From Arcobacter roscoffensis (GTDB taxonomy: Bacteria; Campylobacterota; Campylobacteria; Campylobacterales; Arcobacteraceae), in assembly GCF_024267655.1 (NCBI RefSeq), contig NZ_CP100595.1, positions 1,302,001 through 1,366,000 on the forward strand: a stretch of DNA of 64,000 bases. The letters run 5' to 3'. The position numbers were made by a program, and so were the translations under genes. Within the stretch, counting starts at the first letter, position 1. Every line of letters starts with the position of its first letter. This document shows, piece by piece, positions 1 to 64,000 of this stretch. Below the pieces are notes generated by a model that worked only from the letters and a program-made list of their open reading frames with translations, was not told where the DNA came from and did not search any database.

Positions 1-110
1 GCATTATCAACTTTAGCTGTCATTACATTTATAATTTCATCTTTTTGAAGCGCATTTGCACCAGTGATTAAAAATGTTAATAGAAGTAAAACTTTTAATA
101 TATTTTTCAT
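1..110 (-). CDS. mlaC: MlaC-like phospholipid-transport periplasmic protein (N-terminal fragment)
   Basis: Only the first 36 codons lie in the window; the gene runs off the left edge. They encode a signal peptide (MKNILKVLLLLTFLITGANA) followed by a short charged stretch typical of the mature start of MlaC/Ttg2D proteins. MlaC shuttles phospholipids through the periplasm between the outer-membrane MlaA and the inner-membrane MlaFEDB transporter. The start lies only 5 bases after the MlaA stop on the same strand, which supports the identification through context. The sequence seen is too short to prove the family by itself. Confidence 0.6.
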   Translation of the reverse strand, partial: MKNILKVLLLLTFLITGANALQKDEIINVMTAKVDN

Positions 111-115
111 TTAAT

Positions 116-934
116 TTATTCCTTTATTTGTTGATTTCTTCTTTGCTCATAAATATCCCTTAAAAATGGATATAAATCTAAAGCATCTTTTTTGATATTT
201 TCATATTGACCTAGTTTTAAAGAAACACTATTTACAGTGTTTACTCCTGTAATAGCCATAGCTTCGATACTATTATTTGGTATTTTATATCCTATATCAC
301 TTGAACCTGTTACAGATATAGGACTTACATATCCATCTGGAATCATACTAAATACATCTCTTAGGTTTGAAGGTCCAAGTAGTGGTAAAACTATATGAAA
401 GCCATTTCCTACACCATAGTGCCCAAGTGTTTGTCCAAAGTCTTCATCATATTGTTTCCAGTTAAGCTCAGAAGTAGCTGGATCCATAAATCCGCCTAAT
501 CCCCAAATTGTATTTACTACAAATCTTCCTACCTCAACACCTGCATTTTCAAATTTAAGTTGTAAAACATTGTTTGTAAACCTAATTGGAAATAATAAGT
601 TATCAAAAAAGTTTGATACTCCAACTCTTACATCTTGAGGTAAAACATAAGCATAACCTTTGGCAATAGGATTCATAACATATATAAATGCATAATCATT
701 AAAAGTTGTCATAACTCTGTTGTAGCCACTTAATGGATCAAAAACTTCAGCTTTTGAGTCTTCACTAAACTCATCTGCAAATTCATCACTGAACTCATCA
801 TTAAAACTATCATCGTTTTTTGATAAAGTTGTAGATTTTTCTTGGGGCGCAGTTTTTTCTATATTGCTATTATCTTTACTTGCACAGGCATTAAAAGAAA
901 AAGCAATAAAAAGTACAAAAATAAGATTTTTCAA
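116..934 (-). CDS. mlaA: MlaA (VacJ) family outer-membrane lipoprotein
   Basis: A 272-residue protein with a lipoprotein signal peptide (lipobox FNAC, Cys17), an acidic linker rich in DEFSDEFADEF repeats (about residues 45-60), then the MlaA core beginning at DPLSGYNRVMTTFND. Family signatures include the NPIAKGYAYVLPQDVR and GVGNGFHIVLPLLGPS segments. MlaA removes mislocalised phospholipids from the outer leaflet of the outer membrane and passes them to MlaC, whose gene follows immediately. The start codon is TTG, with a GAGGA ribosome site 7-8 bases ahead. The repeated acidic linker is the only unusual part. Confidence 0.9.
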   Translation of the reverse strand: MKNLIFVLFIAFSFNACASKDNSNIEKTAPQEKSTTLSKNDDSFNDEFSDEFADEFSEDSKAEVFDPLSGYNRVMTTFNDYAFIYVMNPIAKGYAYVLPQDVRVGVSNFFDNLLFPIRFTNNVLQLKFENAGVEVGRFVVNTIWGLGGFMDPATSELNWKQYDEDFGQTLGHYGVGNGFHIVLPLLGPSNLRDVFSMIPDGYVSPISVTGSSDIGYKIPNNSIEAMAITGVNTVNSVSLKLGQYENIKKDALDLYPFLRDIYEQRRNQQIKE

Positions 935-1001
935 ATTAGTTCCTCATAATTTTATTAAATATTATATAAAAAAAATGTGAAATATATGTTGAAAGAGTTT
1001 T

Positions 1002-1874
1002 TTAGTTATTTAATTTATTTAAAATTTTTATTGCTTGAAGTGGGTCTACTTGAATACCATTTATTCTAAAAGCATAGTGTAAGTGTGGTCCTGTGATTCT
1101 TCCTGTTGCTCCACTAAGTCCTATTGTTTCACCTTTTTTTACAAAATCACCAACTTTAAAATTCATTTTACTTAAGTGATAATAACAAGAATAAACCCCA
1201 TGTCCATGATCAATTACTATTGAGTTTCCTGCATAAAATCTATTTTGTGCAATTCTTACAATTCCTGAGTTTGAAGCAATTATAGGTGTACCTACTTTTG
1301 CTCTAAAATCTGTACCACTATGATAAGATTTTAGTTGATTATTATAAACTCTTTTTGTTCCAAAGGCACTTGTGATTTTTGAGTTCATAGGATAGATAAA
1401 GTCCTCGTTCCACAAAATCTTTTCACTTATACTTCTGTAAACACTCATAGCATCTTTATACTCTTGTTTTGTTCTTTTTATTCTTTGTTTATTTGGTTTA
1501 AACTTTGACTTTGAAACAGTAATAGTTTCACTTTTATATTTCCCATCTATTACATTTAGTTTTATTGATTTGAAATATTTTTTGTCATTTTTAAAATATG
1601 AAATAATAACTTTATACTTTTTTGGCTTTTTATAATAAGAAATAGGTATTAAAGCATAGTATTCATTTTTTTTGAAACTATTTTTTTTAAAATTTAAATT
1701 TAGTGTTTCTTTATCTAGTAGCGTTAATTTTGCATTGGAAATATCCTTTGCTTGAAGCCTTAAAAGTGCTGTTTGTGCATTTTTTATAGTGTTTTCTTCA
1801 AAGAAAAGCTTTAACTCTTGAGCGTATGTAAAATTGAATAATAAAGTAAGTAGTATAAGTTTTTTAATCATCAT
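1002..1874 (-). CDS. M23 family peptidoglycan endopeptidase
   Basis: About 290 residues with an N-terminal signal peptide (MIKKLILLTLLFNFTYA) and a C-terminal LytM/M23 zinc metallopeptidase domain (about residues 165-285). The zinc motifs are visible: HSGTDFRAKVGTPI (His and Asp ligands) and GPHLHYAF (HxH). The N-terminal half has the beta-rich character of a domain packed against M23 cores. It is expected to cut peptidoglycan cross-bridges in the periplasm; because all catalytic residues are present it is more likely an active enzyme than an EnvC-type activator. The ATG at 1874 (or 1871) gives a clean signal peptide; a longer TTG start at 1889 is less likely. It is divergent from aspA. Confidence 0.85.
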   Translation of the reverse strand: MMIKKLILLTLLFNFTYAQELKLFFEENTIKNAQTALLRLQAKDISNAKLTLLDKETLNLNFKKNSFKKNEYYALIPISYYKKPKKYKVIISYFKNDKKYFKSIKLNVIDGKYKSETITVSKSKFKPNKQRIKRTKQEYKDAMSVYRSISEKILWNEDFIYPMNSKITSAFGTKRVYNNQLKSYHSGTDFRAKVGTPIIASNSGIVRIAQNRFYAGNSIVIDHGHGVYSCYYHLSKMNFKVGDFVKKGETIGLSGATGRITGPHLHYAFRINGIQVDPLQAIKILNKLNN

Positions 1875-1967
1875 ACGAAATTGTAACAAAATCTCTTTAA
1901 AGTTTAAACAAACTAATATAAAAACACAGTAGAATTAATGATAATAAAAATATTGCTGAGGTTATTT

Positions 1968-3386
1968 ATGAAAAAAAAGTACAGAATAGAGTGTGATTTA
2001 TTAGGTGAAAAAGAGATTTCAAATAAATATTATTATGGAATTCAAACATTAAGAGCAAAAGAGAACTTTTCAATATCAGGTGTTCCTTTGTCAAACTTTC
2101 CCAAACTTATTATTGCCCTAGCTCAGGTTAAAAAAGCTTCTGCTCTAGCCAATAATAAACTTGGATTACTGGATGATGAAATTTGTAATGCTATTTGTAG
2201 TGCTTGTGATGAGCTTTTTGCAAAAAAATATCATAAACAGTTTATAGTTGATGTGATACAAGGAGGTGCAGGAACTTCTACAAATATGAATGCAAATGAA
2301 GTAATAGCAAATATTGCATTAGAGTTAATAGGAAAGAAAAAAGGTGAGTATGAGTTTATTCATCCAAATAATCATGTAAATATGTCTCAATCTACAAACG
2401 ATGTATATCCAACAGCTGTACGATTAGCTCTTTATGAATACCTTTGTAAGCTTCAAAATAAGATGGAAGTTTTAAAAGAATCATTTTCAACTAAAGCAAA
2501 AGAGTTTGAAAAGATTATAAAAATGGGAAGAACACAACTTCAAGATGCAGTTCCTATGACTTTAGGGCAAGAGTTTAACTCTTTTGCTTTAATGATTGAT
2601 GATGATATAAAAGTAATTGAGATGGTAAAAGGTTTAGTTGCTCAAATGAATTTGGGTGGTACTGCGATTGGTACAGGAATAAATACAGATTCTAAGTATG
2701 CAGCTTTAGTAAAAGAGAAACTTGAAGAAGTTACAAATAGACCTTTTGTTACAGCTTGTGACTTAGTAAAAGCAACACAAGATACTTCAACTTTTGTTCA
2801 TGTATCAGGGGTTTTAAAATCAATTGCTACAAAAATATCTAAAATTTGTAATGACTTAAGACTTTTAAGTAGTGGCCCTAGAACGGGAATAAATGAAATA
2901 AATCTACCAAAAATGCAACCAGGAAGTTCTATAATGCCTGGAAAAGTAAATCCAGTAATTCCAGAAGTTGTAAATCAAGTAGCCTTTCAAGTAATAGGTT
3001 ATGATACGACTATTTCACTTGCAAGTGAAGGAGGGCAGTTACAACTAAATGTATTTGAGCCAATAATAGCTTATAATCTTTTTCAATCTGTAAATATGAT
3101 GTGTAATGCCTTTGAGACATTGGCATTTAAATGTGTTGATGGAATTACGGCAAATGAAGATGTATGTAAAAATCAAGTATTAAATTCTATTGGTTTAGTA
3201 ACAGCACTTAATCCTTATATAGGTTATCACAATGCAACAGCAGTTGCAAAAGAGGCATTAAATACAAATAGAAGTGTATATGATATAGTTTTAGAAAAAA
3301 AATTATTATCTAAAGAGCAGTTAGATGAGTATTTGAAACCAGAGAATATGACTCATCCCTCATTTTCAGGTGAATGTAAACTTTAA
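1968..3386 (+). CDS. aspA: Aspartate ammonia-lyase
   Basis: A 472-residue member of the aspartase/fumarase superfamily, converting L-aspartate to fumarate and ammonia. The superfamily signature loop [11 protein letters not shown] is present, as are the TSTNMNANEV and MSQSTNDVYPTA active-site segments, and the opening YRIECDLLGEKEI is aspartase-like. A second superfamily member at 21256 is clearly FumC, so the two have distinct roles: this one feeds amino-acid carbon to fumarate. The start is placed at 1968, where GAGG lies about 7 bases ahead; an in-frame ATG at 1938 has no ribosome site. The product probably supplies fumarate for respiration or the TCA cycle. Confidence 0.9.
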   Translation: MKKKYRIECDLLGEKEISNKYYYGIQTLRAKENFSISGVPLSNFPKLIIALAQVKKASALANNKLGLLDDEICNAICSACDELFAKKYHKQFIVDVIQGGAGTSTNMNANEVIANIALELIGKKKGEYEFIHPNNHVNMSQSTNDVYPTAVRLALYEYLCKLQNKMEVLKESFSTKAKEFEKIIKMGRTQLQDAVPMTLGQEFNSFALMIDDDIKVIEMVKGLVAQMNLGGTAIGTGINTDSKYAALVKEKLEEVTNRPFVTACDLVKATQDTSTFVHVSGVLKSIATKISKICNDLRLLSSGPRTGINEINLPKMQPGSSIMPGKVNPVIPEVVNQVAFQVIGYDTTISLASEGGQLQLNVFEPIIAYNLFQSVNMMCNAFETLAFKCVDGITANEDVCKNQVLNSIGLVTALNPYIGYHNATAVAKEALNTNRSVYDIVLEKKLLSKEQLDEYLKPENMTHPSFSGECKL

Positions 3387-3408
3387 TATAATGGCATCTT
3401 TATTACAA

Positions 3409-3441
3409 ACTTGTTATAATCCCCACAAAAAACATAATTGG
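3409..3441 (+). promoter_or_regulatory. Promoter upstream of the YebC-family gene
   Basis: The sequence TTGTTATAAT ending at 3420 contains a perfect TATAAT (3415-3420) with an extended-type TTG before it. It lies about 30 bases upstream of the ATG at 3452, whose ribosome site is GGAG. There is no convincing -35 hexamer, as is usual in Campylobacterota. Confidence 0.45.
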
Positions 3442-3451
3442 AGTATTTTTT

Positions 3452-4162
3452 ATGGGTAGAGCCTTTGAGTATAGAAAAGCCGCAAAAATGAAAAGATGGG
3501 GAGCAATGTCTAGAGTTTTCCCTAAACTAGCAAAAACTATTGAGATAGCTGCAAAAGCAGGTGGAGCTGATCCTGAGATGAACTCAGCATTAAGAACTGC
3601 TATTTTAAATGCAAAAGCTGAAAATATGCCAAAAACAAATATTGAAGCAGCTATCAAAAGAGCAACTGGAAAAGATTCTGCAAACTATACAGATGTAAAC
3701 TTTGAAGGTAAGGGACCTCATGGTGTTTTAATTTTTGTTGAAACAGCAACAGATAACAACACAAGAACAGTTGCAAATGTAAAAATGCACTTTAATAAAA
3801 ATGGTGGTTCAATGGCACCAACTGGTTCATTAGAGTTTATGTTTGATAGAAAAGCTATTTTTGAATTTAATAAAGCTGATGATACGGATTTAGAAGAGTT
3901 AGAGTTAGAACTAATCGATGCTGGTCTTGAAGAGATTGAAGAAGAAGATGGTATTGTATTAGTTACTGCTGATTATAAAGATTTTGGTACTTTAAATAAA
4001 GCCTTTGAAGATATGGGAATTGAACTTACAAAAGCTAAATTAGAGAGAATCTCAAATAATCCTCAAGAATTTTCAGAAGAACAGCAAGAAGAAATCGGAA
4101 AGTTATTAGAAAAACTTGAAGATGATGATGATGTTCAAGCTGTATATACAAACATGGCATAG
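3452..4162 (+). CDS. YebC/PmpR family transcription or translation regulator
   Basis: A 236-residue protein with the characteristic opening [20 protein letters not shown], the [15 protein letters not shown] segment and the [17 protein letters not shown] segment. Length and motifs match the YebC/TACO1 family. Members have been described as DNA-binding regulators and as ribosome-associated factors that relieve stalling at proline stretches; the sequence alone does not decide which applies here. The C-terminal third is acidic. It stands alone between aspA and a terminator, with its own promoter. Confidence 0.92.
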
Positions 4163-4167
4163 CCTAT

Positions 4168-4191
4168 AAAATAGAGGTTTCCCTCTATTTT
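4168..4191 (+). terminator. Rho-independent terminator after the YebC-family gene
   Basis: The 10-bp stem AAAATAGAGG / CCTCTATTTT with a 4-base loop starts 5 bases after the stop codon. Confidence 0.75.
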
Positions 4192-4308
4192 GTACTTTTA
4201 ATAAACTTATTTATAAATATAAAGTGTAAAATTTTTACTTTTTTTAAACTAATTTAATTATTATTTACATTATAATGAAGACTAATAAATTTAGTCTGGA
4301 ATCATAAA

Positions 4309-7300
4309 GTGAACCTTTTAAAAATACTTATCTTCATATCAATAACTTTTACATATGCAATATCATCAGATATTATAAAAATTGTTTATAACTCTAATAC
4401 ACCTCCTTTAAAGTTTACTGATAAAAATAACCAAGCAAATGGAATGCTTATTGATATATGGAAGCTTTGGGCTAAAAAAACAAATACAAAAGTTGAATTT
4501 GTAGAGGCTTCATGGGAAGATACTCTTAAAATGGTAAAAGATGGAGAAGCTGATATTCATGCAGGATTATATTATACAAAACAAAGAGATAAGTTTTTAG
4601 AATATTCGAAGACTGTTTTGTTTAATAATAAAAAATATTTCTTTTACAGTGATAAATTAGAAAAGATAGAAGATATAAACAAATTTAAACCCTATGTAGT
4701 CGCTGTTGATAATGGTTATCCTGTTTCATTTATGAAAAAAAATCATAGTAATCTTTATATAAAAGAATTCCCAAATGCAAACTTAGCAAATGAATCTTTT
4801 TTTAGTGATAACCAAAAAGTTGTTTTATCTTCATTGGCAACTTTATATTATTATATAAAAAGAAATAATATTGATGAATCGAAGTTTCAATACAATGAAT
4901 ATACTTATGCTTATTCAAAACAATATTTAGGTGCAGTAAAAGAAGGTAACTTAGAATTATTAAAGAAAATAGATAATGGCTTTAAGTTAATAAGTAAAGA
5001 AGAATTTGATTTTATCGAACTTAAATGGACTAAAGAGCTTGATATAAATAAGGTCGAGGAAGAAACTTCAAATAGTATGCTTTCAAAAGAACAAATTAAT
5101 TTTTTAGATAAAAAAGAAGAGATTAGCATGTGTGTTGATCCAAGTTGGTTACCCTTTGAAAATATAGATAATGGTAAGCATATGGGTTTAGTTGCTGATA
5201 TTTTTACTCTTTTTGAGGAAAAATTAAAACATCCAATTACTCTTATTTCAACTCAAACATGGAGTGAAAGTTTAAATTTTGCCAAAGAAAGAAAATGTGA
5301 CATAATAAGTGCAGCTGCATTAACACCTGAAAGAAAGAAATATTTAGATTTTTCAAAACCTTATTTAAGATTTCCACAAGTTATTGTAACAAGAGAAAAA
5401 GAACCATTTATTGTTGACTTTAATGAAATTATTCATAAAAAAATTGGTGTAGTTAAAGACTCAGCTGTAGTAGAGCTACTTCTTAAAAAATATCCAAATA
5501 TTAATTTGATTGAAATAGATGATGTATCAGAAGGTTTATATAAAGTTAGTAGTGGCGAATTATATGGTTTTGTAAATACAACTGCTGCTGTAAGTTATGC
5601 AATAGCAAAAAGTGGAATGACAAATCTTAAGATTGCTGCAAAGGCTGATATTGATTATTTTTTAAGAGTTGCCATTAGAAATGATGAACCACAACTTGTA
5701 GATATTTTTAATAGGCTAATTAGTGAAGTAGATAAGGTAAAAATTGAAGAGATTAAAGATAATTGGCTAACTGTAAAAACACAAGAGATAGTTGATTATA
5801 GTTTGATTTATAAAATTTTAGGTGTATCTATTTTTATTTTAGGTTTTATTTTATATTGGAATAGAAAATTAAAGCAAGAAATAAGTGAAAGAATTATAGC
5901 CCAAGAAAAGTTAAATAAATTTATGCAAGTAATTGAACAAAGTAAAGTTTCAATCATACTTACAGACAAAAGTGGAGTTATAGAGTATGTAAATCCTTTT
6001 TGTATAAAGAAAACAGGTTTCTCTCATAATGATTTTATTGGCTCGAAACCAAGTATATTAAAGTCTGGCTACCAAGATGTAAGTTTTTATGATAATTTAT
6101 GGTCAACTATTCTTTCTGGAAAAACTTGGAGTGGTGAGTTTTCTAATAAGAAAAAAAATGGTAATGTTTTTTGGGAAAGTGCTGTAATTGCACCTATTTT
6201 TGATAATGATGGGAAAATAAAATATTTTGCATCAATTAAAGAAGACATAACAGAAAAAGTAAAAGTACAAGAAGAGTTAGTTGTAGCACAAAAAGAAGCA
6301 GATAGTGCAAATAAAGCAAAATCAGATTTTTTAGCAAAAATGAGTCATGAAATTAGAACTCCAATGAATGCTGTTTTAGGGATGTTATATTTACTTGAAA
6401 AAACGCAACTTAATACAACTCAAGAAAATTACATAAAAAAAGCTCATGGTGCAGCTAATTCTTTATTGGGTGTTATTAATGATATCTTAGATTTTTCTAA
6501 AATTGAAGCAGACAAGCTGGAAATTAAAAATGAAGAGATAAATATTCATATTTTGATTAATGATATTATGAGTGTAATGAGTGTAAAAGCTGAAGAGAAT
6601 GAATTAGAACTTTTAACTTATTATGATAAAGAGTTTCCTATCCATATAATAAGTGATCCTCTAAGAATATCTCAGATCTTAAACAATCTATTGTCAAATG
6701 CAATAAAATTTACTACAAAAGGTGAAGTTTTAGTTTCAACAAAGTTAGTAAGCCAAAATAGTAATGAAGCAATTTTAAAGTTCAGTGTTAAAGATACAGG
6801 AATTGGCGTTTCAAAAGAGAATCAAAAGAAACTATTCCAAGAGTTTTCTCAGGTTGATAGTTCTGCAACAAGAAGCTTTGCAGGAACTGGTCTAGGTTTA
6901 GCAATTTCTAAAAAGCTAACAAATTTACTTGGTGGTGAAATCTGGGTCGAAGAGAGTATGGAAGGTGTTGGTACAACTATTTGTTTTACTATAAAAGTAA
7001 AGCTAATGAACCAGGACTCTTCTAAAAATTATTCATTACCTACACATATGTCTAATTTAAGTGTATTGATTGTGGATGATAACTTTACAGCATGTGAAGT
7101 TCTAAAAGAGATGTTAGAGTCATTTAAATATAGTGTTGATGTAGTTTTTAATGGATTAGATGCAATTAATATAGTACAAAAGTATGATTATGATATGGTA
7201 TTTTTAGATTACAAAATGCCTGGATTAAATGGTATAAAAACATATACTGAGTATAAAAATATACTAAAAGAAAAAACTCCTAAAACCTTGTTGGTGACAG

Positions 7301-8502
7301 CATATTCACAGGAGCTTATAAACGAGAATGTTGAAGATGCTGGAATAAAAGGTTATTTAACAAAACCTGTTTCTCCATCTACTTTATATGATTCAATTAT
7401 AAATATAATGAATGAAAATAGAATTATCTATGATAATACTAAAAATTTAAAATATTCAAATCAAGTACTAGAATCTTGTGATGTTTTATTAGTTGAAGAT
7501 AATAAATTAAATCAAGAGTTTGCTATTTCAATTTTAGAGTCATTTAATTTAATTGTTGATTTGGCAAATAACGGCTTGGAAGCAATTGAGAAAGTAAATT
7601 CAAAAAAATATAAATTAGTTCTTATGGATATTCAAATGCCAAAACTTGATGGCTTAGAAGCAACGAGAAGAATAAGAACTTTAGATAATGAGTATTTTAA
7701 AAATATTCCAATTATTGCATTAAGTGCAAATGCACTTGTCGGAGATAAAGAAAAGAGTTTAAGTGCTGGAATGAATGAACACATAACAAAACCAATAAAT
7801 CCAGATGAATTATATACAACGCTCAAAAAATATATAAAAGAAGTGGATGTTAAAATACCTAATGCTAGTATTCAAAGTACAGATAGTACTAAAGAGATAA
7901 TAGAGTTTGAAATAATATCAAAACTAGATAAAAAAGTTTTAAATATAGATGAAGCAATGAGTAGAATGTCTAATAATGAGACTGCATATATAAAAATTCT
8001 AGAGCAATTTAAAGAACACTATGCTGAAATATTTGTTGAACTTGAAAAGCTTTTTGAGAATAAAGATATTTTAACATTAGATAAGAAAATACATGAATTA
8101 AAAGGGATATCTGGTAATTTAGCGGCAAAAGAGTTGTTTCATAATTTGCTTGAAATCAATAGTTATTTACAAAAAGGTAAACTTCCTACTGTTGAGATTT
8201 TTAAAGCAACAAAAAATAGTTTAGATGATGTAATAAAAGAGATCAATAAAATCACACAAGAAAATATTATTAAGAGTAAACAGTTTGATATTAATATTGT
8301 GATAGATTTACTATATAATATAAAAAACAATTTAAACAGTGATATTGTAAAGTGTGAAGAAAATATGAATACTTTAAAATCTTATCTAACAGAAGATTAC
8401 TTAGACTATTCTTCAAAACTACAAAAAGCATTAAATGAATTTGATTTAGATAAAGTAGATGTGTTAATTGAATCATTTTTAAAGGAACTAAATAATGAAT
8501 AG
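4309..8502 (+). CDS. Hybrid sensor histidine kinase with two periplasmic solute-binding domains, PAS, two receivers and HPt
   Basis: A 1397-residue membrane sensor. Order: signal peptide (1-18), two SBP_bac_3-type periplasmic binding domains (about 22-250 and 265-495), one membrane helix (about 500-520), PAS (about 535-650), dimerisation/phosphoacceptor domain with His680 in MSHEIRTPMNAVLG, HATPase (about 780-895, with GTGLGLAISKK), receiver 1 (Asp967, FLDYKMPG), receiver 2 (Asp1107, MDIQMPKLDG) and an HPt domain with His1262 in HELKG. This is the BarA/EvgS-type multistep phosphorelay layout; tandem binding domains suggest amino-acid-like or similar ligands. The start is GTG with a weak GGA ahead. 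It overlaps the next gene by 8 bases, so the two products probably act together. Confidence 0.88.
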   Translation: MNLLKILIFISITFTYAISSDIIKIVYNSNTPPLKFTDKNNQANGMLIDIWKLWAKKTNTKVEFVEASWEDTLKMVKDGEADIHAGLYYTKQRDKFLEYSKTVLFNNKKYFFYSDKLEKIEDINKFKPYVVAVDNGYPVSFMKKNHSNLYIKEFPNANLANESFFSDNQKVVLSSLATLYYYIKRNNIDESKFQYNEYTYAYSKQYLGAVKEGNLELLKKIDNGFKLISKEEFDFIELKWTKELDINKVEEETSNSMLSKEQINFLDKKEEISMCVDPSWLPFENIDNGKHMGLVADIFTLFEEKLKHPITLISTQTWSESLNFAKERKCDIISAAALTPERKKYLDFSKPYLRFPQVIVTREKEPFIVDFNEIIHKKIGVVKDSAVVELLLKKYPNINLIEIDDVSEGLYKVSSGELYGFVNTTAAVSYAIAKSGMTNLKIAAKADIDYFLRVAIRNDEPQLVDIFNRLISEVDKVKIEEIKDNWLTVKTQEIVDYSLIYKILGVSIFILGFILYWNRKLKQEISERIIAQEKLNKFMQVIEQSKVSIILTDKSGVIEYVNPFCIKKTGFSHNDFIGSKPSILKSGYQDVSFYDNLWSTILSGKTWSGEFSNKKKNGNVFWESAVIAPIFDNDGKIKYFASIKEDITEKVKVQEELVVAQKEADSANKAKSDFLAKMSHEIRTPMNAVLGMLYLLEKTQLNTTQENYIKKAHGAANSLLGVINDILDFSKIEADKLEIKNEEINIHILINDIMSVMSVKAEENELELLTYYDKEFPIHIISDPLRISQILNNLLSNAIKFTTKGEVLVSTKLVSQNSNEAILKFSVKDTGIGVSKENQKKLFQEFSQVDSSATRSFAGTGLGLAISKKLTNLLGGEIWVEESMEGVGTTICFTIKVKLMNQDSSKNYSLPTHMSNLSVLIVDDNFTACEVLKEMLESFKYSVDVVFNGLDAINIVQKYDYDMVFLDYKMPGLNGIKTYTEYKNILKEKTPKTLLVTAYSQELINENVEDAGIKGYLTKPVSPSTLYDSIINIMNENRIIYDNTKNLKYSNQVLESCDVLLVEDNKLNQEFAISILESFNLIVDLANNGLEAIEKVNSKKYKLVLMDIQMPKLDGLEATRRIRTLDNEYFKNIPIIALSANALVGDKEKSLSAGMNEHITKPINPDELYTTLKKYIKEVDVKIPNASIQSTDSTKEIIEFEIISKLDKKVLNIDEAMSRMSNNETAYIKILEQFKEHYAEIFVELEKLFENKDILTLDKKIHELKGISGNLAAKELFHNLLEINSYLQKGKLPTVEIFKATKNSLDDVIKEINKITQENIIKSKQFDINIVIDLLYNIKNNLNSDIVKCEENMNTLKSYLTEDYLDYSSKLQKALNEFDLDKVDVLIESFLKELNNE

Positions 8503-10033
8503 TAAACCTAGAGTTTTAATAGTAGATGATGTATCCTCAAATATTCATCTATTAATGAATATTTTAAAAGATGATTATACATTAATAGCTGCAACAAATG
8601 GAGAAAAAGCAATATCTCTAACAAATATGGACCCACAACCAGATATAATTTTACTTGATGTTGTTATGCCTGATATGGATGGTTATGAAGTTTGTAGAAG
8701 ATTAAAACAAAACAAACAAACAGCCCATATTCCAATAGTTTTTGTTACTTCTTTAAATAGTACTGAACAACAAGAAGAAGCTATTAATGTTGGTGCGATT
8801 GATTTTATAACAAAGCCTTTATCTAGAAATATAGTATTACATAAAGTTAAGACATATATTAATTTAAATAGTTTAAATGATAAAAAAGACTCAATATCTA
8901 TTAGAAAATTAAAAGATACTAATACGAAAATAATCAAGCCCTCTATTTTGGTTGTAGATGATACTCCTGAAAACATTCAAGTTATGATACAGGTTTTAAA
9001 AAATGAATACATAGTAACTGTAGCTACAAGTGGGGCAAAAGCCTTAGAGATACTTAGTAATGGTTTATCTCCTGATTTAATATTATTAGATGTAGTCATG
9101 CCTAAGATGAATGGATATGAGTTCTGTGAGCTTATAAATCTAGATGATAAGTATAAACACATACCAATTATCTTTGTAACAATATTAGAACATGAAAAAG
9201 ATATTGTAAAAGGTTTTGAATTGGGTGCAGTTGATTATGTTGTTAAACCAATAGAGCCAATAGTTTTAAAAGCTAGAATAAACACACATTTAAAATTGAA
9301 AGGTTATAGTGACAAGTTAATTGAAGATATAAGAGTAAAAGAAGATTTGATTATAAATCAATCAAAACTTGCACTTTTAGGTGAGATGTTTGAAAATGTT
9401 ACTCATCAATGGAAACAACCACTATCTTCAATTAATGTAACAACTACAGGAATTAAAATACAAAAAGACTATAATCAACTAGATGATGAAAAACTATTGA
9501 ATGGTTTAAACACAATAGAAAATGCAGTAAAGTATTTATCTGATACAGTTGATGATTTTGGAAACTTTTTGATAAATGATTCTAAAAAATATGAGTTTAA
9601 TATTGAAGTATTAATATCTAGAACGCTAAATTTATTAAGTCCTAAACTTGCTGATTATTCTATTATAGTAGAGAATAACGTGGAAAATGTTTTACTTATA
9701 AATTATGAAAATGATTTAATGCAAGTTTTAATGAATATTATTTTAAATGCTTTAGATAAATTAGTTAATGTAAAAGGTAATAGAAAAATTATAATAGATT
9801 CCACACATAATGAAAACAGTATAACTATAAGAGTTCAAGATAATGCAGGAGGGGTTAATCCTGAAAACATTGATTGTATTTTTGATAAGTACTTTACAAC
9901 TAAATCTAAAAAAGAGGGAAGAGGTTTAGGTCTTTTTATAAGTAAAAAAATTGTTGAAGATAGATTAAGTGGAGAAATTAATGTAAGCAATATTAGTGAC
10001 GGTGCTTGTTTTGAAATTGTTTTAAGTATTTAG
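8495..10033 (+). CDS. Histidine kinase with two N-terminal receiver domains
   Basis: A 512-residue cytoplasmic protein with two CheY-like receivers (phosphoacceptors Asp55 and Asp199, each in an ILLDVVMP-type motif, with the acidic pair, Thr and Lys also present), then an atypical H-box with His304 in VTHQWKQPLSSI and a HATPase domain ending DNAGGVNPENI...GRGLGLFISKK. No membrane segment or DNA-binding domain is present. It starts inside the end of the preceding hybrid kinase gene, so it probably receives phosphate from that protein's HPt domain and modulates its own kinase output. The final output protein is not encoded next door. Confidence 0.85.
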   Translation: MNSKPRVLIVDDVSSNIHLLMNILKDDYTLIAATNGEKAISLTNMDPQPDIILLDVVMPDMDGYEVCRRLKQNKQTAHIPIVFVTSLNSTEQQEEAINVGAIDFITKPLSRNIVLHKVKTYINLNSLNDKKDSISIRKLKDTNTKIIKPSILVVDDTPENIQVMIQVLKNEYIVTVATSGAKALEILSNGLSPDLILLDVVMPKMNGYEFCELINLDDKYKHIPIIFVTILEHEKDIVKGFELGAVDYVVKPIEPIVLKARINTHLKLKGYSDKLIEDIRVKEDLIINQSKLALLGEMFENVTHQWKQPLSSINVTTTGIKIQKDYNQLDDEKLLNGLNTIENAVKYLSDTVDDFGNFLINDSKKYEFNIEVLISRTLNLLSPKLADYSIIVENNVENVLLINYENDLMQVLMNIILNALDKLVNVKGNRKIIIDSTHNENSITIRVQDNAGGVNPENIDCIFDKYFTTKSKKEGRGLGLFISKKIVEDRLSGEINVSNISDGACFEIVLSI

Positions 10034-10054
10034 AAGAAGTTTAACTTCTTCTAA
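10030..10054. terminator. Bidirectional terminator between convergent genes
   Basis: A perfect 10-bp stem, TTAGAAGAAG / CTTCTTCTAA, with loop TTTAA. It overlaps both stop codons of the convergent kinase and M48 genes and can serve either strand. Confidence 0.7.
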
Positions 10055-10878
10055 TAAACAGGGTTTCCTAAAAGCTTGCTTGAAGATTTAGATTCTGTTT
10101 TTTGATTTCTAACTTTTGTTTGTGTTGATTCAATTTTTTCAATTACTCTTTGAATATTTGCAATTCTTGTACTTGAACTTGGGTGAGTTGAAAAAAACTC
10201 ATTTGTTTGTTTTTTACCCTTACTCATATTTTTCCAAAAGTTTAAAGCTTCATGTATATCATAATTAGCTTTTGCCATAAGATAAATACCTATTTCATCA
10301 GCTTCACTTTCTTGCAATCTTCCATAAGGAAGCATGACACCTAGTTGACTACCTACTCCATAAGCTTGATTAAATACATTTGTGTATTCAGGAGCAGTTG
10401 AAGCTAATACCACATTTCCTATTACTTGTAATCCTTGTTGAACCATAGCAGAACTCATTCTTTCAGCTCCATGTCGAGCTAGTGCATGGGCAACCTCATG
10501 GGCCATTACAGTTGCTAATTGGTCATCGTTTTGAGCAACTTCTAAAATACCTGTATAAACAACAACTTTTCCACCAGGTAAACAAAAGGCATTTTTAGCT
10601 TTATTTTTTACTAAGTTAAATTCCCATTTAAAATCAGGTCTTTTTGCAACTTGGGCTATTTTTAGACCAATATTTTGAACTCTTCTTGCATCAGTAGTAT
10701 TTGTAAGAACTTCTGATTTTGAAAGGGCTTGTTTATATGACTTTTCACCTAGAGCTAACTCTTCTTTTGGTGACATAAAAATCATTTGTGATCTGTTTGT
10801 GTAGGGTGTTTTTTGAGTACAACCTAAAATGATTAGTGAAAGCAGCGTTATAAAAATTAGATTTTTTAAGAACTTCAT
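10051..10878 (-). CDS. M48 family metalloprotease lipoprotein
   Basis: A 275-residue protein with a lipobox (LIILGC) and the zinc protease motif HEVAHALARHG (His127, Glu128, His131), plus a downstream QESEADEIG that supplies the third zinc ligand. This matches periplasmic M48 proteases of the LoiP/YcaL/BepA group, which clear misfolded outer-membrane or periplasmic proteins. No TPR domain follows, so it is closer to the short LoiP/YcaL form. It lies 41 bases after the acyltransferase/hydrolase gene on the same strand and may be the last gene of the fatty-acid operon, though a functional link is not evident. Confidence 0.85.
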   Translation of the reverse strand: MKFLKNLIFITLLSLIILGCTQKTPYTNRSQMIFMSPKEELALGEKSYKQALSKSEVLTNTTDARRVQNIGLKIAQVAKRPDFKWEFNLVKNKAKNAFCLPGGKVVVYTGILEVAQNDDQLATVMAHEVAHALARHGAERMSSAMVQQGLQVIGNVVLASTAPEYTNVFNQAYGVGSQLGVMLPYGRLQESEADEIGIYLMAKANYDIHEALNFWKNMSKGKKQTNEFFSTHPSSSTRIANIQRVIEKIESTQTKVRNQKTESKSSSKLLGNPVY

Positions 10879-10919
10879 TTTGGTTCCTTGTGTGTTTTTT
10901 CTTATTATACTAAAACTTT

Positions 10920-13052
10920 TTAGTGTAGAAACTGTGAATATAGGTTGTTTTTAATAAAGTTTAATATTATCTCAAATAACTCATCTTTCCCCTCACCTTT
11001 AACTATTATATGTCTGTTGGCTTCTATTATTTGTAAATCTTTATTTTGTGAGTTTATTTTTTCATGTATTTCATAAGCACTACTAGCATTTACTACTGGG
11101 TCATCTTTTGCTTGAAGTATCAAGCAAGGTTGTGTTACATTTTTTAGATTTTTTCTTGTGATTTCCATTAGTAAGCTTAGTTGTTTGATTGATTCTATAT
11201 AAAACTTATCATAGTTTACATCAGGGTTTTCTGAGTTGTTATCTATATAGTCTTTTGAATAGTCATTGTTATTAAATCGTTTTACTAGATCATTCCAAAA
11301 AGATACAGCAGGAAGTAGGGCTTTTACTCTTATGTCTTTTAGATTTAATGCTGCATTTATACATATAATAGCTGTAAATTCATGATACTTTTTATTTGAA
11401 CTTAAAAGACTTAATAATCCACCTGTTGAAAAGCCTACTATAAATACTTTTTTGTATTTTATAGATGCTATTGTTATAGTTTGAGATACACTTTTATACC
11501 AATCTTCCCATTTCTTATCTTTTAAATCCTCAGGGCTAGTTCCATGACCATCAAGTCTAGGAGAGTAAACAGCAAAACCAGCAGAGTGTAAATATATGCT
11601 TAACTCTTCAACTTCTTTTGGGCTTGAGGAAAAACCATGTACGGTGATAATACAAGTATCACTTGATTCTAAATCAAGATATTTATTCTCACCAATATTT
11701 ATATCTTTTACATCCGCAAACTCTTTAAACTTCATATAACTTTTTAAATATGAGTCTTTTTGTTGTTTCCTAAGAAGTTTAACTATCTTTTTATTTATTT
11801 TTTCTTCATTATTATTTACATATTCTTTTGCTAACTTTACGACACTTTCATTTACTAAGACTTCATTTAGTATGACTTTTAATATATTTTTTAATCTAAT
11901 TGAGTGATGAGTATAACTAGCTAAAAGTTTTTGTTTATTAATTATATATTCATCATTTGAATCATAAATAATTTCATCTGTTAAAGCAATCTTTAAAACC
12001 TCTTCATACTGTTTATATTTTTCATATGAAATTAGATATATTAAATCTTTATCTATATCATCATCTAAAAAATAGTCTCTATTTCTTAGTTTGTTTATTA
12101 CAAGATAGATTAGTCTTTTAAATATTTTTATATTAATTCTTTTTTTTGGATATAAGAAAAGTATTAATATAAAAATATGGTCAAAATTGATAGTCAATGA
12201 TTGATAAATTTTATTCATAAAGTTATGTGTAGTTTCATATCTAATAGCACTTATAGTTTTTGCATGATTAGGTTCTTTTGAATAATCTTTTAAAAGCTCC
12301 TTTGTACTAATAGGCTCTAAGACTTGTATTATTATTTTTGAGTTTAAAACTATGTTACTCTCTATTTCTAACTCTTCTTTAAAGTTATCTCCTATACTAT
12401 CCATAAGTTTTTCAACCATGTCAACTAAAAAGTTTCTGCCATGTCTTATTTTGGAGTATGAGATATTTATAGGAACTATCATAGTGTCATTTTCATTTAT
12501 CTCACTACAATCATTTATAAAATATTTTCTTTGAAATTTCTTGAAATTTTTTACTTTATGATTAAAATAGTCTTCTCTTAAAGCTTGAGAAAGTAGGGCA
12601 AAATAACTAGCTCCTGTATAAACTCTTTGACAAGTTCCATCTATTTTTACACAGAAGTGTTTACCTATTTTTTCAATATCTTTAGCTTTTACCATTCTTC
12701 CTTCAGGAAAAACCATCCAATCCTTGCAAGATGTTATTAAATCTCCAAGGATATGGTTGTTTCTTAGGGGGTCTGATTTTTTCATAGCCCCAAGGTTACT
12801 TAAAAAGTCTCCAAAATATGTTTTAAATAGTGAATCATCAGCAATAACTCCTACTTTTTTACCTGTAAGATTATACATAGTATATGGTACAAGCATTGCT
12901 TCTGTTCTTGTAAAATGATTTGCCACAAAAATTCTTGGATTATTTTTTGGAATATTCTCTATTCCTTTTACTTCTACATTTGCATCTAGAATTTTTTCTA
13001 ACAAACTTAAAATATACCCATTAGTATTTATTAACAAATCTTTCTTTTTCAT
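10920..13052 (-). CDS. PlsC-like acyltransferase fused to an alpha/beta hydrolase
   Basis: A 710-residue two-enzyme fusion. Residues about 20-250 resemble glycerolipid acyltransferases: VANHFTRTE (His46, Glu51; the family usually has H-x4-D), then FPEGRMVK and a PlsB/PlsC-like VPINISYS. Residues about 250-455 are charged, helical and unassigned. Residues about 460-705 form an esterase/lipase-type hydrolase: VHGFSSSPKEVE (oxyanion region), Ser542 in GFSTGG, an Asp in AKDDPVV and a His in ANRHIIV, i.e. a full triad. The gene overlaps fadE by 4 bases (ATGA), so it is a translationally coupled member of the beta-oxidation operon. The hydrolase may release fatty acids and the acyltransferase may re-esterify them; the substrates are inferred. 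Confidence 0.75.
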   Translation of the reverse strand: MKKKDLLINTNGYILSLLEKILDANVEVKGIENIPKNNPRIFVANHFTRTEAMLVPYTMYNLTGKKVGVIADDSLFKTYFGDFLSNLGAMKKSDPLRNNHILGDLITSCKDWMVFPEGRMVKAKDIEKIGKHFCVKIDGTCQRVYTGASYFALLSQALREDYFNHKVKNFKKFQRKYFINDCSEINENDTMIVPINISYSKIRHGRNFLVDMVEKLMDSIGDNFKEELEIESNIVLNSKIIIQVLEPISTKELLKDYSKEPNHAKTISAIRYETTHNFMNKIYQSLTINFDHIFILILFLYPKKRINIKIFKRLIYLVINKLRNRDYFLDDDIDKDLIYLISYEKYKQYEEVLKIALTDEIIYDSNDEYIINKQKLLASYTHHSIRLKNILKVILNEVLVNESVVKLAKEYVNNNEEKINKKIVKLLRKQQKDSYLKSYMKFKEFADVKDINIGENKYLDLESSDTCIITVHGFSSSPKEVEELSIYLHSAGFAVYSPRLDGHGTSPEDLKDKKWEDWYKSVSQTITIASIKYKKVFIVGFSTGGLLSLLSSNKKYHEFTAIICINAALNLKDIRVKALLPAVSFWNDLVKRFNNNDYSKDYIDNNSENPDVNYDKFYIESIKQLSLLMEITRKNLKNVTQPCLILQAKDDPVVNASSAYEIHEKINSQNKDLQIIEANRHIIVKGEGKDELFEIILNFIKNNLYSQFLH

Positions 13053-15409
13053 TTTGAAGCCTTATACTCCTCAACACTGAAAGAATCTACACTTACAACT
13101 TCTTGTTTTAATTCATGAGCTTCTTTCATAGATGCTGCTTTTTCTTTATTGATTAAACCTTTTTCTATAAGTTGTTTAATCATCTCATCAAATTCACCTG
13201 CAACTACAGTGTTCTCTTTGATTGCAGTTTTTAAGATTTTGAAACTATCTTGATTTATTCTATTTAATTTAACTGCTTTTTGTAGTTTTGCAAATCTGTC
13301 TTCATCATTTTTATCAACAAAGATGTTTGAGCAAAGTTCACTTAAACTCTCTTCATTTTTTAATGTATCAATAATTTTTGCATTTAATTTATCGTCAGCT
13401 TTAACTCCAAAAGGATTTAATTTTACTATTGGTAAAAGCCAAGATAATCCACCAAGATTTGAGATAAGTTCTTCTCTTGCTATTTGAATATCATTAAAAC
13501 AATAATCACAAATGTATGTAACTAAAGCTTTATGTTCTTCTTTTGGATTATTTTCAAACTCTCTTAATGTAGCAGTAATTAAGTAAAGGTTTGAAAGTAT
13601 ATCTCCAAATCTAGCACTTATATTTTCTCTTTTTTTAAGTGCAGGTCCTAAAATACCTAAAGCAACATTTGCTAAGAATGTAAACTCAGAACTAACCCAA
13701 GTTACTTTTTGTTTATATCTAGTAAACTCACCTTTTTCACAAATAATATGACCTCTTGTAAGATAATAAAATAGTGATTTACAAAATGAACTATATCCTA
13801 GATTCACATGGGCAAAAAAGCCTTTATCAAAACTCTCAATATTATTTGATCTTAAAGCATTTATTTCTTTATAGATATATGGATGAGATTTTATTAAACC
13901 TTGTCCAAATTGCATTAAATTTCTTGTTAAGATATTTGCTCCCTCAACTGTAATAGAAATAGGTAAAGCAAAATAAGCATGAGCTAAAAGGTTGTTTTTA
14001 CCTCTAATAATAGCACTACCACCTAAAACATCCATAGAGTCATTTATAACTTCTCTAAACTTCTCAGTTGCATGATATTTCATAACTGAATTAATAACAC
14101 CTGGTTTCTCACCATTATCAATTGCATCTAAAGTATAGTTTCTACTTGCATTTAACATATAAGTAAAAGCAGCAACTTTAGCAATTTTTTCTTCAACACC
14201 TTCAAAGTGGTCTATACTTAAACCAAATTGTTCTCTTAATTGTGAGTATGAACTTACAATATTTAAAGCATATTTACTTCCACCTAAAGATACAGAAGGA
14301 AGTGAAATACCACGACCAATAGATAAAGATTCAACTAACATTTGCCAACCTTTACCAATGCCATCAACACCACCAATAATATCTTCTAAATCAATAATTA
14401 CATCTTTCCCATATAAAGGCGAGTTTACAAAAGGAATTGTAAGTGGGTCATGTCTTCTTGAGTTATCAACACCATCTTTTTTATGGTCAACTAAACCAAA
14501 AGTAATTCCAAGATTTTCTTCTTTTCCTAGTAAATGCTCAGGATCTTTTAAAACAAAAGCAAGACCAATAAGTGTTGCTATATTTCCTAAAGTAATATAT
14601 CTTTTTTCAAAGTTTAGTCTTATTCTAATTTTTCCTGAGTCATCTTTAAATAAAACACCATTAGATTTTATAGAAGTCGCATCACTACCTGCATTTGGTT
14701 CAGTTAGTCCAAAACAAGGCACTTGCTTACCTCTTGCTAAATCTTTTAGGTATTTGTCTTTTTGTTCATTAGTACCATGTTTTTCTATTAACTCAGCAGG
14801 TCCAAGTGAATTTGGAACCATAACTGTAATAGCTAAAACTTGAGATCTTGATACTAGTTTTTCAATTACTTTTGAGTGTGCTGTTGCACTAAATCCAAGA
14901 CCACCATATTTTTTAGGAACTATCATCCCAAAGAATTTTTTATCTTTGATAAACTGCCAAACCTCAGGACTTAAATCTCTATCTTGGAAAATCTCCCAAT
15001 CTGTAGTCATAGAACATAATTGTTCAACTTCATTATCTAAGAAAGCTTGTTCTTCTTCTGTAAGTTCAGTGATTTTCTCTTCTAAAACTTCACTAAAATT
15101 AACTCTTCCTTTAAAGTAGCTTGATTCAACCCAGTTTGTACCTGCTTGAAGTGCTGCTTCTTCAGTTTGAGAAATTTGAGGAAGTAAGCCATTTTTATTT
15201 ATAAAGTCAACAAGTTTTTTGGTAATAAACTTTATTCTTAAAGGCTGAATTAAAAATAATGCAGCTAAAGCAAAGAATATAAGCCAAGATATTACACCAA
15301 AGTCAAAGAATACAAATGAGTAAACTCCAACAACTGTAAAGTAAGTATATAATGGGAAACTCATATATCCCAAAACTAAAAGTATTAAAATTAAAATTAG
15401 TGTTTCCAT
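13049..15409 (-). CDS. fadE: Acyl-CoA dehydrogenase, FadE type
   Basis: A 786-residue protein close to the size of E. coli FadE (814). It has two or three N-terminal membrane helices (residues 1-60), an acyl-CoA dehydrogenase core (about 75-520, with FGLTEPNAGSDATS and ISLPSVSLGGSKYALN) and the C-terminal extension typical of FadE. It catalyses the first step of beta-oxidation, acyl-CoA to trans-2-enoyl-CoA, passing electrons to the respiratory chain. AGGAG lies ahead of the ATG. It overlaps fadB/J by 13 bases and the acyltransferase/hydrolase gene by 4, so the operon is tightly coupled. Confidence 0.9.
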   Translation of the reverse strand: METLILILILLVLGYMSFPLYTYFTVVGVYSFVFFDFGVISWLIFFALAALFLIQPLRIKFITKKLVDFINKNGLLPQISQTEEAALQAGTNWVESSYFKGRVNFSEVLEEKITELTEEEQAFLDNEVEQLCSMTTDWEIFQDRDLSPEVWQFIKDKKFFGMIVPKKYGGLGFSATAHSKVIEKLVSRSQVLAITVMVPNSLGPAELIEKHGTNEQKDKYLKDLARGKQVPCFGLTEPNAGSDATSIKSNGVLFKDDSGKIRIRLNFEKRYITLGNIATLIGLAFVLKDPEHLLGKEENLGITFGLVDHKKDGVDNSRRHDPLTIPFVNSPLYGKDVIIDLEDIIGGVDGIGKGWQMLVESLSIGRGISLPSVSLGGSKYALNIVSSYSQLREQFGLSIDHFEGVEEKIAKVAAFTYMLNASRNYTLDAIDNGEKPGVINSVMKYHATEKFREVINDSMDVLGGSAIIRGKNNLLAHAYFALPISITVEGANILTRNLMQFGQGLIKSHPYIYKEINALRSNNIESFDKGFFAHVNLGYSSFCKSLFYYLTRGHIICEKGEFTRYKQKVTWVSSEFTFLANVALGILGPALKKRENISARFGDILSNLYLITATLREFENNPKEEHKALVTYICDYCFNDIQIAREELISNLGGLSWLLPIVKLNPFGVKADDKLNAKIIDTLKNEESLSELCSNIFVDKNDEDRFAKLQKAVKLNRINQDSFKILKTAIKENTVVAGEFDEMIKQLIEKGLINKEKAASMKEAHELKQEVVSVDSFSVEEYKASK

Positions 15410-17505
15410 AATGTTTCTCCTGTATTGAAGTCTTTGTCTTGTTCTTGAAGTTTTAATAATAAAGAACTTGGTTTAAATCTTTCCCCGTAAGTCTTCTCAT
15501 ATTTTTCTAAACTTTTTACAAGATTTTTGATTCCAATTTTATTTGCTAGAGTACAAAGTCCACCTTTATATGGAGGGAAACCAGTTCCTGTAATCATAGC
15601 AAAGTCTATAATATTTGGATCATCAACAATTCCTTCTTCTAAACATCTTGAGGCTTCATTTATCATAATAAATATACATCTATTAATAATATCCTCGTCA
15701 TCTAAAATTTTACTCTTCTTATCTAGCAATTGCGTAACATTAGGGTTTACATCTTTTGCTTTTTTACCTTGATATGTATAAAAACCAGAACCTGTTTTAA
15801 CACCTAATTCTTTTTTGTTATAAATTTTCTCTATTAAAGGAGCAACAGGCATTCTGTTTCCATAAGACTCATTTAATATATTTGCAACTTTATAACCAAT
15901 ATCAATACCAACTGTATCAGCTAAAGTAAAAGGTCCCATTGGCATACCAAAGTTTTTGATAAGCTTATCAATATGTTTAATATCCCCATGCTCTTCTAAA
16001 ATAAATGCAGCTTCATTTAAATAAGGAAGTAAAATTCTATTTACAATAAACCCTGCACAATCTCCTACTAAAATAGGAGTTTTACCACAAGAGATTAAAA
16101 GCTCAAAAACTTTGTTAATAGTCTCTTTTGATGTATTTGAAGTTGGGATTACTTCTACTAAGGGCATCATATTTACAGGATTAAAGAAGTGAACTCCTAA
16201 GAAGTTTTCTTTATTTTTAATATCGCTTGAAAGTTTTTCTATAGATATTGATGAGGTATTTGTAGCAATAATTGCATCATCTTTCATACTATTTTCTAAA
16301 CTTTTAAAGGCTTCTTTTTTTGCTTTTTCATCTTCAATAATAGCTTCTATGGCAATATCACTATTTTTTAAACCTTCAAACTTATCTGTGTAAGTGATTT
16401 TATTTAGTTTAAAATCAACTTGATTTGCTGTCATTCTTCTTGTTTTTACTAAGAAGTCATATATTTTAGATACATCTTTTAAAATGCTATGAATTTGCTC
16501 AATTTTTCGCACTTTGATTCTAGTACTTTGAAGATATTTAGAAAATAGCCAGATAATACCTTTTCCCATAACTCCATTTCCTAAAATAACAGCATTGTTT
16601 ATAGGATTAGCAGTTTTCTCATAATTTTTATTTAGTTTTTGGAAAGTAAAAAATAGTTTAATCATATTTTTTGATTCATGAGTTATTGCTATTTTTGAAA
16701 ACTCTCTTGCTTCTACTTTTAAACCTTCATTAAATGATCTTGCAAAAGTATCTTTGATAACTTCTAAGGCTACATAAGGAGCTTTGAAATCTTTATTTAC
16801 TTTTTTTTCTAAGTTTTTATAGGCTTTTGAAAATACTATTTCTCTTAAAGGCCATGTTTCAAGTAAAGCGAATTTTTTTCTATTTTTAACTTCATTTTTT
16901 ATGGCTTTTTGTATAAACTCTTCAAGTTTAAACTCTTTTTGTCCATCATCAAAAATCTCATCTACAAGTTTTATTCTATATGCTTTTTTAGCATCAAGAT
17001 TTTTAGCACTTAAGATAATATCTAAGGCATTTACAAGTCCTACTATTTTTGGAGCTCTTAAACATCCTGCAAAACCTGGAAATATTCCTAATTTTATTTC
17101 AGGGAAAGCAAGCTTAGTTTTAGAACTTGTTGTTGCAACTCTATATGTACAAGCTAAAGCTAACTCTAAACCTCCACCCATACAAGCACCATTTATATAA
17201 GCGATTGATGGAAAAGGAAGATTTTCTAACTTATTAAAAATAGAGTGTACTTTCATAAGAAGTTCGTAAATCTCTTCTTCTTTACTTAAAGTCTCAATCT
17301 CTTCAATATCAGCACCAGCAATAAAAATATTTTTCTTTGCACTTTGAACTACTAGGGCTTTGATTGAAGAATTGTTTTTTATCACATCTAAAGTCTCATC
17401 AAATTCACTTAAGACTTTAGTTGATAGTTTGTTTACTTTTTCATTTTCTAAATCAAAAGTAATTCTTGCAATACCATCTTTGATTTCTAAATTTAAATTC
17501 TTCAT
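15397..17505 (-). CDS. fadJ: Beta-oxidation multifunctional protein: enoyl-CoA hydratase / 3-hydroxyacyl-CoA dehydrogenase
   Basis: A 702-residue two-domain enzyme of the FadB/FadJ alpha-subunit family. The N-terminal crotonase domain shows FIAGADIEEI and GACMGGGLELALACTYRV; the central NAD domain begins AVILGNGVMGKGI (GxGxxG), with HFFNPVNMMPLVEV and a C-terminal FPPYKGGL segment. It converts enoyl-CoA to 3-ketoacyl-CoA. The ATG at 17505 is preceded by GGAGG and starts 1 base after the thiolase stop; a longer in-frame start at 17547 would run into the thiolase gene. FadJ is preferred to FadB because of its FadI-like partner, but the choice is not firm. Confidence 0.88.
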   Translation of the reverse strand: MKNLNLEIKDGIARITFDLENEKVNKLSTKVLSEFDETLDVIKNNSSIKALVVQSAKKNIFIAGADIEEIETLSKEEEIYELLMKVHSIFNKLENLPFPSIAYINGACMGGGLELALACTYRVATTSSKTKLAFPEIKLGIFPGFAGCLRAPKIVGLVNALDIILSAKNLDAKKAYRIKLVDEIFDDGQKEFKLEEFIQKAIKNEVKNRKKFALLETWPLREIVFSKAYKNLEKKVNKDFKAPYVALEVIKDTFARSFNEGLKVEAREFSKIAITHESKNMIKLFFTFQKLNKNYEKTANPINNAVILGNGVMGKGIIWLFSKYLQSTRIKVRKIEQIHSILKDVSKIYDFLVKTRRMTANQVDFKLNKITYTDKFEGLKNSDIAIEAIIEDEKAKKEAFKSLENSMKDDAIIATNTSSISIEKLSSDIKNKENFLGVHFFNPVNMMPLVEVIPTSNTSKETINKVFELLISCGKTPILVGDCAGFIVNRILLPYLNEAAFILEEHGDIKHIDKLIKNFGMPMGPFTLADTVGIDIGYKVANILNESYGNRMPVAPLIEKIYNKKELGVKTGSGFYTYQGKKAKDVNPNVTQLLDKKSKILDDEDIINRCIFIMINEASRCLEEGIVDDPNIIDFAMITGTGFPPYKGGLCTLANKIGIKNLVKSLEKYEKTYGERFKPSSLLLKLQEQDKDFNTGETLWKH

Positions 17506-17506
17506 T

Positions 17507-18781
17507 TTACACCTCCAATAAGAAAGCTGCACCTTGTCCACCACCAATACATAGTGTTGCTAAGGCTTTTTTAGCTTTTCTTCTTCTAAGTTCTTTAAGT
17601 GCAGTTAAAACTATTCTAGCTCCACTCATTCCAACAGGGTGACCAAGAGCTATAGCTCCACCATTTACATTTAATATAGATTCATCAATTTCGCCAATTG
17701 CATCACTTCCAAAAGTTTTTTTACAAAAGCTTTTTGATTTAAAAGCTTCTAGATTTGCTATTACTTGTGCTGCGAAGGCTTCATTTAACTCTATTACATC
17801 TATATCTTTTAGTGAAGTTCCTGTTTTATCGAAAAGTTTTTTACTTGCATAAACAGGTCCTAAACCCATTCTTGAAGCTTCTAGTCCTGCATAAGAGTAG
17901 TCACTTATAAAACCAAGTGGTTCAAGATTTAACTCTTTTGCTTTTGATTCCGTAGTAACTATTAAACTACAAGCTCCATCTGATACTTGTGATGAGTTTC
18001 CAGCTGTTACTGTTCCACTTAATCTATCAAAAATAGGTCTTAGTTTCGAAAGGCTTTGAATATTTTGATTTAGTCTTACCCCATCATCATCAATAATCGA
18101 AGCATCTTTTGTCATAATAGGATGAATTTCATCTTTTAAAACACCATCTTCTATAGCTTTTTGAGCTTTTAGGTGAGAGTTTAGGGCATATTCATCTTGA
18201 GATAATCTGCTGATTTTAAACTCATTTGCTAGGTTTTCAGCTGTAATACCCATAATTCTTCCAGAAATTGGGTCTGTTAAGCCAGAGATTAATCCAATCA
18301 CAGGTTTTAAAAAGATTGGTCTAAAAGTTCCTAATATTTTAAGTTTTTCTTGGAAATTTCGAGCATAAGTTAGTTTTGTAATAAGTCTTCGTAATTTGTC
18401 ACTATGAAGTAGAGGAATATTACTCATAGATTCAACTCCACCTGCTAGGTATAAATCCCCTTGGTTTGTTTGAATCTTTTCAATTGCTGATGAAATTGCT
18501 TGCATTCCAGAAGCACAGTTTCTATGAACTGTGTACGCAATTGTACTTTGTGGAAAACCAGCTTTTATAGCTAATACTCTTGCTATGTTTGCTGCATTTG
18601 CTGGTTGTGCTACATTTCCTATTATTACTTCATCAAAAAGTTTGTAATCAAGATTATTTCTACTTACAAGTTCTTTTGTAATAATAGCTCCAAGTGTATC
18701 TGCACTAACTAAATCTAATTTGCCATTTGCTTTAGCGATAGGACTTCTAAGTCCGTCTATTATTGCTATTCTTTCTTTCAT
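17507..18781 (-). CDS. fadI: Acetyl-CoA C-acyltransferase (3-ketoacyl-CoA thiolase), FadI type
   Basis: A 424-residue thiolase with the acyl-accepting Cys89 in HRNCASGMQAIS, the GGVESMSNIP segment, ALGHPVGMSGAR and the C-terminal Cys in LCIGGGQGA. It cleaves 3-ketoacyl-CoA with CoA to give acetyl-CoA. The length is nearer FadI (about 436) than FadA (about 387), and an extended loop around residues 130-160 fits the FadI form. AGGAG lies ahead of the ATG. It sits between the acyl-CoA ligase (10 bases upstream) and the multifunctional protein. Confidence 0.88.
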   Translation of the reverse strand: MKERIAIIDGLRSPIAKANGKLDLVSADTLGAIITKELVSRNNLDYKLFDEVIIGNVAQPANAANIARVLAIKAGFPQSTIAYTVHRNCASGMQAISSAIEKIQTNQGDLYLAGGVESMSNIPLLHSDKLRRLITKLTYARNFQEKLKILGTFRPIFLKPVIGLISGLTDPISGRIMGITAENLANEFKISRLSQDEYALNSHLKAQKAIEDGVLKDEIHPIMTKDASIIDDDGVRLNQNIQSLSKLRPIFDRLSGTVTAGNSSQVSDGACSLIVTTESKAKELNLEPLGFISDYSYAGLEASRMGLGPVYASKKLFDKTGTSLKDIDVIELNEAFAAQVIANLEAFKSKSFCKKTFGSDAIGEIDESILNVNGGAIALGHPVGMSGARIVLTALKELRRRKAKKALATLCIGGGQGAAFLLEV

Positions 18782-18791
18782 GATGGCTCTC

Positions 18792-20525
18792 CTAATACAT
18801 ACTGTTTATGTCATTTTCATACTTTTGTTCAATAAAGGCTCTACAAACTTTCATTGAAGGTGTTAATTCCCCTGTTTCAATTGAAATGTCGTTTGTTATT
18901 AATTTGTATTGAACTACTTTCTCCCATTCATTTAAGTCTTTATTTACTTCTTTGATATAATTATTTATTTCAGAAGTAATTTTTTCATTATTATAGTACT
19001 CTTGTATTGTTAAGTGTTTATTTAGTCTTTTTGCTTCATTGAAAATCTCCTTATCTACAAAAAGTAGGGCAGTTGTATATTTTCTGTTATTAGCTATTAT
19101 TACAGCAAACTCAATATATTTATTTTTTGCTAACTTTTGCTCTATTTGAACTGCTGCAACATACTCACCAGTTGATGTTTTGAAAACCTCTTTTTTTCTA
19201 CTTGTTATGTAAAGGTAACCCTGTTCATCAACTCTGGCGATATCACCTGTATGTAACCAACCTTGATTATCAATAGTCTCATTTGTTAGTTTTTCTTGAT
19301 TTAAATAACCTTTCATTAGTGAAGGCCCTTTTACTAGTAGTTCCCCATCTTCTAAGATTTTTATAGTAGCACTTGGAAGTACTCTTCCTGTTGAGCCAAT
19401 TTTATTTGCTTTTGGATGATTTGTTGAAATAACTGGCGAAAACTCTGTAAGTCCATAGCCTTGATAGATTGGAACACCAATATTGTTGAAAAATACTGAG
19501 ATGTCTTTAGGTAGTGCTGCTCCTCCACTGATAAGTTTTTCAAGTTTTGAACCAAAAATATCTCTAAATTTACTATATACAATTTTGTCAAAAATAGGAA
19601 AAAGTAGGCTATTTTTATTCATGCTTTCATTTTGAGCATACTCAAAAGCCTTTGAAGCTATGAATTTTCCAATAAATGGCTTATTTGAAATATTTGTCTG
19701 AATTTTATTATAGATTTTTTCAAGTAGCCTTGGAACAGCAGTCATAATAGTAGGTTTAACAACTTTTAAGAGATTTGCTACATTTGTAATTTCATCAACA
19801 AAATATATACTAACTCCTCTACTTAAATAGTAGCTCATTACAGTTCTCTCAAAAATATGAGCTAAAGGTAAAAGAGATAATGCTGTTTCATTTTGTTTTA
19901 ATGATATGAGTGTGTTTATATCATGAAGTTGTGAAACTATGTTTTTATGTGTAAGCATTACACCTTTTGGAGTTCCCGTATTTCCACTTGTGTATATAAT
20001 AGAAAAGATTTCATCTTCATTTGGAATATATGCTTCAAAGCCTTTTGAGTCACAAATTTGTTGACCTATAATTAAAATATCATCCACGTTGAAAAATCTA
20101 TCTTCTTTTATACAAAAGTTATGAGTGATAAAAATAAGTTCACTATTTTCATCTTCTATATCTTTAATTCTTTCTTCATTATCTATAAAGATATATTTTA
20201 TCTTTGCATCTTGTATTTCAAAGTTTAAATTTTTGGAAGAGATATTAGCAAAAATAGGAACACTAATAGCTCCTACTTCATGAATAGCAAAATCAAAGAT
20301 AAGCCAAAAAGGTGAGGAGTTGGCAAATATAGCAACCTTATCACCAGCTTTTATACCTAAATCCTTCATTGCTAAACTTAAGCATATTACTTTATTTTTA
20401 AAGGTTTCAATTGAAATATTTTTATATTCACCATTTTCTAGATAGTTTAGAAAAGTGTTATTTTTATAGTTTGTTGTGATGTGAGTAAAAAGCTCACTGT
20501 ATGTTTTAAAGTCATAAGAATTCAT
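18792..20525 (-). CDS. fadD: Long-chain fatty acid-CoA ligase
   Basis: A 577-residue AMP-forming acyl-CoA synthetase. The AMP-binding signature IIYTSGNTGTPKGVMLTHKN is intact, as are YQGYGLTEFSPVIS and GWLHTGDIARVDEQGYL. It activates free fatty acids to acyl-CoA and is the likely first gene of the beta-oxidation operon. The protein is somewhat longer than E. coli FadD and resembles FadD15/ACSL-type enzymes. The start at 20525 has GGAT about 6 bases ahead; an upstream in-frame ATG at 20549 lacks a ribosome site. The promoter must lie in 20526-20718. Confidence 0.88.
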   Translation of the reverse strand: MNSYDFKTYSELFTHITTNYKNNTFLNYLENGEYKNISIETFKNKVICLSLAMKDLGIKAGDKVAIFANSSPFWLIFDFAIHEVGAISVPIFANISSKNLNFEIQDAKIKYIFIDNEERIKDIEDENSELIFITHNFCIKEDRFFNVDDILIIGQQICDSKGFEAYIPNEDEIFSIIYTSGNTGTPKGVMLTHKNIVSQLHDINTLISLKQNETALSLLPLAHIFERTVMSYYLSRGVSIYFVDEITNVANLLKVVKPTIMTAVPRLLEKIYNKIQTNISNKPFIGKFIASKAFEYAQNESMNKNSLLFPIFDKIVYSKFRDIFGSKLEKLISGGAALPKDISVFFNNIGVPIYQGYGLTEFSPVISTNHPKANKIGSTGRVLPSATIKILEDGELLVKGPSLMKGYLNQEKLTNETIDNQGWLHTGDIARVDEQGYLYITSRKKEVFKTSTGEYVAAVQIEQKLAKNKYIEFAVIIANNRKYTTALLFVDKEIFNEAKRLNKHLTIQEYYNNEKITSEINNYIKEVNKDLNEWEKVVQYKLITNDISIETGELTPSMKVCRAFIEQKYENDINSMY

Positions 20526-20630
20526 AGTGTATCCTTTCACAATGAACATGTAAAACTATTGTACCATTTAAATTAAAAAGAAACAGAAACTATTTTTTTA
20601 ATGTAAAAATTTTATTATTTTTTAAGAATT

Positions 20631-20671
20631 AATAAAAGCTTTTATTTATTATGACTTAAATAAAAGCTTTT
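20631..20671. promoter_or_regulatory. Two self-palindromic AATAAAAGCTTTT units forming a long dyad between fadD and the next gene
   Basis: AATAAAAGCTTTTATT (20631-20646) is a perfect 16-bp palindrome. AATAAAAGCTTTT recurs at 20659, 28 bp on. The two units also pair with each other as a 15-bp stem (20634-20648 with 20657-20671, loop of 8). The structure could be a terminator for the minus-strand gene at 20719-20973 (TTTTATTAATTCTT follows on that strand), or an operator for the fad operon. The sequence cannot decide between them. Confidence 0.5.
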
Positions 20672-20718
20672 TAGGTAGTTTGAGGTGCTTAAAAAAACAT
20701 CAATTTGTTTTTTTTGAG

Positions 20719-20973
20719 TTATTTATCTAATCTCATTTCATTTAAAGCTTCTAATATTTCTACAGCTTCTTCTTCACTTATATCTTTGTTATCTAAGTCT
20801 TCAACAACTTGTTCAAAGAATTTCTTCATTTCTTTTAAATCTTCAAACTCTTCTTTATCATCACTAGTAGCTTTCCAAGATTGAGTTATATTTGCAAGTT
20901 CAAGTAGACTTTCATCAAGTTCAGGAATAAACTCTTCTTTAAGTACTTTTTCTAATTTTTCAATATTTGACAT
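20719..20973 (-). CDS. Small acidic helical protein of unknown function
   Basis: An 84-residue protein rich in Glu, Asp, Leu and Lys with heptad-like spacing, predicted almost entirely alpha-helical and soluble. I do not recognise a family. The ATG at 20973 is preceded by AGGA at 7-8 bases; an upstream in-frame ATG at 21039 lacks a ribosome site and would add an unrelated hydrophobic stretch. It is divergent from the small membrane ORF and fumC, sharing the intergenic region with the Fur-like box at 21069. Confidence 0.7.
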   Translation of the reverse strand: MSNIEKLEKVLKEEFIPELDESLLELANITQSWKATSDDKEEFEDLKEMKKFFEQVVEDLDNKDISEEEAVEILEALNEMRLDK

Positions 20974-21068
20974 GATATATCCTAATTTTTTTGAGATTAT
21001 ATCGAAAATAGCTTGAAAATAAATATCGCATATTATCAAAATTAAGAGTTCTTTAAAACTCTATTATA

Positions 21069-21087
21069 TATAATGATAATTAATATC
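21069..21087 (+). promoter_or_regulatory. Fur-box-like sequence
   Basis: TATAATGATAATTAATATC matches 16 of 19 positions of the classical Fur consensus (GATAATGATAATCATTATC). It lies between the divergent small acidic gene and the small membrane ORF/fumC pair, 17 bases before the membrane ORF start. In so A/T-rich a genome a chance match is possible. Confidence 0.4.
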
Positions 21088-21103
21088 ATAAAAGGAAAAT
21101 AAG

Positions 21104-21271
21104 ATGGATACTCTTATAATAATGTTAATATGTATTTTGGTTGTTGGTGTAAGTTCTTTGATTCTTATAGTAAAATTGGATAAATTTTTAAATGTTCAGA
21201 ACTTATATCTTAATAGAAATGAAAATAAAAACAAATCTTTAAAAAAGGATAGTTTATGCAATATAGAATAG
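21104..21271 (+). CDS. Small single-pass membrane protein upstream of fumC
   Basis: A 55-residue ORF ([20 protein letters not shown]...) with a ribosome site AAAGGA about 6 bases before its ATG. One N-terminal hydrophobic helix (residues 3-23) is followed by a Lys/Asn-rich cytoplasmic tail. The end overlaps the fumC start by 16 bases in another frame, which suggests coupled translation. It has no recognisable family. It is supported only by the ribosome site, the coherent membrane segment and its position. Confidence 0.5.
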
Positions 21272-22653
21272 AAAAAGACACAATGGGTGAGATGCAAGTA
21301 CCAAATGATAAGTATTGGGGTGCTCAAACTCAAAGAAGTATCGAAAACTTTCCAATTGGTGAAGAAAAAATGCCAAATGAAGTAATTGAGGGTTTTGCAT
21401 ATCTTAAAAAATCTTGTGCAATTGTAAATAACAAACTTGAAAGATTAGATGATGAAAAAACAGCTGCTATTTTACAAGCTTGTGATGAAATCTTAGAAGG
21501 TAAACTTGATGGGAACTTTCCTTTAGTTGTTTGGCAAACAGGTTCAGGAACACAATCAAATATGAATATAAATGAAGTTGTAGCAAATAGGGCAAGTGAA
21601 ATTTTAGGATGTGATTTTAGAGTAGAAAAGCCAGCTCACCCAAATGATGATGTAAATAAAGGTCAAAGCTCAAATGATACTTACCCAACTGCAATGAGAA
21701 TTGCTTTTGTTTTAGACCTACAAAAAAGATTAATTCCAGCAATAAAAACTTTAAAAGCTACATTTGAAAATAAAGTTAAAGAGTTTGAAGATGTAGTAAA
21801 AATAGGAAGAACACATCTCCAAGATGCTACTCCTCTTACTTTAGGACAAGAAATATCAGCATACGTTGATATGCTTGATAAAGCTTTATTACAAATAGAT
21901 GATTCTATGAAGTATATAGTAGAACTTGCTATTGGTGGAACTGCTGTTGGAACTGGACTTAATTCACATCCTGATTTCTCACCAATGGTTGCAGAAGTTT
22001 TAAATGAGCTCACAAATACAAAATATAAGTTTAAATCCCACCCGAATAAATTTCATGCACTAACAGCTCATGATGGTGAAGTTGTCTTAAGTGGAGTTTT
22101 AAACGCTCTTGCTTCAAATCTTATGAAAATAGCAAATGATATAAGATGGCTTTCATCCGGTCCTAGATGTGGAATAGGGGAGATAAATATCCCTGAAAAT
22201 GAACCAGGAAGTTCAATCATGCCTGGAAAAGTAAACCCAACACAAAGTGAAGCTATGACAATGGTTGCAGTTCAAGTTATGGGAAATCATACAACCATAA
22301 GTGTTGCAGCATCTCAAGGTAATTTTGAGCTAAATGTATTTAAACCAGTAATTGCTTTAAATATTCTTCAATCAATTAGACTGTTAAGTGATACAATGAT
22401 AGCTTTTAATGACAAATGTGCAATAGGACTTGAAGCTAATAAAATAAATATTGAGAAATATTTAAATGAATCTTTGATGTTGGTAACAGCTTTAAATCCA
22501 TATATAGGATATGAAAAAGCAGCACTAATAGCAAAAACTGCCCATAAAAATGGAACTTCATTAAAAGAAGAAGCTATGAATCTAGGTATTTTAACTTATT
22601 CGCAGTTTGATGAGTATGTAAAGCCATATGAAATGATAAAAGCAAAAGTGTAA
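21256..22653 (+). CDS. fumC: Fumarate hydratase, class II
   Basis: A 465-residue homotetrameric, iron-independent fumarase converting fumarate and malate. The opening [14 protein letters not shown], the [25 protein letters not shown] and [16 protein letters not shown] active-site segments and the loop [13 protein letters not shown] are diagnostic for FumC rather than aspartase. GGAT lies ahead of the ATG. It is preceded by a small membrane ORF and a Fur-like box; iron control of the iron-free fumarase would fit, but is an inference. Confidence 0.93.
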
Positions 22654-22670
22654 GATTTTCTTACACTTTT
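22644..22670. terminator. Bidirectional terminator after fumC
   Basis: A perfect 11-bp stem, AAAAGTGTAAG / CTTACACTTTT, with loop ATTTT. It spans the fumC stop and the stop of the convergent thioesterase-like gene. Confidence 0.8.
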
Positions 22671-23101
22671 ATCACATAAACACCTTCAAAATCTACGCAA
22701 GTTTGATTATCTTCAATTATCGAAGACTTTATCTTTAATGAAGCACTACCTTTTTCTTTTAGTTTTTTAGCTACTTTTTCTATCTCATCAATTGAAGGCT
22801 TGATTGTGTAACAATATATATCTTTAGTAACAGGCTTTTTATATGAGTTTTCATTTTTTATTACAACAATATTTTTACTATCTATATTTAGCTCTTGAGA
22901 AATAAGCCAAGACATACTCCAAGATGAGATAATAGTCATAGTACTTAAACTTCCACCAAAAGCTGTTCCTTTATCATTTATATTTATATCAAGAGGTGCT
23001 TTTGTAATTAGTTCTTTTTCATTATATTCTTCAATACTTATATTCATTAATTTTGTAAGTGGTATTTCATTGTGTAGTTTATCTTGTAATTTTTTTATCA
23101 A
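22661..23101 (-). CDS. YiiD C-terminal-like (hotdog) thioesterase family protein
   Basis: About 146 residues resembling the YiiD_C/hotdog thioesterase group: an N-terminal helix, APLDININDKGTAFGGSLSTM (the GTAFGGS turn before the long hotdog helix), then beta strands with the YKKPVTKD segment. It probably hydrolyses an acyl-CoA or similar thioester, substrate unknown. No ATG sits at the domain start. A TTG at 23101 with AGGAAG 4 bases ahead is the best candidate; the longer ATG start at 23197 would add about 32 hydrophobic residues not expected in the family. It is convergent with fumC. Confidence 0.65.
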   Translation of the reverse strand: MIKKLQDKLHNEIPLTKLMNISIEEYNEKELITKAPLDININDKGTAFGGSLSTMTIISSWSMSWLISQELNIDSKNIVVIKNENSYKKPVTKDIYCYTIKPSIDEIEKVAKKLKEKGSASLKIKSSIIEDNQTCVDFEGVYVIKV

Positions 23102-23471
23102 AATGCTTCCTATTATAATAAAATGAATGAAATTATAGTCATAAATACTTAAAATAATAGAAAAACTTGCTTTTACAATTTCTGTCATATATAGCACAGA
23201 AATTGTACAAAGCTCACAGAAACTAAAATTTAAGATTTGAAAGAAAATTATACAAATACTTAAAGAAATGTAAAGATAGCTTTGCTTTATTGCCCTATAA
23301 TACTATTTTTCACTAGTATAGGCTTTTAAATATAGCTTAACAATAGCTATTTTTGTAACTTTTATTTACATAAATTAAAACTTGTACAATAGTTTACAAT
23401 TTTTGTACATACTAATTTTTTTGTTTATGTTATAATATTCCAAACTTTTTAAATCAAATAGGAGATAATAT
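23102..23471. promoter_or_regulatory. acnB upstream region with repeated TTGTAC motifs
   Basis: A 370-base intergenic region between divergent genes, with no convincing ORF. It contains the palindrome TTGTACAA twice (23213-23220 and 23382-23389) and a third TTGTAC at 23403-23408. A strong extended -10, TGTTATAAT, ends at 23436, and AGGAGA precedes the acnB ATG. The repeats may be regulator sites, but none is recognised. Confidence 0.4.
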
Positions 23472-26048
23472 ATGAGTTTATTAGCTGATTACCAAGCACA
23501 CACGCAAGAAAGACTTAATGAAGGTGATTTACCTCCATTAGCATTAACTGCTGAGCAAACTGCTGAATTAGTAGAATTACTAAAAGCAGATTCTGTTGAG
23601 GAAGCAGATTACTGTTTAGAATTATTTAAAAACAAAATTAACCCAGGTGTTGATGACGCTGCATACGTTAAAGCTGCATTTTTAAATGACGTTGTTCAAG
23701 GAAATGTTTCATGTTCAGTAATTTCAAAATCTGAAGCTATTGAAATTTTAGGTAAAATGATGGGTGGATTTAACGTTACTCCATTAATTGACGCACTTAA
23801 AGTTGAAGAGGTTGCAGATATTGCAGCTACTCAATTAAAAAATACTATCTTAGTATATGATGCATTCAACGATGTAAAAGATTTAATGGATGCTGGAAAT
23901 GCTAAAGCAAAAGAAGTTATCGAATCTTGGGCAAATGGTGAGTGGTTCACTAATAAGCCAGCTTTAGAAGAAGAAATTAAATTAACTGTTTATAAAATTC
24001 CTGGTGAAACAAATACAGATGATTTATCTCCTGCAACTGTTGCATTTACTAGACCAGATATTCCATTACACGCAACTGCAATGTTACAATCAAGAATGGA
24101 AAATCCATTAGATACAATGAAAGCTCTTAAAGAAAAAGGTAACCCATTAGCATACGTTGGTGATGTTGTTGGTACTGGTTCTTCAAGAAAATCAGGTATT
24201 AACTCTGTTCAATGGCACATGGGTAGAGATATTCCAGGTGTTCCAAATAAAAGAACAGGTGGTGTTGTAATTGGTTCTATTATTGCTCCAATTTTCTTCA
24301 ATACAGCAGAAGATTCAGGATGTTTACCAATTGAAGCTCCAGTTGATGCACTTGAAACTGGTGATGAAATTGTTGTTAAACCATACGCTGGTCAAATCAC
24401 TAAAAATGGTGAGGTAGTTTCTGAATTTACTTTAGCTCCTAACACTATGACTGATGAAATGAGAGCAGGTGGTAGAATTCCTTTAATTATTGGTAAAGGT
24501 TTAACTGCAAAAGCTAGAGACGTATTAGGTTTACCTGCAACTGACATGTTCTTAGCTCCTGAGCAACCATCTGATAATGGTAAAGGATTTACTCAAGCAC
24601 AAAAAATGGTTGGTAGAGCTTGTGGTATTGAAGGTGTTAAGCCTGGTATGTACGTTGAGCCAATCGCTACAACTGTTGGATCACAAGATACAACTGGACC
24701 AATGACAAGAGATGAGATTAAAGAACTTGCAGCACTTAGCTTTGGTGCTGATATGGTTATGCAATCATTCTGTCATACTGCTGCTTACCCAAAACCAGCA
24801 GATATTAAATTAAGACATACTTTACCTGATTTCATCAACTCAAGAGGTGGTGTTACACTTAAGCCAGGTGACGGTGTTATTCACTCTTGGTTAAATAGAT
24901 TATGTTTACCAGATACAGTAGGTACTGGTGGAGATTCTCATACTAGATTCCCAATTGGTATTTCATTCCCAGCTGGTTCTGGTCTTATTGCATTTGCTGG
25001 TGTTACAGGTGCTATGCCTTTAACTATGCCAGAGTCTGTACTTGTTAAATTCAAAGGTGAAATGCAACCAGGAATTACTTTAAGAGACTTAGTAAATGCT
25101 ATCCCTTACCAAGCAATTCAAGATGGTTTATTAACTGTTGAGAAAAAAGGTAAGAAAAACGTATTCGCTGGTACTATCATCGAAATCGCTGGTTTACCAG
25201 ATCTTAAAGTTGAGCAAGCATTCGAATTATCAGATTCAGCAGCAGAGAGATCAGCAGCAGCTTGTTCTGTTCAATTAGATAAAGAACCAATCATTGAGTA
25301 CTTATCTTCAAATATCGCTTTAATTGAAAAAATGATTGAAGAGGGTTACGAAGATGCTAGAACTCTTCAAAGAAGAGCTGACAAAATGAAAGAATGGTTA
25401 GCAAATCCAGAGTTATTAACTCCAGATGCAGATGCTGAATATAAAGAAGTAATTGAAATTGATTTAAATACAATTACTGAGCCAATCTTAGCTTGTCCAA
25501 ACGATCCAGATGATGTTGATACATTAACAAACATCTTAGCTGATGACAAAAGAATTAAGAATATTGATGAAGTATTCGTAGGTTCTTGTATGACTAATAT
25601 CGGATTATTTAGAGCACTTGGTGAAGTTCTTAAAGGTGAGGGTGAAGTTCCTACTAAATTATGGGTTGCACCACCAACAAAAATGGATGAAGCTCAATTA
25701 ACTGAAGAGGGATACTATGCTACATTTGCAGCAGCAGGTGCTAGATTAGAAATTCCTGGTTGTTCTTTATGTATGGGTAACCAAGCTTCTGTTTCAGAAG
25801 GAGCAGCAGTATTCTCAACTTCTACAAGAAACTTTGATAATAGACTTGGAAAAGGTTCTCAAGTTTACTTAGGATCAGCAGAAGTTGCTGCAGTTGCTGC
25901 ACTTCTTGGAAGACTTCCATCTAAAGAAGAGTACATGGAAATCGTACCTAAGAAAATTACTGAACAAAACAAAGATGGAGTTTATAAATACTTAAACTTC
26001 AACCAAGTTTCTAAAGAGCACTTAACTACTTTAGTAACTTCAAGATAA
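23472..26048 (+). CDS. acnB: Aconitate hydratase B
   Basis: An 858-residue bifunctional aconitate hydratase 2 / 2-methylisocitrate dehydratase, the usual length for AcnB. It shows the N-terminal HEAT-like AcnB domain (about 1-160), a swivel domain ([18 protein letters not shown]), then the catalytic domains with [15 protein letters not shown] and [11 protein letters not shown]. The [4Fe-4S] cysteines lie near VGSCMTNIG and in the C-x2-C motif of CSLCMGNQ. It isomerises citrate and isocitrate in the TCA cycle. Codon choice (many GGT, GTT and AAC codons) differs from neighbours and suggests high expression. It stands alone between a strong promoter region and a terminator. Confidence 0.95.
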
Positions 26049-26057
26049 TCTTGAATT

Positions 26058-26090
26058 AAAACAAAGAGCTTAGCCTCTTTGTTTTATTTT
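26058..26090 (+). terminator. Rho-independent terminator after acnB
   Basis: An 11-bp perfect stem, AAAACAAAGAG / CTCTTTGTTTT, loop CTTAGC, followed by ATTTT. Confidence 0.85.
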
Positions 26091-26180
26091 AACTAGCAAT
26101 TACGAACTTCTTAATCTCAAAAAATCTTCTTAATTTTATTTTTATAGTGTATAATTCAAAAAAATAAAAAAGGTTTTTAC

Positions 26181-27059
26181 TTGCCATACATCTTAAAAAA
26201 GATAAATGTTTCAAAAGCTATGAAAATAGAAGAATTTTTATTGGAAAATACAAACTTAGATGAAAATACTATCAATAGTTTAGTATCAAAAGGAAAAATT
26301 CTTAATGATAAAAACAAAAGATTACAAAAAAATCAAGTTATAAAAGATGGATTTATTAATGTATATGTTTTTGAGCCTAAAAGCAAGGGATTAAAACCTT
26401 TATTTGAAACTTTTCATTTTGCGATTTTTGATAAGCCCTCTGGTTTAAAAGTCCATCCCAGTGCTATTGATAACGAGTATACTTTGCTTGATGAAATACA
26501 GTATTATTTAGGAAAAGATGCTTCTTTAGTTCATAGAATTGATGCTCAAACATCTGGTTTAGTATTAGTTGCAAAAAATCCATATAGTCAAATGGTTTTA
26601 AATAGTATGTTTGAAGAAAAGAAATATTCAAAAAAATATTTAGCTTACGTAGAAGGTCAGATTAAAGAAGCTGTAAACATAAATAAAAAGATTACAAATA
26701 GTAAAGGTATTATAAAACTAAAGATGAAAACCTCAGATGAAGGAAAAGAGTCTTTAACTAAAATAAATCCCTTATCATATGATAATGAAAAAGATATAAC
26801 TTTACTTGAATGTATGCCTATAACTGGGAGACAACACCAAATACGTGTACATTTAGACTCAATAGGACATAGAATAATAGGTGACCCAATTTATGGAATT
26901 GATGAAAAACTTTGTGATAAACTTCTTAAAAAAAGTTTGACTAAAGAAGAAAGATATGAAATTACCAAAGCAGATAGATTAATGCTTCATGCTTATTTAT
27001 TAGAGTTTACATTTTTAAATATAAAATATAAAATATCTTCAAAGCAAGAGTTTCAATAA
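26181..27059 (+). CDS. RluA family 23S rRNA/tRNA pseudouridine synthase
   Basis: A 292-residue protein with an N-terminal S4-like RNA-binding segment (about 1-75) and a pseudouridine synthase domain. The catalytic motif HRIDAQTSGLVLVAKN carries the essential Asp, and the GRQHQIRVHL motif is intact. It isomerises uridine in structured RNA; which site cannot be told from the sequence, though the S4 domain favours an RluC/RluD-like rRNA target. The start codon is TTG with AAGG 7 bases ahead. Confidence 0.88.
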   Translation: MPYILKKINVSKAMKIEEFLLENTNLDENTINSLVSKGKILNDKNKRLQKNQVIKDGFINVYVFEPKSKGLKPLFETFHFAIFDKPSGLKVHPSAIDNEYTLLDEIQYYLGKDASLVHRIDAQTSGLVLVAKNPYSQMVLNSMFEEKKYSKKYLAYVEGQIKEAVNINKKITNSKGIIKLKMKTSDEGKESLTKINPLSYDNEKDITLLECMPITGRQHQIRVHLDSIGHRIIGDPIYGIDEKLCDKLLKKSLTKEERYEITKADRLMLHAYLLEFTFLNIKYKISSKQEFQ

Positions 27060-27091
27060 AAAAAGGAGCTTCTTACGAAGTTCCCTTTTTA
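27058..27091. terminator. Terminator between convergent genes
   Basis: AAAAAGGAGCTTC / GAAGTTCCCTTTTT form an imperfect stem around loop TTAC, with an A-run on one side and a T-run on the other. It can serve both the pseudouridine synthase gene and the convergent ADP-ribosylglycohydrolase-like gene. Confidence 0.7.
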
Positions 27092-27094
27092 TAG

Positions 27095-28165
27095 TTATTT
27101 TTCTTTATTTATTAAAGGAAGTTTGTTAAGTAGATTCTCACAATACTCCCATTGGTCTAATGTCTCTTTCCACTCTTTAGGAATAGCACTTACACCTTTA
27201 TATGCTCCTAGAACCATTCCAATTGCAATACCTCTTGAAGCATTATCTCCTCCAACCATTGCATTTGCTTGTAAGGCTTTTTTTAAGCTGTCTTCTTTAT
27301 CTGAATATTTTAATATGAAATAAACACTTGCAGGTAAAGTACCTTCTGTTGGACTAGCTTTTCCAACTTTTATAGGTTCACTTCTTCCTATATCCCAAAG
27401 TCTAGCCATACTAGTAATTGCTAAATCATCACTAAATTGCTCTTTTGATAAATCAGAATTAGGGTCTTTTTCTTCTTCATACTTAGCAATTGCTTGCTTT
27501 ACTTTATCTTCATAAAAGCCACCCATTAAAACAGCAACATCTTCTATGGCACTTCTTGGTGTTTCACCCCTTAGAACTCTATGTGTTACTCTTGCAAAAA
27601 ACTCTCCACCACCTAAGGCATAAGTGTTTTGATGAGTAAACATAGTTTTTCTTGCTACATCAACTATTTCTTCTTCTGTTTCATAATAAGCATGAGCTGC
27701 AACATGTCTAATAGCTGTTGCATTTGATGCACCACCTAAGTATTGAGTTTGTACACCTTGTTTTACTTGTGCATATGTCTCTTTTGTCATTGTACAAATC
27801 CATGAACCCCAAGAGTTTTCAAGTCTATTCATCCAATGTGGAATTAGTTTTGATACCTCAAAAGCTCTAGGTGGATTTGAAATCATTGCTAGATGTTCTA
27901 AAACTAAAATATTATAATCTCCATAGTCTGTAGTACCTCCTGCTTTTTTCCCAGGATGATAGTTTCTTTGTCCCCAACCAATTCCATGAGTTTCTCCACC
28001 CATGTGTTCCCCTGGACTCATAAACTTTTCAATTGGTTTTTGTCCATAAGCATTGTAGATTTTTTCAGCATCGTACTCATAGTGTGTACCTAAACATAAT
28101 GCATCTGCAACAATAGCTCCAAAAAATGCACCCTTTAAATTTTCTTCTTTTAATAATGTATTCAT
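27095..28165 (-). CDS. ADP-ribosylglycohydrolase (DraG) family protein
   Basis: A 356-residue all-helical protein with the family opening GAFFGAIVADALCLGTHYEY, a TDYGDYNILVLEHL segment at the usual first metal-site position, and a late GGDNASRGIAIGMVLGA segment matching the second. The residues differ from canonical TDDT/GGDTDT motifs, placing it nearer the crystallin-J1/uncharacterised branch than nitrogenase DraG. It may remove ADP-ribose or hydrolyse a related N-glycosidic bond; the target is unknown. AAAGG lies ahead of the ATG. It is divergent from the TetR gene, whose operator-like dyad lies in the shared 195-base gap. Confidence 0.75.
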   Translation of the reverse strand: MNTLLKEENLKGAFFGAIVADALCLGTHYEYDAEKIYNAYGQKPIEKFMSPGEHMGGETHGIGWGQRNYHPGKKAGGTTDYGDYNILVLEHLAMISNPPRAFEVSKLIPHWMNRLENSWGSWICTMTKETYAQVKQGVQTQYLGGASNATAIRHVAAHAYYETEEEIVDVARKTMFTHQNTYALGGGEFFARVTHRVLRGETPRSAIEDVAVLMGGFYEDKVKQAIAKYEEEKDPNSDLSKEQFSDDLAITSMARLWDIGRSEPIKVGKASPTEGTLPASVYFILKYSDKEDSLKKALQANAMVGGDNASRGIAIGMVLGAYKGVSAIPKEWKETLDQWEYCENLLNKLPLINKEK

Positions 28166-28287
28166 ATTTTATAACCTTTTAATTTTAATGGCTATATCTT
28201 AGGGAAATTTACATTAATACACGCAAGAAATAAGTATTTTAATTTTATTTACTTTTTATTTGTTCCAAATAGTTGATAAAATCTTTT

Positions 28288-28303
28288 ATGAAAACTCATT
28301 CAC
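28288..28303. promoter_or_regulatory. Putative TetR operator upstream of the regulator gene
   Basis: ATGAAAACTCATTCAC matches the dyad ATGAATAGTCATTCAT upstream of hydA at 13 of 16 positions. It lies 58 bases before the proposed TetR start and in the gap shared with the divergent ADP-ribosylglycohydrolase-like gene, so autoregulation is suggested. Confidence 0.45.
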
Positions 28304-28360
28304 TATTAATTAGAAATATTGTATCATTGGATACTATTTTATTATAATTAAGGATCCATC

Positions 28361-28957
28361 ATATCTACTGCAAAAGAGACTAAAAAAAACAATATTATTG
28401 AAAATTCTTTAAAACTATTTTCTAAAAAAGGTTTTTATAATACAACTATTCCAGATATTGCAAAAGCCATGAAAATGAGTGTTGGAAATATGTATAACTA
28501 CTTCTCTTCAAAAGAAGAGCTAGCAAAATATGCTATTAAATACTCTACAAATATTTTAGCAGCAGAACTAAGAGAAATAAATCAAATGGATATTTCTTCA
28601 AAAGAGAAAGTATATCTTTTTGTAAAAAACTATTTTGAAAATGTTAAAAACTCACCTGAAGTGGTTGAGTATTTTTTAAGGGTTTACTTATCAAATAGAG
28701 AAGTGTTCAAAGAAGGTTGTGAAGGCTTTTTGTGTGTAGGAGAGTTTGTAACAGAAGTTATGATTCTTTTAGATGAAGGGGCTCAAAATAAAGAGTTTAG
28801 AGAACAAGATTTTTTCCCTGCATTTGCTATGATTATGGGTTGTTTAGGTGGCTTTGCTTTTTTAAGTGGTGAGGCTGTTCTTGACAAAGATTTATTAGAG
28901 TATTCAGATCCAATTGCTGATAATATCTACAGAGCCTTAAAGTATGAAGAGTCATAA
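28361..28957 (+). CDS. TetR family transcriptional regulator, apparently initiated at AUA
   Basis: The frame stays open upstream of the first ATG (28469) to a stop at 28349 and encodes the first half of a TetR DNA-binding domain: KNNIIENSLKLFSKKGFYN, then TTIPDIAKAMKMSVGNMYNYF. Starting at ATG 28469 would delete helix 1 and most of the helix-turn-helix. The only sensible start is ATA at 28361 (ISTAKETKK...), 6 bases after AAGGA; ATC at 28358 is a poorer alternative. This gives 198 residues, normal for TetR. The ligand domain holds a CX4C pair (Cys120, Cys125) that could sense redox state or metal. The stop overlaps the hupU-like start by 14 bases. The probable role is control of the hydrogenase genes. 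Confidence 0.75.
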   Translation: MSTAKETKKNNIIENSLKLFSKKGFYNTTIPDIAKAMKMSVGNMYNYFSSKEELAKYAIKYSTNILAAELREINQMDISSKEKVYLFVKNYFENVKNSPEVVEYFLRVYLSNREVFKEGCEGFLCVGEFVTEVMILLDEGAQNKEFREQDFFPAFAMIMGCLGGFAFLSGEAVLDKDLLEYSDPIADNIYRALKYEES

Positions 28958-29831
28958 ACCAACAATTGTATGGTATCAAGCAGTTACTTGTAATGGTAAT
29001 ACTCACTCACTTTTAAGTGCAAGCTCTTCAAGGTTAGAGCTATTTTTAAATAGCTTTGATCTTATCTATCATCCCTCACTTACAATTGACACAACTTTAG
29101 ATGATATTTTAAAACTAAAAGACATTGATTTTTTATTAGTTGAAGGAGCTATTACTTCTGATGAAAAGTATTATTCAATTAATCAAAACTCAACAAAAAA
29201 TATTTTAGAAAAGTTATCTCAAAAAGCAAAATATATAATAAGTGTTGGTTCATGTGCCTCTTATGGTGGAGTTCATAAAAAGTTTGAACAAAATGATGAT
29301 ATTTTAGGTGTTGAAGAAATTATAGACACAAAAAAATATAAAAACTTAAAACATGAAATAGTAAATCTTACAGGCTGCCCTGTGCACCCAGAATGGATAC
29401 TTCAAACAGTTTTTTCTTTAAATAGCTTTTCTAGGATGAGTTTAGATGATGAAAAAAGACCACGAGAGCTTTATAGTAATTTAGCTCACCATGGTTGTAC
29501 TAGAAATGAGTATTTTGAATGGAAAGTCGAAGGTGACTTTGGGCAAAAAGAGGGATGTTTATTTTATGACCAAGGATGTAGGGGACCTATGACTCATAGT
29601 TCATGTAATAAAATCTTATGGAATGATGTGAGTTCTAAAACAAGAGCCGGTATGCCATGTATTGGCTGTACGGAAAAAGACTTTCCAAGAGAGAATATGC
29701 TTGAAACAAAAAAGAACATAGGAATTCCTTTAGATGTACCACTTGGTATTCCTAAACGTGCATATCTTTCAATAACAGGTGTTGCAAAGACTTTTAAAAT
29801 AGATAGATTAAATAAAAAACTAATGGATTAG
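28944..29831 (+). CDS. hupU: [NiFe] hydrogenase small subunit, cytoplasmic HupU-like
   Basis: A 295-residue small subunit with no Tat signal, so it is cytoplasmic. Iron-sulfur ligands seen: Cys16 in VTCNGNTHS, Cys in GSCASYGG and Cys in TGCPVHPEW for the proximal cluster, then HHGC, EGCLFYDQGC, SSC and PCIGC for the outer clusters. At the position normally giving the second Cys of CxxC there is Asn19. The gene overlaps the TetR gene and is followed by the large subunit 2 bases later. It belongs to the cytoplasmic uptake/sensory type (group 2); whether it senses H2 or oxidises it is not settled by the sequence. Confidence 0.82.
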   Translation: MKSHKPTIVWYQAVTCNGNTHSLLSASSSRLELFLNSFDLIYHPSLTIDTTLDDILKLKDIDFLLVEGAITSDEKYYSINQNSTKNILEKLSQKAKYIISVGSCASYGGVHKKFEQNDDILGVEEIIDTKKYKNLKHEIVNLTGCPVHPEWILQTVFSLNSFSRMSLDDEKRPRELYSNLAHHGCTRNEYFEWKVEGDFGQKEGCLFYDQGCRGPMTHSSCNKILWNDVSSKTRAGMPCIGCTEKDFPRENMLETKKNIGIPLDVPLGIPKRAYLSITGVAKTFKIDRLNKKLMD

Positions 29832-29833
29832 CT

Positions 29834-31189
29834 TTGAAAACAGTAGATATAGTAGAGAGAATAGAAGGTGAAGCAAGACTTAACTGTACTTGGGAAAATG
29901 GCTTTGTCAAAGATACCCAAATAGATTTTTTAAATTTTAGAGGTTTTGAGTATATATTAGAAGGTAAACCAGCTTTAGATGCACTTGTATACACTCCAAG
30001 AATTTGTGGAATTTGTGGACAGGCTCATTTAAAAGCTACTGTTGAAGCTTTGGAGAATATTTATAAAAGTCTAAATGAAGAACTAGTTATTACAAATAAA
30101 GCTAAGATTTTAAGAGAAATAGGTTTAAATATTGAAATAATTGATTCACATATAAAATGGTTTTATATGTTTATTTTACCTGATGTAATTAAACTTAAAG
30201 AAAATGACTTAAAAGAGTACTCACCGCTAAAAGGCAAAAGATGGTTAGAAGCTTGTAAAACAGCAAGTGAAACTATAAAAGCTTTAGCAATTATAGGCGG
30301 TCAGTGGCCACATACTTCTTATATGATACCAGGTGGAGTAGTAAGTGACCCAACTTTACTTGACTTGACTTCTATGATGAACTATTTGGATTTAGCAATT
30401 AACTTTTTTGAAGACTCTATTGCCGGAGTTAGTTTTGATAAATATTTATCTTTTAATAGTGTAGATGATTTAAATATTTTAAATGAGGATTTAAAATATT
30501 TTACAAACTTGAGTTTTGAATACTCACTGCAAAAATATGGCACTTCTTATGATAGACATCTTGCACTAAGTGACTCTTCTATTTCTAAAAGAGGAAAGAT
30601 TAGGCAAAGACTTACAGATAAACTTGACTTAAATAAGATAAAAGAGAATTGTGATAGAACTTTTAAAGTTGAAGAAGATAGTAAAAATAAAGAGAAACAT
30701 ACTTGGTCAAAAGCAGTTACTTATAACTCAATGTTTTATGAAACAGGACCTTTTTCTCGTGCGATGGTTTCACATAGAGAGTTTATTTATGAGCTTCATA
30801 AATCATATAAAGACTCAGTATTTACAAGAGTAATGGCAAGAGTTGATGAAATCGCTCACCTTTTACATAGTACAAAAGAGTTAATCAAACAAGTAGATAT
30901 AAGTGAAGAGTCTTATATAAAACCAAAAATATCACTAAAAGATATACCAAAAGCAAATGCTAAATCAGTTGTTGAAGCTTGTAGAGGTTCACTTTATCAT
31001 AATGTCTCAATTGAAAAAGGAATTATCACAAAATATGATGTAATCACTCCTACTGTTTGGAACTTAGGTCCTGCTATAAAAGATGAAAAAGGAGTGGCTC
31101 AAAAAGCAATAATTGGCTCACCTTCACTAGATATTGCAAAAATAGTTCTTAGAAGTTTTGATGTTTGCTCTGTTTGTACAACTCACTAA
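29834..31189 (+). CDS. hupV: [NiFe] hydrogenase large subunit, HupV-like, without C-terminal extension
   Basis: A 451-residue large subunit. The active-site cysteines are in RICGICGQAH (N-terminal) and DVCSVCTTH, the very last residues. Ending exactly at this His means there is no peptide to be cleaved by a maturation protease, a feature known from H2-sensing HupV/HoxC subunits. The start is TTG, 2 bases after the small-subunit stop, with GGAT ahead. No HupT/HoxJ-type kinase is encoded beside it; the adjacent regulator is TetR. A cytoplasmic H2-oxidising enzyme remains a possible alternative. Confidence 0.82.
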   Translation: MKTVDIVERIEGEARLNCTWENGFVKDTQIDFLNFRGFEYILEGKPALDALVYTPRICGICGQAHLKATVEALENIYKSLNEELVITNKAKILREIGLNIEIIDSHIKWFYMFILPDVIKLKENDLKEYSPLKGKRWLEACKTASETIKALAIIGGQWPHTSYMIPGGVVSDPTLLDLTSMMNYLDLAINFFEDSIAGVSFDKYLSFNSVDDLNILNEDLKYFTNLSFEYSLQKYGTSYDRHLALSDSSISKRGKIRQRLTDKLDLNKIKENCDRTFKVEEDSKNKEKHTWSKAVTYNSMFYETGPFSRAMVSHREFIYELHKSYKDSVFTRVMARVDEIAHLLHSTKELIKQVDISEESYIKPKISLKDIPKANAKSVVEACRGSLYHNVSIEKGIITKYDVITPTVWNLGPAIKDEKGVAQKAIIGSPSLDIAKIVLRSFDVCSVCTTH

Positions 31190-31277
31190 GTAAAATAAAC
31201 TGTTACTTTTTTAAACATAAGAAAAAATATTTTATAAATAATAATTCAATTATAAAAGCTAGTTTTAAACTTTATAT

Positions 31278-31308
31278 ATGAATAGTCATTCATTGAATAG
31301 CCATCAGA
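31278..31308. promoter_or_regulatory. Putative TetR operators O1 and O2 upstream of hydA
   Basis: ATGAATAGTCATTCAT (31278-31293) is a dyad with half-sites ATGAAT/ATTCAT. It is followed directly by a degenerate half-matching copy, TTGAATAGCCATCAGA (31293-31308). The same pattern recurs at 31319 and 31425. Confidence 0.5.
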
Positions 31309-31318
31309 TGGTTACTTA

Positions 31319-31334
31319 GTGAATAGTTATTCAT
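31319..31334. promoter_or_regulatory. Putative TetR operator O3 upstream of hydA
   Basis: GTGAATAGTTATTCAT differs from the copy at 31278 in only two positions and keeps both half-sites. Confidence 0.5.
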
Positions 31335-31424
31335 AAAATTCATAATTTAAGCTATTTTATTGCTAGAAAACCTTAAATGTTATTAAGTAAACAATAAGTT
31401 TCATATTGATAATTTTACAATAGT

Positions 31425-31440
31425 AAATGAATATTCATTT
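31425..31440. promoter_or_regulatory. Putative TetR operator O4 next to the hydA ribosome site
   Basis: AAATGAATATTCATTT is a perfect 16-bp palindrome containing the same ATGAAT/ATTCAT half-sites with shorter spacing. It ends 15 bases before the hydA ATG, a position suited to blocking transcription start. TACAAT at 31416 could be the -10 it covers. Confidence 0.5.
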
Positions 31441-31455
31441 TTTAGGGAGATACAT

Positions 31456-32694
31456 ATGATAGATTCTACAGAGATGGTAAAAAAAGTTTTTACCCAAAAA
31501 TCAGGTAGAGTGGACACAAATAGAGGTGACGAATATTATAATTCTTTATTTGAGAACGCTAAAAATAGATTATCAACTTTAAGAGAGCAAGAGCCACTTA
31601 AAGATATTGATATGATGGATGTAATTGAGAGTGAAGGTGTAAATAGAAGAGATTTCATGAAGTGGGTAAGTGCTACAACTGCTACACTTATGTTACCTCC
31701 TATGTTTGCTCCTTTAGTTGCTGAGGCAACTGAACTTATGAATAGAGTTCCAGTAATTTGGCTTGAGTTACAAGACTGTGCTGGTAATACAGAAGCACTT
31801 TTAAGAAGTAGTGCACCAACTGTTGATGACTTGTTATTTGATGTATTAAGTTTAGAGTTCCACCATGCTTTAATGGCAGGAGCTGGACATGATGCTGAAC
31901 ATCAATTAGATGAAGCAATGGAGCATTTTAAAGATAACTATTTATTATTTGTAGAGGGTTCTATTCCTATGGGAATGAATGGAAACTATGGAACTATTGG
32001 ACCATCAGGTGAGACTTTCCATGACCATTTACAAAGAATTTCTAAACATGCAGCAGCTGTTGTAGCTGTTGGTACTTGTGCTACATTTGGTGGAGTTCCT
32101 GCTGCCTCTCCAAATCCAACTGGTGCTGTTGGTGTTATGGATATTGTAAAAGGTAAGCCAATTATTAATATTCCTGCATGTCCTGCAAACCCTGCAAATA
32201 TGGTTGGTGTAGTTTTACACTATATTTTAACAGGTCAGGTTCCAGAGTTAGACTCACTATTAAGACCTAAGTTCGCATTTGGATATAGAATCCACGATAA
32301 CTGTGAAAGAAGAGCGCACTTTGATGCAGGTGAATTTGTAGAAGAGTGGGGTGATGTTGGAGCTCAAAACAACTGGTGTTTATATAAAGTTGGTTGTAAA
32401 GGTCCTATGACATTTAATAACTGTTCGATTATTAGATATAACGAGGGAACAAACTGGCCTATTGGTGCAGGTCATGGATGTATTGGGTGTTCTGAGCCAG
32501 ACTTCTGGGATAAATATGCTTACCAAAGACCAATGGCAAGTGCAAATATAAAAGCTCCAACAGGTGGAGTTGAGAAAACAGTTGATGAGTTTGGATTAGG
32601 ATTATTAACAGCTACAACAGTAGGTATTGGTGTTCATGCAGTTGCAAGCGCAGTTGCAGGTAAAAAATCAGGTGAAGAAGGAGAAGACAAATAA
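31456..32694 (+). CDS. hydA: Membrane-bound [NiFe] hydrogenase small subunit
   Basis: A 412-residue Tat-exported small subunit. The twin-arginine motif NRRDFMKW is at residues 63-70, after an unusually long n-region of about 60 residues; the hydrophobic core follows. Cluster ligands include Cys108 in DCAGNTE (Asn111 replaces the usual second Cys), GTCATFGG, IPACPANP, HDNCERR, WCLYKVGC, NNCS and HGCIGC. A C-terminal hydrophobic helix (about 380-400) anchors it in the membrane. It carries electrons from H2 to cytochrome b HydC. AGGGAG lies ahead of the ATG. It is first in hydABC, behind several operator-like dyads. Confidence 0.92.
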   Translation: MIDSTEMVKKVFTQKSGRVDTNRGDEYYNSLFENAKNRLSTLREQEPLKDIDMMDVIESEGVNRRDFMKWVSATTATLMLPPMFAPLVAEATELMNRVPVIWLELQDCAGNTEALLRSSAPTVDDLLFDVLSLEFHHALMAGAGHDAEHQLDEAMEHFKDNYLLFVEGSIPMGMNGNYGTIGPSGETFHDHLQRISKHAAAVVAVGTCATFGGVPAASPNPTGAVGVMDIVKGKPIINIPACPANPANMVGVVLHYILTGQVPELDSLLRPKFAFGYRIHDNCERRAHFDAGEFVEEWGDVGAQNNWCLYKVGCKGPMTFNNCSIIRYNEGTNWPIGAGHGCIGCSEPDFWDKYAYQRPMASANIKAPTGGVEKTVDEFGLGLLTATTVGIGVHAVASAVAGKKSGEEGEDK

Positions 32695-34436
32695 TGGCAA
32701 AAAAACACTTAGTAATTGACCCAATTACAAGAATTGAAGGACATCTTAGAATTGAGGCAATTATAGATGAAAACAATGTTGTAACAGATGCATACTCTTC
32801 TTCTACTATGTTTAGAGGAATTGAAGAGATTTTAAAGGGAAGAGACCCAAGAGATTGTGGTTTACTAGCAATGAGAATTTGTGGTGTTTGTACAGGTACT
32901 CACTATCAAAGATCAATAGAAGCAGTTGAGCATGCCTTCAATGTTACTATTCCAAAAAATGCAAGATTAGTTAGAAACTTAATTCAAGGTGCACTTTATG
33001 TACATGACCATATCGTTCATTTTTATCATTTACACGCTCTTGACTGGGTTGATATTACAGAAGCACTTAAAGCTGATCCTAAAAAAACTGTAGCAGAAGC
33101 TCAAAAGTGGGCAAAAGTTGCAGGTGATAGACCATGGAATGCAAGTGAAGATAACTATAAAGCTGTTCAAGAAAGAGTTGAAAAGTATATCAAACAAGGA
33201 AGATTAGGTATTTTTGGAAATGCTTACTGGGGATCAAAAGGCTTTAAACTTACTCCTGAGCAAAACTTAATCGGTTTATCTCACTATCTTGATGCTTTAG
33301 AAATCCAAAGAGAACTTGGAAAAATGATGGCTATCTTTGGTGGTAAAAACCCACACCCACAATCATTTGTTGTTGGTGGTGTTACTTGTGTTCAAGATAT
33401 TAAAAACCCTGCAAGAATTGCTGAGTTTAAACAAATACTAAAAGCTGGAAGAAAGTTCACAAAACAAGCATATTTACCAGATGTTTACATGGCTGGAACT
33501 ATGTATGCTGATGAAGCACTTGAAGGAATTGGTGGAGGTTTAGGAAACTTCATGTCTTATGGTGACTTTAATATGGATGATTTACCATTCTATGAAGCTT
33601 CTAAGTTATTCCCATCAGGTATTGTAAAAAATAAAGATTTATCAAAAGTATATGAAGTAAATCAAGAAAAGATTACAGAAGATGTTACTCATGCTTGGTA
33701 TGAGGGAAGTACAAACCTTCACCCATACGATGGTGAGACTAAACCAAACTTTACAGGTTTTGGTAAAAAAGAAGACAATATCGCTTACTTAGATACTGAA
33801 AATAAATACTCTTGGATTAAATCACCACTATATGATGATGAAAGAATGGAAGTAGGACCACTTGCAAGAATGATTGTAGGTGTTGCAAAAGGTGATGAGA
33901 GAATCTCTAAATATGTAACTACTTTCCTAAAAAATGGTAACTTACCAACAAAAGTTTTATTCTCAACAGTTGGAAGAACAGCTGCAAGAGCTATTGAAAC
34001 TGAACTTATGTGTGATGTTATGATGGAATGGTGTGATGAATTAGCATCAAATGTTGCTCATGGAGATTTATCTACATGGACTGAATTTGACTTTGATTCA
34101 GTATCAGGTGATGTACAAGGTTATGGTATGGCTGAGGCTCCAAGAGGAGGATTAGGTCACTGGGTTAAAATCAAAGATGGAAAAGTTGCAAACTATCAAG
34201 CAGTAGTTCCTTCAACTTGGAATGCAGCCCCTAGAGATTATAAAGGAAGACTTGGTGCTTATGAAGCATCACTTGTTGGTACAAAAGTAGCAAATCCTGA
34301 CCAGCCTTTAGAAATCTTAAGAACTGTTCATAGTTTTGATCCTTGTATTGCTTGTGCTGTACATATTATTGATACAAATGGAAAAGAGTTAGGTGTTTAT
34401 AAAGTAGATCCAATAGGAGGGACAAGCCGTGCCTAA
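32694..34436 (+). CDS. hydB: Membrane-bound [NiFe] hydrogenase large subunit
   Basis: A 580-residue catalytic subunit holding the NiFe(CN)2CO site. The cysteine motifs are RICGVCTGTH (N-terminal) and DPCIACAVH near the end; the 23 residues after that His are the tail removed by the maturation protease HydD. The opening DPITRIEGHLRIE is typical of periplasm-facing group 1 enzymes. The ATG overlaps the hydA stop (TAATG). It is exported with HydA by the Tat system and couples H2 oxidation to quinone reduction. Confidence 0.95.
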   Translation: MAKKHLVIDPITRIEGHLRIEAIIDENNVVTDAYSSSTMFRGIEEILKGRDPRDCGLLAMRICGVCTGTHYQRSIEAVEHAFNVTIPKNARLVRNLIQGALYVHDHIVHFYHLHALDWVDITEALKADPKKTVAEAQKWAKVAGDRPWNASEDNYKAVQERVEKYIKQGRLGIFGNAYWGSKGFKLTPEQNLIGLSHYLDALEIQRELGKMMAIFGGKNPHPQSFVVGGVTCVQDIKNPARIAEFKQILKAGRKFTKQAYLPDVYMAGTMYADEALEGIGGGLGNFMSYGDFNMDDLPFYEASKLFPSGIVKNKDLSKVYEVNQEKITEDVTHAWYEGSTNLHPYDGETKPNFTGFGKKEDNIAYLDTENKYSWIKSPLYDDERMEVGPLARMIVGVAKGDERISKYVTTFLKNGNLPTKVLFSTVGRTAARAIETELMCDVMMEWCDELASNVAHGDLSTWTEFDFDSVSGDVQGYGMAEAPRGGLGHWVKIKDGKVANYQAVVPSTWNAAPRDYKGRLGAYEASLVGTKVANPDQPLEILRTVHSFDPCIACAVHIIDTNGKELGVYKVDPIGGTSRA

Positions 34437-35142
34437 AATAAAAAAGGTTAGAAGAATGACTGTAACCATGCGAATCATTCACTGGGTAACAGTGATAAGC
34501 ATGATTATTGCAGTTGTAACCGGTCTTTATATAGGTCACCCTTATTATCAAACTTTTATTGCTGATCCAGCTGTGGATAAGTATGTTATGGCTTGGAATA
34601 GATGGTGGCATTTTATTGTTGCAATTATATTTGATGTAACTGCAATTTTAGTTGGGTATTTATACTTCTTCTCAAGGTTTGAAAAGCCTTATAAGAAGTT
34701 GATTCCAAATAAGCAAAATCTTGTAGAGTTTTGGGAAGTTCTTTTAAATCTAATTACTTTAAATAGAAGAAAAAAGTTTGACTCAACTCATAGTGATAGT
34801 TTTAATACTGTATTTTTTACAGTATTTCACTTACTATTAGTACTTATGTTATTTACAGGTTTACAGTTATATGTACACGCACTTGCTTCTGGTACATCTT
34901 CAATCGGTGCTTGGTGGCCTGCAATGCTTCACTTAGTTACTGATTGGACGCTATATGTATTTGGTGGAAATATGGGTGTTAGATATACTCATCACTTTAG
35001 TATGTATCTAATCATCATGTGGGTTATGTTCCATGTTTACTATCAAGTATGGAGAACAATCTTCTGGCAAGAAGGAGACATCGCTATAGTTGTTGGTGGT
35101 TCTAAATTTGTAAAAGAAGAAGAGGATAAAAAACAGGATTAA
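34429..35142 (+). CDS. hydC: Hydrogenase cytochrome b subunit
   Basis: A 237-residue membrane protein with four predicted helices and His residues placed for two hemes (RIIHWVTVI, WWHFIVA, YTHHFSMY, WVMFHVYYQV). It passes electrons from HydA to the quinone pool. The start is GTG with GGAGGG ahead, overlapping hydB by 8 bases. A terminator-like hairpin surrounds its stop codon, so hydDE downstream may be expressed at a lower level. Confidence 0.92.
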   Translation: MPKIKKVRRMTVTMRIIHWVTVISMIIAVVTGLYIGHPYYQTFIADPAVDKYVMAWNRWWHFIVAIIFDVTAILVGYLYFFSRFEKPYKKLIPNKQNLVEFWEVLLNLITLNRRKKFDSTHSDSFNTVFFTVFHLLLVLMLFTGLQLYVHALASGTSSIGAWWPAMLHLVTDWTLYVFGGNMGVRYTHHFSMYLIIMWVMFHVYYQVWRTIFWQEGDIAIVVGGSKFVKEEEDKKQD

Positions 35143-35158
35143 TTCCTGTTTTTATCTT
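35129..35158 (+). terminator. Terminator or attenuator between hydC and hydD
   Basis: A perfect 10-bp stem, AAAAACAGGA / TCCTGTTTTT, with loop TTAAT containing the hydC stop codon, followed by ATCTTTTTT. It separates structural genes hydABC from maturation genes hydDE. Confidence 0.75.
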
Positions 35159-35230
35159 TTTTATAAGCAGTATAAAAATAGTGTTTATAAAAGGGATACA
35201 CAAAAAAATAGATAACAACGGAGTTATAAA

Positions 35231-35818
35231 ATGAAGAAAAATATAGTTGTTGGTGTAGGAAATATGCTTTTCAAAGATGAGGGTGTTGGTATTTATGCCT
35301 CTGAGTATTTAAAACAAAACTATGAGTTTGATGGGGATTTAGAGATTATAGATGGTGGTACATTAGGTTTTAAACTAATGACATATTTTCAAGAGTATGA
35401 AAATGTAATTATTCTTGATACTGTATCTATTGAAGAGAATGCAGGTGAGATATATAGACTTCCTTCTGATGTACTTTTAGGCATGGGAAACTACAGAAAA
35501 ACTGCCCATGAAGTAGAAATAGTTGAAATGCTTGAGATTGTATCTGTTTTAGACTCTCATGCTAAAGTTACTATTTTAGGAATTATTCCTGAAGATATAA
35601 TCTCTGTTGGTATTGGTTTGACTGAAACTATTGAAAATAGATTTGAAGAGTTTATTTTAAACGCTATAAAAGAGATAGAATCACTTGGCGTAAAAACTAA
35701 AAAAGTAAATAATATAGCCATACCAGATATTGTAAAAAGTATGATTGGTAGTTATAATGGTGAACACTTAAGTAGAATTCCAAATGAAGAAGATATAAGA
35801 CATGCAACTAATATATAA
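35231..35818 (+). CDS. hydD: Hydrogenase maturation protease
   Basis: A 195-residue endopeptidase of the HyaD/HybD family, with VGVGNMLFKDEGVG and EIIDGGTLGFKL; the acidic residues and a later His (KTAHEVE) are the nickel-binding set used to recognise the loaded large subunit. It removes the C-terminal tail of HydB. GGAG lies ahead of the ATG. The C-terminal 40 residues go beyond the usual protease core. It overlaps hydE by 17 bases. Confidence 0.9.
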   Translation: MKKNIVVGVGNMLFKDEGVGIYASEYLKQNYEFDGDLEIIDGGTLGFKLMTYFQEYENVIILDTVSIEENAGEIYRLPSDVLLGMGNYRKTAHEVEIVEMLEIVSVLDSHAKVTILGIIPEDIISVGIGLTETIENRFEEFILNAIKEIESLGVKTKKVNNIAIPDIVKSMIGSYNGEHLSRIPNEEDIRHATNI

Positions 35819-37340
35819 AATAGAATTTAATACAACTAACTCATATTTCAAATACATAATAAATAAACTAATAGATGAAGCAAACGTAAATGCCACTTGT
35901 AAACAATACAAAGGCTTTATAATCTTAAAGATTGAAGAGAGTGCAGAGAATATTGAGAGCTTTTTTGCATTACTTGAAAAAAAGCTTCCTGTTTCGATTT
36001 TTTTAGGAAAGTCATATGTAATAGAAGAGTTTGATGAAACAATAGAAGAGTTAGAGTGTAAAGAAATAAAACAAAACCTTACACTTTTAACAAACGACTC
36101 AATCAAAGATATTATAGAAAACAACGATATTGACTTTTTAAATGATATAGTAAAAATCTCAAAAGGTGGAGTTTCAAGATTTGAAACACACAATGGTTTA
36201 AAAGATCTATTTTTACCAAATAAAGAGTTAAGAGAAGAGTTTGAAAGTAAAGGTCATGAAGTAAAACTTCTAATTACTGATTTAAATAAAATCACAGACT
36301 TATTTGATGTAAGTGCAAAAGATTTACAACTTTTATGCTCTATAGAAAGACCTCTTGTAAAACTAAAGTTTAAACTTTTACAAAACAAAGAAAATGAGTA
36401 CTCATCTACAAACTTTATTTATGCAAAAATACCTGATGATAAAGAAACGGTTTTATTTGCTCAGGCTTTAAAACAAAAAGATATTTCTCATATACTTTAT
36501 GTAAATGATGATGTTTATCAAGATGGACTAAAAGTTACATATTTCAATGATGAGAACCTAATCATACATGGAGATAAAGGTCTTTTCCCTAAGTTTGATT
36601 ATCTAGCAAATAAGAAGTTTAACTCTTCAAAAGAGTATTTTGATGAAAATGGAGGAGTTTATAAAGCAATACTAGCTCAAAATAATAAAAGACTTGTTCC
36701 AAGTGCAGGAGTTTACTTCTCTTCTAACTCAAATAAAAGCTCGGTTTTAATGAACCTTCCAACAAAGGGTTTAAAAGAAGTAATAGCAATACCAAATATA
36801 ATAAACTCTTTTGAAAACTGTTTAGAAGAAATAACAGAAATAGATGAGTTTTGTGAAAGACTTGTTTCAAACTATAAAAACAAATTTCCAACATATTTTG
36901 AGGATATGAGTGTAGATAAAAATGCTCATGGTTTTGAATCTATTATAAATATGTGTGCAAAAGCCTTAGGTATGAAAGGTGGAGCAAAAGAGTTTGAAGA
37001 TACAGCTTTAAGTATAAACATAAAAAGTGGTATTCAAATAGATATGAAGCTTGTAAATTTAGATGGGGTTAACTATCTAGATTATAGAAGAACGGTTCAA
37101 TCTATCATGTCATATAAGATGGCAGATGTAGATAATGCTACTTTAGCTTACTCTTTTTATGAAAGCCTTAGTGAGTTTATCTGTAACTATACAGATGAGG
37201 TTGCAAAAGAGATAAAAGCAAAAGACGTAGTAATGAGCGGAGATATGTTCTCAAACTCAATCTTACTTTCAAAAACACATAAAAAACTAAGTAAAAACTA
37301 TAACTTCATTCTTCCTAAAGAGTATCCTTTAGATTACTAA
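35802..37340 (+). CDS. hydE: HydE hydrogenase accessory protein, a shortened HypF/Kae1-like protein
   Basis: A 512-residue protein in the position of epsilonproteobacterial hydE. Reading it against HypF encoded at 39819 shows parallels: an acylphosphatase-like start (about 1-90) without the VQGVGFRP catalytic loop; KRLVPSAGVYFSSNSNKSSV (about 295) opposite KKILALGANQKSAIAI; FEDTALSINIKSG opposite YEGETGLLIEQNY; and DVVMSGDMFSNSILL (475) opposite EVVLSGGVFQNKTLL. The zinc fingers, HHYAH metal motif and GTGYGDDG nucleotide motif are missing. It is therefore probably a non-catalytic HypF relative that helps mature HydAB. The homology was judged by eye. Confidence 0.7.
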   Translation: MQLIYKIEFNTTNSYFKYIINKLIDEANVNATCKQYKGFIILKIEESAENIESFFALLEKKLPVSIFLGKSYVIEEFDETIEELECKEIKQNLTLLTNDSIKDIIENNDIDFLNDIVKISKGGVSRFETHNGLKDLFLPNKELREEFESKGHEVKLLITDLNKITDLFDVSAKDLQLLCSIERPLVKLKFKLLQNKENEYSSTNFIYAKIPDDKETVLFAQALKQKDISHILYVNDDVYQDGLKVTYFNDENLIIHGDKGLFPKFDYLANKKFNSSKEYFDENGGVYKAILAQNNKRLVPSAGVYFSSNSNKSSVLMNLPTKGLKEVIAIPNIINSFENCLEEITEIDEFCERLVSNYKNKFPTYFEDMSVDKNAHGFESIINMCAKALGMKGGAKEFEDTALSINIKSGIQIDMKLVNLDGVNYLDYRRTVQSIMSYKMADVDNATLAYSFYESLSEFICNYTDEVAKEIKAKDVVMSGDMFSNSILLSKTHKKLSKNYNFILPKEYPLDY

Positions 37341-37345
37341 AAACA

Positions 37346-37370
37346 ATAGCCTAAATATCTTTTAGGCTAT
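37346..37370 (+). terminator. Hairpin after hydE
   Basis: A perfect 10-bp stem, ATAGCCTAAA / TTTAGGCTAT, with loop TATCT starts 5 bases after the hydE stop. No T-run follows, so termination efficiency is uncertain. Confidence 0.6.
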
Positions 37371-37527
37371 ACCTCAAATAATAAGTAAAAAATATAAATT
37401 TTAAACTATTTTTACTTTGCTAACATAGTTATTTAACACAGTAATCCTCTTATTTTAATAATAAATAAAGTATTATAGTATTAATATATAATATTAATAT
37501 GTTTTAGTAATTAAAGGTAATAGTTAA

Positions 37528-38076
37528 ATGACAGTAAGTACTAGTAATAATTTAAATCATTTGATTCAAAAAGTTCAATCATCTAATAAAACACAAAATA
37601 CAAAAGAAAGTTCTATGATTCAAAAAGAAGAGCTTGGAGAAAAAAAAGATTCTGAAAGATATAATTTTTTAACTGCAAATGGCTGGTTGGATAATTCAAT
37701 AATTATGAAAGATGAGAAATTGAATGCAGAATTTAGAAATTATGTAGATAATATGAGCGAAGATGAATATTTCTCTTTCCTCACTTCAATGGCTTGTGAT
37801 TTTGCACCAGGATTTGGTAATAATATAAATAATTTGCCTCTTAACGAAGCTCCTTCAAAAAAAGACCCAAACATTGAATTTTCTTCATTATCAAGTATAA
37901 AAAAATACTTTACAGATGAATATAATGAAGTATTAACAAATACTGCTAAATGGGGTGGAGATACAACAAATGCGATAAATACAATAACTAATCTTTTAGA
38001 TTTTTTTAAAAATTATGAATCAAAAGAACAAGAAAAACAATACATTACTTTAGGACAAGGTAGTATAAATGTCTAA
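37528..38076 (+). CDS. Unknown protein, C-terminal module shared with the next gene
   Basis: A 182-residue soluble protein with no signal peptide. A polar, low-complexity N-terminus (about 1-45) precedes a module (about 46-182) with RYNFLTANGWLDNS, WGGDTTNAINTI and FFKNYESKEQEKQYITLGQG. The same module ends the product of 38132-38890. AAAGG lies about 8 bases ahead of the ATG. The preceding gap (37371-37527) holds very A/T-rich palindromic sequence around TATTAATATATAATATTA. No function is recognised. Confidence 0.65.
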   Translation: MTVSTSNNLNHLIQKVQSSNKTQNTKESSMIQKEELGEKKDSERYNFLTANGWLDNSIIMKDEKLNAEFRNYVDNMSEDEYFSFLTSMACDFAPGFGNNINNLPLNEAPSKKDPNIEFSSLSSIKKYFTDEYNEVLTNTAKWGGDTTNAINTITNLLDFFKNYESKEQEKQYITLGQGSINV

Positions 38077-38250
38077 AAGTATTTTAAAATATATTATGTT
38101 TACAAAATAAAACTAAAAAAAGGAGTTTATAATGCAAGTAACAAATAATACATATACAAACTATTATAATCAAACAAATAGCACAACAAAAGTAGAAAAA
38201 ACAGAAAAAAGCTCTTTTGCTTCAATGTTGACAGGTTCACAAAAAGAAGA
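38002..38250 (+). repeat. Direct repeat, copy 1 (249 bp)
   Basis: It spans the 3' end of gene 37528, the whole intergenic region with its ribosome site and the first about 40 codons of gene 38132. It is repeated at 38816-39064 with an exact 814-bp offset, no gaps and only about six substitutions. Confidence 0.9.
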
Positions 38251-38890
38251 TGTAGATGAGCAAGGAAGATTTCTAAAGTACATGGATAAGTATAATGCAT
38301 TTGATTCCCTTTCACAAGAAGATAGAAAAGTCTTTAGAGAAATACTAAAAGATGACAAAGTAACAATGGCTGAAATAGATAATCTATCTTATAATCAAGC
38401 AGAAATTAGTCAAGAATCATTTAATTTACCAGCAAAAAAACTAGATAAAGGGAATAGTATCGGAAAAGAAAGATATGATGCTTTAGCAATTAATGGCTGG
38501 TTTAAGAATTCTGCTTTTGAAAAAGATGAAAATTTAAAGGAAGAGTTTAAAAGTTATTTGGGAGAAATGTCACAAAGAAGTTTTTCAATGACTTTGTTTT
38601 CTATGATTAGAAGTTTTACTCCTGGAATGGTTGAAAATAATGACTTACTTCCTTTACATTTAGCACCAAAACATAAGGATGCATCGATTGAACTTTCTTC
38701 TGTTTCAAGTATAACTAATTACTTTCAGGATAATTATAACTCAATAGTTGAAAATGTAAATAAATGGGGTGGAGATGCAACAGAGGCACTTAAAAATGTA
38801 TCAGGATTAATTAACTTTTTTAAAAATTATGAATCAAAAGAACAAGAAAAACAATATATTACTTTAGGACAAGGTAGTAGAAATGTCTAA
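38132..38890 (+). CDS. Unknown mosaic protein combining modules of both neighbours
   Basis: A 252-residue protein. Residues 1-92 (MQVTNNTYTNYYNQTN..., LTGSQ, DSLSQEDRKVFREILKDDK) match the start of the protein at 38946; residues about 108-252 (RYDALAINGWFKNS, WGGDATEAL, NYESKEQEKQYITLGQG) match the end of the protein at 37528. It therefore looks like a recombinant of the two. The Asn/Thr/Ser-rich, probably disordered N-terminus would fit an export signal of the flagellar/type III kind, but this is speculative. A strong AAAAGGAG ribosome site lies ahead of the ATG. Confidence 0.7.
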   Translation: MQVTNNTYTNYYNQTNSTTKVEKTEKSSFASMLTGSQKEDVDEQGRFLKYMDKYNAFDSLSQEDRKVFREILKDDKVTMAEIDNLSYNQAEISQESFNLPAKKLDKGNSIGKERYDALAINGWFKNSAFEKDENLKEEFKSYLGEMSQRSFSMTLFSMIRSFTPGMVENNDLLPLHLAPKHKDASIELSSVSSITNYFQDNYNSIVENVNKWGGDATEALKNVSGLINFFKNYESKEQEKQYITLGQGSRNV

Positions 38891-39064
38891 AAGTATTTTA
38901 AAATATATTATGTTTACAAAATAAAACTAAAAAAAGGAGTTTATTATGCAAGTAACAAATAATACATATACAAACTATTATAATCAAACAAATAACACAA
39001 CAAAAGTAGAAAAAACAGAAGAAAGCTCTTTTGCTTCAATGTTGACAGGTTCACAAGAAGAAGA
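38816..39064 (+). repeat. Direct repeat, copy 2 (249 bp)
   Basis: The second copy of 38002-38250 covers the end of gene 38132, the intergenic region and the start of gene 38946. Near-identity across non-coding as well as coding bases points to recent duplication or gene conversion. Confidence 0.9.
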
Positions 39065-39695
39065 GGAAGTTGGTAGGTATGTAAAATATATGGATCAATT
39101 TAATTATTTTGATTCTTTATCAGAAGAAGATAGAAAAGTTTTTAGAGAAATACTAAAAGATGATAAGATAACAATGGCTGAGATGGATAGTTTGAGTTAT
39201 GAGCAAGCAGTAAGATTTGAGAAAGTAGCTTTTCCTCAAGGAAATTTTTCTAAAGAACAACTTAACAATACTCCTATTGTAAACATGCCAAATCAAGCAG
39301 TTCACATGCTCTCTGCCACAAAAAGAACAAATGATAAAACTTTTAACGAAGCTTTATATAGAACAGCAAGAGAAATAGATGACGACTCATACAGAAGGAC
39401 TATTTTTAGAGAAGTAAAAACAAATGTAACACAAGTACATTTTGGAGACCCTTTAGTTGAAACATTTAATGTAATAGCATATGAAAATGCAAAAAATCTT
39501 TGGAAAGAAGATATTGATAAGATGAATATAAACTTTGATAAATTCTTGACAGATGTAATTACTTTACATGAAAAAGCACTAGTAAATCCTAAAACACATC
39601 CTGCGGTTATAGACCAACATCAAGAAAAACTTGATGGATATAATATAATTTTAAAACATTATACTGACATAAAAAAAGAATCAATTTATGCTTGA
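38946..39695 (+). CDS. Unknown protein, N-terminal module shared with the previous gene
   Basis: A 249-residue protein. Residues 1-90 share the MQVTNNTYTNYYNQTN...SFASMLTGSQ and DSLSEEDRKVFREILKDDKITMAEMDSLSYEQA module with the gene at 38132. The remainder (about 95-249) is different, helical and charged (RTAREIDDDSYRRTIFREVK, EKALVNPKTHPAVIDQHQEKL). There is no signal peptide, membrane segment or recognised family. The ribosome site sits in the duplicated intergenic repeat, so all three genes probably form one transcription unit with repeated signals. Confidence 0.7.
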   Translation: MQVTNNTYTNYYNQTNNTTKVEKTEESSFASMLTGSQEEEEVGRYVKYMDQFNYFDSLSEEDRKVFREILKDDKITMAEMDSLSYEQAVRFEKVAFPQGNFSKEQLNNTPIVNMPNQAVHMLSATKRTNDKTFNEALYRTAREIDDDSYRRTIFREVKTNVTQVHFGDPLVETFNVIAYENAKNLWKEDIDKMNINFDKFLTDVITLHEKALVNPKTHPAVIDQHQEKLDGYNIILKHYTDIKKESIYA

Positions 39696-39818
39696 TCTTC
39701 AAAGATTGTTGTATAAATAAGAAGAATGATTAATTAATACTTTAAAACCTTCTTCTAAATAATTTTACAATAAGAATTTTTTTATACAATTATAAAAAAC
39801 TTATATATTGGATGATTG

Positions 39819-42044
39819 ATGAAAACTTTACAAATTGAGATTAAAGGTATAGTTCAAGGAGTAGGGTTTCGACCATATGTATATAATCTAGCTTTAAAAC
39901 ATGAGATAAAAGGTTGGGTTAACAACGATGAAAAAGGAGTAAATATAGTAGTTTACTCTTTTGAAAAAAACTGCGAAAACTTCATAAATGAACTAAAAAA
40001 CAATCCCCCAGTTTTAGCAAGAATAGACTCTTTAGAAATAAAAGAAATAACAAAAATAAAAGAGTATAAAAGCTTTGAGATTATACAAAGTACTAAGCAA
40101 AACAACAAAACTACAATAGTCTCACCAGATATGGCGATATGCCAAGACTGCATAGATGACATAAACGATAAAAACAACTTTAGATACAATTATGCTTTAA
40201 CAAACTGTACAAACTGTGGTCCAAGATACTCTATAATCAAAACAGTTCCCTATGATAGAGAAAATACTTCAATGAGTGAATTTGAATTATGTCAAAAATG
40301 TAAAGAAGAGTATGAAAATCCAACAAATAGAAGATACCATGCCCAACCAGTTGCATGTGAGACTTGTGGACCAAATGTGACTTTGTATAATAAAAATAAA
40401 GAAGTATCTTCAAATATAGAAGCTATAGAACAGTGTGCAAACTATATAGATGAAGGAAAGATTGTTGCAATCAAAGGCTTAGGCGGTTTTCATCTAATTT
40501 GTGATGCAACAAATAGCAAAGTTGTAAAAGAATTAAGACTTAGAAAAAATAGACCAAGTAAACCTTTTGCAGTTATGTTTGATAATATCAAGACTATTAA
40601 AGATTATACAATTTTGAGCTCAAAAGAAGAAGAATTATTAAACTCAAAAGAAAAACCTATAGTTTTAGTCAAAAAAGTAGAACAAGCAGACTTGTGTGAA
40701 GAAGTTGCACCAAATATTGATAGACTAGGGTGCTTTATAGCTTATACACCTTTACATCATCTACTTTTTAGATTTACAAACAAACCTTTAGTTGCAACAA
40801 GTGCAAACTTAAAAGATGAACCTATTATTAGATTTAAAGATGAGATTTTAGAAAAGTTAGGTCATGTGGTGGATTTTGTACTTGATTTTAATAGAGATAT
40901 TGTAAATGCTTGTGATGATTCTGTTATACAAGTTGTGAACAATGATATTTTGAAGCTTAGAAATGCAAGAGCTTATGCCCCTACAGCTATAAACTTACAA
41001 AAAAAGGCAAATAAAAAGATATTAGCTCTTGGAGCAAATCAAAAATCAGCAATAGCAATAGCTTCTGAAAATAATCTTATTTTATCTCCTCATATTGGAG
41101 ATTTAAACTCTATTGATGCAGTGGAGTATTTCATAAGAACTATTGATACATTTAAAAGATTTTATGACTTTGTACCTGATGTTATTGTTTGTGATAAGCA
41201 TCCAAATTATGAGAGTGTAAAATGGGCAAAATCACAAGATATTAAACTTGTACAAGTTCAACATCATTATGCTCATATTTTATCAACTATGGCAGAATAC
41301 AAGCTTGAAAAAGATGTCTTAGGAATAGCTTTTGATGGTACAGGTTATGGTGATGATGGAAATATATGGGGTGGTGAAGCTTTTGTTTGTAATAAAAAAG
41401 AGTATAAAAGAGCTTATCATTTACAGTATTTTAAACTCCTAGGAGGTGAAAAGGCTGTAAAAGAGCCTAAAAGAATAGCTCTATCTCTTCTTTTTGATAA
41501 CTATACTTTAGAAGAGGTTCTATCACAAAACAATAGTGTCGTAAACGCCTTTAGTGGAAATGAGATAAAGCTTTTACATACTATGTGGCAGAAAGATTTA
41601 AATGCCCCACTTACAAGCTCAATAGGAAGGCTTTTTGATGCAGTTGCTAGTATTGCAAATCTTGCTCATATCCAAAGTTATGAGGGAGAAACAGGTCTTT
41701 TGATAGAGCAAAACTATGATGAAAAAATAAAAGATATTTATTCATATGCGTTAAATGAGGAAGAAATAGATATTAGTTCAATGATAAAAGAAATGCTAGA
41801 AGATAAACAAACACAAGTTATATGTACTAAGTTTATAAATACTTTAACTCAGATAATCCTTGATATTTCAAATAGATATGATGATTTAGAAGTGGTTTTA
41901 AGTGGTGGAGTTTTTCAAAATAAAACTCTTTTAGAATTAGTAACAAAAAAGCTTGAAAATCAAAATAAAAAATACTACTACTCAAAACAAATTCCTTTAA
42001 ATGATGGTGGAATTTCAGTAGGTCAAATCTATCATATAACTTAA
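39819..42044 (+). CDS. hypF: Carbamoyltransferase HypF
   Basis: A 741-residue hydrogenase maturation protein. Domains in order: acylphosphatase (VQGVGFRPYVYNLAL, about 1-90), two zinc fingers (CQDC...CTNC and CQKC...CETC, about 105-185), YrdC-like (about 200-385) and Kae1-like (about 400-741, with QHHYAHILS metal motif, FDGTGYGDDGNIWGGE and LSGGVFQNKTLL). It makes the thiocarboxamide on HypE that becomes the cyanide ligands of the NiFe site. The ATG at 39819 has GGAT ahead. It lies about 12.7 kb from hypBCDEA, so hyp genes are split. Confidence 0.95.
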   Translation: MKTLQIEIKGIVQGVGFRPYVYNLALKHEIKGWVNNDEKGVNIVVYSFEKNCENFINELKNNPPVLARIDSLEIKEITKIKEYKSFEIIQSTKQNNKTTIVSPDMAICQDCIDDINDKNNFRYNYALTNCTNCGPRYSIIKTVPYDRENTSMSEFELCQKCKEEYENPTNRRYHAQPVACETCGPNVTLYNKNKEVSSNIEAIEQCANYIDEGKIVAIKGLGGFHLICDATNSKVVKELRLRKNRPSKPFAVMFDNIKTIKDYTILSSKEEELLNSKEKPIVLVKKVEQADLCEEVAPNIDRLGCFIAYTPLHHLLFRFTNKPLVATSANLKDEPIIRFKDEILEKLGHVVDFVLDFNRDIVNACDDSVIQVVNNDILKLRNARAYAPTAINLQKKANKKILALGANQKSAIAIASENNLILSPHIGDLNSIDAVEYFIRTIDTFKRFYDFVPDVIVCDKHPNYESVKWAKSQDIKLVQVQHHYAHILSTMAEYKLEKDVLGIAFDGTGYGDDGNIWGGEAFVCNKKEYKRAYHLQYFKLLGGEKAVKEPKRIALSLLFDNYTLEEVLSQNNSVVNAFSGNEIKLLHTMWQKDLNAPLTSSIGRLFDAVASIANLAHIQSYEGETGLLIEQNYDEKIKDIYSYALNEEEIDISSMIKEMLEDKQTQVICTKFINTLTQIILDISNRYDDLEVVLSGGVFQNKTLLELVTKKLENQNKKYYYSKQIPLNDGGISVGQIYHIT

Positions 42045-42057
42045 AATTTAAACCAAG

Positions 42058-42088
42058 TTTACTAAATAGAGTAGGGCTATTTAGTAAA
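42058..42088 (+). terminator. Hairpin after hypF
   Basis: A perfect 12-bp stem, TTTACTAAATAG / CTATTTAGTAAA, loop AGTAGGG, 14 bases after the hypF stop. The T-run after it is weak (CATCTTTC). Confidence 0.65.
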
Positions 42089-42455
42089 CATCTTTCATTA
42101 ATATTCTTTATAATCAGTATAAAAAACAAAGTAGGAGAATAAATCTATATTTTATTCAAAATCACTCGTTTAATAAAATATTTATAGTATTACAAAGTGT
42201 ACACTATTTATTAGTCTATTTATGTTAAATAAAATGTATGAAAATATTCTATGGAGTCTATATATAGGTAAATATTGAAAAAATAATTTTTTGAAAAAAG
42301 CTTCTTGTTTTTTCTTTTAAATATGGTGTATTTTATTTATTATAAATTATATGATATGTATATGTTTTAATAGTATTAAAAACATATAAGTGAAAATATA
42401 TTATGATATATAAATCTTACTATGTTAAAATCATGAAAAAATTTTAAGGTAACTT
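42089..42455. other. A/T-rich intergenic region
   Basis: About 370 bases with no convincing ORF. A near-perfect dyad, TATATGTTTTAAT / ATTAAAAACATATA (42359-42388, one bulged base), lies about 70 bases before the next gene and may be an operator or hairpin. Otherwise nothing recognisable is seen. Confidence 0.4.
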
Positions 42456-42872
42456 ATGATTAAAACAGCACATGAAATTTCAAATGAAAATGGATATATA
42501 AAATACAACTTCTTTGAAATCCACCCTGACTTAGAAGCTATAATTGCAGAAGATTATCATACATATGGAACTGATAAATATGAAAAGCAAGAGTATTGTG
42601 AAGCTATGTATAAAAAGAATTTTTATGACAAATATGATGAGAGTTTATACAAAGAAGTTTATGATAAATATATCAACAATGAAAAGTTTAAAGAAAAAGC
42701 AATGTTTGTATATAGTGTTATAGACTATGATAAATATAAGCAGTTTGTGAAGCTTAATCCTGAGATAGAAAACCCAAATGAATTAACTATTACATATTCT
42801 ATTTTAGATAGTAGTGGTGTGAAAGTACAGATTTATAATTTAGCGATTACTGATATTTCTTTTGTGTTTTAG
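42456..42872 (+). CDS. Unknown small soluble protein
   Basis: A 138-residue protein rich in Tyr, Lys and Glu (DKYEKQEYCEAMYKKNFYDKY, about residues 42-65). No signal peptide, membrane helix or known motif is seen. TAAGGTAAC precedes the ATG, giving an AAGG ribosome site. It is isolated, with a hairpin region upstream and a terminator just downstream, so it is probably monocistronic. Confidence 0.65.
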   Translation: MIKTAHEISNENGYIKYNFFEIHPDLEAIIAEDYHTYGTDKYEKQEYCEAMYKKNFYDKYDESLYKEVYDKYINNEKFKEKAMFVYSVIDYDKYKQFVKLNPEIENPNELTITYSILDSSGVKVQIYNLAITDISFVF

Positions 42873-42893
42873 AGGTTTAAACTAAGTTTTTAG

Positions 42894-42924
42894 AAACTAG
42901 ACTTAAAAGTCTAGTTTTTATTTT
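42894..42924. terminator. Bidirectional terminator
   Basis: The stem AAACTAGACTT / AAGTCTAGTTT with a two-base centre, followed by TTATTTT. It lies between gene 42456 and the convergent chemoreceptor gene and ends at the latter's stop codon. Confidence 0.75.
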
Positions 42925-45205
42925 AGAAATTTTCCCAAATTTCTTCTTGGGAATCTTCTTCTTTTTTTATTTTAGTATCTTCTTTATGTTTTATATTTTT
43001 TAAAGAAAGCTTTTTCTCTTTTACTTCATCTTTTCCAAGAAACTCTTTTGCATTTGCATTTTCTACGATAGTATTTGCTATTGTTGAAGTAGTTGTTGCT
43101 ATTTCTTGAGTTTGATTAGCAATACCAGCATTTTTTTGTGTTTGTTCATCCAAAGAGTTAATTGCATCATTTATTTGAACTATTCCCGTTTGTTGTTCAT
43201 TAGCAGCATTTGATACATCACTTATAAGTTCTATAGTTTCGTTTATATTAGATTTTAGGTCTACATAACCTTCTTGCATGTTATGGGCAATATTTTTGCC
43301 TTCATTAGCTTTTAAAGTAGCTTTTTCAACTAAATCTTTTATTTCTTTAGCAGCCTCTGCACTTCTTGAAGCAAGGTTTCGCACTTCTTGTGCTACAACT
43401 GCAAAACCTTTTCCTGCTTCACCTGCTGTTGCTGCTTCTACTGCGGCATTAAGTGACAGAATATTTGTTTGGAAGGCAATTTGGTCAATAACTGTAATTG
43501 CTTCATTTATTGAGCTAACTTGTGTATTTATATCCTCCATTGCTGTTGTAGTTTGTATTGCTAAATCTTCACCTTTATTAGCAGAGCTAGTTACATTTGA
43601 AGTAAGGTCATTCATTTTTGTGATTTTTTGAGTCGTAAGGGAAATATTACTTGTGATTTCTTCAAGAGCTGCTGCTGTTTGTTCTAGTGATGCTGCTGCT
43701 TCATTTGAGCTTATATTTAAAGTATCAACATTTTCAAGTAGTATTTTTGAACTGTTATTTAAGGTAAGACCGTTTGATTTATTTTCAATTAGCATACTTG
43801 TAATTGAAATACCTAGACTATTTACTCCATTCGCTAATCTTTCTAGATGCTCTTTTATTCCAGTTGTGTCAACTTTATTTAAGTAGTTGTAATTTGAGAA
43901 CTGCTCTAATACATCTAAAATATTATCTATATTTTGCTCTAATGTATCACCCATATTATTTAGAACATCTTTTAGTTTATTTAAGGCTGGATTGTTTACA
44001 TTTGTTGTAATTCTTTGATATAAGTCACCTTTTTCAAACTCACTTAATACTTCTACTGTTTCATTTATAATTGCTCTATCTTCTTCGATATTCTTTTTAG
44101 CTATTTTGATATTTTCATTAACTACCTTTGACATGATACCAATCTCAGTTTTAGTAGTGTTTTTTAGTTCTTCAACATTTGGAATCTCTCTATTTAAATA
44201 TTTGAAGAAATTTAGTAAACCTTCTTGGAATTGGATAATTTGATTATTAATGTCTCTTGGTATATAAACCCCAAGTATTAATATAATAGATATAACAATA
44301 AGTGAAATAATTTTAATAGCAAGTTCTAAGTTGTAGTTAGTTTCAGCCACATCAGGACCAATAGTGTCTTGTTCTTTTTTTATAGAGGTTTTAAGTTTTT
44401 GTGCAATATTGGCAATATTTGGACCAATAGTGTCTAATCTTTCAATAACTTTGTTTCTCTTATCAATAACTTCAATAACATCATTTAATCCACTTTTATA
44501 AATTTCAATTAATGCTGTTGCTTCTTTTAGTTGTTCCAATCTATTGTTATTTTGAACTTGGTTTTGTACAGATGCTATTTGTTTTTTTAGTAAATTAAAC
44601 TCTTTGTGGGCTCTTTGATTATCTACATGTTTATTTGAAATCAAAAATTTTGCAGAATATAATCTTGCTAAAAGTAGTGTTCTTACGGTTTTTGCAGCTT
44701 CAAGTGAAGCTATTAAATCACTATCTCTTTGAGCACTATTCATAACTTTAGTAAGTAAGTTTTCTATTTCTTTACCATTTACATCTAAATTTCCATAAAC
44801 TATTTTATTTCTTTGTTCCATATAGTCTGTAAGCATAAAAAAGTTTTTTCTATACTCTTCTAGATTTTTAGATAACTTTTCTACTAAAGGTTTTCTATTT
44901 GTATTTTCAATCTCTTTTAAAGCTTTGTTGATATGCTCTTTTGTTTTATCATAATAAGCCTCAAAGTCTTCAATATCTTTTTTGTTCATGTTATGAATAT
45001 AATCTTTTACATTCATTCTTACCATCAACATATTTGATTGAACATTACTAGCTAGAACTGTATCTTTAGCCATCTCCCTATAACTTGAAAAGCCTTTAGC
45101 TGCTTTATCAATTCCAAATATACTATATAGTCCTAGTGTAACTATAAGTATACACACAATCGTAAATGAAATAATCAGTTTTAACTTAATTGTTAAATTA
45201 TTCAT
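42923..45205 (-). CDS. Methyl-accepting chemotaxis protein with a C-terminal xWxxF tether
   Basis: A 760-residue chemoreceptor. N-terminal membrane helix (about 5-25), large helical periplasmic sensing domain (about 30-295, four-helix-bundle type), second helix (about 297-318), linker with HAMP-like segments, then the cytoplasmic signalling domain with the conserved hairpin [20 protein letters not shown]. It ends EEIWENF, matching the xWxxF pentapeptide that tethers CheR/CheB in other bacteria. The start at 45205 uses AGGAG 9 bases ahead; the ATG at 45223 has no ribosome site. The signalling domain is very like that of the receptor at 52488. Confidence 0.92.
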
Positions 45206-45451
45206 TTTTCTTATCTCCTCCATAAATTTTACTTATTATACTTAAGATATGATAATAGTTCTCACTATTGAAGTTATATTTGTAGTTATAATTTTAAATA
45301 TATTTTTGATTATTATTAGTATGTAAAAAAATAGTTATAAATTTATAAAATAAAAGAATTATGAAATTAATTTGTAATAAATTACAAGATAGTTACATAA
45401 AAGTTTAACTTAAATTTAGATAAAATCTTTGTTTTTAAATTAAGGAGAATT

Positions 45452-46798
45452 ATGAATTCATCAAGATTTACTAGGTTTGGATTTATTTTAGCTGCTGTTG
45501 GTTCAGCAGTTGGATTAGGAAATGTATGGAAATTCCCATATGTTACAGGTGAATATGGAGGAGGAGCCTTTGTATTAGTTTATTTAGCAACAGCTTTATT
45601 TGTTGGGGTATTTGTATTAATTTCAGAGTTACTAATTGGTAAACTAGGTCGAAGTGATGCTGTTTCAATGTTTGAGAATTTAGCAGTTAGAAACAAAAAA
45701 CTTTGGAAATGGGCTGGTTTTATAGTAATTGTGCCATTAATAATTTTATCTTATTACTCTGTAGTAATCGGGTGGATTTTTCATTATATTGCAATGTCAT
45801 TTCAAGGTTTACCTTCAACAGTAGAGCAATCTAAAGATATTTTTATGGCATTGCTGACTACAGATGTACAGACTCAACTTATGTATCATACAATAGTATT
45901 TGTTTTAGTAACAGCTATTATTTTAAGAGGTATTAAAGATGGTATTGAGAAGATTAATAAGATTTTAATGCCATTATTAGCACTTATCTTAGCTATTTTA
46001 TTTGTATATTCTATAAATATAGATAGTTTCTCAAAAGCTGTTCATTTTATGTTTGATCCTGACTTCTCAAAGCTTACATCTGAAGCTATTATTGTAGCTA
46101 TTGGACAAGCATTCTATACTCTTTCTTTAGGTATGGGTATTATTATTACATATGCAGCTTCTTTACCAAAAGAGGCAAATGTTGTTAAGTCATCGATTTT
46201 AATCTCAATCATTGATACTATGGTTGCGATTGTTGCAGGTCTTATTATCTTTACTTTATTATTTGACAAAGGTGCAGAGTCTACAAAAGGTGCTGGATTA
46301 GTATTTATTTCATTACCATCTGTATTTTATGAGTTTGGTTCAATTGGTTCAACTTTAGCTTTATTATTCTTTATTGCTATTGCATTTGCTGGTATCACAT
46401 CAGCTATTTCTATGTTAGAACCAATGGTATCTTACTTTATGAATAGATTTGATATGTCAAGAATTAAAGCTGCATTAATTTGTAGTATATTTTTCTATGT
46501 ATTAGGTATTGCGGCATTGTTATCAAATATCTCAGATTACTCGCCTATGTTAATGATTGGAGAAAAAGGATTATTTGACTGGTTAGACTTTGTTTGTTCA
46601 ACTATCTTAGTTCCAATTGGTGGTATTTTAGTAGTTGTATTTATTGGACACTTTATGGATAAAGAAACAGTTGAGGGTGAGCTTGTTCCTTTAATGGGAA
46701 GCTTCTTAACGAAAGTATGGTTCTTTATGGTTAGATATGTAATTCCTATTGCTTTAGTAGTAGTAATTTTAAATGAAACTGGAATATTTAAATTTTAA
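45452..46798 (+). CDS. SNF-family sodium-dependent transporter
   Basis: A 448-residue membrane protein of the neurotransmitter:sodium symporter family, with the diagnostic start RFGFILAAVGSAVGLGNVWK and PYVTGEYGGGAFVLVYL (sodium and substrate site, TM1-2). About 11 hydrophobic helices can be counted, as in bacterial members such as TnaT/MhsT. The substrate is probably an amino acid. AAGGAG lies ahead of the ATG. A strong terminator follows, so it is transcribed alone. Confidence 0.92.
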   Translation: MNSSRFTRFGFILAAVGSAVGLGNVWKFPYVTGEYGGGAFVLVYLATALFVGVFVLISELLIGKLGRSDAVSMFENLAVRNKKLWKWAGFIVIVPLIILSYYSVVIGWIFHYIAMSFQGLPSTVEQSKDIFMALLTTDVQTQLMYHTIVFVLVTAIILRGIKDGIEKINKILMPLLALILAILFVYSINIDSFSKAVHFMFDPDFSKLTSEAIIVAIGQAFYTLSLGMGIIITYAASLPKEANVVKSSILISIIDTMVAIVAGLIIFTLLFDKGAESTKGAGLVFISLPSVFYEFGSIGSTLALLFFIAIAFAGITSAISMLEPMVSYFMNRFDMSRIKAALICSIFFYVLGIAALLSNISDYSPMLMIGEKGLFDWLDFVCSTILVPIGGILVVVFIGHFMDKETVEGELVPLMGSFLTKVWFFMVRYVIPIALVVVILNETGIFKF

Positions 46799-46822
46799 TA
46801 TTTATTGATAAGTCAAAATAAG

Positions 46823-46856
46823 AAGGGATAGATATTTTATCTATCCCTTTTTTTAT
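46823..46856 (+). terminator. Rho-independent terminator after the SNF transporter gene
   Basis: A perfect 11-bp stem, AAGGGATAGAT / ATCTATCCCTT, followed by a T-run. It ends at the stop codon of the convergent gene. Confidence 0.88.
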
Positions 46857-47323
46857 ATAAATAAAAATATATAAATACTTACACCCATAATAGAAGTAAG
46901 TGTCATTGAAGCGAAAATTGCTTTTCCTATTTTTTTATGTTTACTATTTGAAAACTCTTTAAAGCCACTTTTCTTATATAGTTTATAAGAGCTAATAAAA
47001 AGATATAACCAACCAGCTACAGCAAAAATAGCGATTACAATATGAACAATTAAAAATATAAGTAAAAAGTCATATGATAAATTACTATGCTTTGCATACT
47101 CAATAAATCCACCTGTTAATCTAACACCTATTTCAAATACTAAAACCATTACTAAACTAAGAGCTAGAATAATAGTTTGAGAGATAAAGTGAAGTTTATA
47201 TTTTTTGTTGATGGCAAGCTTGATACTATAAGCTAGTAAGAAAGGAAGTAGTACAAAAAAGATTGTAACTACATCCATAAATAGTAAAGCTTTTGTTCCT
47301 AAAAAGCCAGATGAAGAGAACAT
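46853..47323 (-). CDS. DUF420-like integral membrane protein
   Basis: A 156-residue protein with about four membrane helices and the ending SKHKKIGKAIFASMTLTSIMGVSIY, which resembles the DUF420 family (HKxIG followed by a final helix). Several His and Lys residues sit at helix ends. The function is not established from the sequence; relatives are often found near respiratory genes. Its ATG abuts the stop of the upstream DUF3817-like gene, so the two are co-transcribed. Confidence 0.65.
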   Translation of the reverse strand: MFSSSGFLGTKALLFMDVVTIFFVLLPFLLAYSIKLAINKKYKLHFISQTIILALSLVMVLVFEIGVRLTGGFIEYAKHSNLSYDFLLIFLIVHIVIAIFAVAGWLYLFISSYKLYKKSGFKEFSNSKHKKIGKAIFASMTLTSIMGVSIYIFLFI

Positions 47324-47623
47324 CTAGCTGTCTTGAGGCTGTTTTTTAAGTGATTTGTCTATTATGATAAATCCAAATGGAATTAAAGAATATACAAAGT
47401 ACTGAAATGCAATTCCTTTATCCCAATTACATTTTCTTAATGCATCAAATAAAAAAATACAAAATAGTATAAATAATACTCCATGACTCATACCTACAAT
47501 CTTTACAGGATAAGGGTTCTCACCTATATATTTGATAGGCATTGCTATAAATACTAAGATTAAGTACGATAAACCTTCTAAAATAGAAATAATTCTAAAT
47601 CTAGAATATGCGTTTTTTAACAT
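47324..47623 (-). CDS. DUF3817-like small membrane protein
   Basis: A 99-residue protein with three membrane helices: FRIISILEGLSYLILVFIAMP..., GMSHGVLFILFCIFLFDAL and FQYFVYSLIPFGFIII. The EGxSYL...P(I)K and HG spacing matches DUF3817. The role is unknown. It is directly followed by the DUF420-like gene with no gap. Confidence 0.75.
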   Translation of the reverse strand: MLKNAYSRFRIISILEGLSYLILVFIAMPIKYIGENPYPVKIVGMSHGVLFILFCIFLFDALRKCNWDKGIAFQYFVYSLIPFGFIIIDKSLKKQPQDS

Positions 47624-47715
47624 TTTGATCCTTTATAATAAAAACATGATTATATGAAAGTTTTGTTTACGAAAAGTTAATATAGAATTGCTAAAATATA
47701 CACTAAGGAGTTTTT

Positions 47716-47796
47716 ATGAATGCAAATAAAGTGATTTTTTCATTATTGGTTTTATATATATTAGCAGATGTTGCAAATACATATTTTTTTAACTAA
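47716..47796 (+). CDS. Putative 26-residue small membrane peptide
   Basis: ATG at 47716 with an AAGGAG ribosome site 5-6 bases ahead encodes MNANKVIFSLLVLYILADVA plus six residues, a single hydrophobic helix, ending at TAA 47796. The end overlaps the stop of the convergent sensor kinase by 8 bases. The evidence is the strong ribosome site and coherent helix only; it could be spurious. Confidence 0.4.
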   Translation: MNANKVIFSLLVLYILADVANTYFFN

Positions 47797-49666
47797 GGTT
47801 TATTTTTATTGTAAATTCTACACCTTTGTTCTCTTCACTATTACAAACAATTGACCCTTTTAATTTACTTGTGATGATATTATAGATTATATTTAAGCCA
47901 AGACCTGTGCTTCCTTTATCCCTATTAGTTGTAAAGAAAGGCTCAAAGATCTTAGCAATATTTTCTTCTTTGATTCCTTTTCCATTATCTTTATAGATTA
48001 TAAAAACTGTATCTTCTTCTTTTTTTAAAGCAATATCAATTTTTCCATCAGTTTTATGTTTAAAGCCATGCTTTATAGAATTTATAATCAGATTTGTAAT
48101 AATCTGAGAAAAGTAACCTGGATATGAGTATAACTCAATATTATCATCAGAACTAATATCAACATCTACATGATTTTTCTTTATGATATTTTTTAAGCTA
48201 AATAGTATGTCATAGATGTATTTATCTAAGAAAAACTTTCTCTCATCTTCACTTGTTTGATCAACTGAGATTTGTTTGAAACTTTTTACTAATTGAGCTG
48301 TTCTTTCAAGGTTTGTATTTACAAGCTTTGAAATATCATCACTTAAGCTTAAGTATTTCTCAAAGTCTTCTTGGGTTATTTTATCTTCTTTATATAGTGC
48401 ACTTATCTTTTTTGTTTCTTCTAAAAGATGAGTAACTCCTGTAAGTCCAATACCTACAGGTGTATTTATTTCATGGGCAACTCCTGCTACAAGAGAGCCT
48501 AAGCTTGCAAGTTTTTCTGCTTCAATAAGTTTATCTTGTGTTTGTTTTAAGTTATTTATTGTAGCTTGTAGTTCTTCATTTGATTCTTCTAACTCTTCTG
48601 TTCTTTCATAAACTTTTTGTTGTAACTCTTCATTGAATTTTTCTATTTTTTCTTTTGCTTTGTTTATTTCTGTAATATCTAAGTATGTACCAATAATTAG
48701 CCTTGTATTAGTTTTATCATCTTTAAAATAGTTTTTATAAATAATAACATCTTTGATATTTCCTTTAAAATTTTTAACTTTACAAAATTTACTCTTGGCT
48801 TTTTCACTTTTTAAAACTTCATTATCTACTTGTTTTTGCTCTTCAATTAGAGTATTGTCTTTAAATATACTTATATTTGAGCCTATGATTTCTTCTTTAG
48901 TCTTACCATAGAATTTTGCAAAAGATTTATTACAGTTTACATAGTTTAATTTGTCGTCTTTTATAAAAATAGGGACATTGATACTTTCCATTAATAGATG
49001 TTGGAAATCTAATTGTTGATTAATTGTATCAATTCTATTTTTTAAAGAGTTTCTCATACTATCGAAGTTTTGAGCAAGTTGAGCTACTTCATCTTTTGAG
49101 TTTATGTTTATCTCAAAGTCTAAATTACCTGAACTTATTTCTTTTGTTGCATGGGATAAATAGTTTATAGATTTGATTGTTTTATTTACAAAATAGTAAA
49201 TTATTCCTAATAAAAGAAACAAAACAATAATTGTAGCTTCAATTATTGCTTCTTTATATTTTTGAACAGTCTCTAAGATTGATGTGTCTGAATAATAAAT
49301 ATTTAAAGTTCCTAAATGCTCTTGGGATATTTTTAAAGGAATAGAGTTTTTAATTATCTTTGATGTGGAGTTTATTTTTTTATCAATAGTTATATTTACT
49401 ACTTCGCTAAAGTCAATTAGTTCTATTTTTAAAATATCTTCATCAATTGATAAGGCTTTTAAGTTAGTAGTTAAGATATTTTTATTTAAATCAAATAGTA
49501 GTTGAGCAATAGTATCTTGATTGATTTTTTTATGGTATTCGATTTTTTCAGTAAGTTTAGCTTGAGCTTCTTGTTTTTTTATATTGATGATATAATTAAC
49601 AAAGATAGACATTGATACTATTGTTGTTATTGAAATTGATAAAAAAATCTTCATTAAAATAGACAT
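47789..49666 (-). CDS. Membrane sensor histidine kinase (HAMP-PAS-HisKA-HATPase)
   Basis: A 625-residue kinase. Two membrane helices (about 5-25 and 142-162) flank a periplasmic domain of about 115 residues; a HAMP domain (about 163-215), PAS (about 225-335) and coiled coil (about 340-385, ERTEELEESNEELQATINNL) follow. The phosphoacceptor His is in VAGVAHEINTPVGIGL, and the HATPase domain shows NLIINSIKHGF, DNGKGIKEENI and GSTGLGLNI. No response regulator is adjacent. It is divergent from the periplasmic binding-protein gene at 49720, separated by 53 bases, so the two may share control or ligand. Confidence 0.88.
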   Translation of the reverse strand: MSILMKIFLSISITTIVSMSIFVNYIINIKKQEAQAKLTEKIEYHKKINQDTIAQLLFDLNKNILTTNLKALSIDEDILKIELIDFSEVVNITIDKKINSTSKIIKNSIPLKISQEHLGTLNIYYSDTSILETVQKYKEAIIEATIIVLFLLLGIIYYFVNKTIKSINYLSHATKEISSGNLDFEININSKDEVAQLAQNFDSMRNSLKNRIDTINQQLDFQHLLMESINVPIFIKDDKLNYVNCNKSFAKFYGKTKEEIIGSNISIFKDNTLIEEQKQVDNEVLKSEKAKSKFCKVKNFKGNIKDVIIYKNYFKDDKTNTRLIIGTYLDITEINKAKEKIEKFNEELQQKVYERTEELEESNEELQATINNLKQTQDKLIEAEKLASLGSLVAGVAHEINTPVGIGLTGVTHLLEETKKISALYKEDKITQEDFEKYLSLSDDISKLVNTNLERTAQLVKSFKQISVDQTSEDERKFFLDKYIYDILFSLKNIIKKNHVDVDISSDDNIELYSYPGYFSQIITNLIINSIKHGFKHKTDGKIDIALKKEEDTVFIIYKDNGKGIKEENIAKIFEPFFTTNRDKGSTGLGLNIIYNIITSKLKGSIVCNSEENKGVEFTIKINLS

Positions 49667-49719
49667 GTTTAAACCTTTAAGTTATTATACAATAAAGACA
49701 ACTTAATTTAAGGAATACT

Positions 49720-50589
49720 ATGAGTAAAGTTTTTTTAATTATAATTTTTTCATTTGTTTTTTTAAATGCTAATAACATAAAAGTAATTCCTCCAAAATCA
49801 GAATTTGATACTATTCATGATTATTATTTTAAGTTATTAAAAAAAGTTTTAAAGCTTACAGAGTCAAAATATGGAAAAGCAAATATTCTATTTTCAAAAA
49901 AAATGGAACAGGGTAGGGCTTTAGTTTATTTAAAAGAAGGAAAATTTATAGATATTCATTGGGCTGGTACATCAAAAAAAAGAGAAAAAGAACTAAAAGC
50001 AATAAAAATTCCTTTATTTAAAGGACTACTTGGTTTTAGAAAACTAATAATTCATAAAGATAACATAGAAAAATTTAATGAAGTTAATACTTTGGAAGAT
50101 TTGAAAAAATATAAAGCTTGCCAAGGTACACACTGGCCTGATACAAAGATTTTAGAAAATGCTAAAATAAAAGTAGTAAAGAATACAAACTATGAAGCGA
50201 TGTTTTATCAAATAAAAAGTAAAAGATGTGACTTTTTCCCAAGAGCTATATTTGAAGCTAATCCTGAGGTTGAAAGTAGAAAAGATATTTTACCCCAGTT
50301 AATGGTTTATAAGAATTTAGCTTTAGTATATGAATTTCCTATGTATTTTTTTGTATCAAAAAAGAATATAAATTTATATAAAAGAATTAAAGAGGGCTTA
50401 ACTATAATGCTTGAAACAAAAGAGTTAGACAAATTTATGATGAATCATGAAATAACTAGACATATTTTTCCTATTGAAGAAAAAATAAATGTAAAAAGCT
50501 TTAAATTAGACAATCCTTATATAAATAAGAATAAAATCACTGATGATATTTTTGGTTTACAAAATAAAAAAGGTTACTTAAATGAGTAG
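49720..50589 (+). CDS. Periplasmic solute-binding-like protein linked to a diguanylate cyclase
   Basis: A 289-residue protein with a signal peptide (about 1-18) and a type 2 periplasmic-binding fold, judged from ALVYLKEGKFIDIHWAGTSKKRE, LLGFRKLIIHKDNIEKF and YEFPMYFFVSKK. No ABC transporter genes accompany it. It overlaps the diguanylate cyclase gene by 8 bases and is divergent from a sensor kinase gene, so a sensing role is more likely than uptake. The ligand is unknown. Confidence 0.7.
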   Translation: MSKVFLIIIFSFVFLNANNIKVIPPKSEFDTIHDYYFKLLKKVLKLTESKYGKANILFSKKMEQGRALVYLKEGKFIDIHWAGTSKKREKELKAIKIPLFKGLLGFRKLIIHKDNIEKFNEVNTLEDLKKYKACQGTHWPDTKILENAKIKVVKNTNYEAMFYQIKSKRCDFFPRAIFEANPEVESRKDILPQLMVYKNLALVYEFPMYFFVSKKNINLYKRIKEGLTIMLETKELDKFMMNHEITRHIFPIEEKINVKSFKLDNPYINKNKITDDIFGLQNKKGYLNE

Positions 50590-51406
50590 TGAACAAATTG
50601 AAACAATTATAAAAAATGAAAAATTAGAAAATTTAGATACAAAAAAAATTAATGAATTAGCTTATAATACTGCTAGTATAGAAAAGTTTACAAAGAAAAT
50701 AAATAATCCTTACTCTAAAATCATATCTGTTTTAATACATAAGAAGCTTGATGAGCATGAAGCTAAATTTACATGGGATAAGTTAGTTACTCATATGAAA
50801 AGTTTAGAAAAAACTTTAAAAAGACCTGTTGGTATAAATGTGGCAAGTGTAGATTATATAGAAAATATTAAAAATACATCAGAAGATATGAAAGTTATGT
50901 TAGAAGATGAGTTTGAAACTATATCTAAAATTGCTACTATTGATGAATTGACTTCTTTATATAAAAGAGAGGTTTTGGATATTTTTATAAAAAAGATTTT
51001 TGAAAAAGCAAAAAGAAAGAACAATAATTTCTCTTTTATGATGATTGATATTGATGATTTTAAAGATGTAAATGATACTTATGGACATCAAAAAGGTGAT
51101 GAGGTTCTTGCAAAAATTTCAAAGATTATTAAACAAAGTATTAGAAGTATGGATGTAGCTTTTAGGTATGGAGGTGAAGAGTTGAGTGTAATTTTTCCTG
51201 ATACCAAAAAAGATGATGCTTTTATGATTGCCCAAAAAATAAGGGAAAATATTCAAAAAGAGTATACAAATGATATGAAAATAACAGTAAGTATAGGTAT
51301 AAGTAGTAATGAAGAGATAAAAAAAGATGAACAAGAAATCATTAAAAGTGCAGATGAACTTCTTTATGAAGCAAAAAACAATGGTAAAAACCAAGTAAGG
51401 GTTTAA
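50582..51406 (+). CDS. Cytoplasmic diguanylate cyclase (GGDEF)
   Basis: A 274-residue protein. The N-terminal half (about 1-115) is helical and unassigned. The GGDEF domain (about 120-274) has the active-site motif GGEEL in RYGGEELSVIFP, a Phe-to-Leu variant of GGEEF, and an RxxD product-inhibition site (RSMD) five residues before it. It is expected to make cyclic di-GMP. No membrane segment is present, so input must come from a partner, perhaps through the neighbouring binding protein and membrane protein. It is coupled to both by an 8-base overlap and a 1-base gap. Confidence 0.85.
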   Translation: MSSEQIETIIKNEKLENLDTKKINELAYNTASIEKFTKKINNPYSKIISVLIHKKLDEHEAKFTWDKLVTHMKSLEKTLKRPVGINVASVDYIENIKNTSEDMKVMLEDEFETISKIATIDELTSLYKREVLDIFIKKIFEKAKRKNNNFSFMMIDIDDFKDVNDTYGHQKGDEVLAKISKIIKQSIRSMDVAFRYGGEELSVIFPDTKKDDAFMIAQKIRENIQKEYTNDMKITVSIGISSNEEIKKDEQEIIKSADELLYEAKNNGKNQVRV

Positions 51407-51407
51407 A

Positions 51408-51803
51408 ATGAATTTAAATATTGATATGAAAGATATAGGTCAAATTTCAATAGGCTCTTTTGCTTTTGCTGTTCCAATTTCATTTTCAGAGGAGGCTTGG
51501 AGAATTAGTGAGAGTCTTCCTTTTACTAATCTTACATTAGTATTTTTATTGTCAGTGAGTTTTTTAGCCCTTTTTGCCTATGAGAGTGTTTTCCAAGGGC
51601 AGGTTGTACATAGAATTTTTGTTTTTATAATAAGAATTATAATTGCATATATAATATCAGCTTTTGTCGTAGCCTTAGTTTTAATATCTATTGATAAATT
51701 ACCTTTATTAACAGAGCCAATTATTGCTATAAAAAGATTGATTGTTATTACAATGCCTGCTTCAATGGGTGCAATTATTGTAGATAGTTTTGATAAAGAG
51801 TAA
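51408..51803 (+). CDS. Membrane protein resembling DUF2391/TIGR02587
   Basis: A 131-residue protein with three to four membrane helices and the segment SIGSFAFAVPISFSEEAWRI, which resembles the DUF2391 family of integral membrane proteins. The function is unknown. It begins 1 base after the diguanylate cyclase stop and completes a three-gene unit with the binding protein, so it may link the periplasmic and cytoplasmic parts. Confidence 0.55.
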   Translation: MNLNIDMKDIGQISIGSFAFAVPISFSEEAWRISESLPFTNLTLVFLLSVSFLALFAYESVFQGQVVHRIFVFIIRIIIAYIISAFVVALVLISIDKLPLLTEPIIAIKRLIVITMPASMGAIIVDSFDKE

Positions 51804-51831
51804 TTAAAATATTTTATTCAAAATTTTAATT
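51802..51831. terminator. A/T-rich hairpin between convergent genes
   Basis: AATTAAAAT (51802-51810) pairs with ATTTTAATT (51823-51831). It spans the two facing stop codons and is weak because the stem has no G/C. Confidence 0.45.
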
Positions 51832-52439
51832 TGCTCTTCTTTGCTGTAGTTAAATTTAAATTCACACTCTTTTAAATAATAAAAAAAATAGTCTGACTCA
51901 AAACCTTTATATTTTCTAAGATTGTCTTCCAAAAAAAGCCAAAACTCTTTTAATCTTGTCTTATATGAGTCTTTAGAATGGATTTTATACCAGTTTAAAT
52001 ACTCTTTAAAATGCTCATTGTTTTCACTATTTCTTTTAGGTAGTTTGGGCATTAAAAGTGTATATACTTTTTCATCAAAATAAAAGCCTATTATATTTAT
52101 AGCTTCATATAAGGACTTGTTCTTACTTTGTTTTTGTTTTGTATTGAAGTAATAATACTCTTCATAATCGCTATTGTCTTTAATACTCTTGTTATACTCT
52201 TCTTCTAAAAATTTAGCAAGTTTTAGTCTTAGTTGGTCATACCTATTTTTTACAGTACGATAGTTTACATTTAATTTTCTGCTGCATTCATTGGCATTGA
52301 TATTATCGCAAAAGCTTTTGATGATTTTGCTATCTGTTGCAAGTTTTTTTAAGGAGTACTTTTTATTGCATTTTTTGCATTTTATGTAGTTTTTTTCAAT
52401 ATGATAAAAAGTGTTATTGTTGCAGTTTTTACAATTCAT
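51804..52439 (-). CDS. IS1595-like transposase-derived protein with zinc ribbon and HTH, DDE core reduced
   Basis: A 211-residue protein. Residues 3-24 form a zinc ribbon (Cys3, Cys6, Cys21, Cys24); ANECSRKLNVNYRTVKNRYDQLR (about 48-70) resembles the helix-turn-helix of IS1595-family transposases. EEYYYFNTKQKQSKNKS, FYFDEKVYTLLMPK and the ending YKGFESDYFFYYLKECEFKF parallel the first acidic residue region, the following strand and the C-terminal signature of those enzymes. The stretch that would carry the second catalytic Asp is missing. No flanking inverted repeats were noticed. It is probably a domesticated DNA-binding protein rather than an active transposase. Confidence 0.6.
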   Translation of the reverse strand: MNCKNCNNNTFYHIEKNYIKCKKCNKKYSLKKLATDSKIIKSFCDNINANECSRKLNVNYRTVKNRYDQLRLKLAKFLEEEYNKSIKDNSDYEEYYYFNTKQKQSKNKSLYEAINIIGFYFDEKVYTLLMPKLPKRNSENNEHFKEYLNWYKIHSKDSYKTRLKEFWLFLEDNLRKYKGFESDYFFYYLKECEFKFNYSKEEQIKILNKIF

Positions 52440-52480
52440 AAAAACATTTTAACACTTTTTATCAAAGTTATAGTTTATAA

Positions 52481-52500
52481 GACAAGCTTAAAAGCTTGTC
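52481..52500 (-). terminator. Hairpin at the end of the second chemoreceptor gene
   Basis: GACAAGCTT / AAGCTTGTC is a 9-bp dyad with a 2-base centre, overlapping the chemoreceptor stop region. Confidence 0.55.
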
Positions 52501-54464
52501 CATTCATCTTCATCTTTTGAAGAGTCTTTAAACTCATTATGTGAGGATTTATTAAAGTTATTTGAGTTTTGTTTTGATGAAGTTTTTACTTCATATTTTT
52601 TACTGTCATCAGAATCATTAGAGTTTAACTCTTTTGCTTGAACCTCATCTTTACCTATAAACTCTTTTGAGTTTGCATTTTCAACTACAAGTTTTGCGAT
52701 ATTATCAGTTTGCACAGCCACATTGTATGTTTGGTTAGCAATCATTGCATTTTCTTGTGTTTGTCTGTCAAGGGAATTAACAGCATCATTAATTTGTTCA
52801 ATACCTGATAACTGTTCTTTACTAGATGCTTCAACATTTTTAATTAAATCAATTGTTTTATTTATATCTTCATTAAGCTCTTTGTATCCAGTAATCATCT
52901 CATCAGAGATTTTTTTACCTTCATCTGCTTTAATTGTAGCTGTTTCAACTAAGTCTTTGATCTCTTTAGCAGCCTCTGCTGATCTAGCTGCAAGGTTTCG
53001 CACTTCTTGAGCAACAACAGCAAAACCTTTACCAGCTTCACCAGCAGTAGCAGCTTCAACAGCAGCGTTTAATGATAAAATATTTGTTTGGAAGGCAATT
53101 TGGTCAATTACAGTAATTGCTTCATTAATAGCATTTACTTCATTGTCAATTTCAGTCATAGCTTCTGTTGTTTTGTTTGCTAAAGCTTGCCCTTGTGAAA
53201 CTGAAGATGTTACACTTGATGCTAATTGTGACATTTGAACAACATTTTGAGTATTGTTTGAAATATTACTTGAAATTTCTTCAATAGCTGCTGCTGTTTG
53301 CTCTAATGATGCTGCTGCTTCATTTGAGTTTTTATTTAAAGTATCAACATTATTTAACAAGATATTACTACTATTACCCAATGTTAAACCATTTGATTTA
53401 TTTTCAACAAGCATATCATTTATGATATCTGCAAGGTTATTTAGTCCAACAGTAACGCCACTATTACAACCATGAATTCTATGTGTAAAGTCTAAAGAAG
53501 CATATCTTTCTAAAGCAAATGAAATATCATTTATATTTGTACAAACTCTAAGTTGTAAGCTATAAAGCATTTCATTTATTTGCTCTCTTAGGTTCTCTAA
53601 ACTAGCTGTTTTTGTTTCATTGTCAAGTCTTTTGTTTAAGAAACCATCTTTGATTACATGAACAATATCATTTATTTCATCTAAGAATTTATTATCAGAA
53701 TCAATTGTCTCTTTTGCTTCTTTAATATTCTTATTAACTTCTTTAGCCATAACTCCAAACTCATCTTTTGATGAATCATCTAAGAATTCAACAGTATCAC
53801 TCTCTTTATTTACATACATAAAGAAACTAAGAAGTCCACTTTGGAAGTTTCTAATAGATCTTAGTATTTGATTTGATAATAAAATACTAAAAGTTAAGAA
53901 AAGAATAATTGATACAAGAGCAATTGTGATTAAAACATTGTTCATTGTTACTACTGCAGCATCTTTTTGTTTGATGGCATTTTCATTTATTGTTGATAAC
54001 TCTTTTTCAAGCTTTAAACCTGTTTGAACCATCTGTTTAATTATAGATAAAATCCTTGGAGTATCTTTAATTATGCCCTTTTCAAAATTAGTTATTTTTT
54101 CAGGTGCGAAATTGTTAAATTTTACAATATACTCTTGAGATAAAGATAAAATATCCTTTGCTAAATGCTGATTTTCTGTATTGTCTAGCAGTGGAATTAA
54201 GTTTTTTACCTGATTATCTAAGGACTTAAAATCCTCTCTAACTTTGTTTGCTGTTTGGTTATTTGGAGATCTTAAGAATTGATATACAGAAATCCTACCT
54301 TTTAAAACCTTCTGTATAAACACATCTGTCTCAACAGCTACATGAATCCTCTTTTCAGATATACTATTGAAGTAACTGAAAACTAGACTAGATACTATAA
54401 CTATAAATATGAATGTTATAGGTAGTATCAATAGTTTTACCTTTGTACTAATGTTGTTTAGCAT
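52488..54464 (-). CDS. Methyl-accepting chemotaxis protein with a C-terminal xWxxF tether
   Basis: A 658-residue receptor with a membrane helix (about 9-30), helical periplasmic domain (about 35-175), second helix (about 178-200), linker, and signalling domain with the hairpin [20 protein letters not shown]. It ends DEWTSF, again the xWxxF adaptation-enzyme tether. A Ser/Asp/Asn/Lys-rich flexible tail of about 45 residues joins the two. GGGAGG lies ahead of the ATG. The signalling domain is nearly the same as that of the receptor at 42923 while the sensing domain differs, so the two respond to different ligands through the same array. Confidence 0.92.
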
Positions 54465-54755
54465 TTGTACCTCCCTTATTATTTTAAAAACAAAAATTAA
54501 TTATTACTTAAATTAAATGAAAATTAAATAAAGAAATATTGAATTCTGTTATCTATAGTGTTATATAAATATATTTATTACCTAAAGTCTTTTCAAATGA
54601 TATAAGTTTTGGTTATATGTTTAAAATATATACTTTTTTTCCTAAAAATACATAAGAAATTGATTTAATTAGAATAGATTTATAAAAAGTGAGTTACACT
54701 ACAGAATAAAATGAATAAGTATTCACATTTAAATATATTACTAAAAGGAATAAAT

Positions 54756-55529
54756 ATGTGTACAGATTGCGGATGTTCAATAACAGACCACCATCATCAT
54801 GATCATGAACACTCACATGGAGATAGTCAAACTCACCAAGCTGCTCATGAAACTTTACATCATAACCCACAACTAAATGATAGTAAAACAGTATCAGTAA
54901 TAAAAAAGATTTTAGATAAAAATGACCATGAGGCATCACATAATAGAGCCCATTTTGATAAGCAAGGTGTTTTAGGTATTAATCTGATGTCTAGTCCAGG
55001 AAGTGGTAAAACTACACTTTTAGAGCATATGGCTGACTTAGCCCAGTTTAATTATGGTGTTGTCGAAGGTGACTTAGAAACAAACAGAGATGCTGATAGA
55101 TTAAAAGCAAAAGGAATAAAAGCTACTCAAATTCAAACAGGTAGTGCTTGTCATTTAGATGCTTTTATGGTTCATAAAGGTTTACATGATATGCCTTTAG
55201 ATGAATTAGATGTTTGTTTTGTAGAAAATGTTGGGAACTTAGTATGTCCTGCTTCTTATGATGTTGGAACTCATTTAAATATTGTACTTGTATCAATTCC
55301 TGAGGGTGAAGATAAGATTGCAAAATATCCAGTTATGTTTAGATGTGCTGATTTGATTTTGATTACTAAAACAGATTTACTTCCTCACTTTCAATATGAT
55401 ATAGAAAAAGAAAAGCGTGAGGCTAGAAAACTAAAACCAAATGTTGATATTTTAGAAGTTAATATCAATGATAAAGAATCAATTCAAAGAGTTCTTGATT
55501 GGATTGAATTTAAAAGAAAGATGAGATAA
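54756..55529 (+). CDS. hypB: Hydrogenase nickel-incorporation GTPase HypB
   Basis: A 257-residue protein. The N-terminal MCTDCGC is the high-affinity nickel motif, followed by a short His-rich stretch (HHHHDHEHSHGD). The GTPase domain has GSPGSGKTTLLEH (P-loop), EGDLETNRDADR, a metal-site Cys/His in GSACHLDAFM and the specificity motif ITKTDLL. It delivers nickel to the hydrogenase large subunit with HypA. The ATG at 54756 has AAAGGAA ahead; starting at 54711 would bury the nickel motif. It is first of hypBCDEA; 54465-54755 upstream is A/T-rich with no recognised site. Confidence 0.95.
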   Translation: MCTDCGCSITDHHHHDHEHSHGDSQTHQAAHETLHHNPQLNDSKTVSVIKKILDKNDHEASHNRAHFDKQGVLGINLMSSPGSGKTTLLEHMADLAQFNYGVVEGDLETNRDADRLKAKGIKATQIQTGSACHLDAFMVHKGLHDMPLDELDVCFVENVGNLVCPASYDVGTHLNIVLVSIPEGEDKIAKYPVMFRCADLILITKTDLLPHFQYDIEKEKREARKLKPNVDILEVNINDKESIQRVLDWIEFKRKMR

Positions 55530-55533
55530 GGCT

Positions 55534-55815
55534 ATGTGTTTATCAATTCCTTCAAAGATTAAAAGTATAGATGAAGAAATGAACACTTGTGTAGTGGATA
55601 CTATGGGAGTTGAAAGAAGTGCTTCTTTAGATTTAATTGACCAACCTGTAAAAATAGGTGATTATGTATTATTACATATAGGTTTTGCTATGAATAAGAT
55701 AGATGAAGAAGATGCATTAGAGTCATTAAAAGTTTATCAAGAAATCATAGATAAAATGGAAGAAAATGACAGGCTTGCAGCAATAGAAGAGTCAGAAAAC
55801 TGTCCTAATAGATAA
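55534..55815 (+). CDS. hypC: Hydrogenase maturation chaperone HypC
   Basis: A 93-residue HypC/HybG family protein starting MCLSIPSKI; Cys2 is the essential residue that carries the Fe(CN)2CO unit with HypD and binds the large-subunit precursor. It begins 4 bases after hypB. The C-terminal 20 residues form an acidic extension. Confidence 0.95.
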   Translation: MCLSIPSKIKSIDEEMNTCVVDTMGVERSASLDLIDQPVKIGDYVLLHIGFAMNKIDEEDALESLKVYQEIIDKMEENDRLAAIEESENCPNR

Positions 55816-55825
55816 GTAGAGAAGT

Positions 55826-56953
55826 ATGGAAAAAGAACTAGAACTAAATGATTTATATGATGGCTTTAGAAACCCTGAGGTTATGAAAGCTTATGCAAAA
55901 TTAATAGAAGAAGATGCAAGTAAGTTAGATAAAACTATAAATATTATGGAAGTTTGTGGAGGTCATACTCATACTATTATGAAGTATGGAGTTCCACAAC
56001 TTCTTCCATCTAATATAAACTTTATTCATGGACCAGGATGTCCTGTGTGTGTTATGCCAAAAGATAAAATCGATAGTGCATATGCACTTGCTATGCAAGA
56101 AGATATTATCTTAGTTACTCTTGGAGATATGATAAAGGTTCCTGGAAGTAATGGAAGTTTACAAGATGCTAGAAGTAAGGGTGCTGATGTAAGGTTTGTG
56201 TACTCTCCAATGGATTGTATAAAAATTGCAGATGAAAATCCATCTAAAACAGTAGTGTTTTTTGCTATTGGATTTGAAACAACAACTCCTATGACATGTT
56301 CACTTTTAAAAACAGTAATAGCAAAAGATATGAAGAATTTATACTTTCATGTAAATCATGTAACAGTTCCAGAAGTTATGGAAGTTTTAGTTCAAAGTGA
56401 TGATTGTAAGATAGATGCTTTTTTAGGACCTTCTCATGTATCAGTTATAAGTGGCTCTAAAATCTACGAACCTTTCCCTAAAAAATACAATAAACCTGTA
56501 GTTGTAAGTGGTTTTGAGCCTGTTGATGTGATGCAGTCTATTCATATGTTAATCAGACAGTTTGTAGAAAATAGAAGTGATTTAGAAGTTGAGTATAAAA
56601 GATTAGTTTCTTTTGAAGGAAACCTAAAAGCTCAAGAGATGATTGATACATATTTAAAGAAAGTTACTTTTAAATTTAGAGGAGTTGGAGAAGTTCCTTT
56701 AAGTGGTTATGACTTAAAAGATGAGTTTGATAAATATAATGCAAAAGTAATATATGAAAAGATATTGCCAAAAGAAACTCCAAAAGAAAACAAAGCTTGT
56801 AAGTGTCCAGAGATTTTAAAAGGAGTGGCAAAACCAACTGACTGTAAAATATTTGGAAATGTATGTACTCCTACAAACCCTGTTGGTTCTTGTATGGTAA
56901 GTAGCGAAGGTGCATGTGCTGCGTATTATAAATATGGTAATCTCTTAAAATAA
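55826..56953 (+). CDS. hypD: Hydrogenase maturation protein HypD
   Basis: A 375-residue iron-sulfur protein on which the Fe(CN)2CO group is assembled. The conserved motifs CGGHTHTIMKYG, GPGCPVCVMP and FAIGFETTTPMT are present, together with the C-terminal cysteines binding the [4Fe-4S] cluster (CKCPEILKG, CKIFGNVCTP, CMVSSEGAC). It lies 10 bases after hypC. Confidence 0.95.
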   Translation: MEKELELNDLYDGFRNPEVMKAYAKLIEEDASKLDKTINIMEVCGGHTHTIMKYGVPQLLPSNINFIHGPGCPVCVMPKDKIDSAYALAMQEDIILVTLGDMIKVPGSNGSLQDARSKGADVRFVYSPMDCIKIADENPSKTVVFFAIGFETTTPMTCSLLKTVIAKDMKNLYFHVNHVTVPEVMEVLVQSDDCKIDAFLGPSHVSVISGSKIYEPFPKKYNKPVVVSGFEPVDVMQSIHMLIRQFVENRSDLEVEYKRLVSFEGNLKAQEMIDTYLKKVTFKFRGVGEVPLSGYDLKDEFDKYNAKVIYEKILPKETPKENKACKCPEILKGVAKPTDCKIFGNVCTPTNPVGSCMVSSEGACAAYYKYGNLLK

Positions 56954-56966
56954 GTAAAGGAAATAG

Positions 56967-57962
56967 ATGAAAAAAGTTACATTAGCCCATGGAAATGGTG
57001 GAGCTGAAAATCAAGAGTTAATATCAAAGGTTTTTTATAAAGCTTTTGAAAATGAGATTTTAGCAAAAAGTGAAGATGCTGCTATTATTGATAATGGAAG
57101 ATTAGCTTTTACGACTGATTCTTTTACAGTAAGTCCTATTTTTTTTAATGGAGCAGATATAGGGAAACTTTCAATTTGTGGAACTTGTAATGACCTGGCA
57201 ATGATGGGTGCAAAACCAAAATATCTTACATGTTCAGTGATAATAGAAGAGGGTTTTGAGGTTGATAAGTTAGAAACTATTGTAAATAGTATGAAAATTG
57301 AGCTTGAAAAAAATGGTGCGAAGGTTGTAAGTGGTGATACAAAAGTAGTGCCAAAAGGAAGTGTTGATAAGATATTTATAAATACAACTGGAATAGGTGA
57401 AGTTCAAAAAGAGGGTATTAGTTCAAATAAAGTATCAACTGATGATGTGATTATAGTTAGTCGTGATATTGGAGCTCATGGGGCAACTATCTTTGCTTCA
57501 AGAGAGGGTATGGATATGAATACTGATTTGCAAAGTGATTGTGCTTCTTTATGGCCACAAGTTGAGGCTTTAATAAATGAAAACATAAACATAACAGCTT
57601 TAAGAGATGCCACAAGAGGTGGATTAAGTGCTGTTTTAAATGAGTGGGCAGTTCAATCTGATATATGTATCGAAGTGAATGAAGAAGCAGTACCTGTAAA
57701 GGATGAGGTAAAAGGTTTATGTGAGCTTTTAGGTTTTGAGGCTATGAGTTTAGCAAATGAAGGAACTTTTGTATTAGCAGTAAAAAAAGAAGATGCAAAA
57801 AAAGCAATTGAGGTTTTAAGTAGTTTTGAAAATAGCTCAAACGCTTCTATTATTGCAGATGTTACAAAACAATATGATAAAAAAGTAGTTTTAAACAGCC
57901 CTTGGGGAACAAAAAGATTTTTAGAGTTGCCTACTGGTGAACTACTTCCTAGAATTTGTTAG
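56967..57962 (+). CDS. hypE: Carbamoyl dehydratase HypE
   Basis: A 331-residue PurM-like ATPase ending PRIC. The C-terminal Cys is carbamoylated by HypF and dehydrated to the thiocyanate that supplies cyanide. The start AHGNGGAENQELI and the FTTDSFTVSP segment fit the family. AAAGGAA lies ahead of the ATG. Confidence 0.95.
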   Translation: MKKVTLAHGNGGAENQELISKVFYKAFENEILAKSEDAAIIDNGRLAFTTDSFTVSPIFFNGADIGKLSICGTCNDLAMMGAKPKYLTCSVIIEEGFEVDKLETIVNSMKIELEKNGAKVVSGDTKVVPKGSVDKIFINTTGIGEVQKEGISSNKVSTDDVIIVSRDIGAHGATIFASREGMDMNTDLQSDCASLWPQVEALINENINITALRDATRGGLSAVLNEWAVQSDICIEVNEEAVPVKDEVKGLCELLGFEAMSLANEGTFVLAVKKEDAKKAIEVLSSFENSSNASIIADVTKQYDKKVVLNSPWGTKRFLELPTGELLPRIC

Positions 57963-57971
57963 GAGAAGCAT

Positions 57972-58313
57972 ATGCACGAATACAGTATAGTTCAATCCTT
58001 ACTAGAGTCATGTGAAGAGCATGCAAAACAAAATGAAGCTAAAGAAGTTACAAAAGTAGTAGTAAAAATAGGTGTTTTATCAGGAGTTGAACCTGATTTG
58101 TTGCAAACAGCTTTTGATACTTTCAAAGAACATACAGTTTGTCATAATGCTGATTTTATTATGAATATACAAAAAATAATGATTGAGTGTCATAATTGTA
58201 ATACTCAATCAGAACTTGAAAAAAATGAATTTTCATGTCCAAAATGCAAAAATACTGATATAAAAGTACTTGATGGTGAGGATATGTATCTTATGAGTTT
58301 AGAAATGAATTAA
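57972..58313 (+). CDS. hypA: Hydrogenase nickel metallochaperone HypA
   Basis: A 113-residue protein starting MHEYSIV; His2 with Glu3 is the nickel site. The zinc loop has two CxxC motifs (CHNC and CPKC). It works with HypB in nickel delivery and is the last gene of hypBCDEA, 10 bases after hypE with AGGAG ahead. Confidence 0.95.
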   Translation: MHEYSIVQSLLESCEEHAKQNEAKEVTKVVVKIGVLSGVEPDLLQTAFDTFKEHTVCHNADFIMNIQKIMIECHNCNTQSELEKNEFSCPKCKNTDIKVLDGEDMYLMSLEMN

Positions 58314-58410
58314 TATGTATTTAAATTTATAACTGATATTCTTTTCATAATAAGTAAAAAATAACTTAAGGTTTAAGATATAATGTAAAAAATACATATA
58401 AAGATTTATT

Positions 58411-60324
58411 ATGAAAAAAATATTATTAGAAAAACTAATTTATAAAAATTATTTAAAAACTTCATTAACTTCATTATTACTAATTGAGGTTTTATTGATA
58501 TTTATTTACTTCTCTGTAAATAATAACATGACTACAACAAGTGTTAATTTTATGCTAAAAGATATAAAAGAAAATACTTATGAGCTTGTAGAGTCACGTA
58601 TTGAAAATCTATCAAATAAGTTTGCACAAGTTGAGAACTTAACAAAAATAATCCAAAATGAACATGAGTACTTTTTCTCTAATCCAAAACTATTTGAGTA
58701 TAAAACTGATGAAAAACTATTTAAATATTCCCCTTATGGTGTTTATTATAAATACATAGAAAATGGTGGTAGTTCGCTTATTTTGTCTAGAAATACAAAA
58801 CTAACAAAAAGTTTAGAAGATACTTTATATAAAACTGAGTATTTTGATAGAACTTTTAAATCCATAGTACAAAGTGATAAAAGTATAATAGCTGCTTACT
58901 TTAACTCAAAAGATAACTATAGTAGATACTATCCTTATATATTTGATATTTTTAAAGTATTCCCAAATGATTTAGATATGAATAACTATAACTTCTACTA
59001 TAAAGCAAAAAAAGAAAACAACCCTTCACAAAAACCTATTTGGACAGATGTATATTTAGACCCTGCTGGAAAAGGTTGGATGATAAGTAGTGTTGCTCCT
59101 ATTTATAATAAAAATAAACTAGAAGGGGTATCTGGTATTGATGTTACTATTGATACTTTTATAAAAGAGTTTTTAAATATAAAACTACCCTATGATGGTA
59201 AGTCTTTTATTTTAGGCTCAGATGGAAAAATAATAGCAATGCCAAAGGGAATAGAAACGGTCTTAAATATTGATGAGGTTACTCCTTATGATTATAAAAA
59301 CAGTTTATTAATAGAAAAGACTATTTATAAATCAGATAAATTTAACTTATTAAATTACCATGATGAAAAAGTTGCATATAATTTTAAAAATATATTAGCT
59401 TCAAAACCTTACAGTCACAAGATAACTTTTGAAGGAAAAAACTATTTGATTTTTTCTAAAAAACTTGAAAAAACCTCTTGGTATATTATTTCTTTAATAC
59501 CTGAGGATAAAATACTTGAAAAGATAAATACTTTAAAAAGTGATTATCAAAAACTTGGATATTTGATTATTTCATGTATTTTGATGTTTTATTTACTATT
59601 TTTTGTTTTTCTTTATTATAAGGCAAAGTGTTTAGTAAATGATATAAACAAGCCTTTGATGAAAGTAGTTGAACTTACAAGAAATTTAGGAAAAACAAAA
59701 AGTATTGGAAAGTTAGAAAACTGTGGAATAGAAGAAATAGATAAATTAAGTGATAACTTCAATCAAATGACAAAAGAGTTAGAAATAAGAACTCAAAAAC
59801 TTGTAAAATCAGAGACAAAAAGAGTACTGGTTGAAAAACTTGCAAATACTGATCCTTTAAGTGGAGCATATAATAGAAGATTTTTAGATGAATTTATTGA
59901 AGGTTATTTCAAAATAGTAAAAAGAGAGCATAGTGATTTATCTTTACTTTTAATAGATATTGATGATTTTAAAAGTATAAATGATAATTTTGGTCATGAT
60001 ATTGGAGATGAAGTTATAAGAGATTTCGCAAAATTAACTAAAAGTACTATTAGAAAGAATGATTTATTAGTTCGATTTGGTGGAGATGAATTTTTAATAC
60101 TACTTCCAAATACTAAAAAAGAGGCTTCAAAAAAAGTGGCTATTAAGTTAGTAAATAAAATAGATGAGTTTAAAAGTCTAAATAAAGATAAAAAATACAA
60201 CTACACAATTAGTATTGGTAGTGCTAGTTATAATAAAGATGATAATTGTATTGATGATATTATTATTAGAGCAGATGAAGCTTTATATACAGCAAAGGCA
60301 AATGGTAAGAACACAATTGTATAA
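58411..60324 (+). CDS. Membrane diguanylate cyclase with a periplasmic Cache-like sensor
   Basis: A 637-residue protein with membrane helices at about 14-36 and 388-412 enclosing a large periplasmic domain of the dCache_1 type (WTDVYLDPAGKGWMISSVAPIYN and GVSGIDVTIDTFI are typical). A HAMP-like linker is followed by a GGDEF domain with intact GGDEF (RFGGDEFLILLPNTKK) and an RKND product-inhibition site five residues ahead. It should make cyclic di-GMP in response to a small extracellular ligand. It stands alone after hypA with its own ribosome site region. Confidence 0.9.
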   Translation: MKKILLEKLIYKNYLKTSLTSLLLIEVLLIFIYFSVNNNMTTTSVNFMLKDIKENTYELVESRIENLSNKFAQVENLTKIIQNEHEYFFSNPKLFEYKTDEKLFKYSPYGVYYKYIENGGSSLILSRNTKLTKSLEDTLYKTEYFDRTFKSIVQSDKSIIAAYFNSKDNYSRYYPYIFDIFKVFPNDLDMNNYNFYYKAKKENNPSQKPIWTDVYLDPAGKGWMISSVAPIYNKNKLEGVSGIDVTIDTFIKEFLNIKLPYDGKSFILGSDGKIIAMPKGIETVLNIDEVTPYDYKNSLLIEKTIYKSDKFNLLNYHDEKVAYNFKNILASKPYSHKITFEGKNYLIFSKKLEKTSWYIISLIPEDKILEKINTLKSDYQKLGYLIISCILMFYLLFFVFLYYKAKCLVNDINKPLMKVVELTRNLGKTKSIGKLENCGIEEIDKLSDNFNQMTKELEIRTQKLVKSETKRVLVEKLANTDPLSGAYNRRFLDEFIEGYFKIVKREHSDLSLLLIDIDDFKSINDNFGHDIGDEVIRDFAKLTKSTIRKNDLLVRFGGDEFLILLPNTKKEASKKVAIKLVNKIDEFKSLNKDKKYNYTISIGSASYNKDDNCIDDIIIRADEALYTAKANGKNTIV

Positions 60325-60441
60325 AATATGTAAAAAACGAATAAAATATGTAATTTTCCTATAAAAAATGATTTCAAATAAGCTAGTTTTCCATAACTTT
60401 TCCATAAAATTGTTATATTGTTTTTAACAAAAGGAGAATGA

Positions 60442-61557
60442 ATGAAAAAAGTATTAAGTTTAGCTCTTGCATCTGCCTTGACTTGTGGTGTTGCAATGGC
60501 AAAAGAGATTAAAGTTGGAGCAGTTATGCCAATGTCTGGACCATTAGCTGCATATGGGCAAGTAACAAATTTAGGAGTTGAACTAGCTCATAAGTTACAA
60601 CCTACACTTAAAAATGGAGATACTGTTAAATTAGTATTAATCGATAATAAAGGTGATAAGGTTGAAACTGCAAATGCTACAACTAGATTAATCTCATCTG
60701 ATAAAGTAGTTGCTATTTTAGGTGCTCTTACATCTACAAACACAGCTCAAGCTATTGCCATAGCTGATAAGAAAAAAGTTCCAGTTATTGCTTCTGTTGC
60801 TACAAATGATAGATTAACTGCAAGAAGAACTTTTGCAAATAGAGTTTGTTTTACAGACTCATTCCAAGGTGAAGTTGTTGCAAACTATGCAAAAGATCAA
60901 GGTTACAAAACGGCGGTAGTTGTAGTTGATCAAGCACAAGTTTACTCACTAGGACTTGCTAAAGCATTTCAAGATGCATTTAAGAAAAGCGGTGGAGATA
61001 TTGTAAAAGTTATTAGAGTTACATCAGGAGATAAAGACTTTAAAGCTGTTGTTTCACAAATCAAAAAAATAAATCCTGACTTTATGTTCTTACCTTTATA
61101 TCATCCAGAAGCTTCTATGATTGCTAGACAATCTAAACAATTAGGATTAGACAAGCCTATGTTTAGTGGTGATGGTGTTGCTAACCAAACATTTATTGAC
61201 TTAGGTGGTGAGTCAGTTGAAGGTTATATGTTTACAGACTTCTTTGATTACACAAATCCTCCATCTCAAACTTCAGCAGACTTCGTTAAGTTCCATGAAA
61301 AAGAGACTGGAAAAGCTGAAATGAATTCATTTACTGCTTTAGGTGCAGATACTTATAATATCTTAATTGATGCAATGAACAGATGTGAAGATCCAACTGA
61401 TTCTATTTGTGTAAATAATGAGATTAAAAAAACAACTGAATTTGATGGTGTTTCAGGAAAGATTACTATTAACAATGAAGGTAATGCTACAAGATCAGCG
61501 GTTATTAAAGAGATTAAAGGTGGAAAAGCTAGCTTTAAAGCGACGGTTAATCCATAA
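60442..61557 (+). CDS. livK: Branched-chain amino acid ABC transporter, periplasmic binding protein
   Basis: A 371-residue Leu/Ile/Val-binding protein with a signal peptide (MKKVLSLALASALTCGVAMA) and the family opening KEIKVGAVMPMSGPLAAYGQ, VLIDNKGD and GALTSTNTAQAIAIADKKKVP. It captures branched-chain or related amino acids for the LivHMGF transporter encoded next. AAAGGAGAAT lies ahead of the ATG. The gene is followed by a strong hairpin that probably keeps the binding protein in excess over the membrane parts. Confidence 0.93.
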   Translation: MKKVLSLALASALTCGVAMAKEIKVGAVMPMSGPLAAYGQVTNLGVELAHKLQPTLKNGDTVKLVLIDNKGDKVETANATTRLISSDKVVAILGALTSTNTAQAIAIADKKKVPVIASVATNDRLTARRTFANRVCFTDSFQGEVVANYAKDQGYKTAVVVVDQAQVYSLGLAKAFQDAFKKSGGDIVKVIRVTSGDKDFKAVVSQIKKINPDFMFLPLYHPEASMIARQSKQLGLDKPMFSGDGVANQTFIDLGGESVEGYMFTDFFDYTNPPSQTSADFVKFHEKETGKAEMNSFTALGADTYNILIDAMNRCEDPTDSICVNNEIKKTTEFDGVSGKITINNEGNATRSAVIKEIKGGKASFKATVNP

Positions 61558-61574
61558 TTTTTTAATCAACTATT

Positions 61575-61611
61575 AAAAAGTCTAGCAATAAGTTTGCTAG
61601 ACTTTTTTTTT
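61575..61611 (+). terminator. Terminator/attenuator between livK and livH
   Basis: A perfect 14-bp stem, AAAAAGTCTAGCAA / TTGCTAGACTTTTT, loop TAAGT, followed by a T-run. It is the strongest terminator in the window. Confidence 0.9.
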
Positions 61612-61681
61612 GCTATAGGAAAAGCAATAGTATTACTTTTCCTATTGTAAAAGGGTATTTTTTACAAATTAGGGAGTTTTG

Positions 61682-62578
61682 ATGGATATATTAACATTTA
61701 TGCAACAAATGGTAAATGGATTCTCACTTGGATCTATGTACGCATTAATTGCAATTGGGTATACGATGGTATACGGGGTTTTAAGGCTTATTAACTTTGC
61801 CCACGGTGATATTATGATGGTTGGTGCCTTTTTAGGTTATGCATTTTTAGCAATTTTTCAATTACCTTTTAGTGTTGCTGTACTACTTGCAGTGACATTA
61901 TCTGCTGCTGTTGGTATCTTAACAGATAAGATTGCTTATAAGCCTTTAAGAGAAGCACCAAGAATTTCATTACTTATTACAGCTATTGGTATTTCTTTTT
62001 TCTTAGAAAATGCCTTTACTGTATTTGCAGGTGGAGTTCCAAGAGCTTTTCCTGTTCCTGAATACATGGAAAACATTTTTAATGTAGCAGGAGTTACTTT
62101 TACAGTATCTTCTATTATGGTTCCAATTGTTACATTGATTTTACTTGTAGGTATTTTATTTGTACTATATAAAACAAAATACGGTATGGCAATTCGTGCT
62201 TTATCATTTGACTTTAAAACAGTAAATCTTATGGGAATTGATGCAAATATGATTATTTCTATTGTGTTTGCTTTAGGTTCTGCTTTGGCTGCTGTTGGTG
62301 GGATTTTCTGGGTAGTAAACTATCCATCTGTTGAGCCTATGATGGGAGTTCTTGTTGGACTTAAAGCCTTTGCTGCTGCTGTTGTTGGTGGTATTGGTTC
62401 TGTAACAGGAGCTGTTATTGGTGGATTTATTATTGGATTTACTGAAGTTGTTGTTATTGCTTTTTGGCCTGAGCTTGGTGGTTATAAAGATGCCTTCGCA
62501 TTTATCTTCTTAATTTTAGTTCTTATTTTTAAACCAACTGGAATTATGGGTGAAGATTTAGAAAAGAGTAGGTTTTAA
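61682..62578 (+). CDS. livH: Branched-chain amino acid ABC transporter permease LivH
   Basis: A 298-residue inner-membrane permease with about eight helices and the family motifs GYTMVYGVLRLINFAHGD near the start and GGIGSVTGAVIGGFIIG near the end. It pairs with LivM to form the transmembrane channel. The ATG at 61682 has AGGGAG 5 bases ahead; a TTG one codon upstream is not needed. Confidence 0.93.
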   Translation: MDILTFMQQMVNGFSLGSMYALIAIGYTMVYGVLRLINFAHGDIMMVGAFLGYAFLAIFQLPFSVAVLLAVTLSAAVGILTDKIAYKPLREAPRISLLITAIGISFFLENAFTVFAGGVPRAFPVPEYMENIFNVAGVTFTVSSIMVPIVTLILLVGILFVLYKTKYGMAIRALSFDFKTVNLMGIDANMIISIVFALGSALAAVGGIFWVVNYPSVEPMMGVLVGLKAFAAAVVGGIGSVTGAVIGGFIIGFTEVVVIAFWPELGGYKDAFAFIFLILVLIFKPTGIMGEDLEKSRF

Positions 62579-62580
62579 TC

Positions 62581-63627
62581 ATGATGAACGATACAATATT
62601 CACAAAACAAAGATTAATAAATCTAAGTATTATAGTAGTTGCTATTTGGTTTACATGGTTCGCCCAAGTAACTTTTGATGACTATACAGTAAGAATTATA
62701 AACAATGTTTGTATTTTTATAATCTTAGCCGTTTCATATAACCTTATAAATGGTGTAACAGGGCAGTTATCCCTAGAACCAAACGGTTTTGTAGCAGTTG
62801 GTGCTTATGTAACTGCTATTTTGACTTTAGATGCTGATACTATGCTTTATCAGTTCTATTTAGAAGATCCATCTGAGTGGGTTTTAGCACTTCAAGCTGA
62901 TTTTGCATGGGCATTACTATTTTCAGGTATTATTTCTGCACTTTTAGCTTTAACTTTATCTTTTCCTGTATTTAGAGTAAGAGGGGATTACTTAGCTATT
63001 GTTACTTTAGGTTTTGGTTTTATTATCAAGATTTTAGCTATAAATAATCCACAAATTACAAATGGTTCATTAGGTCTAAACGATATTCCAGAGTTTTCAA
63101 ATCTTTACTGGACAGGTGGAATTGCAATCTTTACAGTTATAGCTATTTTAAATGTAATTTATTCAAAATATGGAAGAGCTATGAAAGCTGTAAGAGATGA
63201 TGAAGATGCAGCAACAGCTATGGGAATTAATACATTTAAAACAAAAACTTTAGCATTTTGTACTTCTGCATTCTTTGAAGGTGTTGGTGGTGGTTTATTA
63301 GCTGCACTTTTAACTTCAATCAGTCCAGATTTATTTACATTCTTACTTACATTCCAGTTACTAATCATCATTATTTTAGGTGGTTTAGGATCAACGACAG
63401 GAGCGATTTTAGGTACTATTTTTGTAATGGCAGGATTAGAATGGGCGAGATTCTTAGATGAACCTATGAATATTCTTGGTTTCCAAACAGAAGGAACACC
63501 AGGAATGAGAATGGTTGTATTCTCTCTAGTTCTTATAATCGTTATGCTATTTGCAAGAGAAGGGCTTATGGGTAAAAAAGAGTTATTTGATCTTAAGATT
63601 TTCAAAAGAAAAAAGGGGAATAAATGA
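62581..63627 (+). CDS. livM: Branched-chain amino acid ABC transporter permease LivM
   Basis: A 348-residue permease with about nine helices, NGVTGQLSLEPNGFVAVGAY near the start and GGLGSTTGAILG near the end. It begins 2 bases after livH (ATGATG, either Met possible) and overlaps livG by 4 bases (ATGA). Confidence 0.93.
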   Translation: MMNDTIFTKQRLINLSIIVVAIWFTWFAQVTFDDYTVRIINNVCIFIILAVSYNLINGVTGQLSLEPNGFVAVGAYVTAILTLDADTMLYQFYLEDPSEWVLALQADFAWALLFSGIISALLALTLSFPVFRVRGDYLAIVTLGFGFIIKILAINNPQITNGSLGLNDIPEFSNLYWTGGIAIFTVIAILNVIYSKYGRAMKAVRDDEDAATAMGINTFKTKTLAFCTSAFFEGVGGGLLAALLTSISPDLFTFLLTFQLLIIIILGGLGSTTGAILGTIFVMAGLEWARFLDEPMNILGFQTEGTPGMRMVVFSLVLIIVMLFAREGLMGKKELFDLKIFKRKKGNK

Positions 63628-64000
63628 TTTTAGAAGTATGTAATGTAACTAAGAAATTTGGAGGAGTTACTGCTATAAAAGATACCTCTTTTCATGTAAA
63701 CTCTAAAGAGATTTATGGTCTTATTGGTCCAAATGGAGCTGGTAAGACTACTATGTTTAATATCATTACAGGAAACTATGAACCAACTGAAGGTTCTATA
63801 AAGTTTCATGGACAAACTTTAAATGGTATAAAACCACATAAGATTGTACATAGAGGAATTGCAAGAACATTCCAAAATATTAGATTATTTAATTCTATGA
63901 CAGTTTTAGATAATGTTTTAATTGGTTTTGATTATCAAGCTTCATATTCATATCTTGAAGCGATGCTTAGATTTCCAAGATTTTTCTTAGAAGAGAGGCG
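63624..64000 (+). CDS. livG: Branched-chain amino acid ABC transporter ATP-binding protein LivG (5' part)
   Basis: The first 125 codons only; the gene continues past the window. The Walker A motif GPNGAGKTT and the Q-loop region RTFQNIRLFNSMTVLDNV are clear and typical of LivG. GGGGAAT lies ahead of the ATG, which overlaps the livM stop. It should energise transport together with LivF, presumably the next gene. Confidence 0.92.
   Translation, partial: MILEVCNVTKKFGGVTAIKDTSFHVNSKEIYGLIGPNGAGKTTMFNIITGNYEPTEGSIKFHGQTLNGIKPHKIVHRGIARTFQNIRLFNSMTVLDNVLIGFDYQASYSYLEAMLRFPRFFLEER

Follow-up and report, generated by a model that had tools for sequence, protein, structure and literature searches.

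The closest described counterpart of the gene studied here is hydE of the hydABCDE operon of Helicobacter pylori and Wolinella (HP0635), which shares its operon position and its role in a [NiFe] uptake hydrogenase. We assume that the H. pylori gene corresponds to ours, that species not being named among the genomes that were searched. According to passages of one paper, hydE ends its operon in H. pylori and is required for hydrogenase activity, which the mutants lose (PMC7695850, citing Benoit 2004 for the operon). The function of HydE has been stated as unknown (PMC7695850, PMC5557546), and elsewhere the protein was given a role in membrane localisation (PMC4992972). Client-specific helpers of exported hydrogenases have been described in other bacteria: HyaE/HyaF, HoxO/HoxQ, HupG/HupH and HybE are possible functional counterparts of HydE and have no sequence relation to it. 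A precedent of another kind is offered by HoxV/HupK of Cupriavidus and Rhizobium, which aids hydrogenase maturation and is itself a degenerate form of another component of the system, in that case the hydrogenase large subunit and not HypF (PMC12134894). The radical SAM maturase of [FeFe]-hydrogenases that is also called HydE shares only the name. A survey of Sulfurospirillum reported HydE in all eleven genomes, and HydF and HydG in three only (PMC4794192); this count may confuse the [NiFe] hydE with the same-named [FeFe] maturase.

The locus compared with these systems lies in a stretch of 64,000 nucleotides from Arcobacter roscoffensis, hereafter the window, taken from a host genome of 3.15 Mb whose sampled kin are Campylobacterota. 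The genes hydA to hydE and hypF lie on the forward (+) strand. A Tat-less pair (28944-31189) is followed by hydA (31456-32694), the Tat-exported small subunit, with the motif NRRDFM in its translation and with orthologues in other loci, hydB (32694-34436), the nickel large subunit, hydC (34429-35142), a membrane cytochrome b (Ni_hydr_CYTB, PF01292, E 6.6e-23) whose presence tracks that of hydE, and hydD (35231-35818), a HycI-type maturation protease (Pfam HycI, E 3.9e-25). The gene hydE (35802-37340, 512 amino acids) starts 17 bases before the end of hydD. Three ORFs (37528-39695, + strand; 182, 252 and 249 amino acids) come next; they look related, with stretches common to them, have no Pfam match and are left without an assigned function. 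They part hydE from hypF, genes that adjoin each other in most relatives. The hypF gene (39816-42044) encodes an intact carbamoyltransferase of 742 residues in which every motif is kept, with its Pfam domains and a score of 841.8 bits against the curated HypF equivalog TIGR00143. HypF is the enzyme behind the cyanide ligands of hydrogenases. Upstream of hydA, positions 28469-31189 hold a TetR-like regulator and then the HupUV-like pair of [NiFe] small and large subunits that lacks a Tat signal; the same arrangement is also seen in Sulfurovum and Sulfurimonas.

Comparison of protein families shows that HydE is homologous to HypF along its entire length. When a profile of 56 HydEs was aligned with one of 31 HypFs by hhalign, the alignment was full-length with an E-value of 9e-33, and a profile made mainly of long HydEs gave 8.8e-40. 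In a control series, in which HydE against HypF scored 1.6e-31, the reversed HypF profile gave 0.26, five column-shuffled HypF profiles 0.44-0.81, and the unrelated HydA, HydB, HydC and HydD profiles 0.17-0.89. By segment, HydE residues 1-80 matched only the HypF acylphosphatase domain (E 8.5e-10), residues 81-275 the finger (E 2e-9) and YrdC (E 1.6e-13) domains, and residues 276-512 only the Kae1 domain (E 1.9e-11). Domain-wise hhalign and Foldseek both recovered the HypF order of acylphosphatase, fingers, YrdC and Kae1, trimmed in the window copy. Searched against the sequences of the PDB, HydE profiles ranked HypF structures first (3VTH, E 1e-36, and 6.6e-24 in a second search); the window HydE as a single sequence gave nothing significant there, and profiles were needed. 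The notion that the resemblance is due to chance or low complexity could be entertained on the grounds that pairwise identity is low and that BLASTP between the two window proteins gives no match beyond the final 80 residues (E 7e-4). It is refuted by the profile, Pfam, structural and domain-by-domain tests with their clean controls, and we give it practically no credence.

The preliminary description of this DNA had placed the likeness to HypF in the Kae1-like part and had proposed three pairs of matching segments. The likeness is indeed present there, but it runs well beyond, and the proposed pairs stood only in part. The third pair, VVMSGDMFSNSILL with VVLSGGVFQNKTLL, was recovered by BLASTP, hhalign and the Pfam family HypF_C_2 (PF22521), which matches HydE residues 397-509 (E 2e-10, 41.3 bits against a gathering cut-off of 27). 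For the second pair the region is right and the register uncertain: hhalign aligned it about as claimed, and a combined MAFFT alignment differs, placing SINIKSGIQID opposite SYEGETGLLIE and HydE G410 opposite HypF G627 in 74 of 74 HydEs. The first pair did not hold, since in hhalign KRLVPSAGVYFSS faces HypF EKDVLGIAFDGTG (around residues 497-510) and not KKILALGANQKS (residues 401-412). HydE should not be mistaken for a HypF proper: against TIGR00143, with its cut-off of 466 bits, the window HydE scored 25.7 bits and the long HydEs that were tried 120.8 bits at most. It was therefore filed as a pseudo-enzyme homologue of HypF. It also falls below the TsaD/Kae1 Pfam cut-off (16 bits against 24.8).

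The predicted structure agrees with this assignment. AlphaFold modelled the window HydE from 63 sequences with a pLDDT of 92.8 and a pTM of 0.89. In a Foldseek search of the PDB the best nine matches of this model were HypF chains (3VTI_A, E 7.6e-21), followed by TsaD/Kae1, bearing out the ASKHA/Kae1 fold that had been expected for residues 285-512. TM-scores to whole HypF, normalised by the length of the query, ranged from 0.49 to 0.68, as would suit a protein with deletions and shifted domains, and a model of a 641-residue HydE gave a TM-score of 0.77 to 3VTI_A (E 3.5e-33). Four parts can be delimited in the window protein, all on the + strand: an acylphosphatase-like domain with which the model begins, in the order beta-alpha-beta-beta-alpha-beta (residues 2-74, 36023 being its last base and 35805 its first); a remnant of HypF finger 1 lacking CxxC, with finger 2 deleted in the alignments (residues 92-112, 36075-36137); a YrdC/Sua5-like part that matches HypF YrdC and in which the site table shows the KxR and SxN segments deleted or replaced (residues 113-275, 36138-36626); and the second Kae1-like subdomain, recognised by HypF_C_2, by the HypF Kae1 match and by Foldseek (residues 276-512, 36627-37337). 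HydE thus resembles HypF (TIGR00143; 3VTH, 3VTI, 4G9I, 3TSP) in domain order, predicted fold and the second Kae1-like subdomain.

Unlike HypF, HydE is devoid of the catalytic motifs. Two of these, KxR...SxN and HxxH...D, are known as the catalytic motifs of HypF (PMC9654439). HHxxH was found in none of 167 HydEs and in 113 of 113 HypFs, and the acylphosphatase GxGFR in none of 167 HydEs as opposed to 111 of 113 HypFs. The acylphosphatase catalytic R19 and N37 are replaced, by K and Q in the window copy; the YrdC KxR...SxN columns are deleted or unconserved; and the final Asp of HxxH...D, at the position of D730, is replaced. Since the residues for all three HypF reactions are lost, HydE should not make or transfer carbamoyl groups. 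The losses of the window HydE concern in the main the YrdC catalytic loops and the first Kae1 subdomain (HypF residues 396-482 or so), which is deleted in short HydE forms. The proposal that HydE is a catalytically emptied HypF is therefore upheld by the full-length homology, by HypF as the best structural match and by the lost motifs. A further detail needs correction. The part holding HHYAH and GTGYGDDG was said to be absent; the motif residues are gone, but their positions are still aligned in the window HydE and occupied by other residues. The zinc fingers, also said to be absent, are indeed lacking in the window copy; the long orthologues share them with HypF.

The fingers illustrate a stepwise erosion. 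Long HydEs of about 600-670 residues retain all eight finger cysteines in 24 of 24 cases, with zf-HYPF matches of up to E 5e-16 in Pfam, and across the family the number of CxxC pairs falls from four to two, one and none, the last being the state of the window copy. The most reduced HydE seen has 380 residues and occupies the usual place between hydD and hypF (locus L187, 8956-10095, genome G222). Two split hydE genes, in L059 and L082, were considered as natural two-gene forms and rejected; since the gene is full-length in sister copies and related genomes, a frameshift or an interrupted copy is the better reading. Genome G163 carries two hydABC clusters (L058 and L059) with identical HydB, one with an intact hydE and one with an interrupted hydE. 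The family is diverging very fast, with a mean pairwise distance of 3.35 against 0.97 for HydB. Seven residues are conserved in HydE and HypF alike (F54, P63, G132, P184, G410, G480 and F483 in HydE numbering) and look structural. Other sites, among them S65, L354/N357, D414 and S437, are strictly conserved and specific to HydE, and patches of conservation lie around residues 354-357, 410-414 and 434-443.

Among 249 Campylobacterota genomes, 230 had both HydB and HydE, 14 had neither, three had HydB only and two HydE only. Two of the HydB-only genomes, G126 and G129, have only a hydrogenase of flavoprotein-fused type, with HypF present, and the third is G222 with its reduced HydE. In essentially all sampled Campylobacterota having this hydrogenase, hydE is the fifth gene of hydABCDE, and in the loci read it usually comes after hydD. 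The hypF gene follows within 100 bases in 82 of the 113 loci that carry it, and the frequent position of hydE directly before hypF suggests a tandem duplication. In a tree with HypFs of other phyla, HydE forms a single clade on a very long branch, which cannot date its origin. Outside Campylobacterota, the search, centred on a plasmid collection, returned HypF matches only in the plasmids. Within the phylum, complete or near-complete uptake hydrogenase cassettes (hydABC-hydE-hypF plus hyp genes) were seen on plasmids of Sulfurovum mangrovi (L215, NZ_CP087125.1) and Sulfurimonas paralvinellae (L216, NZ_CP041407.1), two species in which NCBI labels the HydE members 'hypothetical protein'.

Several findings link HydE to a particular client, and the earlier suggestion that it is dedicated to this hydrogenase is borne out by them: there is one HydE per hydABC set, its divergence resembles that of HydA and HydB, and HydC-less clusters have no hydE. 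Where a genome has two hydABC sets, each set comes with its own HydE, and there is a single HypF at the locus. HydE distances correlated with those of HydA and HydB at r 0.75-0.76 (0.76 for HydB, and 0.85 given HypF), compared to 0.30-0.32 for HypF (0.32 for HydB) and 0.56 between HydE and HypF, figures that come from related sequences, are not independent tests and partly reflect shared descent. HydAB clusters without the cytochrome HydC are also without hydE and are of two kinds, flavoprotein-fused and multihaem-lipoprotein. An automatic count over clusters gave 66 with both HydC and HydE, 17 with neither and three exceptions, a table biased by the fact that most HydC-positive loci were fetched through HydE; for this reason the co-presence at genome level is the safer result. 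Two of the exceptions (L039, L048) are mis-started HydC ORFs, and in the third (G177) HydE lies on another contig. On the HydB tree the link between HydC and HydE amounts to two changes only, and in one of these both genes were lost within a nested group. We also considered that HydE might go with Tat export and rejected this, as three Tat-type HydAB clusters lack HydE.

In the flavoprotein-fused type, HydA forms the rear part of a protein of about 800 residues that begins with an FAD/NAD(P) oxidoreductase and a [2Fe-2S] domain of BFD type, and there is no Tat signal, HydC or HydE (L182, 6109-8532; also L184, L185, L192, L193, L194, L197, L198, L200, L201 and L202). This is apparently a soluble flavoprotein-hydrogenase. 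Tat-type HydAB without HydC stands beside a multihaem c-type cytochrome lipoprotein, MtrC/cytochrome c7-like, in L189 (6779-8188), L190 (10475-11941) and L191 (9553-10641), which group as a nested clade in the tree of HydB. Possibly this hydrogenase is wired to periplasmic or outer-membrane haems. As HydE is encoded elsewhere in the genomes of these clusters, it may serve them in trans.

What does an emptied HypF do for this hydrogenase? The reading we favour, with a probability of roughly 60%, is that HydE is a pseudo-enzyme of HypF descent that serves HydABC, as its specific client, as a non-catalytic chaperone of both maturation and assembly; the chaperone action, the binding partner and the step of action are what we infer here. 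HydE would have a single origin from HypF, probably by tandem duplication; it has kept the four-domain frame, partly trimmed in the short form, and has lost the residues for all three reactions. It would work in the cytoplasm and bind the HydAB heterodimer, or HydB under maturation, of the HydC-anchored hydrogenase. The binding surfaces would be new or would come down from the HypF-HypE-HypCD pathway, and HydE would help HydAB become mature, export-competent and able to join HydC. HydE may also have a residual nucleotide- or metabolite-binding role. Its ancestry, its position beside hypF and a divergence that follows HydB would also suit an adaptor of the Hyp pathway, which would bind HypE, HypF or HypCD and direct the Fe(CN)2CO precursor towards the apo-HydB that it belongs to; in other systems specificity comes from HypC and HypA paralogues (reviewed in PMC12134894). 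We regard such an adaptor as rather unlikely: within the phylum, HydE is missing from the loci of flavoprotein-fused and HydC-less hydrogenases, G126 and G129 have no HydE at all despite HydB and HypF, and HydE divergence follows HydA and HydB more than HypF.

The company that hydE keeps with HydC, and its absence where a multihaem lipoprotein or a flavoprotein fusion replaces the cytochrome, could instead point to a late action, in which HydE joins exported HydAB to cytochrome b HydC or aids HydC biogenesis, as the membrane localisation role would have it. The window HydE has no signal and no transmembrane segment (highest 19-residue hydropathy 1.06), and an encounter with HydAB after export is therefore not expected. 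Moreover, the H. pylori mutants described in those passages of PMC7695850 lose activity, whereas a pure docking defect would be expected to spare dye-linked activity; a late role is unlikely. Could HydE still be catalytic, with an altered chemistry of carbamoyl or adenylate groups, or with some new reaction that uses the HypF frame? The strict conservation of S65, L354/N357, D414 and S437 would fit a new catalytic role, and S65, D414 and S437 speak for it. Given the loss of all known catalytic motifs, the deletion of the first Kae1 subdomain in short forms and the very fast divergence of the family, we consider this very improbable. The window HydE can also be set apart from these known families: it has neither a radical SAM domain in Pfam nor CxxxCxxC (its cysteines are at 33, 86, 179, 340, 351, 385 and 461 only), and it matches neither PF04809 nor PF11939.

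The HybE (PF11939) and HupH_C (PF04809) families were found in none of 81 Campylobacterota genomes, the E. coli control being positive. Taken with the H. pylori genetics and the membrane localisation role given elsewhere, this result favours the chaperone reading. HyaE (PF07449) had matches in 78 of the 81 and was rejected as a candidate; the matches are nearly confined to the C-terminal end of the model and turn up in B. subtilis and archaea too, so they were read as generic thioredoxins. A wider proposal is tentative, with the odds somewhat against it: HydE would found a class of chaperones made from a dead cofactor-synthesis enzyme, which in Campylobacterota would replace the HyaE/HyaF/HybE types and couple cofactor maturation of HydAB to assembly with HydC, with one HydE per hydABC and one HypF for all.

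The gene hydE is known; the literature we covered, which older subscription papers lie outside, makes no mention of an origin from HypF. One practical consequence is that HydE is not to be counted as HypF or as the [FeFe] maturase. The assignment as a dead HypF turns the open question on HydE into directly testable ones, namely whether HydB, HypE or HydC are its partners and where maturation stops. HydE also shows a multi-domain enzyme eroding stepwise to a non-catalytic helper within a single phylum.

What the first reader, a model, noticed from the sequence alone, without database searches (positions are those of the whole stretch)
37528..39695. Three adjacent mosaic paralogues with swapped modules
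The middle gene has the N-terminal module of the third gene and the C-terminal module of the first. A 249-bp direct repeat (offset exactly 814 bp, about six substitutions, no gaps) includes the intergenic DNA, which marks recent duplication or ongoing gene conversion. The N-terminal module is Asn/Thr/Ser-rich and disorder-prone, as in some secreted proteins. A set of small proteins diversifying by module exchange inside a hydrogenase locus is unexplained.
Basis: partly seen in the sequence, partly recalled or inferred. Interest (0 to 1): 0.6.

Follow-up and report, generated by a model that had tools for sequence, protein, structure and literature searches.

The report
Swappable proteins behind flagellar-type leader
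Three neighbouring bacterial genes belong to an unnamed family whose members share a short front end that looks like a flagellar export tag, joined to exchangeable bodies, and the genome keeps the front ends alike by copying them between genes while the bodies drift apart.

Summary
Gene 2 (38132-38890) has the N-terminal part of gene 3 and the C-terminal part of gene 1. A 249-bp repeat at offset 814 carries six mismatches and no gaps. Synonymous divergence is about 0.9 on both sides of the repeat, 0/24 in the shared leader, and 54/55 intergenic bases match. The simplest history is one old tandem duplication of about 0.8 kb that made the chimeric middle gene, then recent gene conversion of the centre.

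The hydrogenase setting looks incidental. The family has no accepted Pfam or NCBIfam match and was found in 30 of 104 genomes of the same family (Arcobacter-like), at many unrelated loci, mixing a leader, a short helical stretch and several bodies. Leader and body trees conflict elsewhere too.

The leader (I/V/L at residue 3, polar spacer, lone FxxxL/M/V near residue 29) matches the layout of the flagellar early-subunit export signal and of this genome's own FlgD: 43 of 66 members against 6 of 483 other ORFs. All 30 carriers have FliP. Flagellar export is therefore the likely route, but it is inferred, gene 1 lacks the F motif, and what the bodies do is unknown.

The parts
37528..38076 (+). 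gene 1 (182 aa): degenerate leader plus body A; leader has V3 but no FxxxPhi
38132..38890 (+). gene 2 (252 aa): leader S + helical stretch D + body A; chimeric gene
38946..39695 (+). gene 3 (249 aa): leader S + helical stretch D + body B; ends ...ESIYA
38132..38242 (+). leader S of gene 2 (aa 1-37): V3, polar spacer, F29-ASM-L33
38946..39056 (+). leader S of gene 3 (aa 1-37), 0 of 24 synonymous sites different from gene 2
38261..38404 (+). stretch D of gene 2 (about aa 44-91); dS 0.87 to gene 3 (computed over aa 38-91)
39069..39209 (+). stretch D of gene 3 (about aa 42-88)
37654..38073 (+). body A of gene 1 (aa 43-182)
38468..38887 (+). body A of gene 2 (aa 113-252); predicted helical bundle
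39210..39692 (+). body B of gene 3 (aa 89-249)
38002..38250 (+). homogenised tract, copy 1 (6 mismatches to copy 2)
38816..39064 (+). homogenised tract, copy 2
38405..38467 (+). interval holding the inferred novel joint of the tandem duplication (end of D-type homology to start of A-type homology)
   Evidence: inferred (D2 ends 38405, D3 copy 2 starts 38468)

Best explanation
The three genes are members of an Arcobacteraceae-type family of small proteins built as an export leader (S) plus exchangeable mainly helical bodies (D, A, B and others). Shown: the modular build, its spread, one shared leader layout, and gene conversion that homogenises leaders and adjoining DNA while bodies stay diverged. 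Inferred from that: an ancestral pair, gene 1 (body A) and gene 3 (S-D-B), underwent a tandem duplication of about 0.8 kb whose new joint fused S-D to body A and made gene 2; later conversion over about 250 bp overwrote the centre of the repeat. Inferred with less certainty: the leader is a signal for the flagellar type III export gate (hydrophobic residue at position 3, flexible polar spacer of about 25 residues, FxxxPhi gate-recognition-like motif), so that any body placed behind it leaves the cell through the flagellar apparatus. Conversion would then keep a working leader on all copies. The bodies would act outside the cell or on the flagellum; which of these is not known.
For: Module structure and copies in the same genome. 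Family in 28 of 104 genomes with the B profile and 7 of 104 with the A profile, union 30. Fusions A+B (L043), A+another module (L048, L049), B+that module (L053, L054). dS 0.88 in body A and 0.87 in D, against 2/14.1 in the A tail, 0/24 in S and 54/55 intergenic bases. Bodies A of genes 1 and 2 are sisters, support 0.945. Same end-homogenised pattern in L011, L044 and L115; leader and body trees conflict. Leader layout in 43 of 66 members against 6 of 483 other ORFs. Gene 2 and gene 3 are the only 2 of 48 window ORFs that pass. Own FlgD has V3 and F33LKLM37 after a polar spacer. Published signal: FlgD 2SIAV5 and 36FLTLL40, spacer at least 19 residues and best near 24 or more (PMC8983047, passages). 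All 30 carriers have FliP, one-sided p = 0.019 without phylogenetic correction. Members next to fliP in G045 and near fliS in G049. Residues 1-53 predicted disordered apart from a short helix at the motif.
Against: Gene 1 lacks the FxxxPhi motif, and 23 of 66 members miss the strict test; by the loose test 13 of 66 miss. FliP is present in 93 of 104 genomes anyway, so the association is weak. Most loci are not next to flagellar genes. Some members sit next to other partners, a membrane-anchored protein and a signal-peptide protein, which could mean another export route. The tree of D does not place gene 2 next to gene 3 (48 columns, low support), so the duplication history rests on dS and layout. 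The leader rule was set after looking at the family, so its p-value is optimistic. Own FlgD itself has one spacer hydrophobic residue too many for the strict rule (my count). No export data exist.
Confidence: 0.55

Rival explanations
1. Effector-immunity or polymorphic-toxin-like system: constant leader, variable C-terminal killing body, and a co-encoded membrane-anchored partner (T) that protects the producer from the periplasmic side.
For: Constant front and variable body. A T gene with one N-terminal membrane helix starts within -90 to +60 bp of the stop of 10 of 62 members; 9 of these are alike in the alignment, one (L121) is not. A signal-peptide protein is often adjacent too.
Against: 52 of 62 members have no T next to them by that rule, and genes 1-3 have HypF downstream. 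No toxin-type match in Pfam, NCBIfam or PADLOC. Six A copies stand in a row without T in G060.
Confidence: 0.15
2. The leader is not for flagellar export but for another system, or is a docking tail for a cytoplasmic or membrane partner; bodies act in the cell or envelope.
For: T and signal-peptide partners point to the envelope. Many members also share a C-terminal Tyr-Ala end (24 of 66 against 5 of 482) that the flagellar model does not explain.
Against: Close layout match to the FlgD signal and to own FlgD; no carrier without FliP.
Confidence: 0.25
3. Neutral tandem duplication of a dispensable gene; repeat similarity is simply recent duplication with no functional system.
For: Low G+C, patchy distribution (30 of 104), tandem arrays.
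Against: Intact frames in many genomes, conserved blocks in proteins only about 23-64% identical to the window copies, dN below dS in body A and D, and the leader conserved across bodies that profile comparison aligns only in the leader.
Confidence: 0.05

Closest known systems
Flagellar early (rod/hook class) export substrates, e.g. FlgD, FliK
   Same: N-terminal small non-polar residue, flexible polar spacer, FLTLL-like gate recognition motif (PMC8983047, passages); own FlgD shows the same layout
   Different: No Pfam match over a cut-off to FlgD, FliK or any flagellar family in the members tested; bodies differ, multi-copy, not universal
[quoted passage not shown]
   Same: Non-structural cargo of the flagellum in a related group; described so in PMC12445086 (passages)
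   Different: No sequence comparison was run here; Cia/Fed are not known to me as modular with homogenised leaders (recalled)
Terminal reassortment of type III effectors (Stavrinides, Ma and Guttman 2006)
   Same: Secretion leader attached to different C-terminal bodies; chimeras common (seen only as cited in PMC6460904 and PMC7406222, passages)
   Different: That concerns injectisome effectors; here leaders are also kept alike within a genome by conversion, and the likely exporter is the flagellum
DUF4885 proteins (PF16226)
   Same: Neighbour genes of some members with a similar Ser/Asn-rich start (L058, L115)
   Different: Different body; genes 1-3 do not match it

Membership tests
Flagellar early export substrate (works like) | Small non-polar residue near the N-terminus | tested here: met
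   V3 in genes 1, 2, 3; I/V/L at residue 3 is part of the rule met by 43 of 66
Flagellar early export substrate (works like) | Gate recognition motif (FxxxPhi-like) at or beyond about residue 30, spacer at least 19 | tested here: inconclusive
   Genes 2 and 3: F29xxxL33, 25 residues between V3 and F29; gene 1: absent. The form FxxxPhi is recalled; the paper passages give FLTLL
Flagellar early export substrate (works like) | Host has a flagellar export gate | tested here: met
   FliP at C1:1963993-1964571 in own genome; all 30 carriers
Flagellar early export substrate (works like) | Secreted in a gate-dependent way | not testable with these tools
   needs an experiment
FlgD / FliK / other named flagellar family (member) | Match to the Pfam or NCBIfam model | tested here: not met
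   nothing over a cut-off for genes 1-3
Polymorphic toxin / effector-immunity system | Constant delivery part with variable C-terminal part | tested here: met
Polymorphic toxin / effector-immunity system | Recognisable toxin domain | tested here: inconclusive
   none found in Pfam, NCBIfam, PADLOC or by fold; an unknown toxin is not excluded
Polymorphic toxin / effector-immunity system | Adjacent immunity gene | tested here: not met
   window: no such ORF after gene 3; family: 9 of 62 have an alike T gene
Ferritin-like four-helix proteins | Fold match clearly above background | tested here: inconclusive
   best Z 4.9, within background for helical bundles; no Foldseek E <= 0.001
Concerted evolution by gene conversion | Tract of low synonymous divergence between diverged flanks, and leader/body tree conflict | tested here: met

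The most novel reading that the evidence does not exclude
Arcobacter-like bacteria carry a previously unnamed, combinatorial repertoire of proteins sent out through the flagellar export gate: one plug-in leader (and in many members a Tyr-Ala C-terminal end) is maintained by gene conversion between neighbouring copies, so that new bodies, made by tandem duplication and fusion as in gene 2, are exported at once. Some bodies come with a co-encoded membrane-anchored receptor or immunity protein.
Probability: 0.3. Interest if true: 0.75.

Novelty: new variant of a known kind. Interest (0 to 1): 0.52.

Why it matters
If true, it shows terminal reassortment at work on the flagellar rather than the injectisome export machine, and gives a simple sequence rule for finding such cargo. 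It would also offer a natural set of leader-body chimeras in which leader evolution and body evolution can be separated. It makes the question of how much non-flagellar cargo leaves through flagella directly testable in laboratory strains.

Tried and rejected
Hydrogenase link: rejected, relatives lie at unrelated loci. Sequence relation of body A to body B: profile comparison aligns only the leader, probability 4%. Known structures by sequence: none for A; two hits at E 0.45 for B, taken as chance. Fold of body A: no clear match; ferritin-like rows are background. Fold of gene 3: mean pLDDT 38.6 from two rows, not used. PHROGs: weak hits only (E 0.0013-0.0035), not used. NCBIfam over alignment A1: two chance-level single hits. 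Relatives in other families: order sample gave 13 of 398, 12 in the same family and one at E = 0.001; only up to six candidates per genome were scored. G097, which lacks FliP, was hit by gene 2 at E 2.5e-4, but the ORF there looks like a type III pantothenate kinase (name recalled) and neither profile hit it, so it was left out of the 30. The weak A-profile hit G060:C60 (E 2.8e-4) was not followed. Viral contigs: none for gene 3 or the B profile, one for A. Named genomes: the first scan found nothing, the second only Arcobacter sp. SZUA-449. Papers: none found in the held library with Arcobacter + gene conversion + paralog + flagell, with Arcobacteraceae + flagellar + secreted + tandem, or with DUF4885; one search listed one Campylobacter ureolyticus genome paper, and one search listed nothing that looked relevant among 12 of 444 (listing only).

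In the counts, the member L010_1153 was tallied among the 66 and its ORF also appeared among the 6 control hits; at least four of the other five look like further leader-bearing proteins by eye. The 66 comprise 62 profile hits at E <= 0.001 in fetched loci, genes 1-3 and L010_1153; they are not independent, since many are tandem paralogues. Control ORFs are all other ORFs of at least 100 aa or 150 aa in the same loci, some of them probably not genes.

Full report
Observation. The window holds three + strand ORFs at 37528-38076, 38132-38890 and 38946-39695, in a complete single-contig genome of 3,154,193 bases. Older homology extends on both sides, body A at 70% and stretch D at 77%.

Module structure. 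I call the first 37 or so residues S, the next helical stretch D, and the two bodies A and B. Gene 1 is a degenerate leader plus A, gene 2 is S-D-A, gene 3 is S-D-B. None of the three has a Pfam or NCBIfam match over a cut-off. The profiles of A-type and B-type proteins align only in S, at low probability.

History of the three genes. Nei-Gojobori estimates give dS 0.88 for body A (gene 1 against gene 2) and 0.87 for D (gene 2 against gene 3), but 2 of 14.1 sites in the A tail, 0 of 24 in S, and 54 of 55 identical intergenic bases. Equal divergence on both sides and near identity in between fits one tandem duplication of about 0.8 kb, whose joint created gene 2, followed by recent conversion of the middle. 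The contrast is 2/38 against 52/100 synonymous sites, p = 1.2e-7 on rounded site counts. Bodies A of genes 1 and 2 are sisters with support 0.945; the D tree (48 columns) does not resolve gene 2 with gene 3, which is a point against.

Copies in the same genome. There are two more A-type genes (L011), one B-type gene 62% identical to gene 3 (L012), and a weaker leader-bearing protein (L010). Their neighbours do not look like hydrogenase genes.

Spread. In 104 genomes of the same family, the B profile matches 28 and the A profile 7, union 30. In a sample of 398 genomes of the order, 13 match, 12 of them in this family. Some members fuse A to B or to another module, and G060 has six A copies in tandem. 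The only named relative found is the MAG Arcobacter sp. SZUA-449.

Leaders are homogenised elsewhere too. In L011, L044 and L115 synonymous differences are few in the leader (and in some pairs the tail) and more in the middle; in the six-copy array the effect is weak. Across genomes, bodies pair by position (L041e with L044a: body 81%, leader 60%) while leaders pair within a genome (L044a with L044b: leader 100%, body 59%). This is what gene conversion of leaders between old paralogues gives.

What the leader looks like. Most members start M-x-I/V, run through a Ser/Thr/Asn/Gln-rich spacer and carry a lone F-x-x-x-L/M/V near residue 29. A strict form is met by 43 of 66 members and 6 of 483 other ORFs; a loose form by 53 of 66 and 186 of 420. 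In the window only genes 2 and 3 of 48 ORFs pass. Salmonella FlgD uses residues 2-5 (SIAV) and 36-40 (FLTLL), with at least 19 and best near 24 or more residues between, and polar repeat spacers work (PMC8983047, passages seen). This genome's FlgD has V3 and F33LKLM37 after a polar spacer. All 30 carriers have FliP, against 63 of the other 74 (one-sided p = 0.019, relatedness ignored). Members lie beside fliP in G045 and near fliS in G049. These facts make flagellar export the most likely route. They do not prove it: gene 1 fails the motif, and the rule was chosen after seeing the family.

Bodies. The gene 2 model is disordered over residues 1-53 (apart from a short helix at the motif) and uncertain in D; body A is a mostly confident helical bundle without a clear fold match. 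Gene 3 could not be modelled. Ten of 62 members are followed at -90 to +60 bp by a membrane-anchored ORF, nine of them alike; genes 1-3 are not. Twenty-four of 66 members end in Tyr-Ala/Gly/Val, against 5 of 482 other ORFs, four of which have similar leaders by eye. Neither feature is explained.

Verdict. The evolutionary account is well supported; flagellar export is a reasoned inference at a little over even odds; body function is open.

Noticed in passing
L119:3713-6757: Four tandem members in G049, near fliS, all end exactly in EPIYA at the C-terminus; relatives end in EPYYA, EPKYA, ESIYA. EPIYA is named in PMC7406222 as a conserved effector motif (passage); here it is C-terminal and may be only one form of a Tyr-Ala end.
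   Followed up: partly
L135:4842-6195: An A-type gene with its T partner lies in an IMG/VR contig beside genes that look like filamentous-phage Zot and replication proteins (names recalled); probably host DNA next to a prophage.
   Followed up: no
L012:6948-7709, L012:8481-8951: Unnamed partner families: T (one N-terminal membrane helix, similar C-terminal domain) and a small protein with a signal peptide in several relatives; no Pfam match over a cut-off.
   Followed up: partly
L053:6063-7298, L058:7115-7771, L128:7158-7742: A further module (SLYDDIISLLRTGFTVGELK...) occurs alone or fused behind A or B bodies.
   Followed up: no
L113:10201-10527: A 108-aa ORF directly after a FliK-like ORF looks like a free-standing FlhB C-terminal domain (recalled, not tested).
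   Followed up: no
L058:3463-6156, L115:4315-5694: DUF4885 proteins with Ser/Asn-rich starts sit beside members (the second L058 copy judged by eye); no paper in the held library has the term DUF4885.
   Followed up: partly
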